A stretch of 64,000 bases of DNA from an uncultured Pelagibacteraceae bacterium (GTDB lineage: Bacteria; Pseudomonadota; Alphaproteobacteria; Pelagibacterales; Pelagibacteraceae), in NCBI GenBank assembly GCA_902516435.1, contig CABXYF010000001.1, positions 1 through 64,000 of the forward strand, written 5' to 3'. The notes below the pieces were generated by a model. It searched no databases. It was given only the letters and a program-made list of their open reading frames with translations, and was not told the origin of the DNA. Position 1 is the first letter of the stretch, and each line of letters begins with the position of its first letter. This document shows, in pieces, positions 1 through 64,000 of this stretch. A program made the position numbers and the translations under genes.

Positions 1-885
1 CTCATTAGTAGCTCATTTAGAACTGACGCCTTTTTTGGACTTGAGGAAAATATTGGTTATTTACTTTTCTTATTAACATTTTTAATTTATTTATATTATT
101 TAGAAAAAAAAAATAATTATTACTTATTCTTTTTAATTTTAATTGCCTCCTTAACATTTTATACAAGGCAAACTTATGCATTTGTTTCAATAATTATATA
201 TTTAGCAATCATAAATACAAATCAATTACTATCAAAAAAAAACTTCGCTATTACATTTCTTTTTATTATATTTCTTCTTCCGTCCTTATATTTTTTTTAT
301 AATTGGGGATCTTTAATGCCAACAGAGGCAGCCGAACGTTTAGTTCCTTTTAATTACAACAATATAGCTATAATTTTTGGGATGTTTGTAATTTTTAATA
401 TTCCTTTTTTCATAAATGAGTTAATAAAAAATAGAACAAATATAATATCAAGTAAAAATATTGGAAAATTAATTTTAATACCCATCTTTTTTATTATTTA
501 TGCTTATACTTTTTGGAATATACCTTACTCAGATTTTGGTGGAGGACCTTTGTATAAAATATATTTAAATTTTTCAACTTTTAAACCACTGTACCTATTT
601 TTTTCTTTTTTAGGATTAATTTCAACTATTTATTTTTCATTTAAAAACTATCGTTTATCTATTTTTTTTATATTTTTTATATTTATTTATTGCTTTGCAG
701 ATAACCTTTTTTTCTCTTATTTAGATCCATTAATGTTATTATCTTTATTAATTTTCCATGATAGAATTATTTTTGATTTAAAAAAAAATATAATTTATTC
801 CCTAAGTGTATATATGTATTTTTTAACTTTACATTTAAGTTGGATTTATTACTTTCATATAATTATTGGTGACACTGTAAGATAA
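1..885 (+). CDS. Polytopic membrane protein, 5'-truncated by window edge
   Basis: Reading frame 1 is open from the first base to the TAA at 883-885, so the gene starts outside the window; the ATG at 316 is internal. About 294 residues are visible. They form a chain of strongly hydrophobic segments (roughly seven or more membrane helices) rich in Phe, Ile, Leu and Tyr, broken by short basic loops. A TRQTYAF motif lies in an early loop after a helix; RQ-type loop motifs of this kind occur in multi-span glycosyltransferases of the ALG10/GT-C sort, which is a loose resemblance only. It precedes a nucleotide-sugar cassette by 33 bases in the same direction, so a role in building or moving a surface polysaccharide is likely. 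An O-antigen polymerase or flippase is an alternative. Specific function is not assigned. Confidence 0.75.
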   Translation, partial: LISSSFRTDAFFGLEENIGYLLFLLTFLIYLYYLEKKNNYYLFFLILIASLTFYTRQTYAFVSIIIYLAIINTNQLLSKKNFAITFLFIIFLLPSLYFFYNWGSLMPTEAAERLVPFNYNNIAIIFGMFVIFNIPFFINELIKNRTNIISSKNIGKLILIPIFFIIYAYTFWNIPYSDFGGGPLYKIYLNFSTFKPLYLFFSFLGLISTIYFSFKNYRLSIFFIFFIFIYCFADNLFFSYLDPLMLLSLLIFHDRIIFDLKKNIIYSLSVYMYFLTLHLSWIYYFHIIIGDTVR

Positions 886-918
886 TAATAATTATATAAA
901 TATTTAACTATTAGAATT

Positions 919-1692
919 ATGAAAATCTTTATTTTATGTGGTGGTTTTGGAACAAGATTAGATCATGAAAGTAAATTTATTGCTAAGCCAATGGTTAGAA
1001 TTGGAAAAGAACCAATTCTTTATCATCTTGTTGAAAACTTTTATATCCAAGGTTTTGATGAGTTTGTGTTATGTTTGGGTTATAAAGCAGAAAGTATTAT
1101 AAATTATTTTACAAAAGAAAAATCAAAACAGACTAAAATTTTACAAAAAACTAAAAATCATATTAAAATTTTGTTTAAAAATAACAAAATTAAAATTAAG
1201 GTTTCTTTAATAGATACGGGTATAAAATCAGGAACTGGTGGACGAATTAAAATTGCTTATAAGACACTGAAATTAGATGAAGATTTTTTAATGACTTATG
1301 GAGATGGTCTGTCAAACATATCAATTAAAAAATTAATAAAATTTCATTATAAGAATAATTCACTTGTTACTATGACCGCGGTAAAACCTAAACAAAGATA
1401 TGGGATTCTAGAAATCAAAAAGAATAGAGTAAATTTTTTTGATAATTCAAAAAAAAAAGTTGACGTGTATATTAATGGGGGCTTTCATGTTATTGATAAA
1501 TTAAGTTTAAAATATATAAAAAATAAAAAGATATTTTGGGAAAAAGAACCTATTAGTAAAATTTTAAAAATTAATAAACTCTATGCTTTTAAACATGACG
1601 GGTTTTGGAAAAGTTTAGATACTCAAAAAGATAAAGTTGATTTTAATAAAATTTATAGACAAAAAAAATTAAATTGGAGGTTTAAAAACTAA
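919..1692 (+). CDS. rfbF: Glucose-1-phosphate cytidylyltransferase (RfbF-like)
   Basis: Predicted to join CTP and glucose-1-phosphate to give CDP-glucose, the entry step to CDP-3,6-dideoxyhexoses in the cytoplasm. The N-terminus has the nucleotidyltransferase signature GGFGTRL at residues 8-14, followed by AKPMVRIGKEPIL with the conserved Lys-Pro pair, and LCLGYK near residue 53. Further family landmarks are TGIKSGTGGRI, YGDGLSNI (metal-binding Asp) and the C-terminal GFWKSLDTQKDK, which matches the GFW-x-x-DT-x-x-D block of RfbF. The length of 257 aa is normal. It is followed after one base by the 3-dehydratase gene, so the two are co-transcribed. A glucose-1-phosphate uridylyl or thymidylyl enzyme is less likely because the C-terminal block is RfbF-type. 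Confidence 0.85.
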   Translation: MKIFILCGGFGTRLDHESKFIAKPMVRIGKEPILYHLVENFYIQGFDEFVLCLGYKAESIINYFTKEKSKQTKILQKTKNHIKILFKNNKIKIKVSLIDTGIKSGTGGRIKIAYKTLKLDEDFLMTYGDGLSNISIKKLIKFHYKNNSLVTMTAVKPKQRYGILEIKKNRVNFFDNSKKKVDVYINGGFHVIDKLSLKYIKNKKIFWEKEPISKILKINKLYAFKHDGFWKSLDTQKDKVDFNKIYRQKKLNWRFKN

Positions 1693-1693
1693 A

Positions 1694-2884
1694 ATGAAAA
1701 TTACCTATGGAAAAAATTTATATAATAACCTAGAGATATCTTCGGTTGTTAAAAAATTGAGAAAGACAACTCAAATGGGAGATGCAGTATCTAATTTTGA
1801 AAAAAAAATTGCGAAATATTTTGGAAAAAAATATGGGTTGATGGTTAATTCGGGATCATCTGCATTAATTTTAGCTATAGAGTCACTTAAATTAAAAAAA
1901 GGCTCAGAGATAATTGTTCCATGTTTAAACTTTGGAACAGCAGTTTCTTCTGTTTTAATTTGTGGGCATAAGCCAGTTTTTGTCGATACAGAAATTGAAA
2001 CTTTACAAATAGATATCTCAAAAATAGTAAAAAAAATTACAAAAAAAACTAAAGTAATTATGGTTCCAAATTTAATTGGAAATGTTCCAGATTGGAAAAG
2101 AATAAATAAAATTGCAAAAAAATTTAATCTCATAGTAATAGAGGATTCAGCTGATACTTTAGGTGCTCGTATAAATGATAAACCAACTGGGATTTACAGT
2201 GATATTTCGATTACAAGTTTTTATGGATCTCATATAATAAGTTGTGCTGGTAATGGAGGAATGCTTTTAACAAATAATAAAAAATATTACGAAAAAGCAA
2301 AAGTTCTTAGAAGTTGGGGTAGAATGTCTAGTCTTATTAAAAACTCTGAAAATATTATTAATAGATTAAACATAAAACTAAAAGGGGTTGATTACGATAA
2401 AAAGTTTGTATTTTCAGAATTGGGTTATAATTTTGAACCAAGCGAAATCGGTGCAGCTTTTGGTCTAGTTCAGCTAAAAAAATTTAAAAAATTTATGATC
2501 TTAAGAAATAGAAATTTTAAAAAACATATAAATTTTTTTAAAAAACTTAGTGATCATTTTATTGTTCCAAATATTTATGAAAATGTTAAAACAAATTTTC
2601 TTGCCTATCCAATAATTTTAAAAACCAAAAAATTTAAGAGAAAAGATCTTCAAATATTTTTAGAAAATAATAATATTCAAACTAGGCCTATTTTTAGTGG
2701 TAATATCTTAAGACATCCTGCATTTACAAATTTGATAAGTAATAAAAATAAACTAAATCAATTTAAAAATGCAGATTATATTATGAAAAATGGAATCTTA
2801 ATTGGTTGTCATCAAGCATTAAAAAATAAAGACGTACAATATATCCACTCAAAAATTAAACAATTTATCTCTAAATTTAAATAA
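1694..2884 (+). CDS. rfbH: PLP/PMP-dependent 4-keto-6-deoxysugar 3-dehydratase (RfbH/ColD-like)
   Basis: DegT/DnrJ/EryC1/StrS-fold protein of 396 aa. The cofactor Asp is seen in IEDSADTLGA (D151). The position normally held by the Schiff-base lysine is His180, in SFYGSHIISC. In this superfamily that His is the mark of the E1 (RfbH) and ColD dehydratases, which remove the C3 hydroxyl rather than transaminate. The C-terminal blocks TRPIFSGN and LIGCHQ also match ColD/RfbH. Only two cysteines follow His180, so the four-Cys [2Fe-2S] motif of E1 appears to be absent, which is more ColD-like. With rfbF upstream the substrate is probably CDP-4-keto-6-deoxyglucose, but no CDP-glucose 4,6-dehydratase is in view. 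The stop codon overlaps the next start (TAATG). Confidence 0.82.
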   Translation: MKITYGKNLYNNLEISSVVKKLRKTTQMGDAVSNFEKKIAKYFGKKYGLMVNSGSSALILAIESLKLKKGSEIIVPCLNFGTAVSSVLICGHKPVFVDTEIETLQIDISKIVKKITKKTKVIMVPNLIGNVPDWKRINKIAKKFNLIVIEDSADTLGARINDKPTGIYSDISITSFYGSHIISCAGNGGMLLTNNKKYYEKAKVLRSWGRMSSLIKNSENIINRLNIKLKGVDYDKKFVFSELGYNFEPSEIGAAFGLVQLKKFKKFMILRNRNFKKHINFFKKLSDHFIVPNIYENVKTNFLAYPIILKTKKFKRKDLQIFLENNNIQTRPIFSGNILRHPAFTNLISNKNKLNQFKNADYIMKNGILIGCHQALKNKDVQYIHSKIKQFISKFK

Positions 2885-4668
2885 TGAACTTATCTGATTA
2901 TGTTTTAGATTTTTTAGTAAAAAAGAGGGTAAAAAAAGTTTTTTTAATTACCGGTGGAGCAATTTCATTCATGGTTGATGCTTTCTCAAGAAATAAAAAA
3001 ATAAGATACATTTCGGTAGGACATGAACAAGGTGCTGCAATGATGGCAGATGCATATTCAAGATTAGGGCCGAATTACTCTTGTACTATGGTCACATCTG
3101 GACCAGGCGCAACGAATTTATTAACAGGCATAGCATGTTCATATTTCGACTCTATTCCAGCACTTCATATATGTGGTCAGGTAAACACGTATGAGCAACA
3201 AAGTTCAAATAAGAGTACTTTAAATGTTAGACAAGTTGGTTTTCAAGAAACTGATATTGTTAGTATTTCTAAGCCCATAACAAAATTTTCATACAAACTG
3301 AAAGATCCTAAAGAAATTAGATATATTTTAGAAAAAAGTCACCATATTGCAACTTCTGGAAGACCTGGTCCTGTCTTAATTGATATACCAATGGATTTAC
3401 AAAGATGTAAAATAAACCCAACAAAACTAAAGTCATTTAAATTTACAAAAAAAAAAAAAAGTAAAATTAATTCAAAAATTAATTACGTAATAAATAAAAT
3501 TAAAAAATCGAAAAAGCCTGTAATTATATTAGGTGGTGGCGTTAAATATGCTGGTGCAGAAAATAATTTAAATAAGTTTTTGCAAAAATTAAATATTCCA
3601 GTTGTAACAACATGGAGTGGTGTCGATTTAATAGATCACAATCAAGATAAGTATATAGGAAATATTGGTGTTTACGGTAGTAGAGCTGCAAATTTTGTAA
3701 TTCAAAATTCTGATTTATTTTTATCATTAGGCTCAAGATTAGATACGAGAGTTACTGGAGGAGTTCCAAAAAACTTTGCAAGAAAAGCAAAAAAAATAAT
3801 GGTTGATATAGATAAAAATGAATTAAATAAAAAAAGGGGATTAAAAATAGATTATAAAATTCATGAGAATGTAAAAATTTTTTTAGAGAAGATATCTTCA
3901 GTAATTAATTCAAAAATATCCAAAAAAGATTGGCTAATCAAATGTAAGGAATGGAAAAAAAAATATCCTACTGTAGATAAAAAGTATTATGAGGATAAAA
4001 AATATGTGAATCCATACGTATTTATTGAAGTTTTATCAAAGAAATTATTAAAAACAGATACTATAATTGCAGATGACGGTGGACATTTAACTTGGACACT
4101 TCAAGCGTTTAAAGTTAAATATGGTCAAAAACTTTTCTCAGCATTTGGTAATTCGCCTATGGGTTATTCTCTACCAGCAAGTATTGGTGCCTCGATAGCA
4201 AAAAATAATTCAAGAATTTTTTGTATAGATGGTGATGGAAGTATTCAGATAAATCTTCAAGAATTGCATACAATAGATAAATTAAAATTACCTATTAAAA
4301 TTTTTGTATTGAACAATAATGGTTATGGAATTATTAAACAATTTCAAGAGTTGTACCTAGGTAAACGTTTTGAAGCATCAGGTAAAGGTGTATCAAACCC
4401 AAACTTTGAAAAAATTTCAAAAGCATTCAACATAAATTATAATGTTATTAAAAATCATAATGATTTTATTAACTTGGATAAGATAATTAATAGTAAAAAG
4501 GCTGAGTTGGTTGAGGTAATGCTAAAATCCGATCAAAAAATAATTCCTAAGTTACAATTTGGAAATCCTATTGAGGATATGTCTCCTTTACTTCCAAGAA
4601 AAGAGTTTTTAGAAAATATGGAAGTTAATATAATTAAGAGAGATAAAAAAATTTTTGAGGCAAATTAA
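2884..4668 (+). CDS. ThDP-dependent acetolactate-synthase-like enzyme (YerE-like candidate)
   Basis: Full-length (594 aa) three-domain ThDP enzyme. The cofactor-activating Glu is E48 in VGHEQGAAMMADAYSR. Next come SGPGATNLLTG and GRPGPVLIDIP at the end of the PYR domain, a central domain, and the PP-domain motif GDGS at 450-453 running to LNNNGYG at 476-482. General architecture is that of acetolactate synthase, but the gene sits between a sugar 3-dehydratase and an SDR reductase, and a separate ilvBN pair occurs at 56020-58340. YerE of Yersinia uses the same fold to add a two-carbon acetyl unit from pyruvate to a CDP-3,6-dideoxy-4-ketohexose when making yersiniose A. I infer the same type of chemistry here; a different two-carbon donor or acceptor cannot be excluded. 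Confidence 0.78.
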   Translation: MNLSDYVLDFLVKKRVKKVFLITGGAISFMVDAFSRNKKIRYISVGHEQGAAMMADAYSRLGPNYSCTMVTSGPGATNLLTGIACSYFDSIPALHICGQVNTYEQQSSNKSTLNVRQVGFQETDIVSISKPITKFSYKLKDPKEIRYILEKSHHIATSGRPGPVLIDIPMDLQRCKINPTKLKSFKFTKKKKSKINSKINYVINKIKKSKKPVIILGGGVKYAGAENNLNKFLQKLNIPVVTTWSGVDLIDHNQDKYIGNIGVYGSRAANFVIQNSDLFLSLGSRLDTRVTGGVPKNFARKAKKIMVDIDKNELNKKRGLKIDYKIHENVKIFLEKISSVINSKISKKDWLIKCKEWKKKYPTVDKKYYEDKKYVNPYVFIEVLSKKLLKTDTIIADDGGHLTWTLQAFKVKYGQKLFSAFGNSPMGYSLPASIGASIAKNNSRIFCIDGDGSIQINLQELHTIDKLKLPIKIFVLNNNGYGIIKQFQELYLGKRFEASGKGVSNPNFEKISKAFNINYNVIKNHNDFINLDKIINSKKAELVEVMLKSDQKIIPKLQFGNPIEDMSPLLPRKEFLENMEVNIIKRDKKIFEAN

Positions 4669-4673
4669 CAAAA

Positions 4674-5510
4674 TTGAAAAAATTAATTATAATTGGTAGT
4701 TCTGGATTTGTTGGAAAAAGTCTAAATGACTATTTTAAGCATAATAATAATATTAAAATTATTAATTATTCTAGGACCAAAAAAAAAAATATCATTAGTA
4801 TTAAAAAATTACCTAAATCTAATTATATATTTTACTGTATAAATAATAAGAACATTAAGATTAGTTTAAAGTATTTTTGTCATTTTAAAAAACTAATAAA
4901 AAATTATTCAAAAAATATTAAAATAGTATTTATTAGTTCTGGAGCCATATATGGCCCTAGATCAGTAAAAAAAAGATTTACCGAAAATGAAAAAATTTAT
5001 AAAAGTAAATTTAATAATTTTCTAGGATATAAAAAGAATTACTCTAGGGAAAAGTATTTATTGGAAAAAGAATTTAAAAAAATTGCAAAAGATGGTTTCA
5101 AGGTCTCTATTGCTAGAGGTTTTACATTTTATGGTAGACATATTCTAAATTATGATTACTTAATTTCAAAAATAATCTTAGCTACAAAATCAAAAAAAAC
5201 TTTTACAATAAATAACCCAAATACAATAAGAAGTTATATGCATGCTGACGATATGTGTAGGTGGTTAATCAAAATAGCAAAAATTTCTTCAAATAAATGC
5301 CCAGTTGTAAATCTTGGATCAGATAAGATAATAAATTTAACTAAATTCATCAAATTTTTAAATAAAAAATTTAATTCTAAAATCTTGATTAATAGAAATA
5401 ATAAAAAACGTACAGATTTTTACGTTCCTTCAATAATTTATGCTAGAAAATATCTTAAATTAAAAAATACAGTCAATTTTAATAATGCTATAAACTCGTT
5501 AGTAAAATAA
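4674..5510 (+). CDS. NAD(P)-dependent SDR/epimerase-family sugar reductase (YerF-like candidate)
   Basis: Extended-SDR protein of 278 aa starting at a TTG. The Rossmann glycine motif is GSSGFVG (residues 8-14). Catalytic residues fit the family: SSGAIYG supplies the Ser and YSREK supplies the Tyr-x-x-x-Lys. IRSYMHADDM resembles the substrate-proximal block of NDP-sugar epimerases and reductases. It lies five bases after the ThDP enzyme, so a role in reducing the branched ketosugar made by that enzyme (as YerF does) is a reasonable inference. It lacks the N-terminal signature and the length of RfbG, so it is probably not the missing CDP-glucose 4,6-dehydratase. It is very Lys/Asn/Ile-rich, even for this genome. 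Confidence 0.7.
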   Translation: MKKLIIIGSSGFVGKSLNDYFKHNNNIKIINYSRTKKKNIISIKKLPKSNYIFYCINNKNIKISLKYFCHFKKLIKNYSKNIKIVFISSGAIYGPRSVKKRFTENEKIYKSKFNNFLGYKKNYSREKYLLEKEFKKIAKDGFKVSIARGFTFYGRHILNYDYLISKIILATKSKKTFTINNPNTIRSYMHADDMCRWLIKIAKISSNKCPVVNLGSDKIINLTKFIKFLNKKFNSKILINRNNKKRTDFYVPSIIYARKYLKLKNTVNFNNAINSLVK

Positions 5511-5511
5511 A

Positions 5512-6435
5512 ATGAAAATTTCAATTATAACACCTACATTTAACGAAATTGAAAATATTGAAAATATTTATTATGAGATAAAACAAAAATTAAGTGAAAT
5601 AAATTGTGAATATGAACATTTAATTATAGATAATAATTCAACCGATGGAACTACTGACAAAATAAAACAATTAGCTGAGGTTGATAAAAATCTTAAAATT
5701 ATTGTAAATTCGAAAAATTATGGCCATATAAGATCTCCCTTTCATGCATTATTACAAACTAATTCTGACGCAGTTATATTAATGGCATCAGATTTTCAGG
5801 ATCCAATCGAGATGATTCCAAAATATATTGAAGAGTGGAAGAAGGGAAAAAAAATTGTGCTAGGTGAAAAAACATCTTCTGGGGAAAGTAAATTTAAATA
5901 TTCTGTTAGAACTTTATTTTATAATTTTTTAAATAAAATTTCAGAATTTGAATTACCAAAGAATACTACTGGATCTGGAATATTCGATAAGACAATTATT
6001 GAAAAACTTAAAAAGATCAAAGATCCTTACCCTTATTTTAGAGGGCTAATAACTGAACTTGGTGAAGACATTACAACATTACAATTTAAACAACCTGTAA
6101 GAAAATCAGGCATAACAAAAAATAACTTATTCACATTGTATGATATTGGTATGCTGGGAATTGTTAAACATTCAAGAAGACCTCTGAGATTTATGACTTT
6201 ACTGGGATTTTCAGCAAGTCTAATTAGTTTTGTTGTTGGAGTAATTTATTTATTATATAAATTATTTTTTTGGAATTCATTTAGTCTTGGTTTAGCTCCA
6301 ATAATTATTGGAATTTTTTTCATTAGTGCTGTTCAAATTACTTTGTTAGGGTTAGTAGGTGAATACATTGGTGTAATTTTGCTTCATCAAAGAAATATGC
6401 CATTAGTGATTGAAAAGGAGAGAATAAATTTTTAA
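5512..6435 (+). CDS. Family 2 glycosyltransferase, GtrB/ArnC-like, membrane-anchored
   Basis: GT-A glycosyltransferase of 307 aa. It opens with SIITPTFNEIENI, has the nucleotide-binding IDNNSTDGT and a metal-binding ASDFQDP acidic block, so it should use a nucleotide sugar. Two C-terminal membrane helices (about residues 225-250 and 262-288) are arranged as in GtrB, ArnC and dolichol-phosphate mannosyltransferases, which load a sugar onto a polyprenyl phosphate at the inner membrane. It begins one base after the SDR gene and is the last gene of the cassette. A role in transferring the cassette's sugar to undecaprenyl phosphate, or directly onto a glycan, is inferred; donor and acceptor cannot be read from sequence. 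Confidence 0.82.
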   Translation: MKISIITPTFNEIENIENIYYEIKQKLSEINCEYEHLIIDNNSTDGTTDKIKQLAEVDKNLKIIVNSKNYGHIRSPFHALLQTNSDAVILMASDFQDPIEMIPKYIEEWKKGKKIVLGEKTSSGESKFKYSVRTLFYNFLNKISEFELPKNTTGSGIFDKTIIEKLKKIKDPYPYFRGLITELGEDITTLQFKQPVRKSGITKNNLFTLYDIGMLGIVKHSRRPLRFMTLLGFSASLISFVVGVIYLLYKLFFWNSFSLGLAPIIIGIFFISAVQITLLGLVGEYIGVILLHQRNMPLVIEKERINF

Positions 6436-6458
6436 TTATTTTATTTAAAGTTGAAAAT

Positions 6459-6535
<77 letters not shown>

Positions 6536-6541
6536 TTATAC

Positions 6542-6736
6542 TTAAATTCTATTTTTAAGTTTATTTAGTTTTTTTACTCTTTTAATATTTTCTTGAAGAA
6601 TCCTTTTTTTCTTTTCTGAAGGTTTTTCATATGTATTTTTTAACTTAATTACTTTAAAAAAACCATCTCTCTGAAGTTTTCTTTTTAAAACTCTGAGAGC
6701 TTGTTCAATATTATTATCTTTAACTTCTATTTTAAT
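6542..6736 (-). CDS. rpsU: 30S ribosomal protein S21
   Basis: Small basic protein. Landmarks are DNNIEQALRVLKRKLQRDG and the conserved YEKPSEKKKR block, followed by a Lys/Arg tail. S21 joins the 30S platform late and aids mRNA binding. The start is unusual. A TTG at 6748-6746 opens the longest frame, but it overlaps a GGAGG at 6746-6742 that would serve as Shine-Dalgarno for an ATT codon at 6736-6734, five bases downstream. Starting at ATT puts the Ala-Leu pair at residues 13-14, as in the alphaproteobacterial S21 pattern beginning Met-x-x-x-Val-x-Asp-Asn-Asn. I therefore prefer AUU initiation (64 aa); the TTG form would be 68 aa. A hairpin with a T-run ends immediately upstream. Confidence 0.9.
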   Translation of the reverse strand: MKIEVKDNNIEQALRVLKRKLQRDGFFKVIKLKNTYEKPSEKKKRILQENIKRVKKLNKLKNRI

Positions 6737-6741
6737 AACTA

Positions 6742-6746
6742 CCTCC
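6742..6746 (-). promoter_or_regulatory. Shine-Dalgarno GGAGG that decides the rpsU start
   Basis: GGAGG reads 6746 to 6742 on the minus strand, five bases before ATT (6736-6734). No ATG, GTG or TTG lies at a usable distance downstream. The TTG at 6748 overlaps it and has no such motif of its own. Strong SD motifs are uncommon in this window, which makes this one informative. Confidence 0.6.
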
Positions 6747-6771
6747 AAAAAAGTGTTTAAATAACACTTTT
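6747..6771 (-). terminator. Hairpin plus T-run between trcR and rpsU (terminator or attenuator)
   Basis: On the minus strand, AAAAGTGTT (6771-6763) is separated by a 5-nt loop from its perfect complement AACACTTTT (6757-6749). The T-run continues two bases to 6747, abutting the rpsU Shine-Dalgarno. Shape fits an intrinsic terminator for the upstream suhB-rpmE-trcR transcript. Because it touches the rpsU ribosome-binding site it could equally control rpsU expression. The stem is AT-rich, so strength is uncertain. Confidence 0.5.
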
Positions 6772-6799
6772 ATAATTTTTTGTCCAATAAATTTATTCA

Positions 6800-7381
6800 T
6801 TAGGTTTGAGTATGAGATCTTTGTTTATCTTTTTCTTTTTGTTTTTTTTCTCTTTTTATTCTTCTCTCAGCTTTTTCAAGTGCGTCTAATAAATCTTTCT
6901 GTGTAAATAAATTCAATGCTACAGGGTCTTTTGGATTAAGGTTATTATAATTCCAATAACTTTTATTTTTAATAGATGTAACTGAATTTTTAGTAATACC
7001 TACCAACTTAGCGATTTGTGAGTCCTTTAAAATATTGTGTTGTTTAATTAACCATAGGGCTGAGTCTGGTTTATCTTGTCTTTTAGAAAGTGGAACATAC
7101 TTTTTAATTTTTTTTTCACTATTAGAAATTTCAATATCACTACTTTTAATTTCTAATGGTCTTTCTTCATCTGCAGATGATAACTCAATTTCTTGTCTTG
7201 AAAGTTGTCCAGATATAATAGGATTGTATGCCTTTATGCCTTTAGCTACCTCCCCGTCTGCTATACCTTGTATTTCAACAACATGTAATTTACAAAATTC
7301 AGCAATTTGTTTGAATGTTAAAGTTGTATTTTCAACCAACCAAACAGCAGTAGCCATTGGCATTAAAGGGGCATTTGACAT
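6800..7381 (-). CDS. trcR: DUF1013 / TrcR-family cell-cycle transcriptional regulator
   Basis: The 193-aa protein starts MSNAPLMPMATAVWLVENTTLTF, the conserved opening of the alphaproteobacterial DUF1013 family. A helical segment around residues 24-47 (FKQIAEFCKLHVVEIQGIADG) is followed by a variable acidic linker. A second conserved block holds DSALWLIKQHNILKDSQIAKLVGITKNSV, which reads as a helix-turn-helix. The C-terminus is a Lys/Glu-rich helix, as in relatives. In other alphaproteobacteria the family is described as a cell-cycle-linked transcription regulator found near RNA polymerase. It follows rpmE after a gap of zero bases, so the two are co-expressed. Family call is firm; targets are unknown. 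Confidence 0.88.
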   Translation of the reverse strand: MSNAPLMPMATAVWLVENTTLTFKQIAEFCKLHVVEIQGIADGEVAKGIKAYNPIISGQLSRQEIELSSADEERPLEIKSSDIEISNSEKKIKKYVPLSKRQDKPDSALWLIKQHNILKDSQIAKLVGITKNSVTSIKNKSYWNYNNLNPKDPVALNLFTQKDLLDALEKAERRIKREKKQKEKDKQRSHTQT

Positions 7382-7612
7382 TTAATTTTTCTTCTCTGAT
7401 TTAAAATTTTGGAATTTTTTGTTGAATTTACTTATTCTACCTTTATCCATTAGCTTTTGTTTTCCACCTGTCCAGGCAGCATGAGATTTTGGATCAATTT
7501 CTAATTTCAACAGATCTCCTTCAGAGCCCCATGTTGATTTAGTCTCAAATTGCGTTCCATCAGTCATTTCAACTTTTATGGTGTGATAGTTTGGATGAAT
7601 GTCTTTTTTCAT
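7382..7612 (-). CDS. rpmE: 50S ribosomal protein L31
   Basis: 76-aa protein with the L31 opening [14 protein letters not shown], the core [11 protein letters not shown] and the [24 protein letters not shown] block. There are no cysteines, so this is the zinc-free form. It is located at the central protuberance of the large subunit. Length is typical. Start ATG at 7612. It forms a minus-strand run with trcR downstream and suhB upstream, 35 bases away. Confidence 0.96.
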
Positions 7613-7647
7613 AACGGCACTTATAGCAAAAGAAATCTAGAACACAA

Positions 7648-8388
7648 TTAAAAGTTCTTTAAATTTTCAAGCATTTTATCGTTAATTGCATCGCTTGAGG
7701 CTTTAATATTGATATTATTTTTATCACAATTAAGAATATCATTTACAATACCACCAGCTTCTTTAACCATAAGTGATCCAGCAGCAACATCCCAAAGGTT
7801 AATATGATTATGAAAAAAACCATCTAATCTACCTGCCGCAACATAAGCTAAATCTAAAGCTGCACATCCACTATAGCGCATATTTAAATCACAATATTTT
7901 ACTCCTTCATGGTTACTCCCAAACAAACAATTATCTAGTAAGTTTTTTTTCGAAACTCTCAACCTTTGATTGTTTAAAAATGCTCCTTTATCTTCTTCAG
8001 CAAAAAACATTTCATCTTTAATAGGATCAAAAATTAAGCCACTTATAATTTTTCCACTTGATAACAATGCAATAGAAATTGCAAAATGTGGAATACCATG
8101 AAGAAAATTTATTGTTCCATCTATTGGATCTATAATCCAAGTATTTTCATTATCTTTATTAATTATTGATCCAATTTCCTCAGAAAGAAAAGAGTAATTT
8201 TTTTTTGTTTTTTTTAGTTCCTCAATTAAAATTTTTTCTACATATTTGTCAGTTTTCGTAACAAAATCCTTAGGTCCTTTTTTTGATACTTGTAATTTTT
8301 CAATTTCACCAAAATCTCTGATTATAGCCTTTGAAGCTTTTTCTGCAGCTTTTATCATAACATTAAGATTTGAAGATATTGAAATCAT
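7648..8388 (-). CDS. suhB: Inositol monophosphatase family protein (SuhB-like)
   Basis: Mg-dependent phosphatase of 246 aa. Metal-binding motifs are all visible: EE in FLSEEIGS, WIIDPIDGTINFLHG near the centre, and WDVAAGSLMVKEAGG at the C-terminal side. Substrate is expected to be inositol monophosphate or a related sugar phosphate. E. coli SuhB also acts with the transcription antitermination machinery, and the position beside efp and rpmE would fit a housekeeping role. The gene is four bases downstream of efp. Substrate cannot be read from sequence alone. Confidence 0.9.
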   Translation of the reverse strand: MISISSNLNVMIKAAEKASKAIIRDFGEIEKLQVSKKGPKDFVTKTDKYVEKILIEELKKTKKNYSFLSEEIGSIINKDNENTWIIDPIDGTINFLHGIPHFAISIALLSSGKIISGLIFDPIKDEMFFAEEDKGAFLNNQRLRVSKKNLLDNCLFGSNHEGVKYCDLNMRYSGCAALDLAYVAAGRLDGFFHNHINLWDVAAGSLMVKEAGGIVNDILNCDKNNINIKASSDAINDKMLENLKNF

Positions 8389-8392
8389 ATTT

Positions 8393-8953
8393 TTAAATTT
8401 TTTTTATGTACTCTAAATTTCTTGTATCAATTATTACCTCGTCTCCTGACTCAATAAATGGTGGCACTTGAATATTTAATCCATTATCAAGAGTTGCAGG
8501 CTTGTATGATGACGAAACTGTTTGTCCTTTTAAAGCTGCATCTGTTGTTTCTATTTTACACTTTACCTGGTTAGGCAGCTCAACTGAAATTGGATTTTCA
8601 TTGTAAAAATTTACAGAAACCTCTAGATTTTCAGATAAAAGTTTTCCCTGATCTCCAACTACATCTTTTTTAATTTCTATTTGTTCAAAACTTTTTGGGT
8701 CCATAAAAAAATAATAAATTTCATCCTCATAAAGGTAATTAAATTTTGTTTCCTCTAAAGAAGCCTTTTCAACTGTTTCACTTGACCTAAATCTTTCATT
8801 TAACTTTGTGTTTTTTCCAACACTTTTCATTTCAACTTGTGCGAAGGCACCACCTTTACCTGGTTTAACATGCTGAGTTTTTAATACTTGCCATAAATCA
8901 TTCTTATACTCTAAAAGCATTCCAACTCTTATCTCACCAGCATTAATTTTCAT
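8393..8953 (-). CDS. efp: Translation elongation factor P
   Basis: The 186-aa protein has three domains as in EF-P: N-terminal KOW-like (MKINAGEIRVGMLLEYKNDLWQVL), then two OB folds, ending with IDTRNLEYI. The modifiable tip lysine is present in HVKPGKGGAF. EF-P relieves ribosome stalling at polyproline stretches. Its start ATG overlaps the stop of thiE by four bases (ATGA), indicating translational coupling. A beta-lysylation system (EpmA/EpmB) is not in the window. Confidence 0.97.
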   Translation of the reverse strand: MKINAGEIRVGMLLEYKNDLWQVLKTQHVKPGKGGAFAQVEMKSVGKNTKLNERFRSSETVEKASLEETKFNYLYEDEIYYFFMDPKSFEQIEIKKDVVGDQGKLLSENLEVSVNFYNENPISVELPNQVKCKIETTDAALKGQTVSSSYKPATLDNGLNIQVPPFIESGDEVIIDTRNLEYIKKI

Positions 8954-9564
8954 TTTAATCTCTCTAAAGCTTCTAAGGGTTTATATTTTTTATTATTCCA
9001 AATGTAGCCTGAGATAGCTAAAAAATTTGCATTGTTCAATAACAGTTTTTTATAATTTTCTGAATTAATCCCTCCAATAGCCACAATAGAGGTTTTAGTA
9101 ATTTTTTTAATCTTATTTAAAATTTTGATATTCGCCGCATATTTGGTTTTTTTTGTTTTAGAAGAATAAAAAGCTCCAAACGCTAAATAGCTTGCTTTAG
9201 CTTTTATAGCTTTCTTTGCTAAGGTTATAGAATTATGGCAAGTAATACCTATAATTTTTTTGCCAATTATCTTCCTAGCTTCCTTTATATTCATATCTTT
9301 TTGACCTAAATGACAACCATCAGCACCTAATCTTTTTGCAAGTATTGGATCGTCATTGATTAAAAATTTTACTTTATTTTTTTTACAGATATTTTTTATT
9401 TTTTGTCCAATCAAAATTTTATGTTTGAAGGAATATTTTTTGAGCCTCAATTGAAAAAAGCTAATTTTTCCTGTTTCTAGTAATTTTTGAAGATCTTTAA
9501 AAAATTTTTTATATATTTTGTTAGGAGAAATAAGATAAATAAATTTCTTTTTATTTACTCTCAA
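8950..9564 (-). CDS. thiE: Thiamine-phosphate synthase
   Basis: TIM-barrel enzyme of 204 aa that joins HMP-pyrophosphate and thiazole phosphate to make thiamine monophosphate. The signature runs FLINDDPILAKRLGADG, then HLGQKDM; phosphate-binding residues are in GITCHNS and IVAIGGIN near the C-terminus. It overlaps fba by 14 bases and efp by four, so it is carried within a glycolysis-translation operon rather than with other thi genes. thiD lies separately at 28509-29321, and no thiC is seen. SAR11 is known to need the HMP precursor, and this layout is consistent with that. Confidence 0.88.
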   Translation of the reverse strand: MRVNKKKFIYLISPNKIYKKFFKDLQKLLETGKISFFQLRLKKYSFKHKILIGQKIKNICKKNKVKFLINDDPILAKRLGADGCHLGQKDMNIKEARKIIGKKIIGITCHNSITLAKKAIKAKASYLAFGAFYSSKTKKTKYAANIKILNKIKKITKTSIVAIGGINSENYKKLLLNNANFLAISGYIWNNKKYKPLEALERLK

Positions 9565-10561
9565 GTTCTCTCACCCATTTGCCCTGAGCAGCCAATGTAC
9601 ACATTTTAGCTCTGTGATTAAAAGTTTTTTGAGTTCCCTCTACATCTTTTATATTTTTTGACCACATTTTAAGAGCACTTTGCTGAAGAGCTCTTCCATA
9701 TGAGTATGTCATAACAAAATTAGTATTGTTGTTTTTATTTATTAAATTTAAATTTTCTGTAGCTTCTGACTCAGACTGACCTCCTGACAAAAAGGCAATC
9801 CCAGGTACATCACTAGGAACTGAATTTTTAAGACACTCAAGTGTTTTGTTTGAAACTTCTTCACTAGATATTCTCTCTTTTGATTGGGTGCCAGATAATA
9901 TCATATTTGGTTTTAAAATAATTCCTGAAAGATCAACTTTATGCAAGATTAGTTCTTCAAAACATTTTTTTATAACTTCTGATGTTTTATTTAAACAAAC
10001 ATCTGAAGAATGTTCTCCATCCATTAATACCTCAGGCTCCACTATTGGGACCATACCACTTTCTTGTACTAAAGCTGAGTATCTTGCTAGTGCATGAGCA
10101 TTACTATTTATTGCTAGCCTGGTTGGATATTTATCACTTATAGAGTAAACCCCCCTCCATTTTGTAAATCTTGCACCAAGCTCATAATATTTTTTCAATC
10201 TATCTCTGAGGCCATCTAAACCCTCAGTAATTTTTTCTTCAGGAGAGTTTGCTAATTCTTTAGCACCTGTATCAACTTTAATTCCTGGCACAGCGCCTGA
10301 GGCTGAAATTAGGTCAGGGATTGATTTTCCATAACTTGTGGTTTGGTTTATTGTTTCATCGTAAAGAATAACTCCTCCAATACAATCTTTCATGCATTCA
10401 GATGAGAAAAGAATCTCCCTAAACAATAGTCTATTTTCTGGAGTAGAATTTACATTTACCGCTGCAAGTCTCTTAGTCATAGTACCATTGCTTTCATCTG
10501 CAGCAAGTATACCTTTACCGTTAGAAATTATTTTAAGTGCAATTTTGTTTAATTCTGACAT
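9551..10561 (-). CDS. fba: Class I fructose-bisphosphate aldolase
   Basis: Schiff-base aldolase of 336 aa, splitting or forming fructose-1,6-bisphosphate in glycolysis and gluconeogenesis. The class I markers are GKGILAADES near the N-terminus, TKWRGVYS, VPIVEPEVLMDG and the catalytic lysine K217 in GIILKPNMILSG. A class I enzyme is of eukaryote-like type; many bacteria use the metal-dependent class II form instead. It is the last glycolytic gene of the run tkt-gap-pgk-fba, its ATG immediately following the pgk stop. Operon placement suggests co-regulation of central carbon flux. Confidence 0.95.
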   Translation of the reverse strand: MSELNKIALKIISNGKGILAADESNGTMTKRLAAVNVNSTPENRLLFREILFSSECMKDCIGGVILYDETINQTTSYGKSIPDLISASGAVPGIKVDTGAKELANSPEEKITEGLDGLRDRLKKYYELGARFTKWRGVYSISDKYPTRLAINSNAHALARYSALVQESGMVPIVEPEVLMDGEHSSDVCLNKTSEVIKKCFEELILHKVDLSGIILKPNMILSGTQSKERISSEEVSNKTLECLKNSVPSDVPGIAFLSGGQSESEATENLNLINKNNNTNFVMTYSYGRALQQSALKMWSKNIKDVEGTQKTFNHRAKMCTLAAQGKWVRELESK

Positions 10562-11743
10562 TTATTGATTTAACGCGGTTATACCAGGAAGCTTTTTACC
10601 TTCAAGATATTCTAAAAAGGCTCCACCTGCAGTTGAAACAAAGTTAAAATCATCAACAGCCTTTATACTTTTTAATAATGAGACTGTATCTCCTCCACCA
10701 ACAACTGAAAAAATTTTATTTAATTTATTGTTTTTAATTATTATTTTGGCTATTTCAATACTGCCGTTCGCAAAGTTAGGGTTTTCAAAATATCCAGCAG
10801 GACCATTCCATAATATGGTCTTACTAGAATTAATAATATTTGTTATTTTATCAATAGTTTTTGGGCCAATGTCTAAAATCATTTCGTCGTTCAAAACTTC
10901 ATTTAATTTTCTTTTTTTGAATGATCCATTTAAGTCTTTAGATACAAGTACATCTTCTGGATAACTTATTTCACATTTTTCTTTTTTCGAAAGTGAAATA
11001 ATTTCTTCAATGATTTTGTTACAGTTTTTTTCTTTAACAGATTTTCCAATATTGTGACCAAAGTACTCAATAAAATTATTAGCCATAGCTCCTACAATAA
11101 TAATATTATCTAATTTAGGTAATAAATTTTTAATAATATCAATTTTGGTCGAAATTTTGGATCCTCCTATTATACAGGATATTGGTTTTGTAATTTCAGA
11201 GGTAATTTTAGTGAGGGCATCAATTTCTAAATCTATTTGTAATCCAGAAAATGAGGGCAGGAATTTAGAAATTTCAACAATTGAAGCATGTGAACGATGA
11301 GAACAGGAGAAAGCATCATTAACATAAATATCACCAAAACTTGCTAGGTGCTCTGCAAACTTATTATCATTTGTTTCTTCTTCTGCATAAAACCTAATAT
11401 TTTCTAACATTAAGATTTTCTCATCAAAATTATCGAAGAAATTCTTATTTTTAATTTCATTTATATTTTGTGTAATTAATTTCACATTTAAACCTAATTG
11501 CTCCTCTAAATTTTCACAAATTGGTTTTAATGAAAGTTCTTTTAAAGCCTTACCTCTTGGTCTGCCCACATGTGATAAAATAATAATTTTAGCTTTTTGT
11601 TTATTAAGAAATTTTAAGGTAGGTAAAATTTTATCTATTCTAGTTGTGTCACTTATTTTCCCGTTAACTATGGGAACATTTAAATCTAATCTTAGTAATA
11701 TTTTTTTATCCTGAAGATTTGTTTCGTTTTTAATACTTCTCAT
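10562..11743 (-). CDS. pgk: Phosphoglycerate kinase
   Basis: Two-domain kinase of 393 aa that interconverts 1,3-bisphosphoglycerate + ADP and 3-phosphoglycerate + ATP. Substrate-binding blocks are LLRLDLNVP, SHVGRPRG and the domain-linking IGGSKISTKI. The ATP-side landmarks are LWNGPAGYFENPNF and VVGGGDTVSLL. Its ATG overlaps the last base of gap, and its stop directly precedes the fba start. Length and motif order are typical. Confidence 0.97.
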   Translation of the reverse strand: MRSIKNETNLQDKKILLRLDLNVPIVNGKISDTTRIDKILPTLKFLNKQKAKIIILSHVGRPRGKALKELSLKPICENLEEQLGLNVKLITQNINEIKNKNFFDNFDEKILMLENIRFYAEEETNDNKFAEHLASFGDIYVNDAFSCSHRSHASIVEISKFLPSFSGLQIDLEIDALTKITSEITKPISCIIGGSKISTKIDIIKNLLPKLDNIIIVGAMANNFIEYFGHNIGKSVKEKNCNKIIEEIISLSKKEKCEISYPEDVLVSKDLNGSFKKRKLNEVLNDEMILDIGPKTIDKITNIINSSKTILWNGPAGYFENPNFANGSIEIAKIIIKNNKLNKIFSVVGGGDTVSLLKSIKAVDDFNFVSTAGGAFLEYLEGKKLPGITALNQ

Positions 11744-12750
11744 TAAGAGATTTTATGCAAATTTTCAGCTATATCACACATTCTGTTAGAAAAACCCCAT
11801 TCGTTGTCATACCAAGCTGAAATTTTACCCATATTTGCTCCTACCACACTTGTTAAAGACGCATCAACGATTGCAGAAGCTGAATGGTGATTGAAGTCAA
11901 CAGAAACTAATTTTTCATACGTGACTTCTAAAATTCTTTTTAATTCTCTTTTTGAAGCTAATTCAAATTCATTATTTATATTTTTTATATTAATTTTTTT
12001 TTTTGTACAAAAAACTAATTCTACTAGAGAAACATTCGGCGTAGGTACTCTCATCGCCACACCTTCTAGTTTTCCTTTCAAACTTGGAATTATTTCACCT
12101 ATTGCTTTTGATGCTCCAGTCGATGTAGGAACAATCGACTGGCTTGCAGATCGAGCTCTTCTTGGATCTTTATGAGAATTGTCCAAAATTCTTTGGTCAC
12201 TAGTAAATGAATGAATCGTAGTCATAAAACCTTTTTCAATTTCAAATTTTTTGTGAATGACATCTACAACTGGCGCCAAACAATTCGTAGTACATGAGGC
12301 AGCTGAGATTATTTTATCTTTTTTAGACAAGGTGTTTTCGTTAACACCAAAAACTATTGTTTTGTCTGCATTTTTGCATGGAGCAGATACAATCACTTTT
12401 TTTGCACCATTTTTAATATGAGCTTCAAGTTTTTCTCTTGAGTTAAATTTACCTGTACATTCCAAAACAAAGTCAACATTGTACTTTTTCCAATTAATTT
12501 TTTCGATCTTAGGCTCTTGAGAAAATGAAATTTTTTGTTTATTTATTATTAAATTATTTTCATCAAATCTAATATCAGCATCAAATTTTCCATGTATAGA
12601 ATCGTATCTAATTAATTTACCTGTACCCTCTGAATTTGATCTGTTATTAATATGCTGAATCTTTAAATTTTTATTTCGACTTTCAAAAATTGATCTGACA
12701 ATCATACGACCAATTCTACCCATTCCATTAATTCCAATTTTGATTGCCAT
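11743..12750 (-). CDS. gap: Glyceraldehyde-3-phosphate dehydrogenase, type I
   Basis: 335-aa enzyme with the Rossmann motif GINGMGRIGR, catalytic Cys153 in ASCTTNCLAP and His in TTIHSFTSDQ. The cofactor-selecting Asp of NAD-specific enzymes (end of the second beta strand) is replaced: the sequence reads HINNRSNSEG, giving Asn36-Arg37. The S-loop reads LDNSHKDPRRAR, without the Gly-Pro of the NAD-type enzyme. Both features lean toward NADP or dual cofactor use, as in GapB-type enzymes; this is inference. It is the only gap gene in view and lies between tkt and pgk. Confidence 0.95.
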   Translation of the reverse strand: MAIKIGINGMGRIGRMIVRSIFESRNKNLKIQHINNRSNSEGTGKLIRYDSIHGKFDADIRFDENNLIINKQKISFSQEPKIEKINWKKYNVDFVLECTGKFNSREKLEAHIKNGAKKVIVSAPCKNADKTIVFGVNENTLSKKDKIISAASCTTNCLAPVVDVIHKKFEIEKGFMTTIHSFTSDQRILDNSHKDPRRARSASQSIVPTSTGASKAIGEIIPSLKGKLEGVAMRVPTPNVSLVELVFCTKKKINIKNINNEFELASKRELKRILEVTYEKLVSVDFNHHSASAIVDASLTSVVGANMGKISAWYDNEWGFSNRMCDIAENLHKIS

Positions 12751-12752
12751 AT

Positions 12753-14711
12753 TTAATTTCCTATCATTTTTTTGGTTTTACTGACAATATTTGAAACTGT
12801 TAGTCCAAAATGTTTAAAAATATCTTTGTAGGGTGCACTCTTGCCAAATTCATTAATTCCAAATGTTAGACCTGAACTCCCCACATATTTTTTCCAACAA
12901 TCACTTGATCCAGCTTCTATTGAAATTTTAAATTTAGTTTCGTTTAAAATTTTATTTTTATATAATTTTGATTGTAGGTCGAAAAGCTCCATAGAAGGCA
13001 TTGATATAACCTTAGAATATATTTTATCTTTGGCTAATTTATGACAAGTTTCGATTGCCACATTAACCTCTGAACCACTTGCAAATATTGTTAAATTAAT
13101 TTTATTATTAGTTCTCAAAACTTCATAGGCTCCTAACGAACACTTGTTTACTTTTGTAAATGATTTTCTTATTGGATTTAAACCCTGTCTTGTTAAAGAT
13201 AAAATACTTGGTGTTTTAGAACTTTTTAAAGCATGTTCCCAACATTCAATTGTTTCAACTCTATCTGCTGGCCTAAAAACATTTAAATTTGGAATTGATC
13301 GTAAACCTGAGAGCTGCTCAATTGGCTGATGGGTTGGCCCATCCTCTCCAAGCCCTATAGAGTCATGCGTCATTACATAGATTACTCTTTTTTGCATCAA
13401 CGCAGATAACCTAATTGAAGGTTTACAATAATCAGAAAAAATTAAAAAGGTTCCGCCATATGGAATTAAATTTCCATAGAGCGCAATACCATTCATTATT
13501 CCACTCATTCCATGCTCTCTTACCCCGTAGTGAATATAATCTCCACTAAAATCTCCTGGCTTAATTATTTTTTGATATTTTGTTTTTGTGTTATTAGATC
13601 CTGCTAAATCAGCAGAGCCACCAATTAAGTTATGATTTTCTTTTGTTAATGCATTAAGTGTCATTTCTGAACATTTTCTTGTAGCCAAACTTTTAGGCTT
13701 TAAAATCGCATTTCTTTTTTCTCTTTTTAGAATACTAGATAAATTATTTTTTTTTATATTTTTAAATTTTGTTTTGTTTTTGTTAAATATCTTAATCCAT
13801 CTTTTTTCTTGAGTTTCACATCTTTGACCAATTTTTCTCCACTCTTTCAAAAATTTATTCGGAATATTAAAAGGTTTATTGTTCCAATTTAGGGCTTTTC
13901 TAACAAGTTCAATCTCTTCTAAACCTAGGGGACTTCCATGGGAGGACGCTTTACCTGATTTATTGGGTGAACCATATCCAATTTTTGTTTTACAAGAAAT
14001 AACAGTTGGTTTTTTTGCTTTTTGAACATTTTTTAATGCTTTAAATATTTCTTTTTCATTATGTCCATTTATTAAAATATAATCCCAACCATAACTTTCA
14101 AATCTTTTTTTAAAATTATCTGAAACAGCAAGATCAGTTGGACCGTCAATTGAAATTGAATTGTTATCAAAAAGCACTACTAAATTTTTAAGCTTCAAAT
14201 GCCCAGCTAAGCTCATTGCCTCATGACTTATTCCCTCCATTAAACACCCATCTCCAGCCAAAACATAAGTTTTGTGATTAATTAAATCATTTCCTAATTT
14301 TTTTTTTAAAATTTCTTCTGCGATTGCAAATCCCACTGCGTTTGCTATTCCTTGTCCAAGAGGTCCTGTTGTTGTTTCGATACCTGAATTTGGATGGTAT
14401 TCAGGATGACCAGCACATATAGAGTTTAGCTGTCTGAAATTTTTTATACTGTTTAATGAAATGCTCTTATATCCAGTCAAAAACAGTAAAGAGTACAACA
14501 GCATTGATCCATGACCTGCCGATAAAACGAATCTATCTCTATTCATCCAATCTGGATTCTTGGGATTAAATCTTAAAAAACTCTTAAAAAGCACGGTTAC
14601 AACATCCGCCATACCCATCGGCATACCTGGGTGACCAGAATTAGCTTTTTGGACTGCATCTATTGACAAAAATCTGATGCAATTTGCTAAATCATTGTGT
14701 AGTTTATTCAA
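12753..14711 (-). CDS. tkt: Transketolase
   Basis: 652-aa ThDP enzyme of the pentose phosphate pathway, moving two-carbon ketol units between sugar phosphates. The N-terminal block SIDAVQKANSGHPGMPMGMA, ThDP/Mg motif GDGCLMEG at 153-160 with NNS about 30 residues later, and the transketolase signature HDSIGLGEDGPTHQPIEQL are all present. Length is full. It heads the minus-strand tkt-gap-pgk-fba run; the start lies 51 bases from a divergent coiled-coil gene, so the promoter must be in that short space. Confidence 0.96.
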   Translation of the reverse strand: MNKLHNDLANCIRFLSIDAVQKANSGHPGMPMGMADVVTVLFKSFLRFNPKNPDWMNRDRFVLSAGHGSMLLYSLLFLTGYKSISLNSIKNFRQLNSICAGHPEYHPNSGIETTTGPLGQGIANAVGFAIAEEILKKKLGNDLINHKTYVLAGDGCLMEGISHEAMSLAGHLKLKNLVVLFDNNSISIDGPTDLAVSDNFKKRFESYGWDYILINGHNEKEIFKALKNVQKAKKPTVISCKTKIGYGSPNKSGKASSHGSPLGLEEIELVRKALNWNNKPFNIPNKFLKEWRKIGQRCETQEKRWIKIFNKNKTKFKNIKKNNLSSILKREKRNAILKPKSLATRKCSEMTLNALTKENHNLIGGSADLAGSNNTKTKYQKIIKPGDFSGDYIHYGVREHGMSGIMNGIALYGNLIPYGGTFLIFSDYCKPSIRLSALMQKRVIYVMTHDSIGLGEDGPTHQPIEQLSGLRSIPNLNVFRPADRVETIECWEHALKSSKTPSILSLTRQGLNPIRKSFTKVNKCSLGAYEVLRTNNKINLTIFASGSEVNVAIETCHKLAKDKIYSKVISMPSMELFDLQSKLYKNKILNETKFKISIEAGSSDCWKKYVGSSGLTFGINEFGKSAPYKDIFKHFGLTVSNIVSKTKKMIGN

Positions 14712-14762
14712 AATTATCCTGACTAGACTAAGAAGAATCTATTTAATACTATAACTATATAT
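14712..14762. promoter_or_regulatory. Divergent intergenic region of tkt and the zapA run
   Basis: This 51-base AT-rich spacer separates two head-to-head transcription units and must carry both promoters. On the plus strand a TATAAC (14749-14754) sits just before the 14763 start. No clear -35 boxes stand out. The call rests on gene orientation rather than a strong motif. Confidence 0.4.
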
Positions 14763-15086
14763 ATGAATTCTATAAACGAAAAAGAAAAAAAATTAATTTC
14801 AGTTTTGGATGAATTAAAAAATTTAGACCTTACTAATCCAAATTTACAAAATAGTATTGCAAACTTAAGTAAACAAAAAAATCAATTAGAAATTGAAAAA
14901 AATGAGCTGGAAAGTAAATACAAAGCATTGTTAGCTGAACATGACACTTTATCAAAAAAATTAGAGGAAATTAAAAACATGGAAAAACAAGAAGAAAGAA
15001 AGCAAATTGAGTTTTCAGAAAAAATTGATGAATTAAATCAGGAAACAGATACTTTATTAGAAGAAATTGATAAATGGCAAATGTAA
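14763..15086 (+). CDS. Small coiled-coil protein upstream of zapA (DUF4164-like)
   Basis: 107-aa, highly charged protein. From about residue 28 to 105 it is a nearly continuous heptad-rich coiled coil full of Lys, Glu, Leu and Asn, with no signal peptide or membrane span. A small coiled-coil gene directly before zapA is a common arrangement in alphaproteobacteria. Its last 13 bases overlap zapA, so the two are translationally coupled. A structural or cell-division accessory role is inferred from position only; I do not recognise a catalytic function. Confidence 0.65.
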   Translation: MNSINEKEKKLISVLDELKNLDLTNPNLQNSIANLSKQKNQLEIEKNELESKYKALLAEHDTLSKKLEEIKNMEKQEERKQIEFSEKIDELNQETDTLLEEIDKWQM

Positions 15087-15520
15087 ATATAAAATTTAAT
15101 AATAAAGAATTCATATTGTCCTGTGAGGATGGACAAGAAGAACATTTGGAAGAATTGCTAATCCAAATTAGCAAAAAGTTTAATAATTTAAAAAATGATT
15201 TAGGCAATCTAGGTGAGAATAAACTTCTGTTAATTACAGCAGTGAAAATAATGGATGAGTATTATGAGACTAAAAAAAAGGTTGAGCAAAAAAAAGATGA
15301 GTTTAAAGATTTGTTAAATAAATTTAAAGAGCTCAAATCTTTAGTTTACGAATATCGAGATAAGAAAGAGGATGAAATAAAAAAACTTAATTCAAATCAT
15401 GAAGATTTTAAAACTGAGATTGAGAATAATCAAAAAAAATATGAACAGTTAATAGATGAAGCAGCAGATCAAATATCAAATTTTGTAGAAAAAGCAAAAA
15501 TAGATAATCTATCCCAATAA
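15074..15520 (+). CDS. zapA: Cell division protein ZapA
   Basis: 148 aa. The N-terminal globular part VNIKFNNKEFILSCEDGQEEHLEELL, then LLLITAVKIMDEYYE, matches ZapA, which binds and cross-links FtsZ filaments. The C-terminal two-thirds is a long coiled coil (about residues 70-145), longer than in E. coli ZapA (about 109 aa). It starts inside the preceding coiled-coil gene. Four bases separate it from the folate cyclo-ligase gene, the usual neighbour, with no room between them for a 6S RNA gene. Confidence 0.82.
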   Translation: MANVNIKFNNKEFILSCEDGQEEHLEELLIQISKKFNNLKNDLGNLGENKLLLITAVKIMDEYYETKKKVEQKKDEFKDLLNKFKELKSLVYEYRDKKEDEIKKLNSNHEDFKTEIENNQKKYEQLIDEAADQISNFVEKAKIDNLSQ

Positions 15521-15524
15521 ATTT

Positions 15525-16067
15525 GTGATTAAATCAAAGTTAAGAGATAAAGTATTAAAAATAAGAAAAAAAAACTCAAAAAAATCAATCAGCATTAGTC
15601 CAAGTAATATTTATTCTTATCTTAAAAAAAAAAATTATAATTTAAAAATTATAGGTGGGTACTACCCAACAAACTATGAGATTGATGATTTAGAAATTTT
15701 AAATTATTTTTTTGACAAAGGTTCTACTATTTCACTTCCAAAAATTAAAAAAAAAAATCAAATGGAATTTTACAAATGGTATACGAATGAACCTTTATTA
15801 ATAAATAAATACGGTATACCAGAACCAGAAGCCAATAATAGAGTTTACCCAGATATTTTATTTGTTCCTTTGGTGGCATTTGACAAGGAATTAAATAGAT
15901 TAGGATATGGAGGTGGTTTTTATGACCGTTACATTCAAAAGATGTCAAAGATCAAAAAAATAGTAAAAGTTGGTCTTGCTTTTTCTTTTCAAAAATTAAA
16001 AACGATACCAACAAATAAGCATGATAAGAAATTAGATATAATTATAACCGAGAAAGATATTGTATAA
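15525..16067 (+). CDS. fthC: 5-formyltetrahydrofolate cyclo-ligase
   Basis: 180-aa enzyme converting 5-formyl-THF to 5,10-methenyl-THF with ATP. The family blocks are IGGYYPTNYEID, the substrate side GIPEPE, and the C-terminal PLVAFDKELNRLGYGGGFYDRYI. The start is GTG at 15525. Its stop overlaps the following ymdB start by one base. Known also as ygfA. Family call is firm because the GYGGGFYDR motif is diagnostic. Confidence 0.92.
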   Translation: MIKSKLRDKVLKIRKKNSKKSISISPSNIYSYLKKKNYNLKIIGGYYPTNYEIDDLEILNYFFDKGSTISLPKIKKKNQMEFYKWYTNEPLLINKYGIPEPEANNRVYPDILFVPLVAFDKELNRLGYGGGFYDRYIQKMSKIKKIVKVGLAFSFQKLKTIPTNKHDKKLDIIITEKDIV

Positions 16068-16867
16068 TGAAAATATTATTTTTAGGTGATGTGGTTGGTG
16101 TAGCTGGTTGTTCAAAGTTGACAAATAATCTTTTAAGTGAAATTAAATCAAAAAATATTGATTTTGTGATTGTTAATGGTGAAAATGCTGCTTCTCAAGG
16201 TGTAGGACTTACAAAAGAAATATGTAAAGATTTTTTTAATTGTGGAGTAAATGTAATTACAACAGGAAACCATGTTTGGGATCAAAAAGAAATTATGGAG
16301 TATATTGATAAAGAGGAAAGATTATTACGTCCTAAAAATCTTTTTGAACCCGCACCAGGAAAAGGATTTAATATTTACACAACAGATAACGATGTAAAAA
16401 TTGGTGTTTTAAATTTGATGGGAAACGTCTTTATGAAAAAGTGTGAAGATGTCTTTGAAGTTTCGAAAAAATTTTTAAATGAGAATAAATTAAAAGAAGA
16501 CTACGATATGCTCATAGTTGATTTTCATGGGGAGATTACAAGTGAAAAAAATGCTATTGGCCATTTTTTTGATGGTAAGGCTACTCTTGTAGTTGGAACT
16601 CATACTCATATCCCAACAAATGATGCAAGAATTTTAAACAGTGGCACAGGATATCAAACTGATGCTGGTATGTGTGGTGACTATGATTCTGTTATCGGCA
16701 TGAATAAAGAAAATTCGTTGAATAGATTTTTAAAAAAAAACTCCACGAAACATTTCCCTGCTATTGGTGATGCTACTTTGTGTGGTGTTATAGTTGAATG
16801 TAATATAAAAACTGGTTTAGCGAATAATATTCAGAGCTATATTTATGGAAATCAATTCAAAAGTTAA
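16067..16867 (+). CDS. ymdB: YmdB-family metallophosphoesterase (TIGR00282)
   Basis: 266-aa dimetal phosphoesterase. Metal ligands can be followed through FLGDVVG, VNGENAAS, TGNHVWDQKE, VDFHGEITSEKNA and GTHTHIPTND. The Bacillus member hydrolyses cyclic nucleotides in vitro and influences development; the role in alphaproteobacteria is not settled. It is one base overlapped with fthC upstream and 10 bases before yebC, a common alphaproteobacterial arrangement. Confidence 0.9.
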   Translation: MKILFLGDVVGVAGCSKLTNNLLSEIKSKNIDFVIVNGENAASQGVGLTKEICKDFFNCGVNVITTGNHVWDQKEIMEYIDKEERLLRPKNLFEPAPGKGFNIYTTDNDVKIGVLNLMGNVFMKKCEDVFEVSKKFLNENKLKEDYDMLIVDFHGEITSEKNAIGHFFDGKATLVVGTHTHIPTNDARILNSGTGYQTDAGMCGDYDSVIGMNKENSLNRFLKKNSTKHFPAIGDATLCGVIVECNIKTGLANNIQSYIYGNQFKS

Positions 16868-16877
16868 ATAAAAATTT

Positions 16878-17603
16878 ATGGCAGGACACTCTCATTGGGC
16901 TGGAATAAAACATAAAAAAGGAAAAGTAGATAAACAGCGTTCTAAAATTTTTTCAAAACTATCAAAAGAAATTACAGTTGCTGCAAAACTTGGAGATAAA
17001 GATCCTGCGATGAACCCTAGATTAAGATCTGCCGTCCAAGCTGCAAGATCTGCCAATATGCCTAAGGACAATATTGAGAGAGCAATTGACAAATCTTCTG
17101 CAGCAACTGGTTCGAATTTTGAGAATTTAAGATATGAGGGATTTGGACCTGATAAAATTGCAGTTATTGTAGAGACATTAACAGATAACAAAAATAGAAC
17201 TGCTTCAAATATTAGAACAATTTTTCAAAAAAATGGGGGAAGTTTAGGAACACAGGGATCTGCATCTCACAATTTTAAACAATTGGGAATAATTAAAATT
17301 GATAAGAAAGAAATTTCTGATGAGAATATTTTGGAATTAGCAATTGAAGCTGGAGCTGATGAATGTATGTCTAATATCAATTTTCATGAAATTCACTGTC
17401 CCATGAGTGAGATTTATAATGTTAAAAAAAATTTAGAAAATACAATAGCTAACTTTATTTCAACAGAGATTGAATGGATACCATTAAATAGTGTGAACAT
17501 TCTTAATGAAAAAAAAGATGAAGTAACGGAATTTCTGGATAGTCTAGAAGATGATGAAGATGTTCAAAATGTTTTTTCAAATGTAAATTTAGAGGTTAAT
17601 TGA
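16878..17603 (+). CDS. yebC: YebC/PmpR-family transcription/translation factor
   Basis: 241 aa, starting MAGHSHWAGIKHKKGKVDKQ, the near-invariant opening of this family. Further blocks are MPKDNIERAID and YEGFGPDKIAVIVETLTDN. The family has been described both as a DNA-binding regulator and as a ribosome-associated factor relieving stalls. The TGA stop overlaps the next ATG (TGATG). Length typical. Confidence 0.96.
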   Translation: MAGHSHWAGIKHKKGKVDKQRSKIFSKLSKEITVAAKLGDKDPAMNPRLRSAVQAARSANMPKDNIERAIDKSSAATGSNFENLRYEGFGPDKIAVIVETLTDNKNRTASNIRTIFQKNGGSLGTQGSASHNFKQLGIIKIDKKEISDENILELAIEAGADECMSNINFHEIHCPMSEIYNVKKNLENTIANFISTEIEWIPLNSVNILNEKKDEVTEFLDSLEDDEDVQNVFSNVNLEVN

Positions 17604-18094
17604 TGCTTATAATTGGAATTGATCCGGGGATATCAGGATCAATTTGTTTCTTTCAAGATGGGGTAATACAGGATGTAGTAGAAATGCCGACAATGATTGA
17701 AGGTAAAAAGAATAAGAAGCAAGTAAATGGATCTCAGATTTTTAATGAAATTTCAGATAAAATAAAAAAAATGGACAAAAAAAATATAAAAGTAGTTATA
17801 GAACATGTTACAGCAATGCCAGGCCAAGGTGTTACAAGTATGTTTAATTTTGGTCAATCTTTTGGAATACTTAAAGGTATTTGCAGTGCTATGCAGCTTT
17901 CAGTATATTTTGTCCGACCTGCAAAGTGGAAGAAATATTTTAATTTGATTAATTCTGAAAAAGATGCAAGCAGAACAAGGGCTATTGAAATTTTTCCGTA
18001 CTACTCATCTAATCTTTCTAGAAAAAAGGATTCTAATAAAGCAGATGCTATTCTAATAGCTAGTTTTTTCTTTGAAACATATAAAGAAGAGTAA
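17603..18094 (+). CDS. RuvC-like Holliday-junction nuclease, phage/atypical type
   Basis: 163 aa. An AGAGG at 17591-17595 supports the ATG at 17603 over the TTG at 17600. The RNase H-fold start IIGIDPGISGSICFF carries the first Asp; later acidic residues are in VVIEHVTAM and SNKADAILIAS. Several blocks (VEMPTMIEGKK, MFNFGQSFGILKGI, RPAKWKKYFNL, KDASRTRAIEIFP) differ from canonical bacterial RuvC and resemble phage and mitochondrial-type RuvC-like resolvases. It holds the place of ruvC in the usual yebC-ruvC-ruvA-ruvB-ybgC-tolQ order, but ruvA, ruvB and ybgC are absent here. A true resolvase is likely; partners are unknown. Confidence 0.75.
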   Translation: MLIIGIDPGISGSICFFQDGVIQDVVEMPTMIEGKKNKKQVNGSQIFNEISDKIKKMDKKNIKVVIEHVTAMPGQGVTSMFNFGQSFGILKGICSAMQLSVYFVRPAKWKKYFNLINSEKDASRTRAIEIFPYYSSNLSRKKDSNKADAILIASFFFETYKEE

Positions 18095-18147
18095 TATCAG
18101 CATAATTCAAGTCAAATTCATGACACATTTAAGTGTGAAGAATAATC

Positions 18148-18822
18148 ATGGAAGCAGACATAGCAGCAAATGCTTTAGAACTAGGAACTAATACAGATTT
18201 TTCATTATTTAGCTTATTTTTTAGAGCTGATATAATTGTAAAATCAGTAATGATTATTTTGATATTTTGCTCAGTGTATTCATGGGCGGTTATAATAGAT
18301 AAGTTTAGATTGTTTAAAAAAATAAATAAATCTTCTGAGGAATTTGAGGAAAAATTTTGGAATTCTAAATCTGCCGAAAACTTGTACAACAGTCTACCGT
18401 CGAAACTTGAAGACCCTATGGCGTTAGTTTTCCAAAATGCTATGGAAGGATTATTAAGAAAAAAAACAAGAAATAATTTAAGTGAAAGGATGACTGCGCT
18501 GTTAGAAAATGGGATTGAGAAACAAATGGCAAAAATTGACAAAGGTTTTACTTTCTTAGCCACAGTTGGTTCCACAGCACCATTTATAGGTTTATTTGGA
18601 ACTGTCTGGGGAATCATGAATTCTTTTCAATCAATAGCAATTTCAAGAAATACTAGTCTTGCTATAGTAGCACCAGGAATTGCAGAAGCATTATTTGCAA
18701 CTGCATTAGGTTTATTAGCTGCAATACCTGCAGTTGTTGCTTATAACAAATTCAACAACGATTCAAAAAAATATTCCGAAAAATTAGAAAATTTTTCAAA
18801 AAGATTTTTGACTATAATTTAA
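18148..18822 (+). CDS. tolQ: Tol-Pal system proton channel subunit TolQ
   Basis: 224-aa inner-membrane protein of the MotA/TolQ/ExbB family. Three membrane segments are visible: about residues 25-50, 135-155 and 175-200. The conserved core reads LATVGSTAPFIGLFGTVWGIM, followed by APGIAEALFATALGLLAAIPA. With TolR it uses the proton gradient to drive TolA during outer-membrane constriction. tolR starts directly after the stop, and the full set tolQ-R-A-B-pal-cpoB follows. Confidence 0.96.
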   Translation: MEADIAANALELGTNTDFSLFSLFFRADIIVKSVMIILIFCSVYSWAVIIDKFRLFKKINKSSEEFEEKFWNSKSAENLYNSLPSKLEDPMALVFQNAMEGLLRKKTRNNLSERMTALLENGIEKQMAKIDKGFTFLATVGSTAPFIGLFGTVWGIMNSFQSIAISRNTSLAIVAPGIAEALFATALGLLAAIPAVVAYNKFNNDSKKYSEKLENFSKRFLTII

Positions 18823-19239
18823 ATGTCTTTTAAATTAAATCGTTCATCAAAAGAACCTATGAGTGAAATCAATGTTACTCCATTTGTGGACGTAATGTTA
18901 GTTCTATTAATTATTTTTATGGTAACAGCACCCTTGTTAACTGTCGGTGTTCAAGTAGATTTACCTGAAAGCTCTGCAGACTCTCTTCCTGAAGAAACAG
19001 AACCTTTGACGTTATCCATAAATGCGAAAGGAGAGATATTTATTCAAGAGTCTAAAGTGGAATATGATAATATTATTGCAAAAGTATTAGCAGTTTCAAA
19101 AAATAGAACAGATACAAGAATTTATGTCAGAGGTGACAAAACAATTAATTATGGAAGAGTGCTTGAAATAATGGGACTCCTTTCTGGATCAGGTTTTACC
19201 AAAGTAGCTTTAATTTCAGAACCTTATAAGCAAAGGTAG
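18823..19239 (+). CDS. tolR: Tol-Pal system protein TolR
   Basis: 138-aa ExbD/TolR protein. The single membrane helix holds the proton-carrying Asp in VTPFVDVMLVLLIIFMVTAP, and the periplasmic domain follows with VDLPESSADSLP and RGDKTINYGRVLEIMGLL. Forms the channel with TolQ. Immediately follows tolQ and is five bases before tolA. Confidence 0.96.
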   Translation: MSFKLNRSSKEPMSEINVTPFVDVMLVLLIIFMVTAPLLTVGVQVDLPESSADSLPEETEPLTLSINAKGEIFIQESKVEYDNIIAKVLAVSKNRTDTRIYVRGDKTINYGRVLEIMGLLSGSGFTKVALISEPYKQR

Positions 19240-19244
19240 CTGGT

Positions 19245-20105
19245 GTGAATAGAAGTATAATTATCTCTTGTGTTTTGCACACAGTAATAATTATAATTAC
19301 TGCAATGAGCCTTCCTTTTTTATCAAAAAAACCCTTAGATATCCCTCCCATTGTATCTGTTGAATTAATACAGATAGCTGAAAAAACAAATGTTCCTTTT
19401 GCCCCAAAAGCAAAAAAAATAATTGAGAAAGTTAAGGAAAAAGAAAAACTTGTATCTGAGCAAGCTCCACCTAAAAAAGTTAAAAAAACAAAAACTAAAA
19501 CTGTTGTTTCTCCAGACCAAAAAAATAAAAAAGTTGAAAATCAAACTCCAGAGGCAATCCCTCTACCAGATAAAACTGTAAAAAAAATTAAAACAAAAGA
19601 AGAAAACAAGCAAAATCCAGAAAAAGTTGATAAAGAGGTTAAACAGGTTTCAGAGTTTGAAAAAAAAGATTTATTTGATCCAAATAATATTGCTGCGTTA
19701 ATTGACAAATCTAAGGAAGAAAGTGCTGAGGTAATTAAAAAAAATAATGATATTACACAAGATCAAGAGAGAAATATTGAGAACACCGGACTCACATTAA
19801 GCGAAGAAGACGCTCTTAAAGCACAAATTTTTGGCTGTTGGAGCATTCCTTTAGGATTACCTTATAATGAAAACTTGTTAGTAAGAGTTAAGTTAAAATT
19901 AAAGCCCGATGGATCAGTAACAAAAACTGAAATTTTAGATCATGCAAGGATGAATAAACCAGGTCAAGGTTTCTATAAAGTTTTAGCCGAAAGTGCATTA
20001 AGAGCTGTAAAGTTATGTCAGCCATTAAGAGTTCCAACAACAGGCTATGAAAGATGGAAGGAATTACAATTAAATTTTGATGCAAGAGAGATGTTAGAAG
20101 GCTAA
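19245..20105 (+). CDS. tolA: TolA-like energy-transducing protein
   Basis: 286 aa starting at GTG. An N-terminal membrane anchor (about residues 3-24) is followed by a long Lys/Glu/Pro-rich periplasmic stalk (about 45-170) and a C-terminal domain with [29 protein letters not shown], typical of TolA/TonB-C folds in alphaproteobacteria. It links the TolQR motor to Pal and TolB at the outer membrane. Identification rests on architecture and position as much as sequence, since the stalk is low complexity. Confidence 0.88.
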
Positions 20106-20118
20106 TATAAATATTTAT

Positions 20119-21459
20119 ATGATAAAAAAAATTATTACATTATTTTTAATTTTAATTCCAATTAACTCATATGCATTAATTGAAGTTGATATAACCCGAG
20201 GTAATCTTGATCCTCTTCCAGTAGCAGTATCCCCATTATCGATTGATGAAAAATCGAGAAAAAGTTTTGAAAAAGTATTAAAGAAAGAAAATATTGGAGA
20301 AGAAATTTCAAGTATTGTAGAAAATAATTTGAGAACCTCTGGATTATTCAACCCATTAAGTAAAGAGGCTTTTTTACAGGCCCCTGACATTGCTAATCTT
20401 AAACCAAGATTTGAAGATTGGAATTTAATTAAGGCACAAGCACTTATAACTGGAAAAGTAAATTTTATTGATGATAAATTAAGAGTTGAGTTTAGATTGT
20501 GGGATGTTCTAGCAGCAAAAGAAATGATGGCATTGGCATTTACAACTGTGCCCAGTAATTGGCGGAGGGTAGGGCATATAATCTCTGATAAAGTTTATGA
20601 GAGATTAACAGGTGAAAAAGGTTATTTTGATACTAGAATAATTTATGTAGCTGAAGAAGGTCCAAAAACTCAAAGAATTAAAAAATTAGCAATAATGGAT
20701 CAGGATGGTTCCAATAATAAATTTTTAACACTTGGAAATGAATTAGTTCTCACTCCTCGGTTCAATCCAGCTAGCCAGATGGTTACATACTTGTCTTACT
20801 TTAAAAATTTGCCAAGAGTTTATTTATTGGATATTGAAACTGGAACACAAGAAGTGGTAGGAGACTTTCCAGGAATGACATTCGCGCCTCGGTTTTCACC
20901 TGATGGCAAGAAGATTATTATGAGTTTTGCAAAAGACGGGAAATCAGATATTTATACAATGGATTTAGAAAATAGATTGGTTGAAAGAATTACAAATCAT
21001 CCCTCTATAGACACTTCACCCTCGTATTCACCTGATGGGAAATTTATAACATTCAATTCTGACAGAAGTGGGTATCAGCAAATTTATATAATGAAAAATG
21101 ATGGGAGTGGCGTAAAAAGAATTTCTTTTGGAAATGGACTGTATGGAACACCTGTCTGGTCGCCTAGAGGCGATTTAATTGCATTTACCAAATTACATAA
21201 GGGTAAATTTTATATTGGAGTTATGAGAACTGATGGAAGTGGGGAAAGACTATTAACAGAAAACTACTATCAAGAGGCACCATCATGGTCGCCAAATGGA
21301 AGAGTATTAATTTTTTATAGAGAAACTAAAACTAACGCTAAAGGCGAAGGTTTCTCCGCAAAACTATGGTCAATTGATTTGACTGGTTATAATGAGAGAC
21401 AAATTAAGACCTCAACAGATGCATCCGACCCATCATGGTCATCTTTATTAAGTAATTAA
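20119..21459 (+). CDS. tolB: Tol-Pal system periplasmic protein TolB
   Basis: 446 aa. Signal peptide at residues 1-19 ([15 protein letters not shown]). The N-terminal domain (about 20-165) has [12 protein letters not shown] and FRLWDVLA. A six-bladed beta-propeller follows with repeated [16 protein letters not shown] and WSPRGDLI units. TolB binds Pal and is released on energisation by TolA. 13 bases after tolA. A promoter candidate for pal lies downstream. Confidence 0.96.
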
Positions 21460-21491
21460 TATAAATTTAACACCATAATAATTGAAATTTC

Positions 21492-21520
21492 TTGATTTTT
21501 AGACTTGAAACCTCTAATTA
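21492..21520 (+). promoter_or_regulatory. Candidate sigma-70 promoter for pal
   Basis: TTGATT (21492-21497) and TAATTA (21515-21520) are separated by 17 bases, 47 bases before the pal start. An own promoter would allow the abundant lipoprotein to be made at a higher level than tolQRAB. In DNA this AT-rich such boxes arise by chance, so confidence is limited. Confidence 0.4.
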
Positions 21521-21566
21521 GTTGTGAAAAAGTAAAGAATTGAAATTAGCAGCAAGGAGCAATTTA

Positions 21567-22058
21567 ATGACATTGAGCAAAATTTTAAAAAACACACTTT
21601 TAGTATTAACAGCTTGCCTAGTTTTATCTGCTTGTGCAACAAAAAAAGAAGTTGCAACAGATATCCAAGGACAAATGCAAGGTGATGTTTACACTGGAAC
21701 TGACACAGTTGAATATTTAGCTGAAGGAGTTCCCGATAGAGTTTTCTTTGCGACAAATGAGTCTATTTTGACAACTGCATCTAGAGAAACTTTAAGAGCT
21801 CAAGCAACGTGGTTAAGAAAAAACCCAGGTATAAATGTAGTGCTTGAAGGCCATGCTGACGAAAGAGGAACAAGAGAATATAACTTAGCACTTGGTGAAA
21901 GAAGAGCAAACGCAGCAAAAGATTACCTAATGACTTATGGAATATCTTCTGACAGAATTTCAGTTTTAAGTTATGGTAAAGAGAGACCGGTTGACTCTGG
22001 TTCAAATCCTTTAGCTTGGTCAAAAAATAGAAGATCAGTTACTGTTAAAGCAAATTAA
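21567..22058 (+). CDS. pal: Peptidoglycan-associated lipoprotein Pal
   Basis: 163 aa from ATG 21567, chosen over a TTG at 21540 because AAGGAG at 21554-21559 precedes it and because it gives a proper lipoprotein signal. That signal ends in the lipobox LSAC. The OmpA-like domain has FFATNESILT, VVLEGHADERGTREYNLALGERRA and KDYLMTYGI, which bind the peptide of peptidoglycan. Anchors the outer membrane to the wall with TolB. A strong hairpin terminator follows the stop. Confidence 0.95.
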   Translation: MTLSKILKNTLLVLTACLVLSACATKKEVATDIQGQMQGDVYTGTDTVEYLAEGVPDRVFFATNESILTTASRETLRAQATWLRKNPGINVVLEGHADERGTREYNLALGERRANAAKDYLMTYGISSDRISVLSYGKERPVDSGSNPLAWSKNRRSVTVKAN

Positions 22059-22076
22059 TAGTCTTTATTATATTTT

Positions 22077-22115
22077 AAAGACCCTAAATCAATTGAACGT
22101 TTTAGGGTCTTTATT
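22077..22115 (+). terminator. Intrinsic terminator after pal
   Basis: AAAGACCCTAAA (22077-22088) and TTTAGGGTCTTT (22101-22112) form a perfect 12-bp stem with a 12-nt loop, followed by TATT and a second short T-run further on. It sits 18 bases after the pal stop and separates pal from cpoB. This is the most convincing terminator hairpin in the window. Confidence 0.85.
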
Positions 22116-22145
22116 CTGCCATTTTTATAATCAAAATAATAATTA

Positions 22146-23153
22146 ATGAATTTAGTTTTAAAATTAATTTTTATAAAACTCTTTTTAATCTTAAATTTAT
22201 TCTATAGTAGTATATCTCGTGCTGATAGCCATAATATCTATGAAATTTTAGAATTAATTAAAAATGATCTTAAAACACTTGAAAGAGCAGTGTATTCAGG
22301 ATCAATTGAAATTGAAAATACAAATAATTCTAATGATAATTTAGAATTAAATTCAAATTCTGAAGATGTTCTAACAAGACATTTGCTTAAATTGTCTGAG
22401 GTTGAGGACCAGTTCAGAGAACTTACAAATAAGTTTGAAGAAATAAATTTTAAACTAGATAAATTGTCAAACCGGTTATCAAAAATTCAAGCAGATAATC
22501 AGGTAAGATTTGAAGATATAGAAAGTACACTAAGCTTTCAAAATACAGAGGTGGGTAAATCTCAGTTGAGTTCAAAACCCAAGGTTGTTGAAAAACAGAT
22601 TTTACCTGGAAGTTCACAGCCCCAAGATCTTGGCTCTATATCTTACAAAGATACAGAAACTGACGACAGTTCTCAGCAAATACAGTCAGTTGAAACAACT
22701 GCTTCAATTGTAACAGAAACATTTGAGTCAGAAGAAAAAATATTACCTCAAGATTTATCTCCAAAAAAACAATACGAATTCGCAACGAGTTTCTTGAAGG
22801 TTGGAGATTACAGTACAGCAGAAAGAGCTTTCAGAGAATTTGTTAAATCTAATTCAGATCATGAATTAGCAGGAAGTGCTCAGTATTGGTATGCTGAGAC
22901 ATTTAGAATAAGACAGCTGTATACTGACGCTGCGTCTGCTTACTTGGAAGGATATCAAAAATATCCAACTGGTAATAAGGCACCAATAAATTTATTAAAA
23001 CTTGGAGTTTCGATGGTCCAAATAGGTGAGAAAGACCAGGGATGTAAAATGATTAATGGTGTAGAATTACAATACCCGAAAGCAAATCAGTCAGTAATAC
23101 AAAAAGCTAAATATGAGTCTAAAAAATTTGAATGTAAAAAGCAAGACTCATAA
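22146..23153 (+). CDS. cpoB: Cell division coordinator CpoB / YbgF
   Basis: 335-aa periplasmic protein. The signal peptide is at residues 1-26 (LILNLFYSSISRA). A coiled-coil region at about 75-115 (LSEVEDQFRELTNKFEEINFKLDKL) is followed by a low-complexity linker and TPR repeats from about residue 210 (YEFATSFLKVGDYSTAERAF, then YWYAETFRIRQLYTDAASAY). It couples Tol function to wall synthesis at the septum in E. coli. Its 3' end overlaps tilS by 41 bases in another frame. Confidence 0.9.
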   Translation: MNLVLKLIFIKLFLILNLFYSSISRADSHNIYEILELIKNDLKTLERAVYSGSIEIENTNNSNDNLELNSNSEDVLTRHLLKLSEVEDQFRELTNKFEEINFKLDKLSNRLSKIQADNQVRFEDIESTLSFQNTEVGKSQLSSKPKVVEKQILPGSSQPQDLGSISYKDTETDDSSQQIQSVETTASIVTETFESEEKILPQDLSPKKQYEFATSFLKVGDYSTAERAFREFVKSNSDHELAGSAQYWYAETFRIRQLYTDAASAYLEGYQKYPTGNKAPINLLKLGVSMVQIGEKDQGCKMINGVELQYPKANQSVIQKAKYESKKFECKKQDS

Positions 23154-24153
23154 ATATTTACTAAATAGCTTAAGAGATAAAAGAGTTTTTCATATATACA
23201 AAAAATTCGAAAGAAACTTTAAATGTAATCAGGATTTCATTGTTGCTGTATCAGGTGGACCTGACAGCTTGGCTTTGACTTTTTTAAGTAAAATCTACTC
23301 AATTAAAAAATCTTTAAAAGTAAAATATTTTATTATTGACCATAAATTAAGAAAAAATTCGTCTTCTGAAGCACAATCAGTCAAAAATCTACTTAAACAA
23401 AAAAGTATAAATGCCAGTATAATTAAGTGGAATGGAATAAAACCCAAAAGTAACGTTCAGTCTTTAGCTAGAGAGAAGAGATATAATATATTAGTAGACC
23501 AAGCTTATAAACTAAATATCAAAAATATTTTAACCGGTCATCACTGGGAAGATTTGTATGAAAATTTCTTTATAAGAATTTCAAGAGGTAGTGGTTTAAA
23601 TGGCTTAGTATCTTTTGGAAAAACAATAAATAAAGATAAGATTAAAATAATTCGACCATTATTAAACTTTGAAAAAAAGGATTTAATTTATTTAACTAAT
23701 AATTTTTTTAAGTATTATATTGATGATCCATCAAATGAAGATGATAAATTTCAAAGAGCAAGAATAAGAAAATTAACAAAAAGTTTACAAGCAGAGGGAT
23801 TAGATAAAAAAAAATTTTTTTTAACTATCAAAAATTTAAAAGATTCCAATGAAACTATAAATTTTTATGTTAAACAAAATTTGATGGATAATTCATTTTT
23901 TAATAAGAAAAAAAATATAGCTTTTCTCAAAAATGAATTTTTTAATCAACCTCATGAAGTCATTTTTAGGTCATTTTCAGAAATCATTAAAAGTGTTGGA
24001 AGAAATTATTATTCCCCAAGAGGAAAAAAAATTGATAGAATCATTGAAATTATAAAAATTAGTACAAAATCTTCAGTAAAACTTACTCTTGGAAATTGTT
24101 TAATAAATAAAGTGAATCAATCAATCATTGTGACAAAAGAGCAAAAAATTTAA
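23113..24153 (+). CDS. tilS: tRNA(Ile)-lysidine synthetase
   Basis: 346-aa PP-loop ATPase that converts C34 of the CAU-anticodon tRNA-Ile to lysidine. The ATP-binding PP-loop is AVSGGPDSLAL (about residues 44-54), then IIDHKLRKNSSSEA and TGHHWEDLYENFFIRISRGSG, where the family usually has HHADDQAET; the metal or ATP contacts are partly altered. The C-terminal domain is shorter than in E. coli (432 aa). It starts inside cpoB and ends 55 bases before ftsH, a common tilS-ftsH pairing. Confidence 0.9.
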   Translation: MSLKNLNVKSKTHKYLLNSLRDKRVFHIYKKFERNFKCNQDFIVAVSGGPDSLALTFLSKIYSIKKSLKVKYFIIDHKLRKNSSSEAQSVKNLLKQKSINASIIKWNGIKPKSNVQSLAREKRYNILVDQAYKLNIKNILTGHHWEDLYENFFIRISRGSGLNGLVSFGKTINKDKIKIIRPLLNFEKKDLIYLTNNFFKYYIDDPSNEDDKFQRARIRKLTKSLQAEGLDKKKFFLTIKNLKDSNETINFYVKQNLMDNSFFNKKKNIAFLKNEFFNQPHEVIFRSFSEIIKSVGRNYYSPRGKKIDRIIEIIKISTKSSVKLTLGNCLINKVNQSIIVTKEQKI

Positions 24154-24208
24154 TGCTTTTTGATATTTTGTCACTTGTTTAATTGATAATAATTCTTATT
24201 TTATACAT

Positions 24209-26116
24209 ATGAATTTAAAAAATCTCGCTATGTGGGGCATAATAGTATTTTTAACTATTGGTCTTTACAACATGTTTAAAAGCCCACAACCAAATATCAG
24301 AGGTGGAAATCAAATTATTTTTTCAGATTTTTTAACTTCAGTTGATAATGGTGAAGTTTTAAAAGTTGAGATACAGGGAAACAACATCAAAGGTGTTTAT
24401 TCTAATGGAAATTCATTTTCAACCTACTCACCGAATGATCCAAATTTAATTGAAAAGCTATCTGAAAAAGGTGTAAGTATTTCAGCTGCTCCTTTAGAAG
24501 AGAAAATGCCATCTTTATTTGGAGTTTTACTTTCATGGTTCCCAATGCTTTTATTAATAGCAGTTTGGATTTTCTTTATGAGACAAATGCAAGGTGGTAG
24601 AGGTGGAGCTATGGGTTTTGGGAAATCAAAAGCAAAAATGATGAATGAGCTTAAAGGTAAAGTTTCATTTAACGACGTGGCAGGTGTTGAGGAAGCCAAA
24701 GAAGAAGTCGAAGAAATAGTAGAATTTTTAAAAGATCCAAAAAAATTTAGTAGATTAGGAGGAAAAATCCCTCGTGGTGCATTGTTAGTTGGACCTCCTG
24801 GTACAGGAAAAACTCTTTTAGCAAGAGCAATTGCTGGAGAAGCTGGTGTTCCTTTTTTCACAATTTCAGGTTCAGATTTTGTTGAAATGTTTGTTGGAGT
24901 TGGTGCATCAAGAGTAAGAGATATGTTTGAACAAGGTAAAAAAAATTCTCCATGTATAATATTTATAGATGAAATTGATGCTGTAGGCAGAAGTAGAGGT
25001 GCAGGTCTTGGAGGTGGTAATGATGAAAGGGAGCAAACATTAAATCAGTTGTTAGTAGAAATGGATGGATTTGATACCAATGAAGGTGTAATAATAATTG
25101 CAGCAACTAATAGACCTGATGTGCTTGACCCTGCTTTACTAAGACCAGGTCGATTTGATAGACAAGTTGTAGTCTCTAACCCAGATATAATAGGAAGAGA
25201 AAAAATTCTTAAAGTGCATGTTAAGAAAATTAAAATGGCTCCAGACGTAAATTTGAGAACTATAGCGAGAGGCACACCAGGATTTTCAGGAGCAGATTTA
25301 GCAAATTTAGTGAACGAAGCAGCATTGTTAGCAGCTAGAAAAAGTAAAAGAATTGTTACATTAGGTGAATTTGAAGAAGCTAAGGATAAAGTCATGATGG
25401 GTGCGGAAAGAAGATCAATGGTAATGACTGAAGATGAAAAAAAATTGACAGCTTATCATGAAGGAGGACATGCTTTAGTTTCATTTAATATGCCAAGCTA
25501 TGATCCAATTCATAAAGCAACAATTATTCCAAGAGGAAGAGCCCTTGGAATGGTTATGAATTTACCTGAAAGAGATAAACACGGCTATTCAATAAAATAT
25601 CTGAAAGCAAGATTAGCTGTCTGCTTTGGAGGCAGAGTTGCAGAGGAGATAATTTTTGGAAAAGATAATATTTCTACTGGAGCAGGTGGAGGAAGCGGTT
25701 CTGACATTAACCAAGCCACTCAACTTGCTAGAGCAATGGTAACAAAATACGGTATGAGTGAAGAAATGGGACCAGTTGAATACGGTGAAAACCAGGAAGA
25801 GGTATTTTTGGGTAGATCTGTTACTCAAACACAATCAGTTTCAGAGGCTGTTGCTCAAAAAATAGATAAGGAAATAAGAAAGCTAGTTGATGAAGGTTAT
25901 AACCAAGCTAAACAAATATTAACAGAAAAAATTGATGATTTACACAAAATTGCAAAAGCTCTTATAACTTACGAGACTTTAACTGGAGAAGAAATTGAGA
26001 ATATAGTAAATAAAAACTTATATCCTAAAGATAAGATTGTAGATAAACCGGATGAAACAGACGATCAGAACTCTGCTCTAGGTGCAATGGGTTTAAAACC
26101 TAAAATAGTTCATTAA
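24209..26116 (+). CDS. ftsH: ATP-dependent zinc metalloprotease FtsH
   Basis: 635-aa membrane AAA+ protease. Two membrane helices (about residues 4-22 and 102-124) flank a small periplasmic domain. The AAA domain has Walker A GPPGTGKT from residue 195, Walker [13 protein letters not shown] and the SRH region. The zinc site is HEGGH beginning at H417 (usually HEAGH). It degrades membrane proteins and regulators such as RpoH, which is encoded at 30610-31503. Length typical. Confidence 0.98.
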
Positions 26117-26123
26117 ATCTTTC

Positions 26124-27176
26124 ATGCCAAGATATTACACTAGAGTGTGTAATTTCTATTATGGTCAGAAGTCTAAAATTCTTGTTAAGAAAAATAAATC
26201 TCTCCCTCTTCATAACATTAAAGAATTATCATTCGATCAAATTGAAATAATTACAAGAAACTCTAAAAAAAAAATATTTATCAACCAAGTCAAAAAATTA
26301 CCAACGCAATTACAAAAAAAAATTAATTTTGATTTAAAGAAAATTATTTCAACCAAAAAAAGTTTTTGTAATTTAAAATTTAATTCAATTCCTAATGTTC
26401 TTGGGATCTTAAATTTAACACCAGATAGTTTTTCAGATGGCGGAAAATTTAATAAAAAAGACAAAGGTATTAAGCAGGCTATAAATTTATTTAATTCAGG
26501 TGCTAGTGTAATCGATATTGGAGGAGAATCTACAAGACCAGGCTCTAAAGCTATAAGTGAAAATTTGGAGTGGAGAAGAATTAATAAAATTGTAAAGATA
26601 TTAAGTAAAAAAGTACCAGTATCTTTAGACACTAGAAAATCAACTATAATGAAAAAAGGTATTAAATTAGGAGTAATGATAATAAATGATGTATCAGGGT
26701 TGGAATATGATCCTGAAACTGTGAATGTTTTGAAAAACTTTAAAACTCCATTTATTTTGCAGCATTCACAAGGTCGACCAGAAAGCATGCAAAACAAACC
26801 TAGTTATAAAAATGAATTGTTAGATATATATGATTTTTTTGAAAAGAAGATAAGATATTTGAGATCTATTGGAATAAATCACAATAAAATTATTATCGAT
26901 CCAGGTATAGGTTTTGGAAAAAATTTGAAACATAATATGAATCTAATTAAGAATATTTCTATTTTTCATTCACTCGGTTTTCCTATACTTGTGGGCAATT
27001 CAAGAAAAAGATTTATAAAAGATATATCTAGAGAAAATGATAGTAAATTAAGGATTGGAGGAACAGTAGCGTCATCGATTTATTTGATGACCCAAGGAGT
27101 TCAAATTTTAAGAATTCACGATGTTAACGAAATTATGCAGTCTATAAAGGTTTATAAAGAAATAATAAAGGATTGA
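26124..27176 (+). CDS. folP: Dihydropteroate synthase with N-terminal extension
   Basis: The DHPS TIM barrel starts near residue 91 with VLGILNLTPDSFSDGGKF, then IDIGGESTRPGS, NDVSGLEYDP, IDPGIGFGK and VGNSRKRFI, covering both pterin and pABA sites. It makes dihydropteroate for folate synthesis. About 90 residues precede the barrel (MPRYYTRVCNFYYG to NLKFNSIP), so at 350 aa it is longer than the usual 270-290. I do not recognise a domain in the extension. The start lies seven bases after ftsH and the TGA overlaps the glmM ATG by one base. Confidence 0.93.
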   Translation: MPRYYTRVCNFYYGQKSKILVKKNKSLPLHNIKELSFDQIEIITRNSKKKIFINQVKKLPTQLQKKINFDLKKIISTKKSFCNLKFNSIPNVLGILNLTPDSFSDGGKFNKKDKGIKQAINLFNSGASVIDIGGESTRPGSKAISENLEWRRINKIVKILSKKVPVSLDTRKSTIMKKGIKLGVMIINDVSGLEYDPETVNVLKNFKTPFILQHSQGRPESMQNKPSYKNELLDIYDFFEKKIRYLRSIGINHNKIIIDPGIGFGKNLKHNMNLIKNISIFHSLGFPILVGNSRKRFIKDISRENDSKLRIGGTVASSIYLMTQGVQILRIHDVNEIMQSIKVYKEIIKD

Positions 27177-28507
27177 TGTCAAAAAAATATTTTGGTACTG
27201 ACGGAATAAGAGGCGCAGTAAACAGTAAAAATATCAATGGTGAAATGTTTTTTAAGTTTGGCCTCGCTTCAGGAACTTTTTTTAAATCACAAAAAAAAAA
27301 TAAACAAATTGCTATAATCGCAAAAGATACCAGACTTTCTGGCTATATGCTTGAACCTGCTTTGGTATCAGGATTAACCTCAGCTGGTATGGATGTTTAT
27401 ACTTTAGGACCTATACCAACAAATGGTCTAGCAATGTTAACTAAAGCTATGAGAGCTAATATGGGTATAATGATTACCGCATCACATAATCCTCATTATG
27501 ACAATGGATTAAAACTATTTGGTCCGGATGGAATGAAACTATCTGATACGTTTGAAAAGAAAATTGAAAACTTAATAGATAAAAATTTAGCAACAAATTT
27601 ATCTAAGGCTGAAAAATTAGGAAGAGTAAAAAGACTAGAAACAGGAACAAAGGATTACATTAAAATTTTAAAAAAAAACTTTATAAAAGAATTTAATTTA
27701 AGAGGACTTAAGATTGTAATAGACTGTGCAAATGGTGCTGGTTATAAAGCTGGACCTGAATTATTGAAATCGCTAGGTGCGAAAGTAATAGCTATTGGTG
27801 CTGAACCAAATGGCACAAATATTAATAAAAATTGTGGTTCCGTATTCCCTAACAATATTAGATTAGCAGTAAAAAATTACAAAGCTCATATAGGTATTTC
27901 ATTAGATGGAGATGCTGATCGAATTATAATGTGTGATGAAAAAAGTAATATAATTGATGGCGACCAAATTATTGCTGCTTTAGCCTCAAGATGGAAAAAC
28001 AAAAAAATGTTAAAGGGTGGGGTAGTTGGAACATTAATGTCTAATTATGGTTTAGAGAAGTATTTTAAAAATAAAAATATAAAATTTATTAGAGCAAATG
28101 TTGGTGACAGATATGTAAAAGAAAAAATGCAAAAATATAATTTTAATTTAGGTGGGGAACAATCTGGACATATTATTCTTGGAAAATTTGCAACTACTGG
28201 TGATGGTCTGTTGGTTGCTTTGGAGTGTTTATTTGCGTTGAGAAAGGGAAAAAAAGCTAGCGAATTTTTCTCAAAATTTAAAAAAATTCCACAAATACTA
28301 AAAAATATAGATGTAAAGGATAAAAATATTATTAGTAAAACACATGTAAAAAAATCTATTAAAAAAGCCGAAAGACTAATTAAAGGAAATGGAAGAATTC
28401 TTATTAGAAAGTCAGGAACAGAGTCGAAGATAAGAGTAATGGGTGAAAGTGAAAATTTAGATCTATTAGTAAAGTGTATAAACATAATTACCAGAAAAAT
28501 TAAATAA
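27176..28507 (+). CDS. glmM: Phosphoglucosamine mutase
   Basis: 443 aa from ATG 27176 (TGATG junction with folP); a TTG three bases earlier is also in frame. GlmM turns glucosamine-6-phosphate into glucosamine-1-phosphate for UDP-GlcNAc. The start KKYFGTDGIRG, the phosphoserine loop ITASHNPHYDNGLK (Ser103), the metal loop LDGDADR and the C-terminal IRKSGTESKIR are all conserved. The ftsH-folP-glmM order is common in proteobacteria. Confidence 0.97.
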   Translation: MSKKYFGTDGIRGAVNSKNINGEMFFKFGLASGTFFKSQKKNKQIAIIAKDTRLSGYMLEPALVSGLTSAGMDVYTLGPIPTNGLAMLTKAMRANMGIMITASHNPHYDNGLKLFGPDGMKLSDTFEKKIENLIDKNLATNLSKAEKLGRVKRLETGTKDYIKILKKNFIKEFNLRGLKIVIDCANGAGYKAGPELLKSLGAKVIAIGAEPNGTNINKNCGSVFPNNIRLAVKNYKAHIGISLDGDADRIIMCDEKSNIIDGDQIIAALASRWKNKKMLKGGVVGTLMSNYGLEKYFKNKNIKFIRANVGDRYVKEKMQKYNFNLGGEQSGHIILGKFATTGDGLLVALECLFALRKGKKASEFFSKFKKIPQILKNIDVKDKNIISKTHVKKSIKKAERLIKGNGRILIRKSGTESKIRVMGESENLDLLVKCINIITRKIK

Positions 28508-28508
28508 A

Positions 28509-29321
28509 TTGAAACCAAAATCAAAAGTATTAATTATTGCGGGATCAGACTCCTCAGGTGGAGCAGGTATCCAGGCAGATATAAAAACTGTCACAGCATT
28601 AGGCTCATATGCAATGACAGCTATAACAGCCATTACAATTCAAAATACTACTGGTGTTAAATCAATAATTCCAATTAATCCAAAGGAAATTTATAATCAA
28701 ATAATTTTTACATCTAAAGATATTAGTCCAGATGCTATAAAAATTGGAATGCTGCACTCAGCAAAGGTCATAAGATCAGTAAGTAAATCTTTGTATCAAA
28801 TTAAATCTAGAAATATCATTTTAGATCCAGTTATGGTTGCAAAGGGTGGAGCAAAACTGATCGACAATAAAGCAATAAATTTACTTAAATCAAAATTAAT
28901 AAAGAAAGTATTGTTAATAACACCAAACATTCCTGAGGCAGAAATTTTGACTAATACAAAAATAAAAACAAAAAAGGATATGATTTATGTTGCAAAAAAG
29001 ATAATTGAATTAGGAGCAAAAAATGTACTTTTAAAAGGTGGTCATTTAAAAGGAAAATTAGTTCATGATATTTATGTTAACAATAAAGATATCAAAATTT
29101 TTGATAGCAAAAGAGTTAAAACTAAAAATACTCACGGAACTGGTTGCACATTATCAAGCGCAGTAGCAACATTTTTATCATGTGGAAAAACAGTAAAGAA
29201 ATCTTGTGAGCTTGGAATTAAATATGTAAATTTAGCTATTAAATATAACCCTAATTATGGCAAAGGTCATGGTCCTATAAATCATTTAAATTCAATTAAC
29301 TTAAATAAAAAATTTAAATAA
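28509..29321 (+). CDS. thiD: Hydroxymethylpyrimidine / phosphomethylpyrimidine kinase
   Basis: 270-aa ribokinase-fold enzyme, TTG start at 28509. It phosphorylates HMP twice to HMP-PP for thiamine synthesis. Family blocks: [56 protein letters not shown] and the anion-hole/catalytic [11 protein letters not shown]. With thiE at 8950 it fits a salvage route from HMP; thiC is not in view. Its TAA overlaps the purA ATG by one base. Confidence 0.94.
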
Positions 29322-30613
29322 TGAAAAATATAGTAGTAGTCGGGTCTCAATGGGGAGACGAAGGAAAAGGAAAGATAGTTGATTGGCTGTCTGAGCAAGC
29401 AGACGTTGTGATACGATTCCAAGGAGGACACAATGCTGGGCATACACTTGTTATTGATGGTGTAACTTATAAATTAAGATTACTTCCTTCAGGAATAGTA
29501 AGAAAAAATAAGATTTCAATCATTGGTAATGGGGTAGTAGTAGATCCTTGGGCTTTACTAGAGGAAATAGAGGAAATAAAATCAAAAGGAGTAGGCGTAA
29601 ATATTAGTAATTTTATTATTTCAGAATCTGCAAATTTAATTTTACCATTTCATAGAGAAATGGATGAAATTAGAGAAGACGCAGCTGGAAAGGGAAAAAT
29701 TGGCACCACAAGAAGAGGCATTGGCCCTGCATATGAGGATAAAGTAGGCAGAAGATCTATTAGAGTAATGGATTTAAGATCTGAAAAAAATTTAGATCAA
29801 AGATTAGAATCAGTTTTGATACATCATAATGCTATAAGAAAAGGTTTAGGAAAAAAAATTTTTGAAAAAGAAAAATTAAAAGATGACTTATTAAAAATTG
29901 CCCCAAAAATTTTAAAATTTTCTCAACCTGTATGGCTTAAAATTGACCAATTTAAAAAACAAAAGAAGAAAATTTTATTTGAAGGAGCTCAAGGAATACT
30001 ATTAGATGTAGACCATGGTACCTATCCTTATGTCACTTCTTCTAATACTGTAGCCTCAAGTGCTGCAACAGGAACTGGTTGTGGGCCAAATTCAATAAAT
30101 TATGTCCTAGGAATAACCAAAGCATATACAACTCGTGTTGGGGAAGGACCTTTTCCAACTGAGTTAAAAGATGATATCGGAGAATTATTAGGTAATAGAG
30201 GAAAAGAATTTGGAACTGTTACAAGTAGGAAAAGAAGATGCGGTTGGTTTGATGGTGTTTTGGTAAGACAAACTATTAAAGTTTCTGGGATTGACGGAAT
30301 TGCACTCACTAAACTAGACGTATTAGATGAATTAGATGAAATCAAAATATGTATTCAATATGAGTTAGATGGAAAAAAAATTGATTATTTACCGGCTGCT
30401 GTAGAGGACCAGTTAAAAATAAAACCAATTTTCAAAACTTTTCCAGGATGGAAAGTTTCGACAAATGGAATTAAAAATATGGATGCATTGCCAGAAAATG
30501 CAAAAAAATATATTTTTGCAATTGAGGATTTTATAGGTGCAAAAGTTTCAAGTATATCTACTAGCCCAGAGAGAGAAGATACAATATTATTAGAAAATCC
30601 TTTTGATATTTAA
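29321..30613 (+). CDS. purA: Adenylosuccinate synthetase
   Basis: 430-aa GTP-dependent enzyme converting IMP and aspartate to adenylosuccinate. Landmarks: [64 protein letters not shown] and the GTP-site [11 protein letters not shown]. Its TAA (30611-30613) is interlocked with the rpoH stop on the other strand, the two sharing TTAA at 30610-30613. Confidence 0.98.
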
Positions 30614-31503
30614 TTAGCTGGCAATAAATTTTTAGATTTCGCCAAAATAAGCATATGCTTTTGAAGTTTTTCGAAAGCTTTATTTTCAATTTGTCTTACT
30701 CTTTCTCTGCTAATTTTATATTTCTGACTTAAATCTTCTAAAGTTGTTGGATTATCATTTAACCTTCTTGAGTATAAAATTTCTTTTTCTCTTTCATTAA
30801 GAACATTGATAGAATTTTTTAATAAATCTTTTCTTTGCTCCATTTCCTCATGATGAGCATATTTTAGGTCGTGGTCTAACTCCTTATCCACTAACCAGTC
30901 TTGCCACTCATCACCATCTTCACCAACCTGAGCGTTTAAAGAAAATTCTTTTCCTGATAATCTCCTATTCATTGAAACAACTTCTTCTTTGCTAACATCT
31001 AGTTTATCTGCAATATGTTTCACATGTTCATCTCTTAAGTCTCCTTCAGCTTGTGGAGCGATTTGATTTTTAATTTTTTTTAAATTAAAGAATAGTTTTT
31101 TTTGGGCAGTTGTAGTTCCGATTTTGACTAAGCTCCAAGACCTTAATATGTATTCTTGTATAGATGCTTTTATCCACCACATGGCATATGTAGCAAGTCT
31201 GAAACCTTTTTCTGGTTCAAATTTTTTAACAGCCTGCATTAACCCAACGTTACCCTCAGAAATCATTTCATTTACAGGTAACCCATAACCTTTGTACCCC
31301 ATTGCAATCTTAGCAACTAATCTAAGATGACTAGTAACTAATTTTTCAGCTGATTTTATATTACCTGTTGTTTTCCAATTTTTTGCTAACATATACTCTT
31401 CTTCTGCAGCTAACATTGGAAACTTTTTGATTTGTTCTAAGTATGCTGACAAACCTCCTTCATTTGAAAGAGTTGGCAGATTATTATTAACTTTTGAGTT
31501 CAT
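30610..31503 (-). CDS. rpoH: RNA polymerase sigma-32 (heat-shock) factor RpoH
   Basis: 297-aa sigma-70-family factor. Region 2 reads [47 protein letters not shown] (given here only to place it at about residues 80-125), and the RpoH box is seen in [17 protein letters not shown]. Region 4 has the helix-turn-helix [20 protein letters not shown]. It directs chaperone and protease genes. It is tail-to-tail with purA and 41 bases downstream of rluD on the same strand. Confidence 0.95.
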
Positions 31504-31544
31504 AGCAAGGTTTATTTAATTAATTTTACTTAATTTTCAACATT

Positions 31545-32525
31545 TTATTTATTAGTATTTCTTAGCATTTTTAAAATATTATTTAGCTCATGTGGTAAAT
31601 TTGAGGAAAAAATCATTTGTTGATTATTTTTTGGATGAACAAATCCTAAAGTCTTAGCATGCAAAAATTGTCTTAATAATTTAGATATTGAGACATGAAC
31701 TTCTAAATCAATGTTTGAGAGTTTTTTATATTTTTTTTTATATTTATCATCACCGACTATACTATTTCCTTTATAATTCATATGGACTCTTATCTGATGA
31801 GTGCGTCCTGTTTCTAATTTGCATTCTACTAAACTTAAAGTTGGAATTTTCTCATTTTGAAAAATTTCAATAGTTTTATAATTTGTTATTGCTTTTTTTC
31901 CTCTAGATACACTTACTTCCATTAACTGTCTATTTTTTGAACTTCGAGTAATAAAAGTTTCTATTCTTCCACTAGATGGTCTTAGTTTTCCCCATATTAA
32001 AAGTTGGTATTCTCGTATAATGGTATGCTCACTAAATTGCTTAGATAAATTTTCGTGTGAATAATTATTTTTAGCAATAACAACTAATCCTGAAGTATTT
32101 TTATCAATTCTATGAACAATGCCTGGTCTTAATTCGTCACCGATATTAGATAAAGATTTTTTGTTATAATTCATTAAAGCATTAACAATTGTTTTGTCAT
32201 AATTTCCAGCGCCTGGATGCATGATTATTCCAGCAGGCTTGTTAATTACTAGCAAATCTTCATCTTCGTACTCAATTTCTAATTTATAATTATATGGTTT
32301 TAACGATGCTGCTTCTGGTTTTGGGATTTCGAGAACCACCTGGTCTCCAGTATTAACTTTTTTAGAAGGATTTTTTATTATGATATTATTTAAAGTGAGT
32401 TTATCTCTTAGTATTAAGTTTTTGATTCTGGTTCTGCTAATTAACTTATTTCTTTGGTTGATTAAAATATCAACTCTTGAATTATTTTCTTCCTCTTGAA
32501 CAATAAAATTAATGTTTTTTTCCAT
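31545..32525 (-). CDS. rluD: Ribosomal large-subunit pseudouridine synthase (RluD family)
   Basis: 326 aa. An N-terminal S4 RNA-binding domain (about residues 15-65) precedes the RluA-type catalytic domain with INKPAGIIMHPGAGN and the catalytic Asp141 in HRIDKNTSGLVVIAKN. Later blocks are TGRTHQIRVHM and GDDKYKKK. It most likely makes the helix 69 pseudouridines of 23S rRNA. A plus-strand tRNA-Arg gene begins 23 bases upstream of its start, so promoters for the two lie head to head. Confidence 0.92.
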   Translation of the reverse strand: MEKNINFIVQEEENNSRVDILINQRNKLISRTRIKNLILRDKLTLNNIIIKNPSKKVNTGDQVVLEIPKPEAASLKPYNYKLEIEYEDEDLLVINKPAGIIMHPGAGNYDKTIVNALMNYNKKSLSNIGDELRPGIVHRIDKNTSGLVVIAKNNYSHENLSKQFSEHTIIREYQLLIWGKLRPSSGRIETFITRSSKNRQLMEVSVSRGKKAITNYKTIEIFQNEKIPTLSLVECKLETGRTHQIRVHMNYKGNSIVGDDKYKKKYKKLSNIDLEVHVSISKLLRQFLHAKTLGFVHPKNNQQMIFSSNLPHELNNILKMLRNTNK

Positions 32526-32529
32526 AAAA

Positions 32530-32535
32530 TATAAT
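32530..32535 (+). promoter_or_regulatory. Candidate -10 box for tRNA-Arg
   Basis: TATAAT at 32530-32535 is a consensus -10 hexamer 14 bases before the mature tRNA 5' end. The matching -35 region would fall inside the start of rluD, where no strong box stands out. Confidence 0.45.
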
Positions 32536-32548
32536 ATTAATACTATAT

Positions 32549-32625
32549 GCGCTTGTAGCTCAACTGGATAGAGCGCCTGACTTCGGATCAGGAGGTTCTG
32601 GGTTCGACTCCTAGCAGGCGCACCA
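32549..32625 (+). tRNA. tRNA-Arg (TCG), CCA encoded
   Basis: 77-nt cloverleaf. Acceptor GCGCTTG pairs with CAGGCGC (one G:U), discriminator A, encoded CCA. The anticodon stem CCTGA/TCAGG holds loop CTTCGGA, giving anticodon TCG for CGA codons. T arm has loop TTCGACT. One base separates the CCA from the stop of the convergent ABC permease gene. Confidence 0.96.
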
Positions 32626-32626
32626 A

Positions 32627-33418
32627 TTATTCACCTATATTTATTAAAGTTCCTTTATCGCGTGCTCTATCAAACGAATGATAAAAAATCGATATTGCAA
32701 GAATTAGATAAAAAATATTGAAATAAAGAGCGTTAAAGATGTTTTCATAATCCACCTGACCGTTAACTAAAATATTTCTAGTTTCTTCAAATATATAAAC
32801 GAGAGGTAGAGCATAAGCTATAGACTGAAAGATACCTGGTAAAATTTCAACAGGGTAATAAATACAACCAAATGGAGCTAGCAAAAACATAGTAGACCAT
32901 GCGATGTTTTCAAAGGAAGGTCCGAATCTGAGTAGACCCGCAGATACAAGTATACCTAAAGTAATACCAAAAATATATAAACTTAAAAAAAGAAAAGCCA
33001 AAGGAAATCCTAATTCCAATAAAGATATACCAAACAGAGGAGAGGTGAGCAATATAGCTGGGACTAGCCCTATCAAGGCTCTTATTAAAGCAGTCACGAC
33101 TAAAGAAATAATAATTTCACTAATTTTCATAGGAGCGATGAACAGGTTGGTAAAATTTCTACTCCATATTTCCTCTAAAAATAGCATGTTAAAACCAATA
33201 CTTGTTCTAAATAAAAAATCGTAGAGAATTGCACAAGATAGAATTACACCTACAGCACCACTATAGTAAGTACTATGCTCTGCAAAAAAATTTGAAATAA
33301 ATCCCCATAAAGTTATTTGGATTGAAGGCCAATATATTAAATCAAGTATTCTGGGAAATGATCTAGATATTAAGTAAAAATGTCTTAAAAAAAGTCCATA
33401 AATTCTTGTAAAATTCAT
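32627..33418 (-). CDS. ABC-2 type exporter permease
   Basis: 263-aa inner-membrane protein with about six helices and the ABC-2 family hallmark near the C-terminus (LLAPFGCIYYPVEILPGIFQSIAYALPLVYIFE). Such permeases, together with one ATPase, export polysaccharides, lipids or drugs. The ATPase gene overlaps the start by four bases, so they form one transporter. Substrate cannot be told; it is not next to the sugar cassette at 919-6435. The stop is one base from the tRNA-Arg end. Confidence 0.87.
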   Translation of the reverse strand: MNFTRIYGLFLRHFYLISRSFPRILDLIYWPSIQITLWGFISNFFAEHSTYYSGAVGVILSCAILYDFLFRTSIGFNMLFLEEIWSRNFTNLFIAPMKISEIIISLVVTALIRALIGLVPAILLTSPLFGISLLELGFPLAFLFLSLYIFGITLGILVSAGLLRFGPSFENIAWSTMFLLAPFGCIYYPVEILPGIFQSIAYALPLVYIFEETRNILVNGQVDYENIFNALYFNIFYLILAISIFYHSFDRARDKGTLINIGE

Positions 33419-34143
33419 TTTGTATTTCTCGCTATTTCTAAAAAAACTTCTTCTAGATTTTTTCTACCATGCTTTAATATTAAATCATCAGGTGTTCCTC
33501 TATCTACAATAATTCCATCTTTCATCATTAAGACAAAGTTACACAATCTTTTAACCTCATCCATATTATGAGAAGCAAGTAATACTGAAATTTTTTTTTC
33601 TTTTTTATAATTTTCTAAAAATGTTCTTATAAAATCACCCGTTTCTGGATCTAAAGAAGCTGTTGGCTCATCTAGTAGTAGAACTTTTGGATCATTAATT
33701 AATGCTTTTGCAAGACTAACTCTATTTTTTTGTCCCGAGGAAAGTTCGCCTGTTATTTTATTTAACAGATCAGACAATCTAAGTTTATCTGAAAGATAAT
33801 TAATTCGATTTTCTAATTGGTCAACATTATATAATTTGCCGTAAACAATTAAATTTTGTTTCACCTTTAATTTTTTTGGAAGTTCAATATAGGGAGATAT
33901 GAAATTCATTTTATGTAAAAGAGATATTTTGTTAGTCTCTATACTTTTTCCATTAATTAAAACTTGACCGTTGGTTGGTTTTAATAATCCCAATATCATT
34001 CCTATAGTTGTTGTCTTTCCACAACCATTTGGACCTAATAAGCCTACAATTTCATTTTCACCAATTTTAAAATTTATGTTACTGACGGCATTCTTTGATT
34101 TATATTTTTTTGAGAGATTTATTACTTCAATTGAATTTGTCAT
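33415..34143 (-). CDS. ABC transporter ATP-binding protein
   Basis: 242-aa ATPase partner of the adjoining permease. Walker A GPNGCGKTT (about 36-44), signature LSSGQKNRVSLAKAL, Walker B VLLLDEPTASLDPETG and switch His in LLASHNMDEV are intact. Arrangement matches the DrrA/NodI-type exporters. It directly follows tsaC with no gap. Confidence 0.93.
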   Translation of the reverse strand: MTNSIEVINLSKKYKSKNAVSNINFKIGENEIVGLLGPNGCGKTTTIGMILGLLKPTNGQVLINGKSIETNKISLLHKMNFISPYIELPKKLKVKQNLIVYGKLYNVDQLENRINYLSDKLRLSDLLNKITGELSSGQKNRVSLAKALINDPKVLLLDEPTASLDPETGDFIRTFLENYKKEKKISVLLASHNMDEVKRLCNFVLMMKDGIIVDRGTPDDLILKHGRKNLEEVFLEIARNTK

Positions 34144-35076
34144 TTAATATTTTGATGCCCTCTCTAACCGATCATTAATTGTTTGTCCTATCCCAATATT
34201 AGGAATTTTTTCAACAGCAATTTTTTTGTATCCTTTATTTTTGATTTTTCTTATGAGAGGATATAAATTTCTTGCAGCTTTGATCAAATTATTATTTTTG
34301 CTAAGAAAGAAATAATTTTTGGAATTTGTTTTTCTTTTTTTTATTAATACAAATGCTTCTCCTTCATTTGGTTTTTTTACATTCATCCTTAAAGGTATTC
34401 CAGGAGAATAATGAAGAGAAAACAGACCTGGTGAAATTTTGTTCTTAGATTTATTCTTAATTAATATTTGTTTTTTTATTATTTTTTTGATTTTTGAAAC
34501 ACTTAAACCTCCAAGCCTTAATATTGATGGAGTATCTGTAAGTTTAATAATTGTAGACTCAACTCCAATTGAACATCTTCCCCCTTTAAGTATGTATTTT
34601 AATTTTCTTCCAAATTCTTCTTTTACATCGGAGGGCTGTACTGAGCTCAGTTTTGAGGAAATATTTGCACTTGGTGCAGCTAATGGATAACTTAAAACTT
34701 TAAGCAATTTTCGAAGCAGTTTATGTTTGGGAAATCTAATAGCAACTGTATTTTTATTATTGGTAACAAATTTTGATATTTTTGAATTTTTTTTTAATTT
34801 TAAAACATATGTTATTGGACCAGGTGAAAATTTATTATACAGTTTTTTAAAATCCTCATTAATTATACAATCGTGTTCGAGAGCCTTGAGATTATAGTAG
34901 TGAACAATTAGAGGGTTGTTAGAAGGTCTTTTCTTTAATTTGAATATTTTTTTTGCAGAGAAATCAGAATAAGCATTTCCAGCTAATCCATAAACTGTTT
35001 CTGTTGGTACTGCTATACATTCGTTACTGTCTAAATATTTTTTTGCTTTTTTGATATTTGATTGATTAGATTTCAT
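34144..35076 (-). CDS. tsaC: L-threonylcarbamoyladenylate synthase (Sua5/TsaC)
   Basis: 310 aa from ATG 35076; an in-frame ATG at 35115 would overlap the divergent xseB start, and the family core begins soon after the later Met. The YrdC domain shows VPTETVYGLAGNAYS, KKRPSNNPLIVHYY, TVAIRFPKHK, PLAAPSANISSKLSS and GVESTII. A C-terminal Sua5 domain (about 210-310) follows, so it is the long Sua5 type. It makes the threonylcarbamoyl-AMP used for t6A37 in tRNA. Confidence 0.9.
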   Translation of the reverse strand: MKSNQSNIKKAKKYLDSNECIAVPTETVYGLAGNAYSDFSAKKIFKLKKRPSNNPLIVHYYNLKALEHDCIINEDFKKLYNKFSPGPITYVLKLKKNSKISKFVTNNKNTVAIRFPKHKLLRKLLKVLSYPLAAPSANISSKLSSVQPSDVKEEFGRKLKYILKGGRCSIGVESTIIKLTDTPSILRLGGLSVSKIKKIIKKQILIKNKSKNKISPGLFSLHYSPGIPLRMNVKKPNEGEAFVLIKKRKTNSKNYFFLSKNNNLIKAARNLYPLIRKIKNKGYKKIAVEKIPNIGIGQTINDRLERASKY

Positions 35077-35093
35077 GTAATAATTATTAATAT

Positions 35094-35336
35094 ATGAAAG
35101 AAAAAAATTTACCACTTGATTATCAACACAGCTCTTTAGAGGAGCTCACTGAAAAAGCAAATAGTATAATTGAGTCATTAGAGAATGAAAAAAATTTAGA
35201 TAATTCTGTTGATAGTTATCAAGAGTTATTAAAATTAAATAATCTTATTGAAAAAAAATTTCAAAAAAATCTCAAATCTATAAGTGAAACTACAAATAAT
35301 AAAATCAAGGAAATTGTAAAAAAAAATGAAAAATGA
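35094..35336 (+). CDS. xseB: Exodeoxyribonuclease VII small subunit
   Basis: 80-aa helical protein. The motif HSSLEELTEKANSIIESLENEKN LDNSVDSYQELLKL (split here; residues 12-48) matches the XseB helical hairpin, including the Leu-Glu-x-G-equivalent turn. xseB commonly precedes ispA and dxs, as it does here, overlapping ispA by 11 bases. The large subunit XseA is not in the window. Confidence 0.85.
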   Translation: MKEKNLPLDYQHSSLEELTEKANSIIESLENEKNLDNSVDSYQELLKLNNLIEKKFQKNLKSISETTNNKIKEIVKKNEK

Positions 35337-36198
35337 AGTTAATAAAATTGCAAAAGATACAAATTATTTTTTAAAAAAATTTATTAATAATCAGAATAGC
35401 TCTCAACTTATCAGCGCGATGAAATATAGTTTATTTCCTGGAGGAAAGAAAATTAGATCAAAAATACTAATAGACTTTGGTTCTTTATTTTCAATTAGAT
35501 ACAAAACTTTAGTACAGATTGGTGCAGCAGTAGAATGTATTCACGCTTATTCTCTTATTCATGATGATTTACCTTGTATGGATAATGACAAAATTAGGCG
35601 GGGAAAAGCATCAACACACATAAAATATGGAGAGTCTACAGCAGTGCTAGCTGGTAATTCACTTTTGATAATGGCATTTGAAATTTTATCAAATAAAAAT
35701 TTAGATTTATCTGAAAAGACTAAAGTTAACTTAATAAAAAAATTATCTGAATGCTCAGGACATCTTGGTATAGCGGGTGGTCAATACCTAGATTTAGATT
35801 ATGAGAAAAAAAAAGTATCGAGGAGTAAGATTATTAATATGGAAATTAAAAAAACAGGAATGTTATTTAGTTTTTGTTGTGTAGCCCCAGCAATAATAAA
35901 AAATAAAAAAAACTTAGAGATTAGGTTTTTTGAAAATATTGGATATGATATAGGCTTATTATTTCAAATTTCTGACGACCTAATTGACCATAAGGGAAAT
36001 TCAAAAATAGCTGGTAAAAAAACAGGAAAAGATCAAAAAAAAGGTAAAGCAACACTTATTGGTTTACTTGGTTATAATAATGCAGTTAAATATTGTAATA
36101 GTTTGATTAAAAATATTAACAAAAAATTACAAAAATATGGTTCTAATTCAAAAAGCATAAAACAAACTTTGGAAAATATTTTAAACAGAGATAGATGA
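35326..36198 (+). CDS. ispA: Short-chain polyprenyl (farnesyl/geranyl) diphosphate synthase
   Basis: 290-aa class I trans-prenyltransferase. The first Asp-rich motif is [15 protein letters not shown], the second [22 protein letters not shown] binds IPP. In the IspA type the first motif is DDxxxxD as seen here, suggesting C15 product. Set between xseB and dxs, it feeds isoprenoid synthesis. Its TGA overlaps the dxs ATG (ATGA). Confidence 0.93.
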
Positions 36199-38111
36199 TA
36201 CACAAAAGCACATTTTTAAAAGATATAAATTTCCCATCTGATTTAAGGAAAATTACTGAAAAGGATTTACCAAAAGTTGCAAATGAAGTTAGAAATGAAA
36301 TGATAGATGCTGTATCTAAAACAGGTGGTCATCTAGGTGCAGGCTTAGGTGTTGTAGAACTAACTGTAGCACTTCATTATGTATTTGATACACCGAATGA
36401 TAAATTAATTTGGGATGTAGGACATCAATCCTATCCACACAAAATTTTAACAGGAAGAAAACATAAAATTAGAACATTAAGACAAGGTAATGGATTATCA
36501 GGCTTTACAAAAAGAACTGAAAGTGAATATGATCCTTTTGGTGCCGCTCATAGTTCAACATCAATTTCTTCTGCACTAGGTATAGCTGAGGCAAATAAAT
36601 TGGAAAACAAATCTTCAAATGTAATTGCAGTAATAGGAGACGGTGCGATGAGTGCTGGTATGGCTTATGAGGCAATGAATAACGCAGGTGCTTCAAAAAC
36701 AAAAATGATCGTTATTTTAAATGACAACGATATGTCTATCGCAAAACCTGTTGGAGCGATGAGAACATATCTTGCAAAATTATTGACTGGAAAAATATAT
36801 TTTAGTTTTAGAGAGACTATTAAATTAATTACTTCTGCATTTTCAAAGAGGTTTAGTGCGAAGGCAGGAAAAGCAGAGGATTTCTTAAGATCTGCATTTA
36901 CCGGTGGCACTATGTTTAATTCATTAGGTTTTTATTATGTGGGACCAATTGATGGACATGATTTATCAACTCTAATTCCAATTTTAAAAAATGCAAAGGA
37001 TTCAAATCATGAAGGTCCAATTATGATCCATATTAAAACACAAAAAGGTAAAGGGTATAGTTACGCAGAAAAAGCCAAAGATCATTATCATGGAGTTTCG
37101 AAATTCAATGTAGACACTGGAGAACAGAATAAAAGCGGATCTAATTTACCATCTTATACAAAAGTATTTGCTAATACTCTTATAAAGCATGCAAAAAAAG
37201 ATAGTAAAATAGTTGGAATAACAGCAGCTATGCCTGGTGGAACAGGAATGGATGTATTTGGCAAAGAGTTTCCAAAAAGAATGTTTGATGTTGGTATAGC
37301 TGAGCAGCATGCCGTAACATTTGCCGCTGGTATGGCAACAGAAGGATACAAGCCCTATGCTGCAATTTACTCAACTTTTTTACAAAGAGCTTACGATCAA
37401 GTAGTTCATGATGTAGCTATTCAAAGCTTACCAGTAAGATTTGCAATTGATAGAGCTGGATTAGTTGGGGCTGATGGATCAACACACGCTGGTTCATTTG
37501 ATATTACTTATTTATCAACTTTACCAAATTTTATTGTAATGGCTGCAAGTGATGAAGCTGAACTGGTTAAAATGATAAATACTTCAGTAGATATTGATGA
37601 TAGACCGAGTGCAATCAGATACCCAAGAGGAGTAGGTGTTGGAGTTGAACTTCCATCAATAGAAGAAAAAATTGAAATTGGAAAAGGAAGAATAATTCAA
37701 AATGGAAGTCAAGTATGCCTTTTAAGCTTAGGAACAAGACTTGAAGAATGCAAACTAGCAGCAGAACATTTAAAACAAAAAGGAGTTTCAACTACTATTG
37801 TTGATGCAAGATTTGCTAAACCTTTAGACGAAGAATTAATTATTAAATGTGCTAGAGAGCATGAAATTTTATTCTCTATTGAAGAGGGTTCAATTGGAGG
37901 ATTCGGTTCACATGTAAAAAACTTACTTGCTGAGAGAGGGATATTTGACAAAGGTTTAAAGTTTAGATCAATGAATTTACCAGACAAGTTTATTGAACAA
38001 GATACCCCCAACAAAATGTATGAAATTGCTGGATTAAATGCTTCTCAAATTTCCAAGAAAATTTTAGATATTTTATTTAATAAAAATTCTATCAAAGTTG
38101 TAAAAAATTAA
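36195..38111 (+). CDS. dxs: 1-deoxy-D-xylulose-5-phosphate synthase
   Basis: 638-aa ThDP enzyme joining pyruvate and glyceraldehyde-3-phosphate, the first step of the MEP isoprenoid pathway. Landmarks: [31 protein letters not shown]-type block at about residues 74-88, ThDP motif [33 protein letters not shown] and C-terminal [12 protein letters not shown]. It ends five bases from the convergent aroC. Confidence 0.97.
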
Positions 38112-38116
38112 TTGTT

Positions 38117-39199
38117 CTACTGACACTGAGCTTTATTCATTAGATAGTGATCTAATAAAACACAATTCATCATTGCCTCACCAACAGGTACAGCTCTTAT
38201 TCCAACACATGGATCATGCCTTCCTGTAACAGATATTGTTGTATTTTTTCCAAATTTATCGACAGTATTTCTAGTTGTTAAGATTGAAGATGTTGGTTTT
38301 ACCGCAAATGAAGCAATAATTTCTTGTCCAGTTGATATACCACCCAATACTCCACCAGCATTATTTGACTTAAACTTTAATTTTTTACCTTTTTGTGAAA
38401 TTTCATCTGAGTTTTGTTCACCACTTAGTTGTGCAGAGTTCATACCCGCGCCAATATTAACTCCTTTAACAGCATTAATACTCATGAAACTAGCTGCTAT
38501 ATCAGAGTCTAGTTTTGAGTAAATGGGTGCGCCCAATCCTACTGGAATTCCTCTCGCTCTTATTTCAATCACTGCACCACATGATGATCCAGATTTTCTT
38601 ACTCCTAACAAATATTTTTCCCAAAGTTTAATCATCGATTTATCAGGACAAAAAAATGGATTTTTTGAAATTATTTTGTCATTCCATTTGTTAGTATCGC
38701 ACCCTAATATACCTAATTGCGTGACTGCACCAACAACTTTGAATTTTTTACCTAATTTATTTTGTAAGACCAACTTAGCTATTGCACCAGCTGCAACTCT
38801 TGATGCAGTTTCTCTTGCAGATGATCTTCCACCACCTCTATAGTCTCTAATTCCATATTTTTTGAAGTAAGTAAAGTCAGCGTGTCCAGGTCTAAATTTA
38901 TCCTTAATTTTTCCATAATCCTTAGATCTCATATCTTTATTATAAATAATTAAGGATATTGGTGTACCAGTAGTTCTACCTTCAAAAATTCCAGATAATA
39001 TTTGAACTTTATCGTCCTCTTTTCTTTGTGTTGTAAATTTTGATTGTCCTGGTTTTCTCTTATCCAGTTCTTTTTGTATATCTTTTTCACTTAAATTAAT
39101 ATTTGGTGGGCATCCATCAACGATACAGCCAATAGCAGGACCATGAGATTCACCCCAAGTAGAGAAACGAAATAGCTTTCCAAATGTATTAAATGACAT
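38117..39199 (-). CDS. aroC: Chorismate synthase
   Basis: 360-aa FMNH2-dependent enzyme converting EPSP to chorismate. Signatures: [54 protein letters not shown] and the C-terminal [17 protein letters not shown]. Length typical. It is divergent from pdxH across 33 bases. Confidence 0.97.
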
Positions 39200-39232
39200 T
39201 ATTTATATTATATAGATTATTTTGTTTAAATT

Positions 39233-39859
39233 ATGAATCAAAAAAACTCACTTGGGCTTAATAATTGTTTTATGGATTTAGATGATCCAATACATTTATT
39301 CGATACTTGGATGGAAGAGGCAAAAAAAACTGAGCCAAACGACCCAAACGCAGTAGCGTTAGCAACATCAAATAAAAATAATGTCCCCTCTGTAAGAATG
39401 GTCTTACTAAAAGACTTCAATCAAAATGGATTTGTATTTTATACAAATTTAGATAGTCAAAAAGGACATGAATTAAAACAAAATCCAAATGTAGCAATGT
39501 GTTTTCATTGGAAAAGTTTACTAAGACAAATTAGAGTTAATGGCACAGTTTCATTGGTGCCCAATGAGGTTGCAGATAATTACTATAATTCAAGAAGTTA
39601 TGAAAGCAGAATTGGAGCATGGGCATCTAGACAGAGTAAGGAACTAAAAGATAGAGAACAGTTAGACAATTCTATCGAAGAATACAAAAAAAAATATGCA
39701 GATAAGAATAAGGTTCCACGACCAAATTATTGGTCAGGATGGAACTTATCTCCCTCAAGTATTGAATTTTGGCTTGACGGAGATAATAGAATTCATGAAA
39801 GATTAAAATATACGAAAAATTCTAAAGGAGAATGGATCAGATCTCTTTTGAGTCCTTAA
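39233..39859 (+). CDS. pdxH: Pyridoxamine/pyridoxine 5'-phosphate oxidase
   Basis: 208-aa FMN flavoprotein producing PLP. FMN and PLP contacts are seen in ATSNKNNVPSVRMVLLKDF, FVFYTNLDSQKGHEL, SRIGAWASRQS and the C-terminal RPNYWSGWNLSPSSIEFW with RIHERLKY. Stop overlaps by four bases with the stop of the convergent polyprenyl synthase gene. Confidence 0.97.
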   Translation: MNQKNSLGLNNCFMDLDDPIHLFDTWMEEAKKTEPNDPNAVALATSNKNNVPSVRMVLLKDFNQNGFVFYTNLDSQKGHELKQNPNVAMCFHWKSLLRQIRVNGTVSLVPNEVADNYYNSRSYESRIGAWASRQSKELKDREQLDNSIEEYKKKYADKNKVPRPNYWSGWNLSPSSIEFWLDGDNRIHERLKYTKNSKGEWIRSLLSP

Positions 39860-40869
39860 AAACTTCTAGATAAACTAAATGTTGTTAGATTTTTTAGAAT
39901 TTCTTTTTCTTTAGTATCTTCAAAAGCAGTCAATGAATTTGAAGCAAGATTAATATAATGTTGAGCTTTCTGGTAGCACTCATTTATAATTTTGTACTTA
40001 TTAATTAAAGCAATTATTTTATCTAAATCATCTTTATCTCTAGTATTTTTACTGAACATATTAATTAAGTTATTTTTTTCTTCGATCTCTAGCTTTTGAT
40101 AAAGTAATATTATTGGAAGTGTAATTTTTCCTTCAAAAAAATCTTGTCCTATTTTCTTTCCAAATAATTTAAGTTCAGCGTTGTAATCAAGTGTATCATC
40201 GGCAATTTGGAAAGTAAGTCCAAGATTTCTACCATAAAATTCAAGTGCATCTTTTTCTTTTTTATTACTATCAGATAAAATTGCACCAACTTTTGTAGCT
40301 GCTGCAAACAATTCAGCAGTTTTTGCAGAAATAATTTTTAGATAAGTCTCTTCCAACATATCAACTTCACCTTTATGTTGAAGCTGTAAAACTTCTCCTT
40401 GAGCTATTTTTGATGAAGTAGATGATAATAATTTCAGAACTTCTATGTTGCCATCTTCAACCATCATCTCAAAGCATCTACTTAGCAAATAGTCACCCAC
40501 TAAAACTGACGAATGATTATTCCAAACTTTATTTAAAGTTTTCTTTCCTCTCCTAACTTCACCCTTATCTATAACATCATCATGCATTAAAGTTGCACTA
40601 TGAATTAATTCAACACATGCTGCTAAATTCACATCTCTTGAACCTTTTTTATAACCACATAATTTTGCAGATCCTAAAGTCAGAAGAGCTCTCAGCCTTT
40701 TTCCACCAGTTTTCATATGATAGTCAGTCATTTTTTGAACTAGTTCTACATCACTAATTAATTTGGTTTTAATTTTTTCCTCAGTTAAAATAAGCTTGTC
40801 CTCAAGAGAATCTTTTAACTGAAAATATGAATTATTTATCTGATTTTTAAGCTGAACAACTGATCCCAT
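39856..40869 (-). CDS. ispB: Long-chain polyprenyl diphosphate synthase (octaprenyl/decaprenyl type)
   Basis: 337-aa trans-prenyltransferase. First Asp motif LMHDDVIDKGEVRRG, second DDTLDYN, IPP-binding GGKRLRALLTL. The DDxxD spacing and length fit long-chain enzymes that make the ubiquinone side chain. Chain length (C40 or C50) cannot be read off. A second short-chain enzyme is at 35326, so the two divide the work. Confidence 0.92.
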   Translation of the reverse strand: MGSVVQLKNQINNSYFQLKDSLEDKLILTEEKIKTKLISDVELVQKMTDYHMKTGGKRLRALLTLGSAKLCGYKKGSRDVNLAACVELIHSATLMHDDVIDKGEVRRGKKTLNKVWNNHSSVLVGDYLLSRCFEMMVEDGNIEVLKLLSSTSSKIAQGEVLQLQHKGEVDMLEETYLKIISAKTAELFAAATKVGAILSDSNKKEKDALEFYGRNLGLTFQIADDTLDYNAELKLFGKKIGQDFFEGKITLPIILLYQKLEIEEKNNLINMFSKNTRDKDDLDKIIALINKYKIINECYQKAQHYINLASNSLTAFEDTKEKEILKNLTTFSLSRSF

Positions 40870-40915
40870 ATATAATTTAAACTAGTATAATTAACTTTTA
40901 TTTATTACTTATCAA

Positions 40916-40943
40916 TTGACGCACCTTATTCTTCAATTATAAG
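40916..40943 (+). promoter_or_regulatory. Candidate sigma-70 promoter of the S49 peptidase-glyQS-ppdK run
   Basis: TTGACG (40916-40921) and TATAAG (40938-40943) are 16 bases apart, 40 bases before the ATG at 40984, in a 114-base divergent spacer. This is close to consensus in both boxes. The same spacer must also hold the ispB promoter for the other strand. Confidence 0.6.
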
Positions 40944-40983
40944 TAGTCTTTATATTCAATTAATAATTCTATAAGAAATATTT

Positions 40984-41787
40984 ATGTTCTCTTTTTTTAA
41001 AAAGAAAAAAATAGTAGCTCATTTAAAGCTTAGTGGTGTGATAGGAAATGCAGGAAAATTTAAACAAGGGATAGATTTTGCTGGCCAAGAAGAGATAATT
41101 AAAAAAGCTTTTTCATTGAAAAAAGCCAAATGTGTTGCAATTACTATAAATTCACCAGGTGGATCTCCTGTTCAATCCCATCTAATTTATAGTTTTATAA
41201 GACAGCAAGCAAAAAAAAATAAGAAACAAGTAATTGTATTTGCAGAGGATGTAGCTGCCTCCGGAGGCTATCTTATTGCATGTGCTGGGGACGAAATTTA
41301 TGCAAACTCAAGTTCTATTATAGGATCAATTGGAGTTATTTATTCGTCATTTGGTTTTACAGAATTAATAAAAAAAATTGGTGTAGAGAGAAGAGTTCAT
41401 ACAGCTGGTAAAAATAAAAGTACTCTTGATCCTTTTCTTGAAGAAAAAAATGAAGATATAGAGAGACTTAAAAACATTCAGTTAGATTTACACAAAGATT
41501 TTATTGATGTTGTTGAAAAAAGTAGAGGTACTAAATTAAAAAAATCTGAAGTTGAACTTTTCTCGGGTGAATTTTGGTCAGGTAGTAAATCAAAAACATT
41601 GGGATTAGTAGATGGAATAGGAAACGCTCATGAAATCTTGAAAGAAAAATTTGGAGATGATGTAATAATTAAAAAATTTGAAAAGACCAAAGGATGGTTA
41701 AGTCAAAAACTTTCTTCCTCTAATCAAATAGATCAATTTGCAAATATTTTAGATGAGAGGTCAATCTGGCAAAGATATGGTTTCTAA
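40984..41787 (+). CDS. S49-family serine peptidase (SohB/SppA-like)
   Basis: 267-aa ClpP-fold peptidase. The catalytic Ser is S93 in [20 protein letters not shown], and the general-base Lys lies in [29 protein letters not shown] is also family-typical. There is no obvious signal peptide or membrane anchor at the N-terminus ([18 protein letters not shown]), unlike SppA. Function is probably signal-peptide or membrane-protein degradation. It overlaps glyQ at its 3' end. Confidence 0.88.
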
Positions 41788-42667
41788 AAATAAAAATAAA
41801 AAAAAACAAAAACCAAAATTTCAAACTTTTCAAGAAACTATTTTAAATCTTCAAAAATTTTGGAGTAAACAAGGGTGTATTATTCTTCAGCCGTACGACA
41901 TGGAAGTTGGAGCTGGTACGTTCCATCCTGCTACAACTCTTAGATCGTTGGGCACCCAACCTTGGAAAGTCGCTTATGTTCAACCATCAAGAAGACCAAC
42001 TGACGGTAGATATGGTGAAAATCCTAATAGACTTCAACATTATTATCAGTTTCAAGTTTTGATTAAACCTTCTCCTGAAAATATAAAAAAGCTATATCTA
42101 AATAGTCTTACTACAATTGGAATTCATCACAATGATCATGATATAAGATTCGTTGAAGATGACTGGGAAAGTCCTACATTAGGTGCAGCCGGTTTAGGTT
42201 GGGAAGTTTGGTGTGATGGAATGGAAATTACTCAATTCACTTACTTTCAACAGATGGCCGGTTATGAATGTAAACCAGTTTCAGTAGAAATTACTTATGG
42301 TTTAGAGAGGATCTGTATGTTTACCCAACAACAAAAAAATGTTTATGATTTATTATGGAATGATGAGGATATAAAATACGGAGAAGTTTTTCACCAGGCT
42401 GAAAAAGAGTTTTCTGCTTATAATTTCGAGCATGCCAATGTCGAACAATTATTCAAAATGTTTGATATGCATGAGTCAGAAGCAAAATCATTAGTTGAAA
42501 AAAAAGTTTCACTACCTGCGTATGATCAATGTTTAAAAGCAAGCCACGTATTTAACATTTTAGATGCTAGGGGAGCAATAAGTGTTGCACAAAGAGCAGG
42601 TTATATTGGAAGAATTCGTGACATCACTAAGTCTGCTGTTGGGATTTGGATAGATAGTCAAAATTAA
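41777..42667 (+). CDS. glyQ: Glycyl-tRNA synthetase alpha subunit
   Basis: 296 aa from ATG 41777; an ATG at 41753 is also open, but the conserved core begins with [17 protein letters not shown] only about 15 residues after the later start. Class II catalytic motifs: [56 protein letters not shown] and EITYGLERI. Works as an alpha2beta2 tetramer with GlyS, encoded four bases downstream. Confidence 0.95.
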
Positions 42668-42670
42668 AAA

Positions 42671-44740
42671 ATGTCTGAGTTTTTTTTAGAACTATTTAGC
42701 GAGGAAATACCCGCAGGTCTTCAAAGAAATTTAAGGGAAAACTTATTGAAATCTTTTAATGATTTTTTTGAAGAGAAATCTATTCCATTTAAAAGAAGTT
42801 CTTCCTATTCAACCCCGAATAGATTGGTGATATTATTTGAAGGGCTTCAAAAACAAACAATTCTTAAGTCTGAGGAAATAAAAGGTCCGAGTACAAAAGC
42901 CCCAGATCTAGCTATAGAGGGCTTTATACGATCAAATCAAACTCTAAAACAAAATCTTTATGAAAAAGAAACTGAAAAAGGTAACTTTTTCTTCTTTAAA
43001 ACGAAATCAAAAAAACTTTATACCCACGAGTTATTAGAAGAGTTTGTTCCAAAAATATTAGATAAAATTCAATGGAAAAAATCAATGCGTTGGGGGGATT
43101 TTAGTTTAAATTGGGGTAGACCGCTCAAGTCTATTTTGGCAATCTTTAACAAAAAAACACTAATATTTAAATTTCATCATATTCAGTCATCTAATTTTAC
43201 TTTTGTAGATAAAGATTTTGAAGAAAAGAAAATAAAATTTTCTGATTTTAAAAAATATAAAAATTTCTTTAAAAAGAAAAAAATAATAATTGACCCTGTT
43301 GAAAGAAAAAAAATTATTGAAAAAAAATTTCATTTACTTTTAAAAAAGAAAAATATTGTTATAGAGCAAAATCCAAAGCTATTGGAAGAAGTTGTTGATT
43401 TAATAGATCAACCCAATGTTCTTGTTTGCCAGTTTGATAAAAAGTTTTTAAAAATACCAAAAGAGATTTTAATAATCACAATGCAATACCATCAAAAATA
43501 TTTTCCTACTTTTGATAATAAGGGAGGTATTACAAACGAATTTTTAGTTGTTTCAAATAAAAAAGATCTAAAAGGGTTAATAAAGCTAGGTAACGAGAGA
43601 GTAGTAGAAGCAAGACTTACCGATGCAAAATTCTTTTGGCAAAAAGATAAATCTCAAAACTTAGTAAAACAAGTCTCAAATTTAAAATCTATGAATTATT
43701 TTAAGGGCTTGGGAAGTTATTTCGATAAAGTTCAAAGAATGAGAAAGCTCGGAGGAATGCTTTCAGATGAACTATTAATAAGTAAAGAAAAAGTGGAATT
43801 ATCAGCATCAATCTCTAAAGTCGATTTATTATCTGAACTAGTGGGTGAGTTTCCTGAGCTTCAAGGGATTATGGGTGGTTATTTTTCTGAGGCACAAGGT
43901 TTTGACAATGATGTAGCACTATCAATAAGTGAACAATATTTACCTTCAGGGTCTGGGTCAAGGGTTCCTAAAAAACCTTTTAGTATAGCACTAGCTCTGT
44001 CAGACAAAATAGATACACTTGTAGGTTTTTTTGGAATTAACCAAAAACCAACAAGCTCTAAAGATCCATTTGCTCTTAGAAGATTAACTTTAGGAGTAAT
44101 TAGAATAATTGTAGAAAATAATAATCATATTAAAATAAGAGATTTGATTAACTATTCATCTTCACTCTATATGGATCAAGGCTTCACATTTGAAAATAAA
44201 TTACTTCAAAAAGAACTTTCTGAATTTCTAATGGACCGACTAAAATTCTATATGAAGGAAAAAAATATTCGAAATGATATTATTCAAGCATCTATCAATT
44301 CACATAATTTAGATCAACTTGTAATAATTTTTGAAAAGGCAAAATATTTAGATAAAATAATTTCAAAATCAAACGGACAAGAGATAATATCAAGTTATAA
44401 AAGAGCCTCAAACATCTTGGAAAGTGAGTTGAAAGGACAGAATTTTGATCTTTCAAATATAACTGACCCTGGTGTTTTCAAGACAGATTTTGAAAAAAAT
44501 TTGTTTAAAAAGATAAATGGATTAAGGAAATATTTTTCTTCAATTAATAAAGATGAAGTTTATTCTGAAACTCTTAATAACTTACTAGATGCCAAAAAAG
44601 TAATTAACGAATTTTTTGACAATGTTGTAGTTAATGACGTTGATCCAGGTATTCGCAAAAATAGACTAGAACTTATTCAAATCTTATGTAAAACCTTCAA
44701 CAACTATGTTAATTTTTCTTTAGTAGACTCCCAAAAATGA
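42671..44740 (+). CDS. glyS: Glycyl-tRNA synthetase beta subunit
   Basis: 689 aa. Starts FFLELFSEEIPAGLQ as usual for GlyS. The HD-like region carries SELVGEFPELQGIMGGYFSEAQG, then SKDPFALRRLTLGVIRII, and a C-terminal anticodon-binding-like domain. It supplies tRNA recognition for the GlyQ active site. Stop overlaps ppdK start by four bases. Confidence 0.96.
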   Translation: MSEFFLELFSEEIPAGLQRNLRENLLKSFNDFFEEKSIPFKRSSSYSTPNRLVILFEGLQKQTILKSEEIKGPSTKAPDLAIEGFIRSNQTLKQNLYEKETEKGNFFFFKTKSKKLYTHELLEEFVPKILDKIQWKKSMRWGDFSLNWGRPLKSILAIFNKKTLIFKFHHIQSSNFTFVDKDFEEKKIKFSDFKKYKNFFKKKKIIIDPVERKKIIEKKFHLLLKKKNIVIEQNPKLLEEVVDLIDQPNVLVCQFDKKFLKIPKEILIITMQYHQKYFPTFDNKGGITNEFLVVSNKKDLKGLIKLGNERVVEARLTDAKFFWQKDKSQNLVKQVSNLKSMNYFKGLGSYFDKVQRMRKLGGMLSDELLISKEKVELSASISKVDLLSELVGEFPELQGIMGGYFSEAQGFDNDVALSISEQYLPSGSGSRVPKKPFSIALALSDKIDTLVGFFGINQKPTSSKDPFALRRLTLGVIRIIVENNNHIKIRDLINYSSSLYMDQGFTFENKLLQKELSEFLMDRLKFYMKEKNIRNDIIQASINSHNLDQLVIIFEKAKYLDKIISKSNGQEIISSYKRASNILESELKGQNFDLSNITDPGVFKTDFEKNLFKKINGLRKYFSSINKDEVYSETLNNLLDAKKVINEFFDNVVVNDVDPGIRKNRLELIQILCKTFNNYVNFSLVDSQK

Positions 44741-47394
44741 AAAAACTAATTTTAAATTTCAAATCTCACGATAGCAAAAAAATTAAAATCCCAAGAAATT
44801 TTTTAGGTGGAAAAGGAGCCAACCTTTCAGAAATGGGTCGAATGAGATTACCGGTTCCACCTGGATTTACTATTTCTACAAAAGTATGTGATTTATTTTA
44901 TAAAAATAAAAAAAAACTTAATAAAAGTATAGTCAAATCAATTAAAAAAGAATTAAAGGCTGTTGAAAAGGAAGTTTCAAAAAAATTTGGTGATTTAAAA
45001 AATCCATTATTACTTTCAGTCAGATCTGGAGCTAGAGTTTCTATGCCTGGTATGATGGATACAATTTTAAATTTAGGATTAAATGATAAAACCGTTAAAG
45101 CCCTAGCATCAAAAACCTTTAATGGTCGATTTGCCAAAGATAGCTACAGAAGGTTTATTCAAATGTATGGCAATGTAGTAATGGGCGTTGAAGGGTATCA
45201 TTTTGAAGAATTAATTGAGAATTACAAACTTACAAAAGGTGTTTTATTGGACACTGATTTAGATGAAAATGACTGGGATGGACTTATTGAAGATTTTAAA
45301 AGAACAGTTAGGGAAAAAGCAAATAGAGATTTTCCTCAAGATGTTCATGAACAGTTGTTAGGAGCAATCAGTGCAGTATTTTTGTCTTGGGATAGTAAGA
45401 GAGCAAAAATCTATAGAAAATTAAATCATATACCTGCAGAGTGGGGAACAGCAGTTAATATTCAATCAATGGTTTTTGGAAACATGGGAGACGACTGTGC
45501 AACTGGTGTTGTTTTTACAAGAAATCCATCAGACGGTGAAAACGAAATTTATGGAGAATATTTAATTAATGCACAAGGAGAGGATGTTGTTGCTGGAACA
45601 AGGACTCCACAATATATAACTAAAAAAGCTCGACAAAATGCTAAAGTTAAAGCTCCGTCAATGGAAGAGTCTATGCCCAAAGTTTATAGACAACTTTATA
45701 AGATCCTAAAAAAATTAGAAAAACACTACAAAGATATGCAGGATGTAGAGTTTACAGTTGAAAATAAAAAGCTGTGGATGCTTCAAACACGTTCTGGAAA
45801 AAGAACTGCAAAATCTGCAATTAAAATTGCAGTTGATATGGTTAAAGAAAAATTAATTTCAAAAAAAGACGCTGTGTTAAGAATTGACCCACACTCACTT
45901 GATACACTTCTTCATCCAACTCTAGATGAAAAAAGCACAATAAATGTAATTGCAAATGGCTTGCCCGCATCACCAGGTGCTGCGAGTGGTAAAGTTGTAT
46001 TCACATCTGAGGAAGCAGAAAAGCTAACATCCATGATGCAGGACACAATATTAGTTAGAGTAGAAACCTCTCCTGAAGATATACAAGGAATGCATGCAGC
46101 TAAAGGAATCTTAACTGCAAGAGGCGGAATGACAAGCCATGCAGCAGTTGTAGCAAGAGGAATGGGAAGACCTTGTGTTTCAGGTTCGAGTGAAATTGAT
46201 ATAAATTATGAAAATAAGTCATTTAAAACTTCATCTATTAAAATTAAAGAGGGTGACATAATAACAATAGATGGCTCAACAGGAAGAATAATCGAAGGTA
46301 GCGTTGCAACTGTAAAGCCAGAAATGTCGGGTGATTTTTCAAAATTAATGTCGTGGGCTGATAGTTATAGAAAATTAAATATAAGAACAAATTCAGAAAC
46401 CCCAAAAGATACCAAAACCGCAAAAGATTTTGGTGCTGAAGGCATTGGACTTTGCAGAACTGAGCACATGTTTTTTGATGAAGAGAGAATCTTATCTGTA
46501 AGAGAAATGATACTTTCTAAAACTAAAGAAGATAGAGCTAAAGCTTTAGGTAAACTTTTACCACATCAAAAAAAAGACTTCACTGAAATTTTTAAGATTA
46601 TGAATGGCTTACCAGTGACAGTAAGATTGTTAGATCCTCCTTTACATGAATTTTTACCAAGAACAAATAAAGAAATTAGCGAATTAGCAGAAATTGTTAA
46701 TCTTTCGGTAAAAGAGGTTGAAACAAGGATTGTGGAACTTCATGAACAAAATCCAATGCTAGGGCACAGAGGTTGCAGATTAGCTATATCATTTCCTGAA
46801 ATATATGAGATGCAATGCAGAGCAATTTTTGAAGCATTATGTGAGCTTAAAAAAAATAAAATTAAATCAGCGTTCCCCGAGATTATGATTCCACTAGTTT
46901 CTACAGAGGCTGAAATTAAAATAATGAAAGATTTAGTCGAAAGAATAGCAAGTATGGTTCAAAAAGAAAATAAATTAAAAATAGACTTCATGGTTGGAAC
47001 GATGATTGAGCTCCCAAGAGCAGCTATCAAAGCAAAAGAAATAGCAAAATACGCAGAATTTTTTAGTTTCGGTACAAATGATTTAACACAAACTACTTTT
47101 GGAATTAGTAGAGATGATAGTGGAAAATTTCTAAATGATTACTTAGAAAATAAAATATTTTCTATTGATCCTTTTGTTTCAATTGACGAAGGAGTTTCAG
47201 ATTTGGTTGAGATTGCTGTTGCGAAAGGAAAGAGCCAAAATAAAAAGATAAAACTAGGGATCTGTGGAGAGCATGGTGGAGATCCAAAAAGTATTTATTT
47301 TTGCGCTAAAGCCGGTCTTCATTATGTATCTTGTTCCCCTTATAGAGTTCCAGTTGCTAGATTAGCAGCAGCTCAGGCAGAATTAAAAAAATAA
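44737..47394 (+). CDS. ppdK: Pyruvate, phosphate dikinase
   Basis: 885-aa three-domain enzyme interconverting pyruvate + ATP + Pi and PEP + AMP + PPi. The ATP-grasp domain begins GGKGANLSEMGRMRLPVPPGF. The phosphohistidine is H468 in ARGGMTSHAAVVARGMG. The PEP-binding barrel holds FSFGTNDLTQTTFG and the catalytic Cys in LGICGEHGGDP. It allows PPi-linked glycolysis or gluconeogenesis, complementing the fba-pgk-gap-tkt block. The glyS-ppdK order is common in alphaproteobacteria. Followed by the ssrA-fragment region. Confidence 0.97.
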   Translation: MKKLILNFKSHDSKKIKIPRNFLGGKGANLSEMGRMRLPVPPGFTISTKVCDLFYKNKKKLNKSIVKSIKKELKAVEKEVSKKFGDLKNPLLLSVRSGARVSMPGMMDTILNLGLNDKTVKALASKTFNGRFAKDSYRRFIQMYGNVVMGVEGYHFEELIENYKLTKGVLLDTDLDENDWDGLIEDFKRTVREKANRDFPQDVHEQLLGAISAVFLSWDSKRAKIYRKLNHIPAEWGTAVNIQSMVFGNMGDDCATGVVFTRNPSDGENEIYGEYLINAQGEDVVAGTRTPQYITKKARQNAKVKAPSMEESMPKVYRQLYKILKKLEKHYKDMQDVEFTVENKKLWMLQTRSGKRTAKSAIKIAVDMVKEKLISKKDAVLRIDPHSLDTLLHPTLDEKSTINVIANGLPASPGAASGKVVFTSEEAEKLTSMMQDTILVRVETSPEDIQGMHAAKGILTARGGMTSHAAVVARGMGRPCVSGSSEIDINYENKSFKTSSIKIKEGDIITIDGSTGRIIEGSVATVKPEMSGDFSKLMSWADSYRKLNIRTNSETPKDTKTAKDFGAEGIGLCRTEHMFFDEERILSVREMILSKTKEDRAKALGKLLPHQKKDFTEIFKIMNGLPVTVRLLDPPLHEFLPRTNKEISELAEIVNLSVKEVETRIVELHEQNPMLGHRGCRLAISFPEIYEMQCRAIFEALCELKKNKIKSAFPEIMIPLVSTEAEIKIMKDLVERIASMVQKENKLKIDFMVGTMIELPRAAIKAKEIAKYAEFFSFGTNDLTQTTFGISRDDSGKFLNDYLENKIFSIDPFVSIDEGVSDLVEIAVAKGKSQNKKIKLGICGEHGGDPKSIYFCAKAGLHYVSCSPYRVPVARLAAAQAELKK

Positions 47395-47406
47395 TAATTT
47401 TAATTA

Positions 47407-47432
47407 GGGGTGTTCTGTTGTCAGGTGCCCCA
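47407..47432 (-). repeat. Partial duplicate of the tmRNA coding-piece 3' end (direct repeat copy 1)
   Basis: These 26 bases match 48600-48625 at 24 positions; the two differences, at 47411 and 47421, are both T here against C in the intact gene. The first difference breaks a base pair in the closing stem of the RNA, so this copy looks decayed. Weaker likeness continues to about 47443 (shared gttt). Orientation is the same as the true gene, so the pair are direct repeats about 1.19 kb apart. Confidence 0.85.
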
Positions 47433-47499
47433 AGCTTTGTTTCAATAATCCTTATATTTCAGCAATTATCAATCGTAAAATTAAAACAATTAGAAAATA

Positions 47500-47536
47500 A
47501 TTCCGAATAGATTCCAAACAAAATAACGTTCGGAAT
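47500..47536. repeat. Inverted repeat downstream of ppdK
   Basis: ATTCCGAA (47500-47507) and TTCGGAAT (47529-47536) are perfect complements with a 21-base loop, followed after nine bases by a short T-run. It could fold as a weak terminator for ppdK or act as a protein-binding palindrome. No further support. Confidence 0.35.
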
Positions 47537-47582
47537 AGATCTGTCTTTTTGTAAAAATGTTTAATAAACTGTATCTTAAATT

Positions 47583-48509
47583 ATGAAAGTCTTTTCAACG
47601 ATAATTCTCACGTGTCTAACGGTATTACTGTTATGCAGTGAAGTTAATGCAAAAAAATATAAAGTAAATGATGTAGTTGAAAATCAATTTATCATGAATA
47701 AAAAATTTCAATTAAATTTACCCAAAGGTAAATGGGTAGTAGTTGAAAGGGACTTTGCATTTTATTATGGTCTTGCTAGTAAAGTTTACTCTTTGATTAG
47801 AATAGAAAATAATGCAGCTGTAGAATGGATAGAAATTGGTGAAATGAAAACTGCAGGAGTTCTTGAGACATATGTAAACCAGGCAATATATCAAGCAATT
47901 TTTAAAAATAAATATGATGGGTGCTATGACCGTCCTGAATACTTTATTGTTAAAGTTTATAAAAAAGGTAGCAGCCATAATTGTTTGGTAATTGATCATT
48001 CTGATGTACACAAAGATTTTTATACTCCAGATGATCCAGAAATTTCTAATGCACGTTTAAAAAAATGGATAAGAGACAATAATATTCAAATACCTAAAGT
48101 GGGTCTATCTAGTTTTCATGCTTATTTTTCTAGGTTGGCTTCTGGCAAATGGTATTTATTATTCTATGGCATTGATCCAAAAATTCTTAATGCACCAAAA
48201 AATAAATTTGTGAGTGAGGAAACTTCAGAATATCATAGAAATAATATTTCTAATTACCCTGAACACCAGAAAATCATGGACAAGTGGGTTTCAATTTCTG
48301 CAATGAGACATATCGAATTTGAAAATATAATTAAAATTTTAGATAGACACAAACTAGACTTAACTGTACTTGCACCTTCTTCATCTAAATTAGATACAAA
48401 TTTTTCAATAGACATTATAAATCAACTAAATAAACTAAGCGATTTATACAAAAGCGGTGTATTAACAAAAATTGAATTTGAAAAAGCTAAAAAGAAAATA
48501 TTAGACTAA
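47583..48509 (+). CDS. Unrecognised exported protein with SHOCT-like C-terminus
   Basis: 308 aa. A clear signal peptide (TIILTCLTVLLLCSEVNA, residues 6-23) predicts export. The body (about 30-250) is a mixed alpha/beta region rich in Tyr, Lys and Asn with three Cys in the mature part; I recognise no family. The last 33 residues, from INQLNKLSDLYKSGVLTKIE to the end, have the SHOCT pattern: a short amphipathic helix, a Gly-Val-Leu-Thr turn, then EFEKAKKKIL. It is the only gene between the two ssrA-tail copies, which suggests it came with an insertion. No integrase or transposase accompanies it. Function unknown. Confidence 0.75.
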   Translation: MKVFSTIILTCLTVLLLCSEVNAKKYKVNDVVENQFIMNKKFQLNLPKGKWVVVERDFAFYYGLASKVYSLIRIENNAAVEWIEIGEMKTAGVLETYVNQAIYQAIFKNKYDGCYDRPEYFIVKVYKKGSSHNCLVIDHSDVHKDFYTPDDPEISNARLKKWIRDNNIQIPKVGLSSFHAYFSRLASGKWYLLFYGIDPKILNAPKNKFVSEETSEYHRNNISNYPEHQKIMDKWVSISAMRHIEFENIIKILDRHKLDLTVLAPSSSKLDTNFSIDIINQLNKLSDLYKSGVLTKIEFEKAKKKILD

Positions 48510-48599
48510 ATCTTGAAAATAATCCCGAACACAGCCCGAATCCTATGGTTGTATTTTTTAAATAACGTTGATACTGAAAACTAAATTAAATAATGAGAA

Positions 48600-48625
48600 G
48601 GGGCGTTCTGTTGCCAGGTGCCCCA
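48600..48625 (-). repeat. tmRNA coding-piece 3' tail (direct repeat copy 2, intact)
   Basis: Functional copy of the 26-base element that recurs at 47407-47432. In the RNA, GGGGC and GCCCC at its two ends pair to close the last hairpin of the coding piece. ssrA 3' regions are well-known integration sites, so this may be an att-type core. Confidence 0.8.
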
Positions 48626-48654
48626 GACCCCGTTTGCTTAATTAACTGAGTTAA

Positions 48655-48684
48655 TTAGGCAGCAAGTGCGTAACTTTCGTTAGC
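48655..48684 (-). other. tmRNA proteolysis tag reading frame (ANESYALAA)
   Basis: Minus-strand frame of nine codons starting with resume codon GCT (48684-48682) and ending TAA (48657-48655). The translated tag is ANESYALAA, ending in the ALAA recognised by ClpXP-type proteases. Compared with the E. coli tag (ANDENYALAA after the charged Ala) it is one residue shorter. Confidence 0.88.
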
Positions 48685-48899
48685 AATTATAAATTAGCCC
48701 GTTTCGGTGGAACAATCCCGAACGAAAGAATAGCCTTTAGACATCCGTCGAATCTAGTTCACCCCCATAAGTTGTAATGGTGGAGGTGGTGGGTACTGCC
48801 CCCACGTCCGCAATGGTTATTACGAAATTCGTTTATCGTCGTAGTTGGAAAACCAACTTTATTAATATAAAAGGAATTACAACAGATTCAAGAACAATC

Positions 48900-49847
48900 A
48901 TGAAACTTACAAAAGAACAAGCAGAAGAAATTAAAAATCAACAATCTCAAAGTAATCAAACTAAAAGAGTTACTGTACCAGAGCTTGAAAAAATTCTATA
49001 TGAAGCAATCCCAGCTTTAGATCATGGATTTGTAAGAGTTGTTGATTATATGGGTGATGACACATCAATAGTCCAATCAGCTAGAGTGTCATATGGAAAA
49101 GGAACAAAACAAGTTTCAACTGACAAAGGTTTAATTAAATATTTAATGAGACATTGGCACAGTACTCCATTCGAAATGTGTGAAATTAAATATCATGTTA
49201 AGCTTCCAATATTTATTGCCAGACAATGGATTAGACACAGAACTGCAAATGTAAATGAATATTCCGCAAGGTATTCAATTCTAGATAAAGAATTTTATTT
49301 GCCATCAAAAGAAAATTTAGCTGCTCAATCCACTAGTAATAGACAGGGTAGAGGAGATGTCTTGGAAGGAAAACAGGCTGAGGAAGTTTTAGAACTATTA
49401 AAAAGCGATGCAGAGAGAACTTATGATAATTATGAGACTATGCTAAATGAAAGATTTGACGGATCAACTATTGATGAAAATAAAAAAGGTTTAGCAAGAG
49501 AACTTGCTAGAATGAATTTGACATTAAACACCTATACTCAATGGTATTGGAAAACTGATTTATTAAATTTAATGAATTTTTTAAGATTAAGAGCTGATAG
49601 TCACGCACAATATGAAATTAGAGTTTATGCCGATATAATGCTAGATACTGTAAAGAAATGGGTTCCTACAACTTATGATGCTTTTATGGATTATAGAGTT
49701 GGTGGCACTGAGGTTTCTGCAAAAGGGAAATTAATTATTCAAAAACTTATCAAAGGTGAAAATGTAGATGTTGAAAGTTCTGGATTATCAAAAAGAGAAT
49801 GGAACGAATTAATGGATGCATTTGATCTTAAAGATAAACTAATTTGA
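48900..49847 (+). CDS. thyX: FAD-dependent thymidylate synthase
   Basis: 315 aa from ATG 48900. A longer frame opens at 48777 but its first 41 codons lie in the tmRNA gene on the other strand and have no ThyX likeness. The ThyX motif is [14 protein letters not shown], and [15 protein letters not shown] precedes it. It makes dTMP using FAD and methylene-THF, replacing ThyA. An AAGGAAT about 24 bases upstream is too far for an SD; promoter lies between it and the tmRNA. Confidence 0.95.
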
Positions 49848-49874
49848 TGAAGTTATTTTTTCAGTAGATAATTT

Positions 49875-50510
49875 TTATTTAATGTTTAAAGCTTGTAAAG
49901 AATTTTGAGCGCCACCCAATTGACCTTTAATAAATGTATTAAAGGATAAAGATATTCTTTCAATATCTGATTTATTTTTCGCAACAGCATGCAACAATGT
50001 TGAAGGAAATAAAACTAATTTTCCATTTTCGTTATTAAAATTAATTTGTGCAGCATTGTTTTCATTAGGAGTGGCAAAATCCTCATAAGACATCAAATTA
50101 CCAAATAAATTTCTTTGAGAATTATGGAATGTTATTGGACACATTTCTCCTTTAATAAAAAGAACAGAGGATATAATTGAATTAATATGTTTATGACGAT
50201 GATGAGATGTATTTTTTTGATTAAAGTTTATCCATGATTGAGTGATATAAATTTCAATATCTTTTTTGAAATTAAATCTATCATAAAAATAAATGAACAA
50301 GTTGTTATTGCAAAATTCTTTTAAATTTTTAAGTTCAGGCGATTCTAATACATAGCTATTTTTTGAGAATAAATTTCCACTTTGATTTATTATTGCATTT
50401 TCTCTTTGTTTATCTATAAAATCTAATTCGCTTTTGTTAAATTTATATTTTTCTGGAGATTTAAAAACTGGAGTGCCAAATAATCTAGCAATATTATCTG
50501 AAATAGACAT
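49875..50510 (-). CDS. Putative 2-oxoglutarate/Fe(II) oxygenase (TIGR02466-like)
   Basis: 211 aa from ATG 50510 (MSISDNIARLFGTPVF); an upstream ATG at 50576 adds 22 non-conserved residues. The double-stranded beta-helix core shows SWINFNQKNTSHHRHKHINS with a His-rich metal side, VLFIKGE, and the distal GKLVLFPSTLLHAV with the second His and a following IERISLSFNTF carrying the 2OG-binding Arg. Proteins of this kind are frequent in marine bacteria and their phages. Substrate unknown. Confidence 0.75.
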   Translation of the reverse strand: MSISDNIARLFGTPVFKSPEKYKFNKSELDFIDKQRENAIINQSGNLFSKNSYVLESPELKNLKEFCNNNLFIYFYDRFNFKKDIEIYITQSWINFNQKNTSHHRHKHINSIISSVLFIKGEMCPITFHNSQRNLFGNLMSYEDFATPNENNAAQINFNNENGKLVLFPSTLLHAVAKNKSDIERISLSFNTFIKGQLGGAQNSLQALNIK

Positions 50511-50595
50511 GATACGATTAATTGTATTAAACTTAAGAGTGTGATGCAATAAATTAAAGAAATTTGTCGAATACAAACATTAAATAAAATAATCT

Positions 50596-51423
50596 TTATA
50601 AAATAAATTCTGATTTAACTTTAGACGCAAGTACAATAAAAATTTTTGATATTTCATTATCAGGATCTTTTTCAACAATCGGTATGCCTTGATCACCAAA
50701 TTTTCCAACATCTGGATTAATTGGTATTTCTCCTAAGAATTCTTTTTTAAATTCTTCAGCTGTTTTTTTAACACCACCTTCTCCAAAAATTTTATATTTT
50801 TTTCCATCATCACCAATGAAGAAACTCATATTATCAACTAAACCTAAGATTTTAACTCCAAGTTTATCAAACATTTTAATTCCTCTCTTCACATCTAAAA
50901 GAGCTACTTCTTGTGGAGTGGAAACAATTATTGCACCATCCATTTTTATTTCTTGAGAAAAAGTTAGTTGTGTATCCCCTGTTCCTGGAGGCATATCAAC
51001 AATTATAAAGTCTAAATCTTTCCAATTAACTTTCTGAGTAAAAGTTTTAATTGCACTTGTGACCATTGGACCACGCCAAATCATAGGCGTTTGTTGGTCA
51101 GCCAAGAAACCAATTGACATACACTGAATATCATATTTAACGATCGGATCTAATTTTTGACCGTCGCTTTTAGGTTTCTCATTTATGTTAAACATTTTTG
51201 GAATCGAAGGGCCATAAATATCTGCATCTAGTAACCCAACTTTACAACCAACTTTTTTTAAGGCTAAAGCTAGATTTGTAGCAAATGTTGATTTTCCAAC
51301 TCCACCCTTCGCGCTTGAAATGGCTATTGTAAATTTTGTTCCTAAAATAGGATTTTTAGTGAATTTCTTCGGTTCAAGCTTCTTTTTCATTGCGTCACTA
51401 AGTTCTGGCTTTTTATCTGTCAT
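50596..51423 (-). CDS. mrp: Mrp/ApbC-family iron-sulfur carrier ATPase
   Basis: 275 aa from ATG 51423; an ATG at 51474 is in frame but would abut the divergent hflK start (CATATG). The deviant Walker A AISSAKGGVGKSTFATNLA, then LLDADIYGPSIPKMF, and VDMPPGTGDTQLTFSQ are typical. The N-terminal DUF59 domain of many Mrp proteins is lacking. The CxxC that bridges a [4Fe-4S] cluster in ApbC is also absent: the region reads NMSFFIGDDGKKYKIFG. Cluster carriage may differ from the E. coli model. Confidence 0.9.
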   Translation of the reverse strand: MTDKKPELSDAMKKKLEPKKFTKNPILGTKFTIAISSAKGGVGKSTFATNLALALKKVGCKVGLLDADIYGPSIPKMFNINEKPKSDGQKLDPIVKYDIQCMSIGFLADQQTPMIWRGPMVTSAIKTFTQKVNWKDLDFIIVDMPPGTGDTQLTFSQEIKMDGAIIVSTPQEVALLDVKRGIKMFDKLGVKILGLVDNMSFFIGDDGKKYKIFGEGGVKKTAEEFKKEFLGEIPINPDVGKFGDQGIPIVEKDPDNEISKIFIVLASKVKSEFIL

Positions 51424-51474
51424 CAATTTATCATTACTTGTTTTTTGCAATAAAGACACTATATACTTTGGCAT

Positions 51475-52578
51475 ATGTCAGATGATTTCAGAGGTAGAGG
51501 CGGAAGCCCATGGGGCTCACCTCCAGGAGGTGGAAACAATAATGGATCTGGAAGAGGCCCAAAACCACCAAATATTGATGAAATTATAAAAGAAATTCAA
51601 GATAAAATAAAAAAATTTTTACCTGGCGGCAAATCATCGGGCGGTAAATCAGTTGGTTTAATATTGTTAGTTTTGGCTTTTGTTTGGTTAGCAAGTGGAC
51701 TTTATAGAGTTCTACCTGATGAACAGGGTGTCGTATTAAGATTTGGTAAGTTTATTAAAACTACTCAACCAGGATTAAATTATCATATACCTTTTCCTGT
51801 AGAAAACGTACTTACACCCAAAGTTACAAAAGTTAATAGAATAGATATTGGTTTTAGATCTGAGAGAGATAGTGGTTTTTCAACTGGTGGAGGTGTTGCA
51901 GATGTTCCACAAGAAAGCTTAATGCTAACTGGTGACGAAAACATCGTGAACATAGACTTCTCAGTATTTTGGGTAATTAAAGATGCAGGAAATTTTTTAT
52001 TTAAAATTCAAGATCCAGAAGGCACAGTTAAAGCAGCTGCTGAAACAGCAATGAGAGAGGTTATTGCAAAAAGCGATATACAACCAATTTTAACAGAGGG
52101 TAGATCTAAAATTGAGGTTGAAACTCAAGAAATTATTCAAAATATTTTAGATGACTATGAGAGTGGAATTCAAATTACACAAGTACAAACGCAAAAAGCT
52201 GATCCACCAGACCAGGTAATTGATGCATTTAGAGATGTACAGGCTGCGAGAGCAGACATGGAAAGATCTAAAAATGAAGCTGAAGCTTATGCAAATGATG
52301 TAATACCTAGAGCTAGAGGAGAAGGTCAAAAAATTTTACAAGCTGCTGAAGCATATAAAAAAGAAGTAGTAGCAAAAGCAGAAGGAGAAGCGAGTAGATT
52401 TATATCTATATATAATGAGTACAAAAATGCAAAAGTTGTGACTCAGGAAAGAATGTACTTAGAGACAATGGAAAAAGTTTTAGCTGATATAGATAAAGTA
52501 ATTATTGAAAAAAATGCAGGATCAGGTGTAGTACCATATTTACCACTACCTGAATTAAAAAAGAAAGTGACAAATTAA
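51475..52578 (+). CDS. hflK: FtsH protease modulator HflK
   Basis: 367-aa SPFH/prohibitin-family protein. A Gly/Pro/Asn-rich cytoplasmic tail (residues 1-30) precedes one membrane helix (about 60-78), then the SPFH domain from LPDEQGVVLRFGKF, and a long helix rich in Ala, Glu and Lys. With HflC it forms a membrane cage around FtsH. hflC starts directly after its stop. Confidence 0.95.
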   Translation: MSDDFRGRGGSPWGSPPGGGNNNGSGRGPKPPNIDEIIKEIQDKIKKFLPGGKSSGGKSVGLILLVLAFVWLASGLYRVLPDEQGVVLRFGKFIKTTQPGLNYHIPFPVENVLTPKVTKVNRIDIGFRSERDSGFSTGGGVADVPQESLMLTGDENIVNIDFSVFWVIKDAGNFLFKIQDPEGTVKAAAETAMREVIAKSDIQPILTEGRSKIEVETQEIIQNILDDYESGIQITQVQTQKADPPDQVIDAFRDVQAARADMERSKNEAEAYANDVIPRARGEGQKILQAAEAYKKEVVAKAEGEASRFISIYNEYKNAKVVTQERMYLETMEKVLADIDKVIIEKNAGSGVVPYLPLPELKKKVTN

Positions 52579-53451
52579 ATGAAAGCTGGAAAAATTTTAG
52601 GCGGAATAATTGTTGCAATAGGCGTTTTAGCCTTCTTATCAGTAATTATTGTTAAGGAAGTTAATCAGGCCATCATTCTTCAATTTGGTGATCCAAAAAG
52701 AATAATTACCAAACCTGGTCTGAATTTCAAAATTCCATTTATTCAAAATGTAGTTTACCTTGATAAAAGAATATTAAATTTAGATACACCCCCTGAAGAA
52801 GTAATTGCTTCAGACCAAAAACGTTTAATAGTTGATGCATTTGCAAGATTTAAAATTGTTGACCCACTTCAGTTCTATATTTCAGTTGGAGATGAAAGAG
52901 TAGCAAGATCGAGGTTGTCTACAATTATAAACTCAAGAATTAGAAATGTTTTAGGTCAAGAGGAGCTACAAACGCTACTTTCCCAAGATAGATCAAAACA
53001 GATGGCTTTAATTAAAGAAGGTGTAAATAATGAAGCTAAAAATTTTGGAATTACTATAGTCGATGTAAGAATAAAAAGAGCTGACCTTCCACAAGCAAAC
53101 AGTGATGCGATTTATCGAAGAATGCAAACTGAAAGGGAAAGAGAAGCAAAAGAATTTAGGGCAAAAGGTGCAGAAATGGCTGTAACTATTACATCTACAG
53201 CAGATAAAGAAGTTACCGTAATTTTAGCAGAATCTCAAAAGCAGTCTGAAATTATGAAAGGTGAAGGGGATGGATTAAGAAATAAAATCTTTGCTGATGC
53301 TTTTGGGCAAGATCCAGAGTTTTTTGCATTTTACAGAGCAATGCAGGCCTATGAAAAAGCACTAATTGGTGGCGAGACTTCCTTAATCTTATCTCCTGAT
53401 AGTGAATTCTTTAAATTTTTTGGAAATATAAAACCTGAAATCAATCAATAA
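52579..53451 (+). CDS. hflC: FtsH protease modulator HflC
   Basis: 290 aa. One N-terminal membrane helix (about residues 6-25), then NQAIILQFGDPKRIITKPGLNFKIPF typical of HflC, and the helical region ending GGETSLILSPDSEFFKFFG. Partner of HflK. A DUF2065 gene follows after six bases, the usual order hflK-hflC-DUF2065-degP. Confidence 0.96.
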   Translation: MKAGKILGGIIVAIGVLAFLSVIIVKEVNQAIILQFGDPKRIITKPGLNFKIPFIQNVVYLDKRILNLDTPPEEVIASDQKRLIVDAFARFKIVDPLQFYISVGDERVARSRLSTIINSRIRNVLGQEELQTLLSQDRSKQMALIKEGVNNEAKNFGITIVDVRIKRADLPQANSDAIYRRMQTEREREAKEFRAKGAEMAVTITSTADKEVTVILAESQKQSEIMKGEGDGLRNKIFADAFGQDPEFFAFYRAMQAYEKALIGGETSLILSPDSEFFKFFGNIKPEINQ

Positions 53452-53457
53452 TTATTA

Positions 53458-53643
53458 ATGAAAGAGCTAGTCATAGCTTTTGGTTTATTCTTATTTGTAG
53501 AGGGAGCCTTGTATGCCTTATTTCCATCAAAAATGAAAAATATGTTAAGAAAATTAGAAATTGTAAAAGATTCACAACTAAGATCAGGTGGTCTTATCTT
53601 TGTAGTAATGGGTTTTATAATAATTTACTACAATATAGGTTAA
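53458..53643 (+). CDS. DUF2065 small membrane protein
   Basis: 61 aa with two membrane segments (about 3-20 and 44-60) and the conserved middle SKMKNMLRKLEIVKDSQLRSGGL. DUF2065 genes regularly sit between hflC and degP in proteobacteria; the function is unknown. One base separates it from degP. Confidence 0.85.
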   Translation: MKELVIAFGLFLFVEGALYALFPSKMKNMLRKLEIVKDSQLRSGGLIFVVMGFIIIYYNIG

Positions 53644-53644
53644 T

Positions 53645-55057
53645 ATGAAAAAAATTAAAATTGTCTTTCTAGCTATTTTTTTTTCATTAAGTATTTCTAT
53701 TCAATCAAATTCTAGAGCTGTTCCAGAGTCATTTGCTGATCTTGCTGAGGAATTAATGCCATCAGTCGTAAACATTTCTACTTCAACCACTGTTGTTTCT
53801 AAAACTAATCCTTTACCTTTTCAGTTTCCACCAGGTTCACCTTTTGAAGATATGTTCAAAGAGTTTGGTACACCACAAGAGAGAAAATCTGCTGCACTTG
53901 GTTCAGGATTTATTATCGATCAAAAAGGAATAGTTGTAACTAATAATCATGTTATTCAGGATGCAGATGACATTATTGTAAGAGTGAATGGCGATCAAGA
54001 ATTCAAAGCAAAGGTTCTAGGCGCAGACCCATTAATGGATATAGCAGTTTTACAATTAGAAACTGACAAAAAATTTATACCAGTTGCATTTGGGGACTCT
54101 GACAAAGCTAGAATAGGTGATTGGGTAATTGCAATTGGAAATCCTTTTGGTCTGGGGGGGACAGTTACCGCTGGAATTATTTCAGCGAGAAACCGTTCTA
54201 TTGGATTATCCAGATATGAAGATTTTATTCAAACAGATGCATCAATTAATTCTGGTAATTCTGGAGGCCCTTTATTTGATATGGATGGCAATGTAATTGG
54301 AATTAATACTGCTATTTTAGGCAGAAATGGTTCAATAGGAATTGGATTTTCAATTCCATCAAATAGTGCTCAGCTTGTAATTAATCAACTTCTAGAGTTT
54401 GGTGAAACTAAAAGAGGATGGTTAGGAGTAAGAATACAAGATGTAACTAAAGAAATTGCAGAAGTTGAGAAACTTGATAAACCTAGAGGGGCATTAGTTG
54501 CAAGTGTTGCTGAAAATAGCCCATCAGAAAAAGCAGGAATTAAATCAGGCGATATTATTTTAGAATTTAATGGTAAAAAAATTAACCAAATGAAAGAGTT
54601 GCCTGCAATTGTTGCAAAAACTCAAGTAGGTAAAAATGTAGAGGTTAAGATTTGGAGAGATAAAAAAGAAATTATTAAAAATGTAATTTTAGGCAGATTA
54701 GAGACATCTGAAGATTTTAAAATAAGTGAGAAACAAAAACCATTAAACCAAGAAAACGAAATTGAAAATTTAAAAATAACAGTAAGAGTATTGAATAAAG
54801 AGGATATTAAAAGTCGAAATTTGCCAAATCAAACAACAGGATTGGTTATTACAAGTATTGCAAATAACAGCCCATTTAAAAATACGACTTTAAGTGAAAA
54901 TGATATTATTGTTGAAGCTCAAAAGAAAAGAATTAAATCTGTGAATGATTTAAGAGAAATTACAAAACAAGTTTTACAATCAAACCAAAAGACTATTTTA
55001 CTCGCAATTTATACCACTCAGAATCAAAAAAGATATATTGGTGTTAAATTAGATTAA
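53645..55057 (+). CDS. degP: Periplasmic Do-family serine protease (DegP/DegQ-like)
   Basis: 470 aa. Signal peptide at residues 1-24 (FFSLSISIQSNSRA). Trypsin-like domain with the triad H102 (VVTNNHVI), D132 (DPLMDIAVL) and S206 (GNSGGP). Two PDZ domains follow (about 260-345 and 385-465), the second less conserved. It is a periplasmic quality-control protease-chaperone. Operon context with hflKC supports an envelope-stress role. miaA starts two bases later. Confidence 0.95.
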   Translation: MKKIKIVFLAIFFSLSISIQSNSRAVPESFADLAEELMPSVVNISTSTTVVSKTNPLPFQFPPGSPFEDMFKEFGTPQERKSAALGSGFIIDQKGIVVTNNHVIQDADDIIVRVNGDQEFKAKVLGADPLMDIAVLQLETDKKFIPVAFGDSDKARIGDWVIAIGNPFGLGGTVTAGIISARNRSIGLSRYEDFIQTDASINSGNSGGPLFDMDGNVIGINTAILGRNGSIGIGFSIPSNSAQLVINQLLEFGETKRGWLGVRIQDVTKEIAEVEKLDKPRGALVASVAENSPSEKAGIKSGDIILEFNGKKINQMKELPAIVAKTQVGKNVEVKIWRDKKEIIKNVILGRLETSEDFKISEKQKPLNQENEIENLKITVRVLNKEDIKSRNLPNQTTGLVITSIANNSPFKNTTLSENDIIVEAQKKRIKSVNDLREITKQVLQSNQKTILLAIYTTQNQKRYIGVKLD

Positions 55058-55059
55058 TA

Positions 55060-55968
55060 ATGGATTTTAAATCCAAGATCATATTAATATCTGGACCTAC
55101 CGCTTCAGGAAAATCTTCATTCGGTATAAAACTTGCAAAAAAAATTAATGGAGAAATCATTAATGCTGATAGCATGCAGGTTTATAAACAAATTAAAATT
55201 CTTTCTGCAAGACCAAGTCCTAAAAATTATCAAAAAGTCAGACATCACTTGTATGGATTTCATGATGTTAAAAAAAATTTTTCAACTGGGGACTGGCTTA
55301 AATTAGTAATTAAAAAAATTGATGAAGTTAAAAAAAGAAAAAAAATTCCTATCTTAGTAGGAGGAACAGGCTTATATTTCAAAGCTTTGACTGATGGATT
55401 ATCAAATATACCAAAAATACCATTAAAAATTAGAAATCAAATTAGAGCATTACACCAGGAAATTGGACAAAAAAGTTTTTACCAGCAACTTTTAAAGATT
55501 GATCCAATGTCAGTAAATAAAATAAAACCAAATGACCCACATAGATCTTTAAGAGCCTATGAAGTAAAATTTTATACTAAAAAATCTATTCATAATTATT
55601 TTAAAAATACTAAATCAAATTTTAAAGAAATAGATTTCTATAAAATTTATATCGATTTTCCTCGCCAAGATTTGATCGAAAAAATTAAACTAAGGACTGA
55701 ACAAATGATTAATAGCGGAGCAGTTAATGAGGTAAAAAATTTTATTAAACTAAAGGTTAAAAAAGATAAAAGTGTTAACAAAGCAATTGGTATTAATGAA
55801 ATCAGAAAATATTTAAAAAATGAAAAAGATTTGCATGAAATTAGCGAGCAAATATCAACAAAAACTAGACAATACGCCAAAAGACAGAGTACATGGGCTA
55901 GGGGAAATATGAAGAACTGGTTAAGATTGAAACCAAAACAGTTGAATAAATTTTTAAATAAAATTTAA
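55060..55968 (+). CDS. miaA: tRNA dimethylallyltransferase
   Basis: 302-aa enzyme adding a dimethylallyl group to A37 of tRNAs that read UNN codons. P-loop SGPTASGKSSFGIKLAKK, then ADSMQVYKQIKILSARPS with the catalytic Asp, GGTGLYFKALTDGLSNIP, and the C-terminal TKTRQYAKRQSTWARG. Substrate DMAPP comes from the dxs/ispA route. 51 bases separate it from ilvB. Confidence 0.96.
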   Translation: MDFKSKIILISGPTASGKSSFGIKLAKKINGEIINADSMQVYKQIKILSARPSPKNYQKVRHHLYGFHDVKKNFSTGDWLKLVIKKIDEVKKRKKIPILVGGTGLYFKALTDGLSNIPKIPLKIRNQIRALHQEIGQKSFYQQLLKIDPMSVNKIKPNDPHRSLRAYEVKFYTKKSIHNYFKNTKSNFKEIDFYKIYIDFPRQDLIEKIKLRTEQMINSGAVNEVKNFIKLKVKKDKSVNKAIGINEIRKYLKNEKDLHEISEQISTKTRQYAKRQSTWARGNMKNWLRLKPKQLNKFLNKI

Positions 55969-55984
55969 ATATCTAATTCAAAAC

Positions 55985-56014
55985 TTGACCAATGAGTACA
56001 ACTTCAGCTAGATT
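55985..56014 (+). promoter_or_regulatory. Candidate promoter before ilvB, possibly giving a near-leaderless mRNA
   Basis: TTGACC (55985-55990) and TAGATT (56009-56014) are 18 bases apart. The ilvB ATG is at 56020, so transcription from this promoter would start at or next to the start codon. The ilvB gene has no Shine-Dalgarno in this stretch. Either a leaderless mRNA or a chance match. Confidence 0.35.
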
Positions 56015-56027
56015 GCGAAATGTCTAA
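55992..56027 (+). other. Eleven-codon upstream frame overlapping the ilvB start
   Basis: ATG at 55992 opens [11 protein letters not shown] with TAA at 56025-56027, eight bases into ilvB in another frame. Its position would allow translational coupling, but it lacks the Ile/Val/Leu run of classical ilv leader peptides and has no clear SD. Existence as a translated peptide is doubtful. Confidence 0.25.
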
Positions 56028-57786
56028 ATTATACACAGGAGCAGAAATTGTATTTAAATGCCTAGAAGATCAAAAGGTAGAGCATATTTTTGGATATCCT
56101 GGAGGAGCAGTTTTACCAATTTATGATGAGCTTAAAAATCATTCCTCAATAAAACATATCTTAGTTAGACATGAACAAGGTGCAGGTCATGCAGCGGAAG
56201 GTTATGCAAGGTCTTCTGGTAAACCAGGTGTAGTTTTAGTTACATCTGGACCTGGAGCTACAAACGTTGTCACAGCATTAACTGATGCATACATGGACTC
56301 AGTTCCCTTAGTTTGCATTTCTGGCCAAGTTCCAACACACTTAATTGGAACTGATGCTTTTCAAGAATGCGACACCACAGGTATTACGAGACCTTGCACA
56401 AAACATAATTGGTTAGTTAAAGATATTGATGATCTTTCAGATATAATGCACGAAGCTTTTAAAGTTGCAACTTCAGGAAGACCAGGTCCTGTTTTAGTTG
56501 ATATCCCAAAAGATATTCAATTTGCTAAAACTAAATATAAAAAACCAAAAAAAGAAAAAAAATCAAATGGAAAACCTGTAAACAAATTTTCTCAAAATCA
56601 AATCGATCAATTAGTTGATCTATTAAAAAATGCAAAAAAACCAGTTATTTATAGTGGTGGTGGAGTAATTAATTCAGGTCCAAAGGCAAGTGATGCATTA
56701 AGAGAGTTGGTAGAATTAACAGGATTTCCTATAACATCAACACTACAAGGTCTAGGCGCTTACCCTGGTGATGACAATCAATTCTTAGGGATGTTAGGTA
56801 TGCATGGAACTTATGAGGCAAATAATGCAATGCATGATTGTGATCTTTTAATTAATATTGGTGCAAGATTTGATGATCGTATAACTGGAAAAATAGATGA
56901 ATTTTCTCCAAATTCAAAAAAAGTTCATATTGACATAGATCCTTCATCTATAAATAAAATTATTAAAGTTGATCTTGCTATTGTTGGAGATGTTGCGAAA
57001 GTAATTACTAAAGTTAATAAAAAAATACTAAAGAAGAAAAATGGAAATGATAAATCTAATAAGTCAAATATTGCTAAATGGTGGGAACAAATACAAAAGT
57101 GGAGAAGCAAAGATTCTCTTAATTTTATTAATAGCAATGAAAGTATTAAACCTCAGCATGCAGTACAGAGACTGTACGAATTGACAAAACATAAAGATAC
57201 TTATGTAACAACTGAAGTAGGCCAACATCAAATGTGGGCAGCACAACATTATAAATTTAACAAACCAAATAGATGGATGACATCAGGGGGCTTAGGTACT
57301 ATGGGTTACGGTTTGCCGGCTGCAGTAGGAGTACAAATTGCACATCCTGACAAGCTAGTAGTTGATATTGCAGGTGAGGCCTCCGTATTGATGACAATGC
57401 AAGAAATGTCCACTGCAGTTCAATACAATTTACCAATCAAAATTTTTATTTTGAACAATCAGTACATGGGAATGGTTAGGCAATGGCAAGAACTTTTGCA
57501 TGAAAAGAATTATTCAGAGAGTTACTCTGAGGCACTTCCTGATTTTTTAAAAATGGCTGAAGCTTATGGCTGTAAAGGAATTAAAGCAGAAAATCCCTCA
57601 GAATTAGATGAAAAAATACAAGAAATGATAGATTTTAATGGTCCAGTAATTTTTGATTGTCACGTTGATCCAAACGAAAATTGCTTTCCAATGATACCTT
57701 CAGGAAAGCCACATAATCAAATGATCTTAGGACCTAATGATCAAGAAGATAACAAAATCAAGGGAAAAGGAAAAGCCTTAGTCTAA
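56020..57786 (+). CDS. ilvB: Acetolactate synthase large subunit
   Basis: 588-aa ThDP/FAD enzyme making acetolactate and acetohydroxybutyrate for valine, leucine and isoleucine. Catalytic Glu E52 in [20 protein letters not shown], then [19 protein letters not shown]. The Mg/ThDP motif that is usually Gly-Asp-Gly reads G452-E453-A454 ([16 protein letters not shown]), running to [14 protein letters not shown]. Small subunit gene follows after five bases, then ilvC and leuA. Confidence 0.96.
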
Positions 57787-57791
57787 TTATA

Positions 57792-58340
57792 ATGCCAAAA
57801 TCAAAATCAGCTTATAGTGTTCCAACTAAAAAACAAAAATCAGATACTTATATATTTGTAGTTTGGGTTGATAATGAAGCAGGTGTTCTTGCAAGGGTTG
57901 TTGGATTATTTTCTGGCCGTGGTTACAATATTGAGTCTTTAGCGGTAGCCGAAGTTGATGCTGTTAAAAATATTTCTAGAATAACTATTGTTACAACTGG
58001 CACACCTCAAGTGATCGATCAAATTAAACTACAATTGGCTAAGTTGGTACCTGTTCATAAAGTTGCAGAATTTAAAAGAGAAGATAAAAATGTTATATTT
58101 AAGGAGATGGCATTATTTAAAATTGTAGGAAAAAAAAAGAAATTGGAAAAATGCTTAAATGCTTGTAAAAAATTTGATTTGGTTATTTTAGATGAAACTA
58201 AAACATCTAAAGTCATACAGATAACTGCACTTAGAAGAGATATAGATAAAATTAGTAAGAAATTAAAACCCCTGGGACTTATAAGTGCCTCAAGAACGGG
58301 AGCAGTTGCAATGACAAGAGGGGCTCAAATATTTAATTAA
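57792..58340 (+). CDS. ilvN: Acetolactate synthase regulatory small subunit
   Basis: 182 aa. An N-terminal ACT domain (VVWVDNEAGVLARVVGLFSGRGYNIESLAV) binds valine for feedback control; a C-terminal domain with LFKIVGKKKKLEKCLNACKKF and SRTGAVAMTRG follows. Longer than E. coli IlvN and closer to IlvH type. Pairs with IlvB just upstream. Confidence 0.95.
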   Translation: MPKSKSAYSVPTKKQKSDTYIFVVWVDNEAGVLARVVGLFSGRGYNIESLAVAEVDAVKNISRITIVTTGTPQVIDQIKLQLAKLVPVHKVAEFKREDKNVIFKEMALFKIVGKKKKLEKCLNACKKFDLVILDETKTSKVIQITALRRDIDKISKKLKPLGLISASRTGAVAMTRGAQIFN

Positions 58341-59381
<1,041 letters not shown>

Positions 59382-59437
59382 ATTTTAATATAGACCCAAA
59401 GAGGTCATTTAATTATAAGAAATAAATAACATTTATT

Positions 59438-59465
59438 TTGCAATCTCACTTATAGATTGTATTAT
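59438..59465 (+). promoter_or_regulatory. Candidate sigma-70 promoter for leuA
   Basis: TTGCAA (59438-59443) and TATTAT (59460-59465) are 16 bases apart, about 21 bases before the leuA ATG at 59487, within a 105-base spacer after ilvC. A separate promoter would uncouple leucine synthesis from ilvBNC. Confidence 0.4.
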
Positions 59466-59486
59466 AAATTTTCTATAAATTTAATT

Positions 59487-62092
<2,606 letters not shown>

Positions 62093-62097
62093 TTGAG

Positions 62098-62946
62098 ATG
62101 TCAGTGGGCAGAGACGATTTCGTAATTGCCTTCAGATCCGCCTTTCTAAAAAAAAAAGACAAACAAAAATTTTCTTTACTTAGTTTAATTCTATTATCTT
62201 TAGTTGTAATTATCTTAAGTAATCTAAATTTCAAACCAATAAAACTTGTCAAATTAGGTATTAATGAAATTATATACAGGACATCGTTTATAATTTCTAA
62301 ACCTGAAAAATATCTTCAAAATCTAAATTCAAAATTTAATGAACACATGAATTTATTTGAAAATTACAAAAATATAAAGTCAGAATTAGAAATTTTAAAG
62401 GAAGAAAAAATTACTAATAATTTTTTAAAATTAGAAAATGAAAAACTAAGAAGTTTAATTGATGAAAATATAAACTCTACTGAAATACTAGCCAAGGTTA
62501 TGATTGATAGAGAAAGCCCTTTTTTAAGAACAATAATTCTAAATAAAGGGACTAGAGATAATATAAAATTAGGTATGGCTGTAATTGATAGTGTTTATCT
62601 TGTTGGGCAGATAATTGAGGTTAATTATTCAAATTCTAGAGCTTTATTATTATCTGATTTAAATAGTAAAATACCGTCTGTCCTAGCTCCTCAAAATATG
62701 CAAGTTGTAATTTCAGGAACTGGAAAGAATTATGGAGTAATCGAACATACAAAAGATGATTTGGAGGAAAATCTTTTAATTACAGATACTATAATTTACA
62801 CATCAGGTCTTGGAGGTCTTTTTAAACCTGGGATCCCAATAGGAAAAATTTCTAAGGATCAAAAAAACAAAGTCAATTTTTTTTCAGACTTTACCCAACT
62901 AGATTTTGTAAAAATAATATCCTTAAATTTTGGAGACGAAAAATAA
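62098..62946 (+). CDS. mreC: Rod shape-determining protein MreC
   Basis: 282 aa. One membrane helix near the N-terminus (about 28-46), a coiled coil (about 75-120) and the beta-rich MreC core with AKVMIDRESPFLRTIILNKGTRDNIKLGMAV and YTSGLGGLFKPGIPIGKI. Bridges MreB and the wall synthase in the periplasm. Five bases after mreB, one base overlap with mreD. Confidence 0.94.
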   Translation: MSVGRDDFVIAFRSAFLKKKDKQKFSLLSLILLSLVVIILSNLNFKPIKLVKLGINEIIYRTSFIISKPEKYLQNLNSKFNEHMNLFENYKNIKSELEILKEEKITNNFLKLENEKLRSLIDENINSTEILAKVMIDRESPFLRTIILNKGTRDNIKLGMAVIDSVYLVGQIIEVNYSNSRALLLSDLNSKIPSVLAPQNMQVVISGTGKNYGVIEHTKDDLEENLLITDTIIYTSGLGGLFKPGIPIGKISKDQKNKVNFFSDFTQLDFVKIISLNFGDEK

Positions 62947-63464
62947 TGTCATCTCTTAACAAAAGTTCTTTTGTAAAAGTATTTTTATCATATTTACCTC
63001 TAATATTTTTGTTTATCTCGGTGTTTAATGAATTTGATTTTAATTACCTAGAAATTGAAAATTTCACTTTTAATTTTGTTCATATTTTAATTTTTTATTG
63101 GACTTTAAAAAATTTAGATCGATTTGGATATTTATCCATTTTTTTAGCTGGAGTTATTAACGATGTTGTTGTTGGAATTCCTATTGGAGTTAGTAGCTTT
63201 TGCTATTTGATACTTTGTTCAGTCACTGCATATATCAGAAATATTACACTAAGCCCCAATTTTGTTAAAGATTGGTTTTCATTTTTATTTACAATTATAC
63301 TAATTAACTCAATACAGGTAATTATTTTAGATTTAATTTTTCTTATAGAAATTAGTTATATCAGTTATCTGATTAATTCTAGTTTCACATTTCTCTTTTA
63401 CCCAGTTTTTTTTATACTATTTAATTTCTTAAACCAAAGTATATCTGTCAAACAAAATGATTAA
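62946..63464 (+). CDS. mreD: Rod shape-determining protein MreD
   Basis: 172 aa with about five membrane helices. The segment LDRFGYLSIFLAGVINDVVVGIPIGVSSFCYL fits the conserved MreD loop (about residues 57-90). Identified by topology, this block and its place between mreC and mrdA. Overlaps mrdA by eight bases. Confidence 0.85.
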   Translation: MSSLNKSSFVKVFLSYLPLIFLFISVFNEFDFNYLEIENFTFNFVHILIFYWTLKNLDRFGYLSIFLAGVINDVVVGIPIGVSSFCYLILCSVTAYIRNITLSPNFVKDWFSFLFTIILINSIQVIILDLIFLIEISYISYLINSSFTFLFYPVFFILFNFLNQSISVKQND

Positions 63465-64000
63465 CGAAAATTCAGGAATTAGAAAATCAGATGTAATAAA
63501 TAGACGAATGTTTATTATAAGTGCGGCAAAAATAGTTATTTTAGTGGGAATTGTAGCACGTCTTTTTTCACTTCAGATTAATGAAAATAAAAAATATCTC
63601 ACTCTTTCAGATAAAAACAGAATTAGAGAATGGAAACTTCCACCTACCAGAGGAAATATCGTAGACTATTTTGGTAATATAATTGCAGGTAATTTAAAAG
63701 TTTATCAATTACATATTATACCTGAACAAGTAGAAAATTTTAATTATTTATTGTTAAGACTGAAAACGCTTTTAAATTTGAGTGAAAAGAAAATTCAAAA
63801 GATAATTAAATTAAAAAATAAATTAAAACCATGGGACAGTATTATAGTATCTGAAAATCTTAGTTGGAGTCAATTCTTAAAAGTTAACAATTTTTTATAC
63901 GATTTAGTTGGAGTCAAACCTGTGATGACAATATCAAGAAATTATCCATTTAGTGATGTGTATACCCATGTTCTTGGCTATGTAAGTCAACCAAATCAAG
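63457..64000 (+). CDS. mrdA: Penicillin-binding protein 2 (MrdA), 3'-truncated by window end
   Basis: ATG at 63457 opens a frame that stays open to base 64000 (about 181 residues seen). A short cytoplasmic tail and one membrane anchor (AAKIVILVGIVARLFSLQ) are followed by the pedestal domain with LPPTRGNIVDYFGNIIAGN, the usual PBP2 block, and SRNYPFSDVYTHVLGYV. The transpeptidase domain lies beyond the window. MrdA is the elongation-specific transpeptidase that works with MreBCD and RodA. Confidence 0.93.
   Translation, partial: MINENSGIRKSDVINRRMFIISAAKIVILVGIVARLFSLQINENKKYLTLSDKNRIREWKLPPTRGNIVDYFGNIIAGNLKVYQLHIIPEQVENFNYLLLRLKTLLNLSEKKIQKIIKLKNKLKPWDSIIVSENLSWSQFLKVNNFLYDLVGVKPVMTISRNYPFSDVYTHVLGYVSQPNQ

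Follow-up and report, generated by a model that had tools for sequence, protein, structure and literature searches.

The window (the whole stretch of 64,000 nucleotides that was analysed) is the beginning of contig C1 of an assembly of 45 contigs that is 79% complete. Base 1 of the window is base 1 of the contig, and the sequence 5′ of the locus is therefore unreadable. Six genes, all on the + strand and almost gapless, extend from this first base to a tRNA-Met gene at position 6459. Five of them, at positions 919–6435, lie back to back with gaps or overlaps of 0–5 nt. The features of the locus are:

1–885, + strand: C-terminal portion of a protein with several membrane spans, truncated by the contig start; probably a GT-C glycosyltransferase that uses a lipid-linked sugar
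919–1692, + strand: RfbF-like glucose-1-phosphate cytidylyltransferase (TIGR02623, PDB entry 1tzf, gene context in relatives)
1693, + strand: single base between the rfbF stop and the rfbH start, the site of rfbG (~1,070 bp) in relatives
1694–2884, + strand: PLP-fold sugar 3-dehydratase of the RfbH/ColD type that lacks Fe-S cysteines (DegT fold, His180, PRK15407)
2884–4668, + strand: YerE-like ThDP-dependent carboligase, with a predicted role in acyl branching at C4 of a keto sugar (clade with PpYerE and JanthE, AHAS fold)
4674–5510, + strand: extended SDR, predicted branch-ketone reductase (PF01370, cofactor motif, YxxxK)
5512–6435, + strand: GT2 of the ArnC/PgfS/polyprenyl-phosphate type (PgfS NF047588, 154 bits; ArnC, 82 bits)
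6459–6535, − strand: tRNA-Met, the first gene past the cassette and the border of the A+T-rich stretch

An earlier note on this DNA had described a sugar cassette in a SAR11-type genome; the genes it named are all present at these positions on the same strand, and the related loci found are from Pelagibacteraceae, which bears out the SAR11-type label. The cassette stretch has a G+C content of 24%, compared with 30% elsewhere in the window, and this agrees with the value for Pelagibacterales O-chain clusters (23.8% versus 29.4%; PMC11898729). A 5S rRNA gene, typical of such a cluster, was sought beside the cassette, and only the tRNA-Met was found. The protein encoded at 1–885 has at least five hydrophobic spans and gives no match to Pfam. 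It is 38%–40% identical to membrane proteins located immediately 5′ of the cassette at the related loci L036 and L043. At L019/L038 the gene in the same position matches PMT_2 and cannot be aligned with the gene of the window.

The RfbF-like protein scores 232 bits with TIGR02623, below the cut-off of 300 bits, and the runner-up family gives 79 bits. Its best PDB match is 1tzf, a glucose-1-phosphate cytidylyltransferase (E-value = 4e-52). In relatives, RfbF orthologs adjoin an rfbG gene (CDP-glucose 4,6-dehydratase) that scores above its cut-off. This gene lies between rfbF and rfbH in L019/L038, L022/L027, L023/L028 and L042, and the three products tested (L019, L022 and L023) score 418–421 bits against a cut-off of 278. 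The earlier note suggested a look for rfbG immediately 5′ of the window. The window begins with the contig, however, and in relatives the place of rfbG is between rfbF and rfbH; in the window a single base separates these two genes and rfbG is not present.

Both gene ends are intact at this junction. In relatives the rfbG start lies inside the end of rfbF (CCATGG), and the window reads AATTGG at that point; the change is thus not a fresh assembly cut, and an assembly cut is not favored as the cause of the absent rfbG. A search of the 79%-complete assembly for a CDP-type 4,6-dehydratase gave no TIGR02622 match over the cut-off and no match to SAR11 RfbG. As a comparison, a CDP-glucose 4,6-dehydratase was found in five of ten other genomes that carry this ThDP family. 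The sole 4,6-dehydratase-like gene in the assembly is of the dTDP type (RmlB-like) and is truncated where contig C35 (3.9 kb) ends. The absence of every 4,6-dehydratase from the genome had been named beforehand as evidence against a branched-sugar pathway, and the outcome is thus divided between a missing CDP-type enzyme and this RmlB-like fragment. The lack of rfbG beside rfbH is not unique to this genome, because 20 of 31 SAR11 RfbH loci have rfbG immediately before rfbH; about a third of the loci are without it there, and at some of the latter an alternative dehydratase-like SDR is encoded close by. The 4,6-dehydratase of this genome may be on missing sequence, may have been replaced, or may have been lost. 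Without any 4,6-dehydratase the pathway cannot run.

The RfbH protein displays a histidine, His180, in place of the PLP lysine (SFYGSHIIS). It gives 286 bits with PRK15407 (RfbH), below the cut-off of 423, and its best PDB matches are E1 (3bcx) and ColD (3b8x). RfbH and 32 SAR11 homologs (33 sequences) have no cysteine at any of the positions where E1 has one, those of the Fe-S motif among them; ColD is likewise without the Fe-S motif. With a histidine for the PLP lysine and no Fe-S cluster ligands, the protein has the sequence characters of the ColD type. PF00970, the FAD domain of E3-type reductases, was not found in this genome, and 8 of 14 control genomes are positive. Because RfbH has no Fe-S cysteines and the genome shows no E3-type reductase, 3-deoxygenation is likely to follow a ColD-like, E3-independent route rather than the E1/E3 route of Yersinia. 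The proposal that the locus follows the exact logic of the Yersinia YerE/YerF pathway does not hold for this step.

The ThDP enzyme gives its best PDB matches with 5ahk (328 bits), which we take to be PpYerE of Pseudomonas protegens, deposited under the name acetolactate synthase II, and with 8rph (308 bits); both are above every acetolactate synthase of plants, yeast and E. coli. The 8rph entry is JanthE, a ketone-accepting YerE-like enzyme (PMC12188165). A tree of 54 rows places the window enzyme in a single clade with PpYerE, JanthE and further sugar-linked relatives (support 99/96). The IlvB protein of the window falls together with E. coli IlvI, IlvB and Gcl, and Oxc and PoxB are also outside the YerE-like clade. 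A YerE-like role is well supported by the sequence, since the enzyme groups with PpYerE and JanthE and not with the window IlvB. Placement inside the IlvB or oxalyl-CoA groups is ruled out by the tree, and the sulfoacetaldehyde placement, also named in advance as a possible outcome, is not borne out. The dedicated ilvBN reported elsewhere in the window is confirmed at positions 56020–57786 and 57792–58340.

The ThDP enzyme has the cofactor motif GDG..NN (G450-D451-G452 and N477-N478) and the catalytic residue E48. F487 is shared with PpYerE, whereas a Trp is found there in IlvI and the window IlvB. The pair R289/F487 is the same as in PpYerE; the corresponding residues are P/T in JanthE and Q/S in the L203 enzyme. 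Because both residues are as in PpYerE, pyruvate is weakly favored as the probable donor. An AlphaFold model of the enzyme was too poor to use (mean pLDDT 44) and was set aside. Plasmid and phage records searched with the protein gave matches at the level of acetolactate synthase only.

The SDR has the conserved motifs GxxGxxG, S88/S89 and Y123-x3-K127. A structural model (pLDDT 64) matched nucleotide-sugar SDRs generally and no specific reductase. It should be noted that the ketoreduction step of yersiniose was itself uncharacterized in 2016 (PMC4753412). The GT2 protein has two C-terminal membrane helices.

A search with RfbH covered 399 genomes from the genus and 397 from the family, and the flanks were read for the 31 loci with an identity of at least 57%. 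The slot directly after RfbH is occupied by a YerE-like ThDP enzyme in seven loci (the window included), by a split transketolase in ten, and by an HpaI-type aldolase together with a ThDP enzyme in one. Of the remainder, three loci have a carboligase just upstream and ten have no adjacent carboligase. The split transketolase is a pair of open reading frames (PF00456 and PF02779) that display, by eye, transketolase-like cofactor and His/Glu motifs. Alongside RfbFGH, the L203 cassette has an acetaldehyde dehydrogenase and two aldolases, one HpaI-like and one for 4-hydroxy-2-oxovalerate (318 bits; cut-off 229), a gene set that agrees with a hydroxy-keto-acid donor as for ErwE (PMC12247030). Linkage of the YerE-like ThDP enzyme to rfbFGH recurs across many genomes. 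At L018 the relative of the ThDP enzyme stands alone beside ppdK/thyX, and rfbF and rfbG are elsewhere in that genome.

What follows the slot is shared. An orthologous SDR comes next in YerE-like and transketolase cassettes alike. The window SDR shares 62% identity with its counterpart in L038 (a YerE-type cassette) and 56%–57% with those in L191 and L200 (transketolase cassettes), and the four form one clade (support 99/99). Orthologs of GT2, 55%–78% identical, end cassettes of all three kinds in other genomes. On the RfbH tree the transketolase and YerE-type labels require seven changes, and well-supported branches of the SDR tree force three. Because both trees need several swaps and the SDR and GT2 downstream are orthologous, the locus is read as a modular cassette for a predicted branched sugar, with exchangeable branch donors.

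Split transketolase halves are common in SAR11 (74 of 399 genomes), mostly elsewhere and beside other DegT or SDR genes; linkage to RfbFGH is confined to the closest subgroup. From its position and shared neighbors this subgroup has a putative branching role. Split-gene transketolases have been proposed for branching in miharamycin and amipurimycin in Streptomyces, with their function pending (PMC12247030). We think it somewhat better than an even chance that SAR11 has a conserved core, RfbF-RfbG-RfbH followed by SDR-GT2, in which the branching enzyme is swapped between the unrelated YerE-like and split transketolase superfamilies, with an additional aldolase-fed version, and that the split transketolases are ketone-accepting enzymes that branch CDP-4-keto-3,6-dideoxyglucose.

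For the locus as a whole, the favored reading, with a probability of roughly three in four, is that the cassette makes a CDP-activated, 4-C-branched 3,6-dideoxyhexose that is passed to a surface glycan, and that the branching step is a swappable slot in SAR11. Evidence that weighs against this reading is the lack of a CDP-glucose 4,6-dehydratase in the assembly, the scores of RfbF and RfbH below their cut-offs, the ten of 31 RfbH loci with no adjacent carboligase, and the ThDP relative that stands alone at L018. RfbF would convert glucose-1-phosphate to CDP-glucose, and a 4,6-dehydratase (RfbG in relatives) would form the 4-keto-6-deoxy sugar. The His-type PLP enzyme RfbH would then remove the 3-hydroxyl group in the ColD-like manner. 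The YerE-like enzyme would decarboxylate an alpha-keto acid, probably pyruvate, and add the acyl unit at C4, and the SDR would reduce the ketone of the branch. GT2 is predicted to transfer the sugar to polyprenyl phosphate, and the GT-C enzyme encoded at 1–885 may use the polyprenyl-linked sugar outside the inner membrane. A split transketolase in the slot, or an aldolase with a ThDP enzyme, would alter the branch and keep the rest of the cassette. The gene order, protein families, phylogeny and slot exchange behind this scheme are read directly from the genomes; we infer from them the substrates, the donor, the product, its two-carbon branch from pyruvate and its location at the surface. Of the YerE-like CDP-3,6-dideoxy sugar cassette proposed in the earlier note, the core stands, with the phylogeny, rfbG in syntenic relatives and the carboligase swap in its favor; the 4,6-dehydratase was not found in this genome, and the Yersinia manner of 3-deoxygenation is not retained.

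The most plausible competing reading concerns the donor. The ThDP enzyme would, like ErwE, take a keto acid that is longer or hydroxylated, and the branch would then differ from the two-carbon one of yersiniose. ErwE is an example of a YerE-like enzyme with a long-chain donor (PMC12247030), and in one SAR11 cassette, L203, RfbFGH is coupled with aldolases and an acetaldehyde dehydrogenase that would fit such a donor. The window cassette, however, is without an aldolase, and its R289/F487 signature is that of PpYerE and differs from those of L203 and JanthE; a longer donor is unlikely here. Less probable still is that the cassette is a remnant, i.e. that this strain has lost rfbG by deletion and with it a working pathway, with the remaining frames intact. 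This would account for the absence of rfbG exactly between rfbF and rfbH, together with its start sequence in rfbF, and for the want of a CDP-type dehydratase in the assembly. But every remaining frame is open with its catalytic residues kept, the assembly is 79% complete and its contig C1 breaks off where the window begins, and the other RfbH loci that have no rfbG directly upstream, some with a dehydratase-like SDR nearby, speak against it as well.

There is very little to recommend the view that the ThDP gene encodes an acetolactate synthase or other enzyme of central metabolism and lies among sugar genes by chance. The top NCBIfam model of its product is indeed TIGR00118 (432 bits), but this is below the cut-off of 538 and no small subunit adjoins it, whereas the true IlvB of the window reaches 1086 bits with its own NCBIfam model and has IlvN beside it. 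The two proteins fall in different clades, and the association of the YerE-like enzyme with rfbFGH is repeated in many genomes.

Among known systems, the yersiniose A pathway of Yersinia pseudotuberculosis VI, in which YerE is a ThDP flavoprotein, is like the window in its start from CDP-glucose (predicted for the window), RfbH-type 3-deoxygenation, an AHAS-fold enzyme of the YerE clade and an adjoining reductase (putative in the window). It differs in that the window dehydratase lacks the E1 Fe-S cysteines, no E3-type reductase was found in the genome, rfbG is not in the cassette, and a GT2/GT-C pair of the polyprenyl-phosphate type is present. The erwiniose pathway, with the long-donor YerE-like enzyme ErwE, has a keto-sugar acceptor of the same kind and is resembled by L203, with its predicted hydroxy-keto-acid supply, whereas the window has no aldolase and a PpYerE-like active-site signature. 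The Streptomyces split transketolases have counterparts in the same slot of the window's sister cassettes, but those of SAR11 are tied to RfbFGH, SDR and GT2, and the window carries the YerE-like version. ColD, the GDP-4-keto-6-deoxymannose 3-dehydratase of colitose synthesis, is a His-type PLP dehydratase without Fe-S cysteines, as is the window RfbH, but its context is GDP and that of RfbH is CDP (RfbF/RfbG). Because of the cysteine-free dehydratase and the swappable slot, the cassette is a variant of these systems.

SAR11 are among the most abundant bacteria. A 2025 survey counted their O-chain clusters without analysis of gene functions (PMC11898729), and no publication on such a cassette in SAR11 was found in the literature searched. 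The exchange suggests that a surface sugar could change by replacement of one module, which bears on phage recognition; if the reading is correct, the swap is a way to vary surface sugars a single enzyme at a time and may be how SAR11 diversifies the coat seen by phages. The interchange of YerE-like enzymes and split transketolases amid the same dehydratase, reductase and glycosyltransferase is a natural experiment on whether split transketolases branch keto sugars, a point still pending (PMC12247030). A ketone-accepting branching role of these enzymes has so far been proposed only, and for Streptomyces only. For enzyme chemists the loci are a source of new candidates, both YerE-like and transketolase, whose acceptor is predicted.

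Some cassettes (L031, L189) have nearby genes of 313 and 347 aa that were considered as alpha-keto-acid-dehydrogenase subunits; by eye the sequences rather resemble an SDR and an old-yellow-enzyme-type protein.

One SAR11 cassette appears to include a donor supply of the type that fits ErwE, the YerE-like enzyme that uses long-chain donors in erwiniose formation:

L203, positions 2533–11837: SAR11 cassette encoding RfbFGH, an HpaI-like aldolase, a YerE-like enzyme, 4-hydroxy-2-oxovalerate aldolase, acetaldehyde dehydrogenase, an SDR and a GT2.

A variant gene order is found at three other loci (L188, positions 4129–7762; L193; L199), where a GT2-like gene and then an SDR resembling dehydratases come after RfbH. 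This SDR scores 201 bits with TIGR01181 and 172 bits with TIGR02622, the RfbG family, both below cut-off; it is possibly a substitute for RfbG.

Five IMG/VR viral contigs (L107–L111) display an RfbH-like protein, a YerE-like ThDP enzyme and an extended SDR together, e.g. at positions 6674–11547 of L111, and an RmlB-like dehydratase is additionally encoded in L107–L109 and L111. The RfbH-like protein has the His that replaces the PLP lysine, plus cysteines at the Fe-S region of E1, the Yersinia 3-dehydratase. The ThDP protein matches phrog_11199 (listed function: unknown), and genes for PhoH, single-strand DNA-binding protein or helicase are nearby. These gene sets appear to be a branched-sugar cassette carried by phages.

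YerE-like genes also adjoin the thymidylate synthase gene thyX, without RfbF, RfbG or RfbH (L018, positions 10869–12674; L035; L041), with 63%–66% identity to the window enzyme. In the source genome of L018 (G171), rfbF and rfbG are on a different contig.

ThDP enzymes within sugar clusters of CPR bacteria (L040, L045; Gottesmanbacteria, Patescibacteria) show 54% and 48% identity to the SAR11 enzyme, which suggests an old cross-phylum transfer.

Split transketolase pairs are present in 74 of 399 SAR11 genomes (L218–L242 and others). Most of them adjoin other genes of the aminotransferase type or for SDRs, so they are probably used for several different surface sugars.

The window also has a tmRNA (ARAGORN):

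48564–48872, minus strand: tmRNA, tag ANESYALAA.
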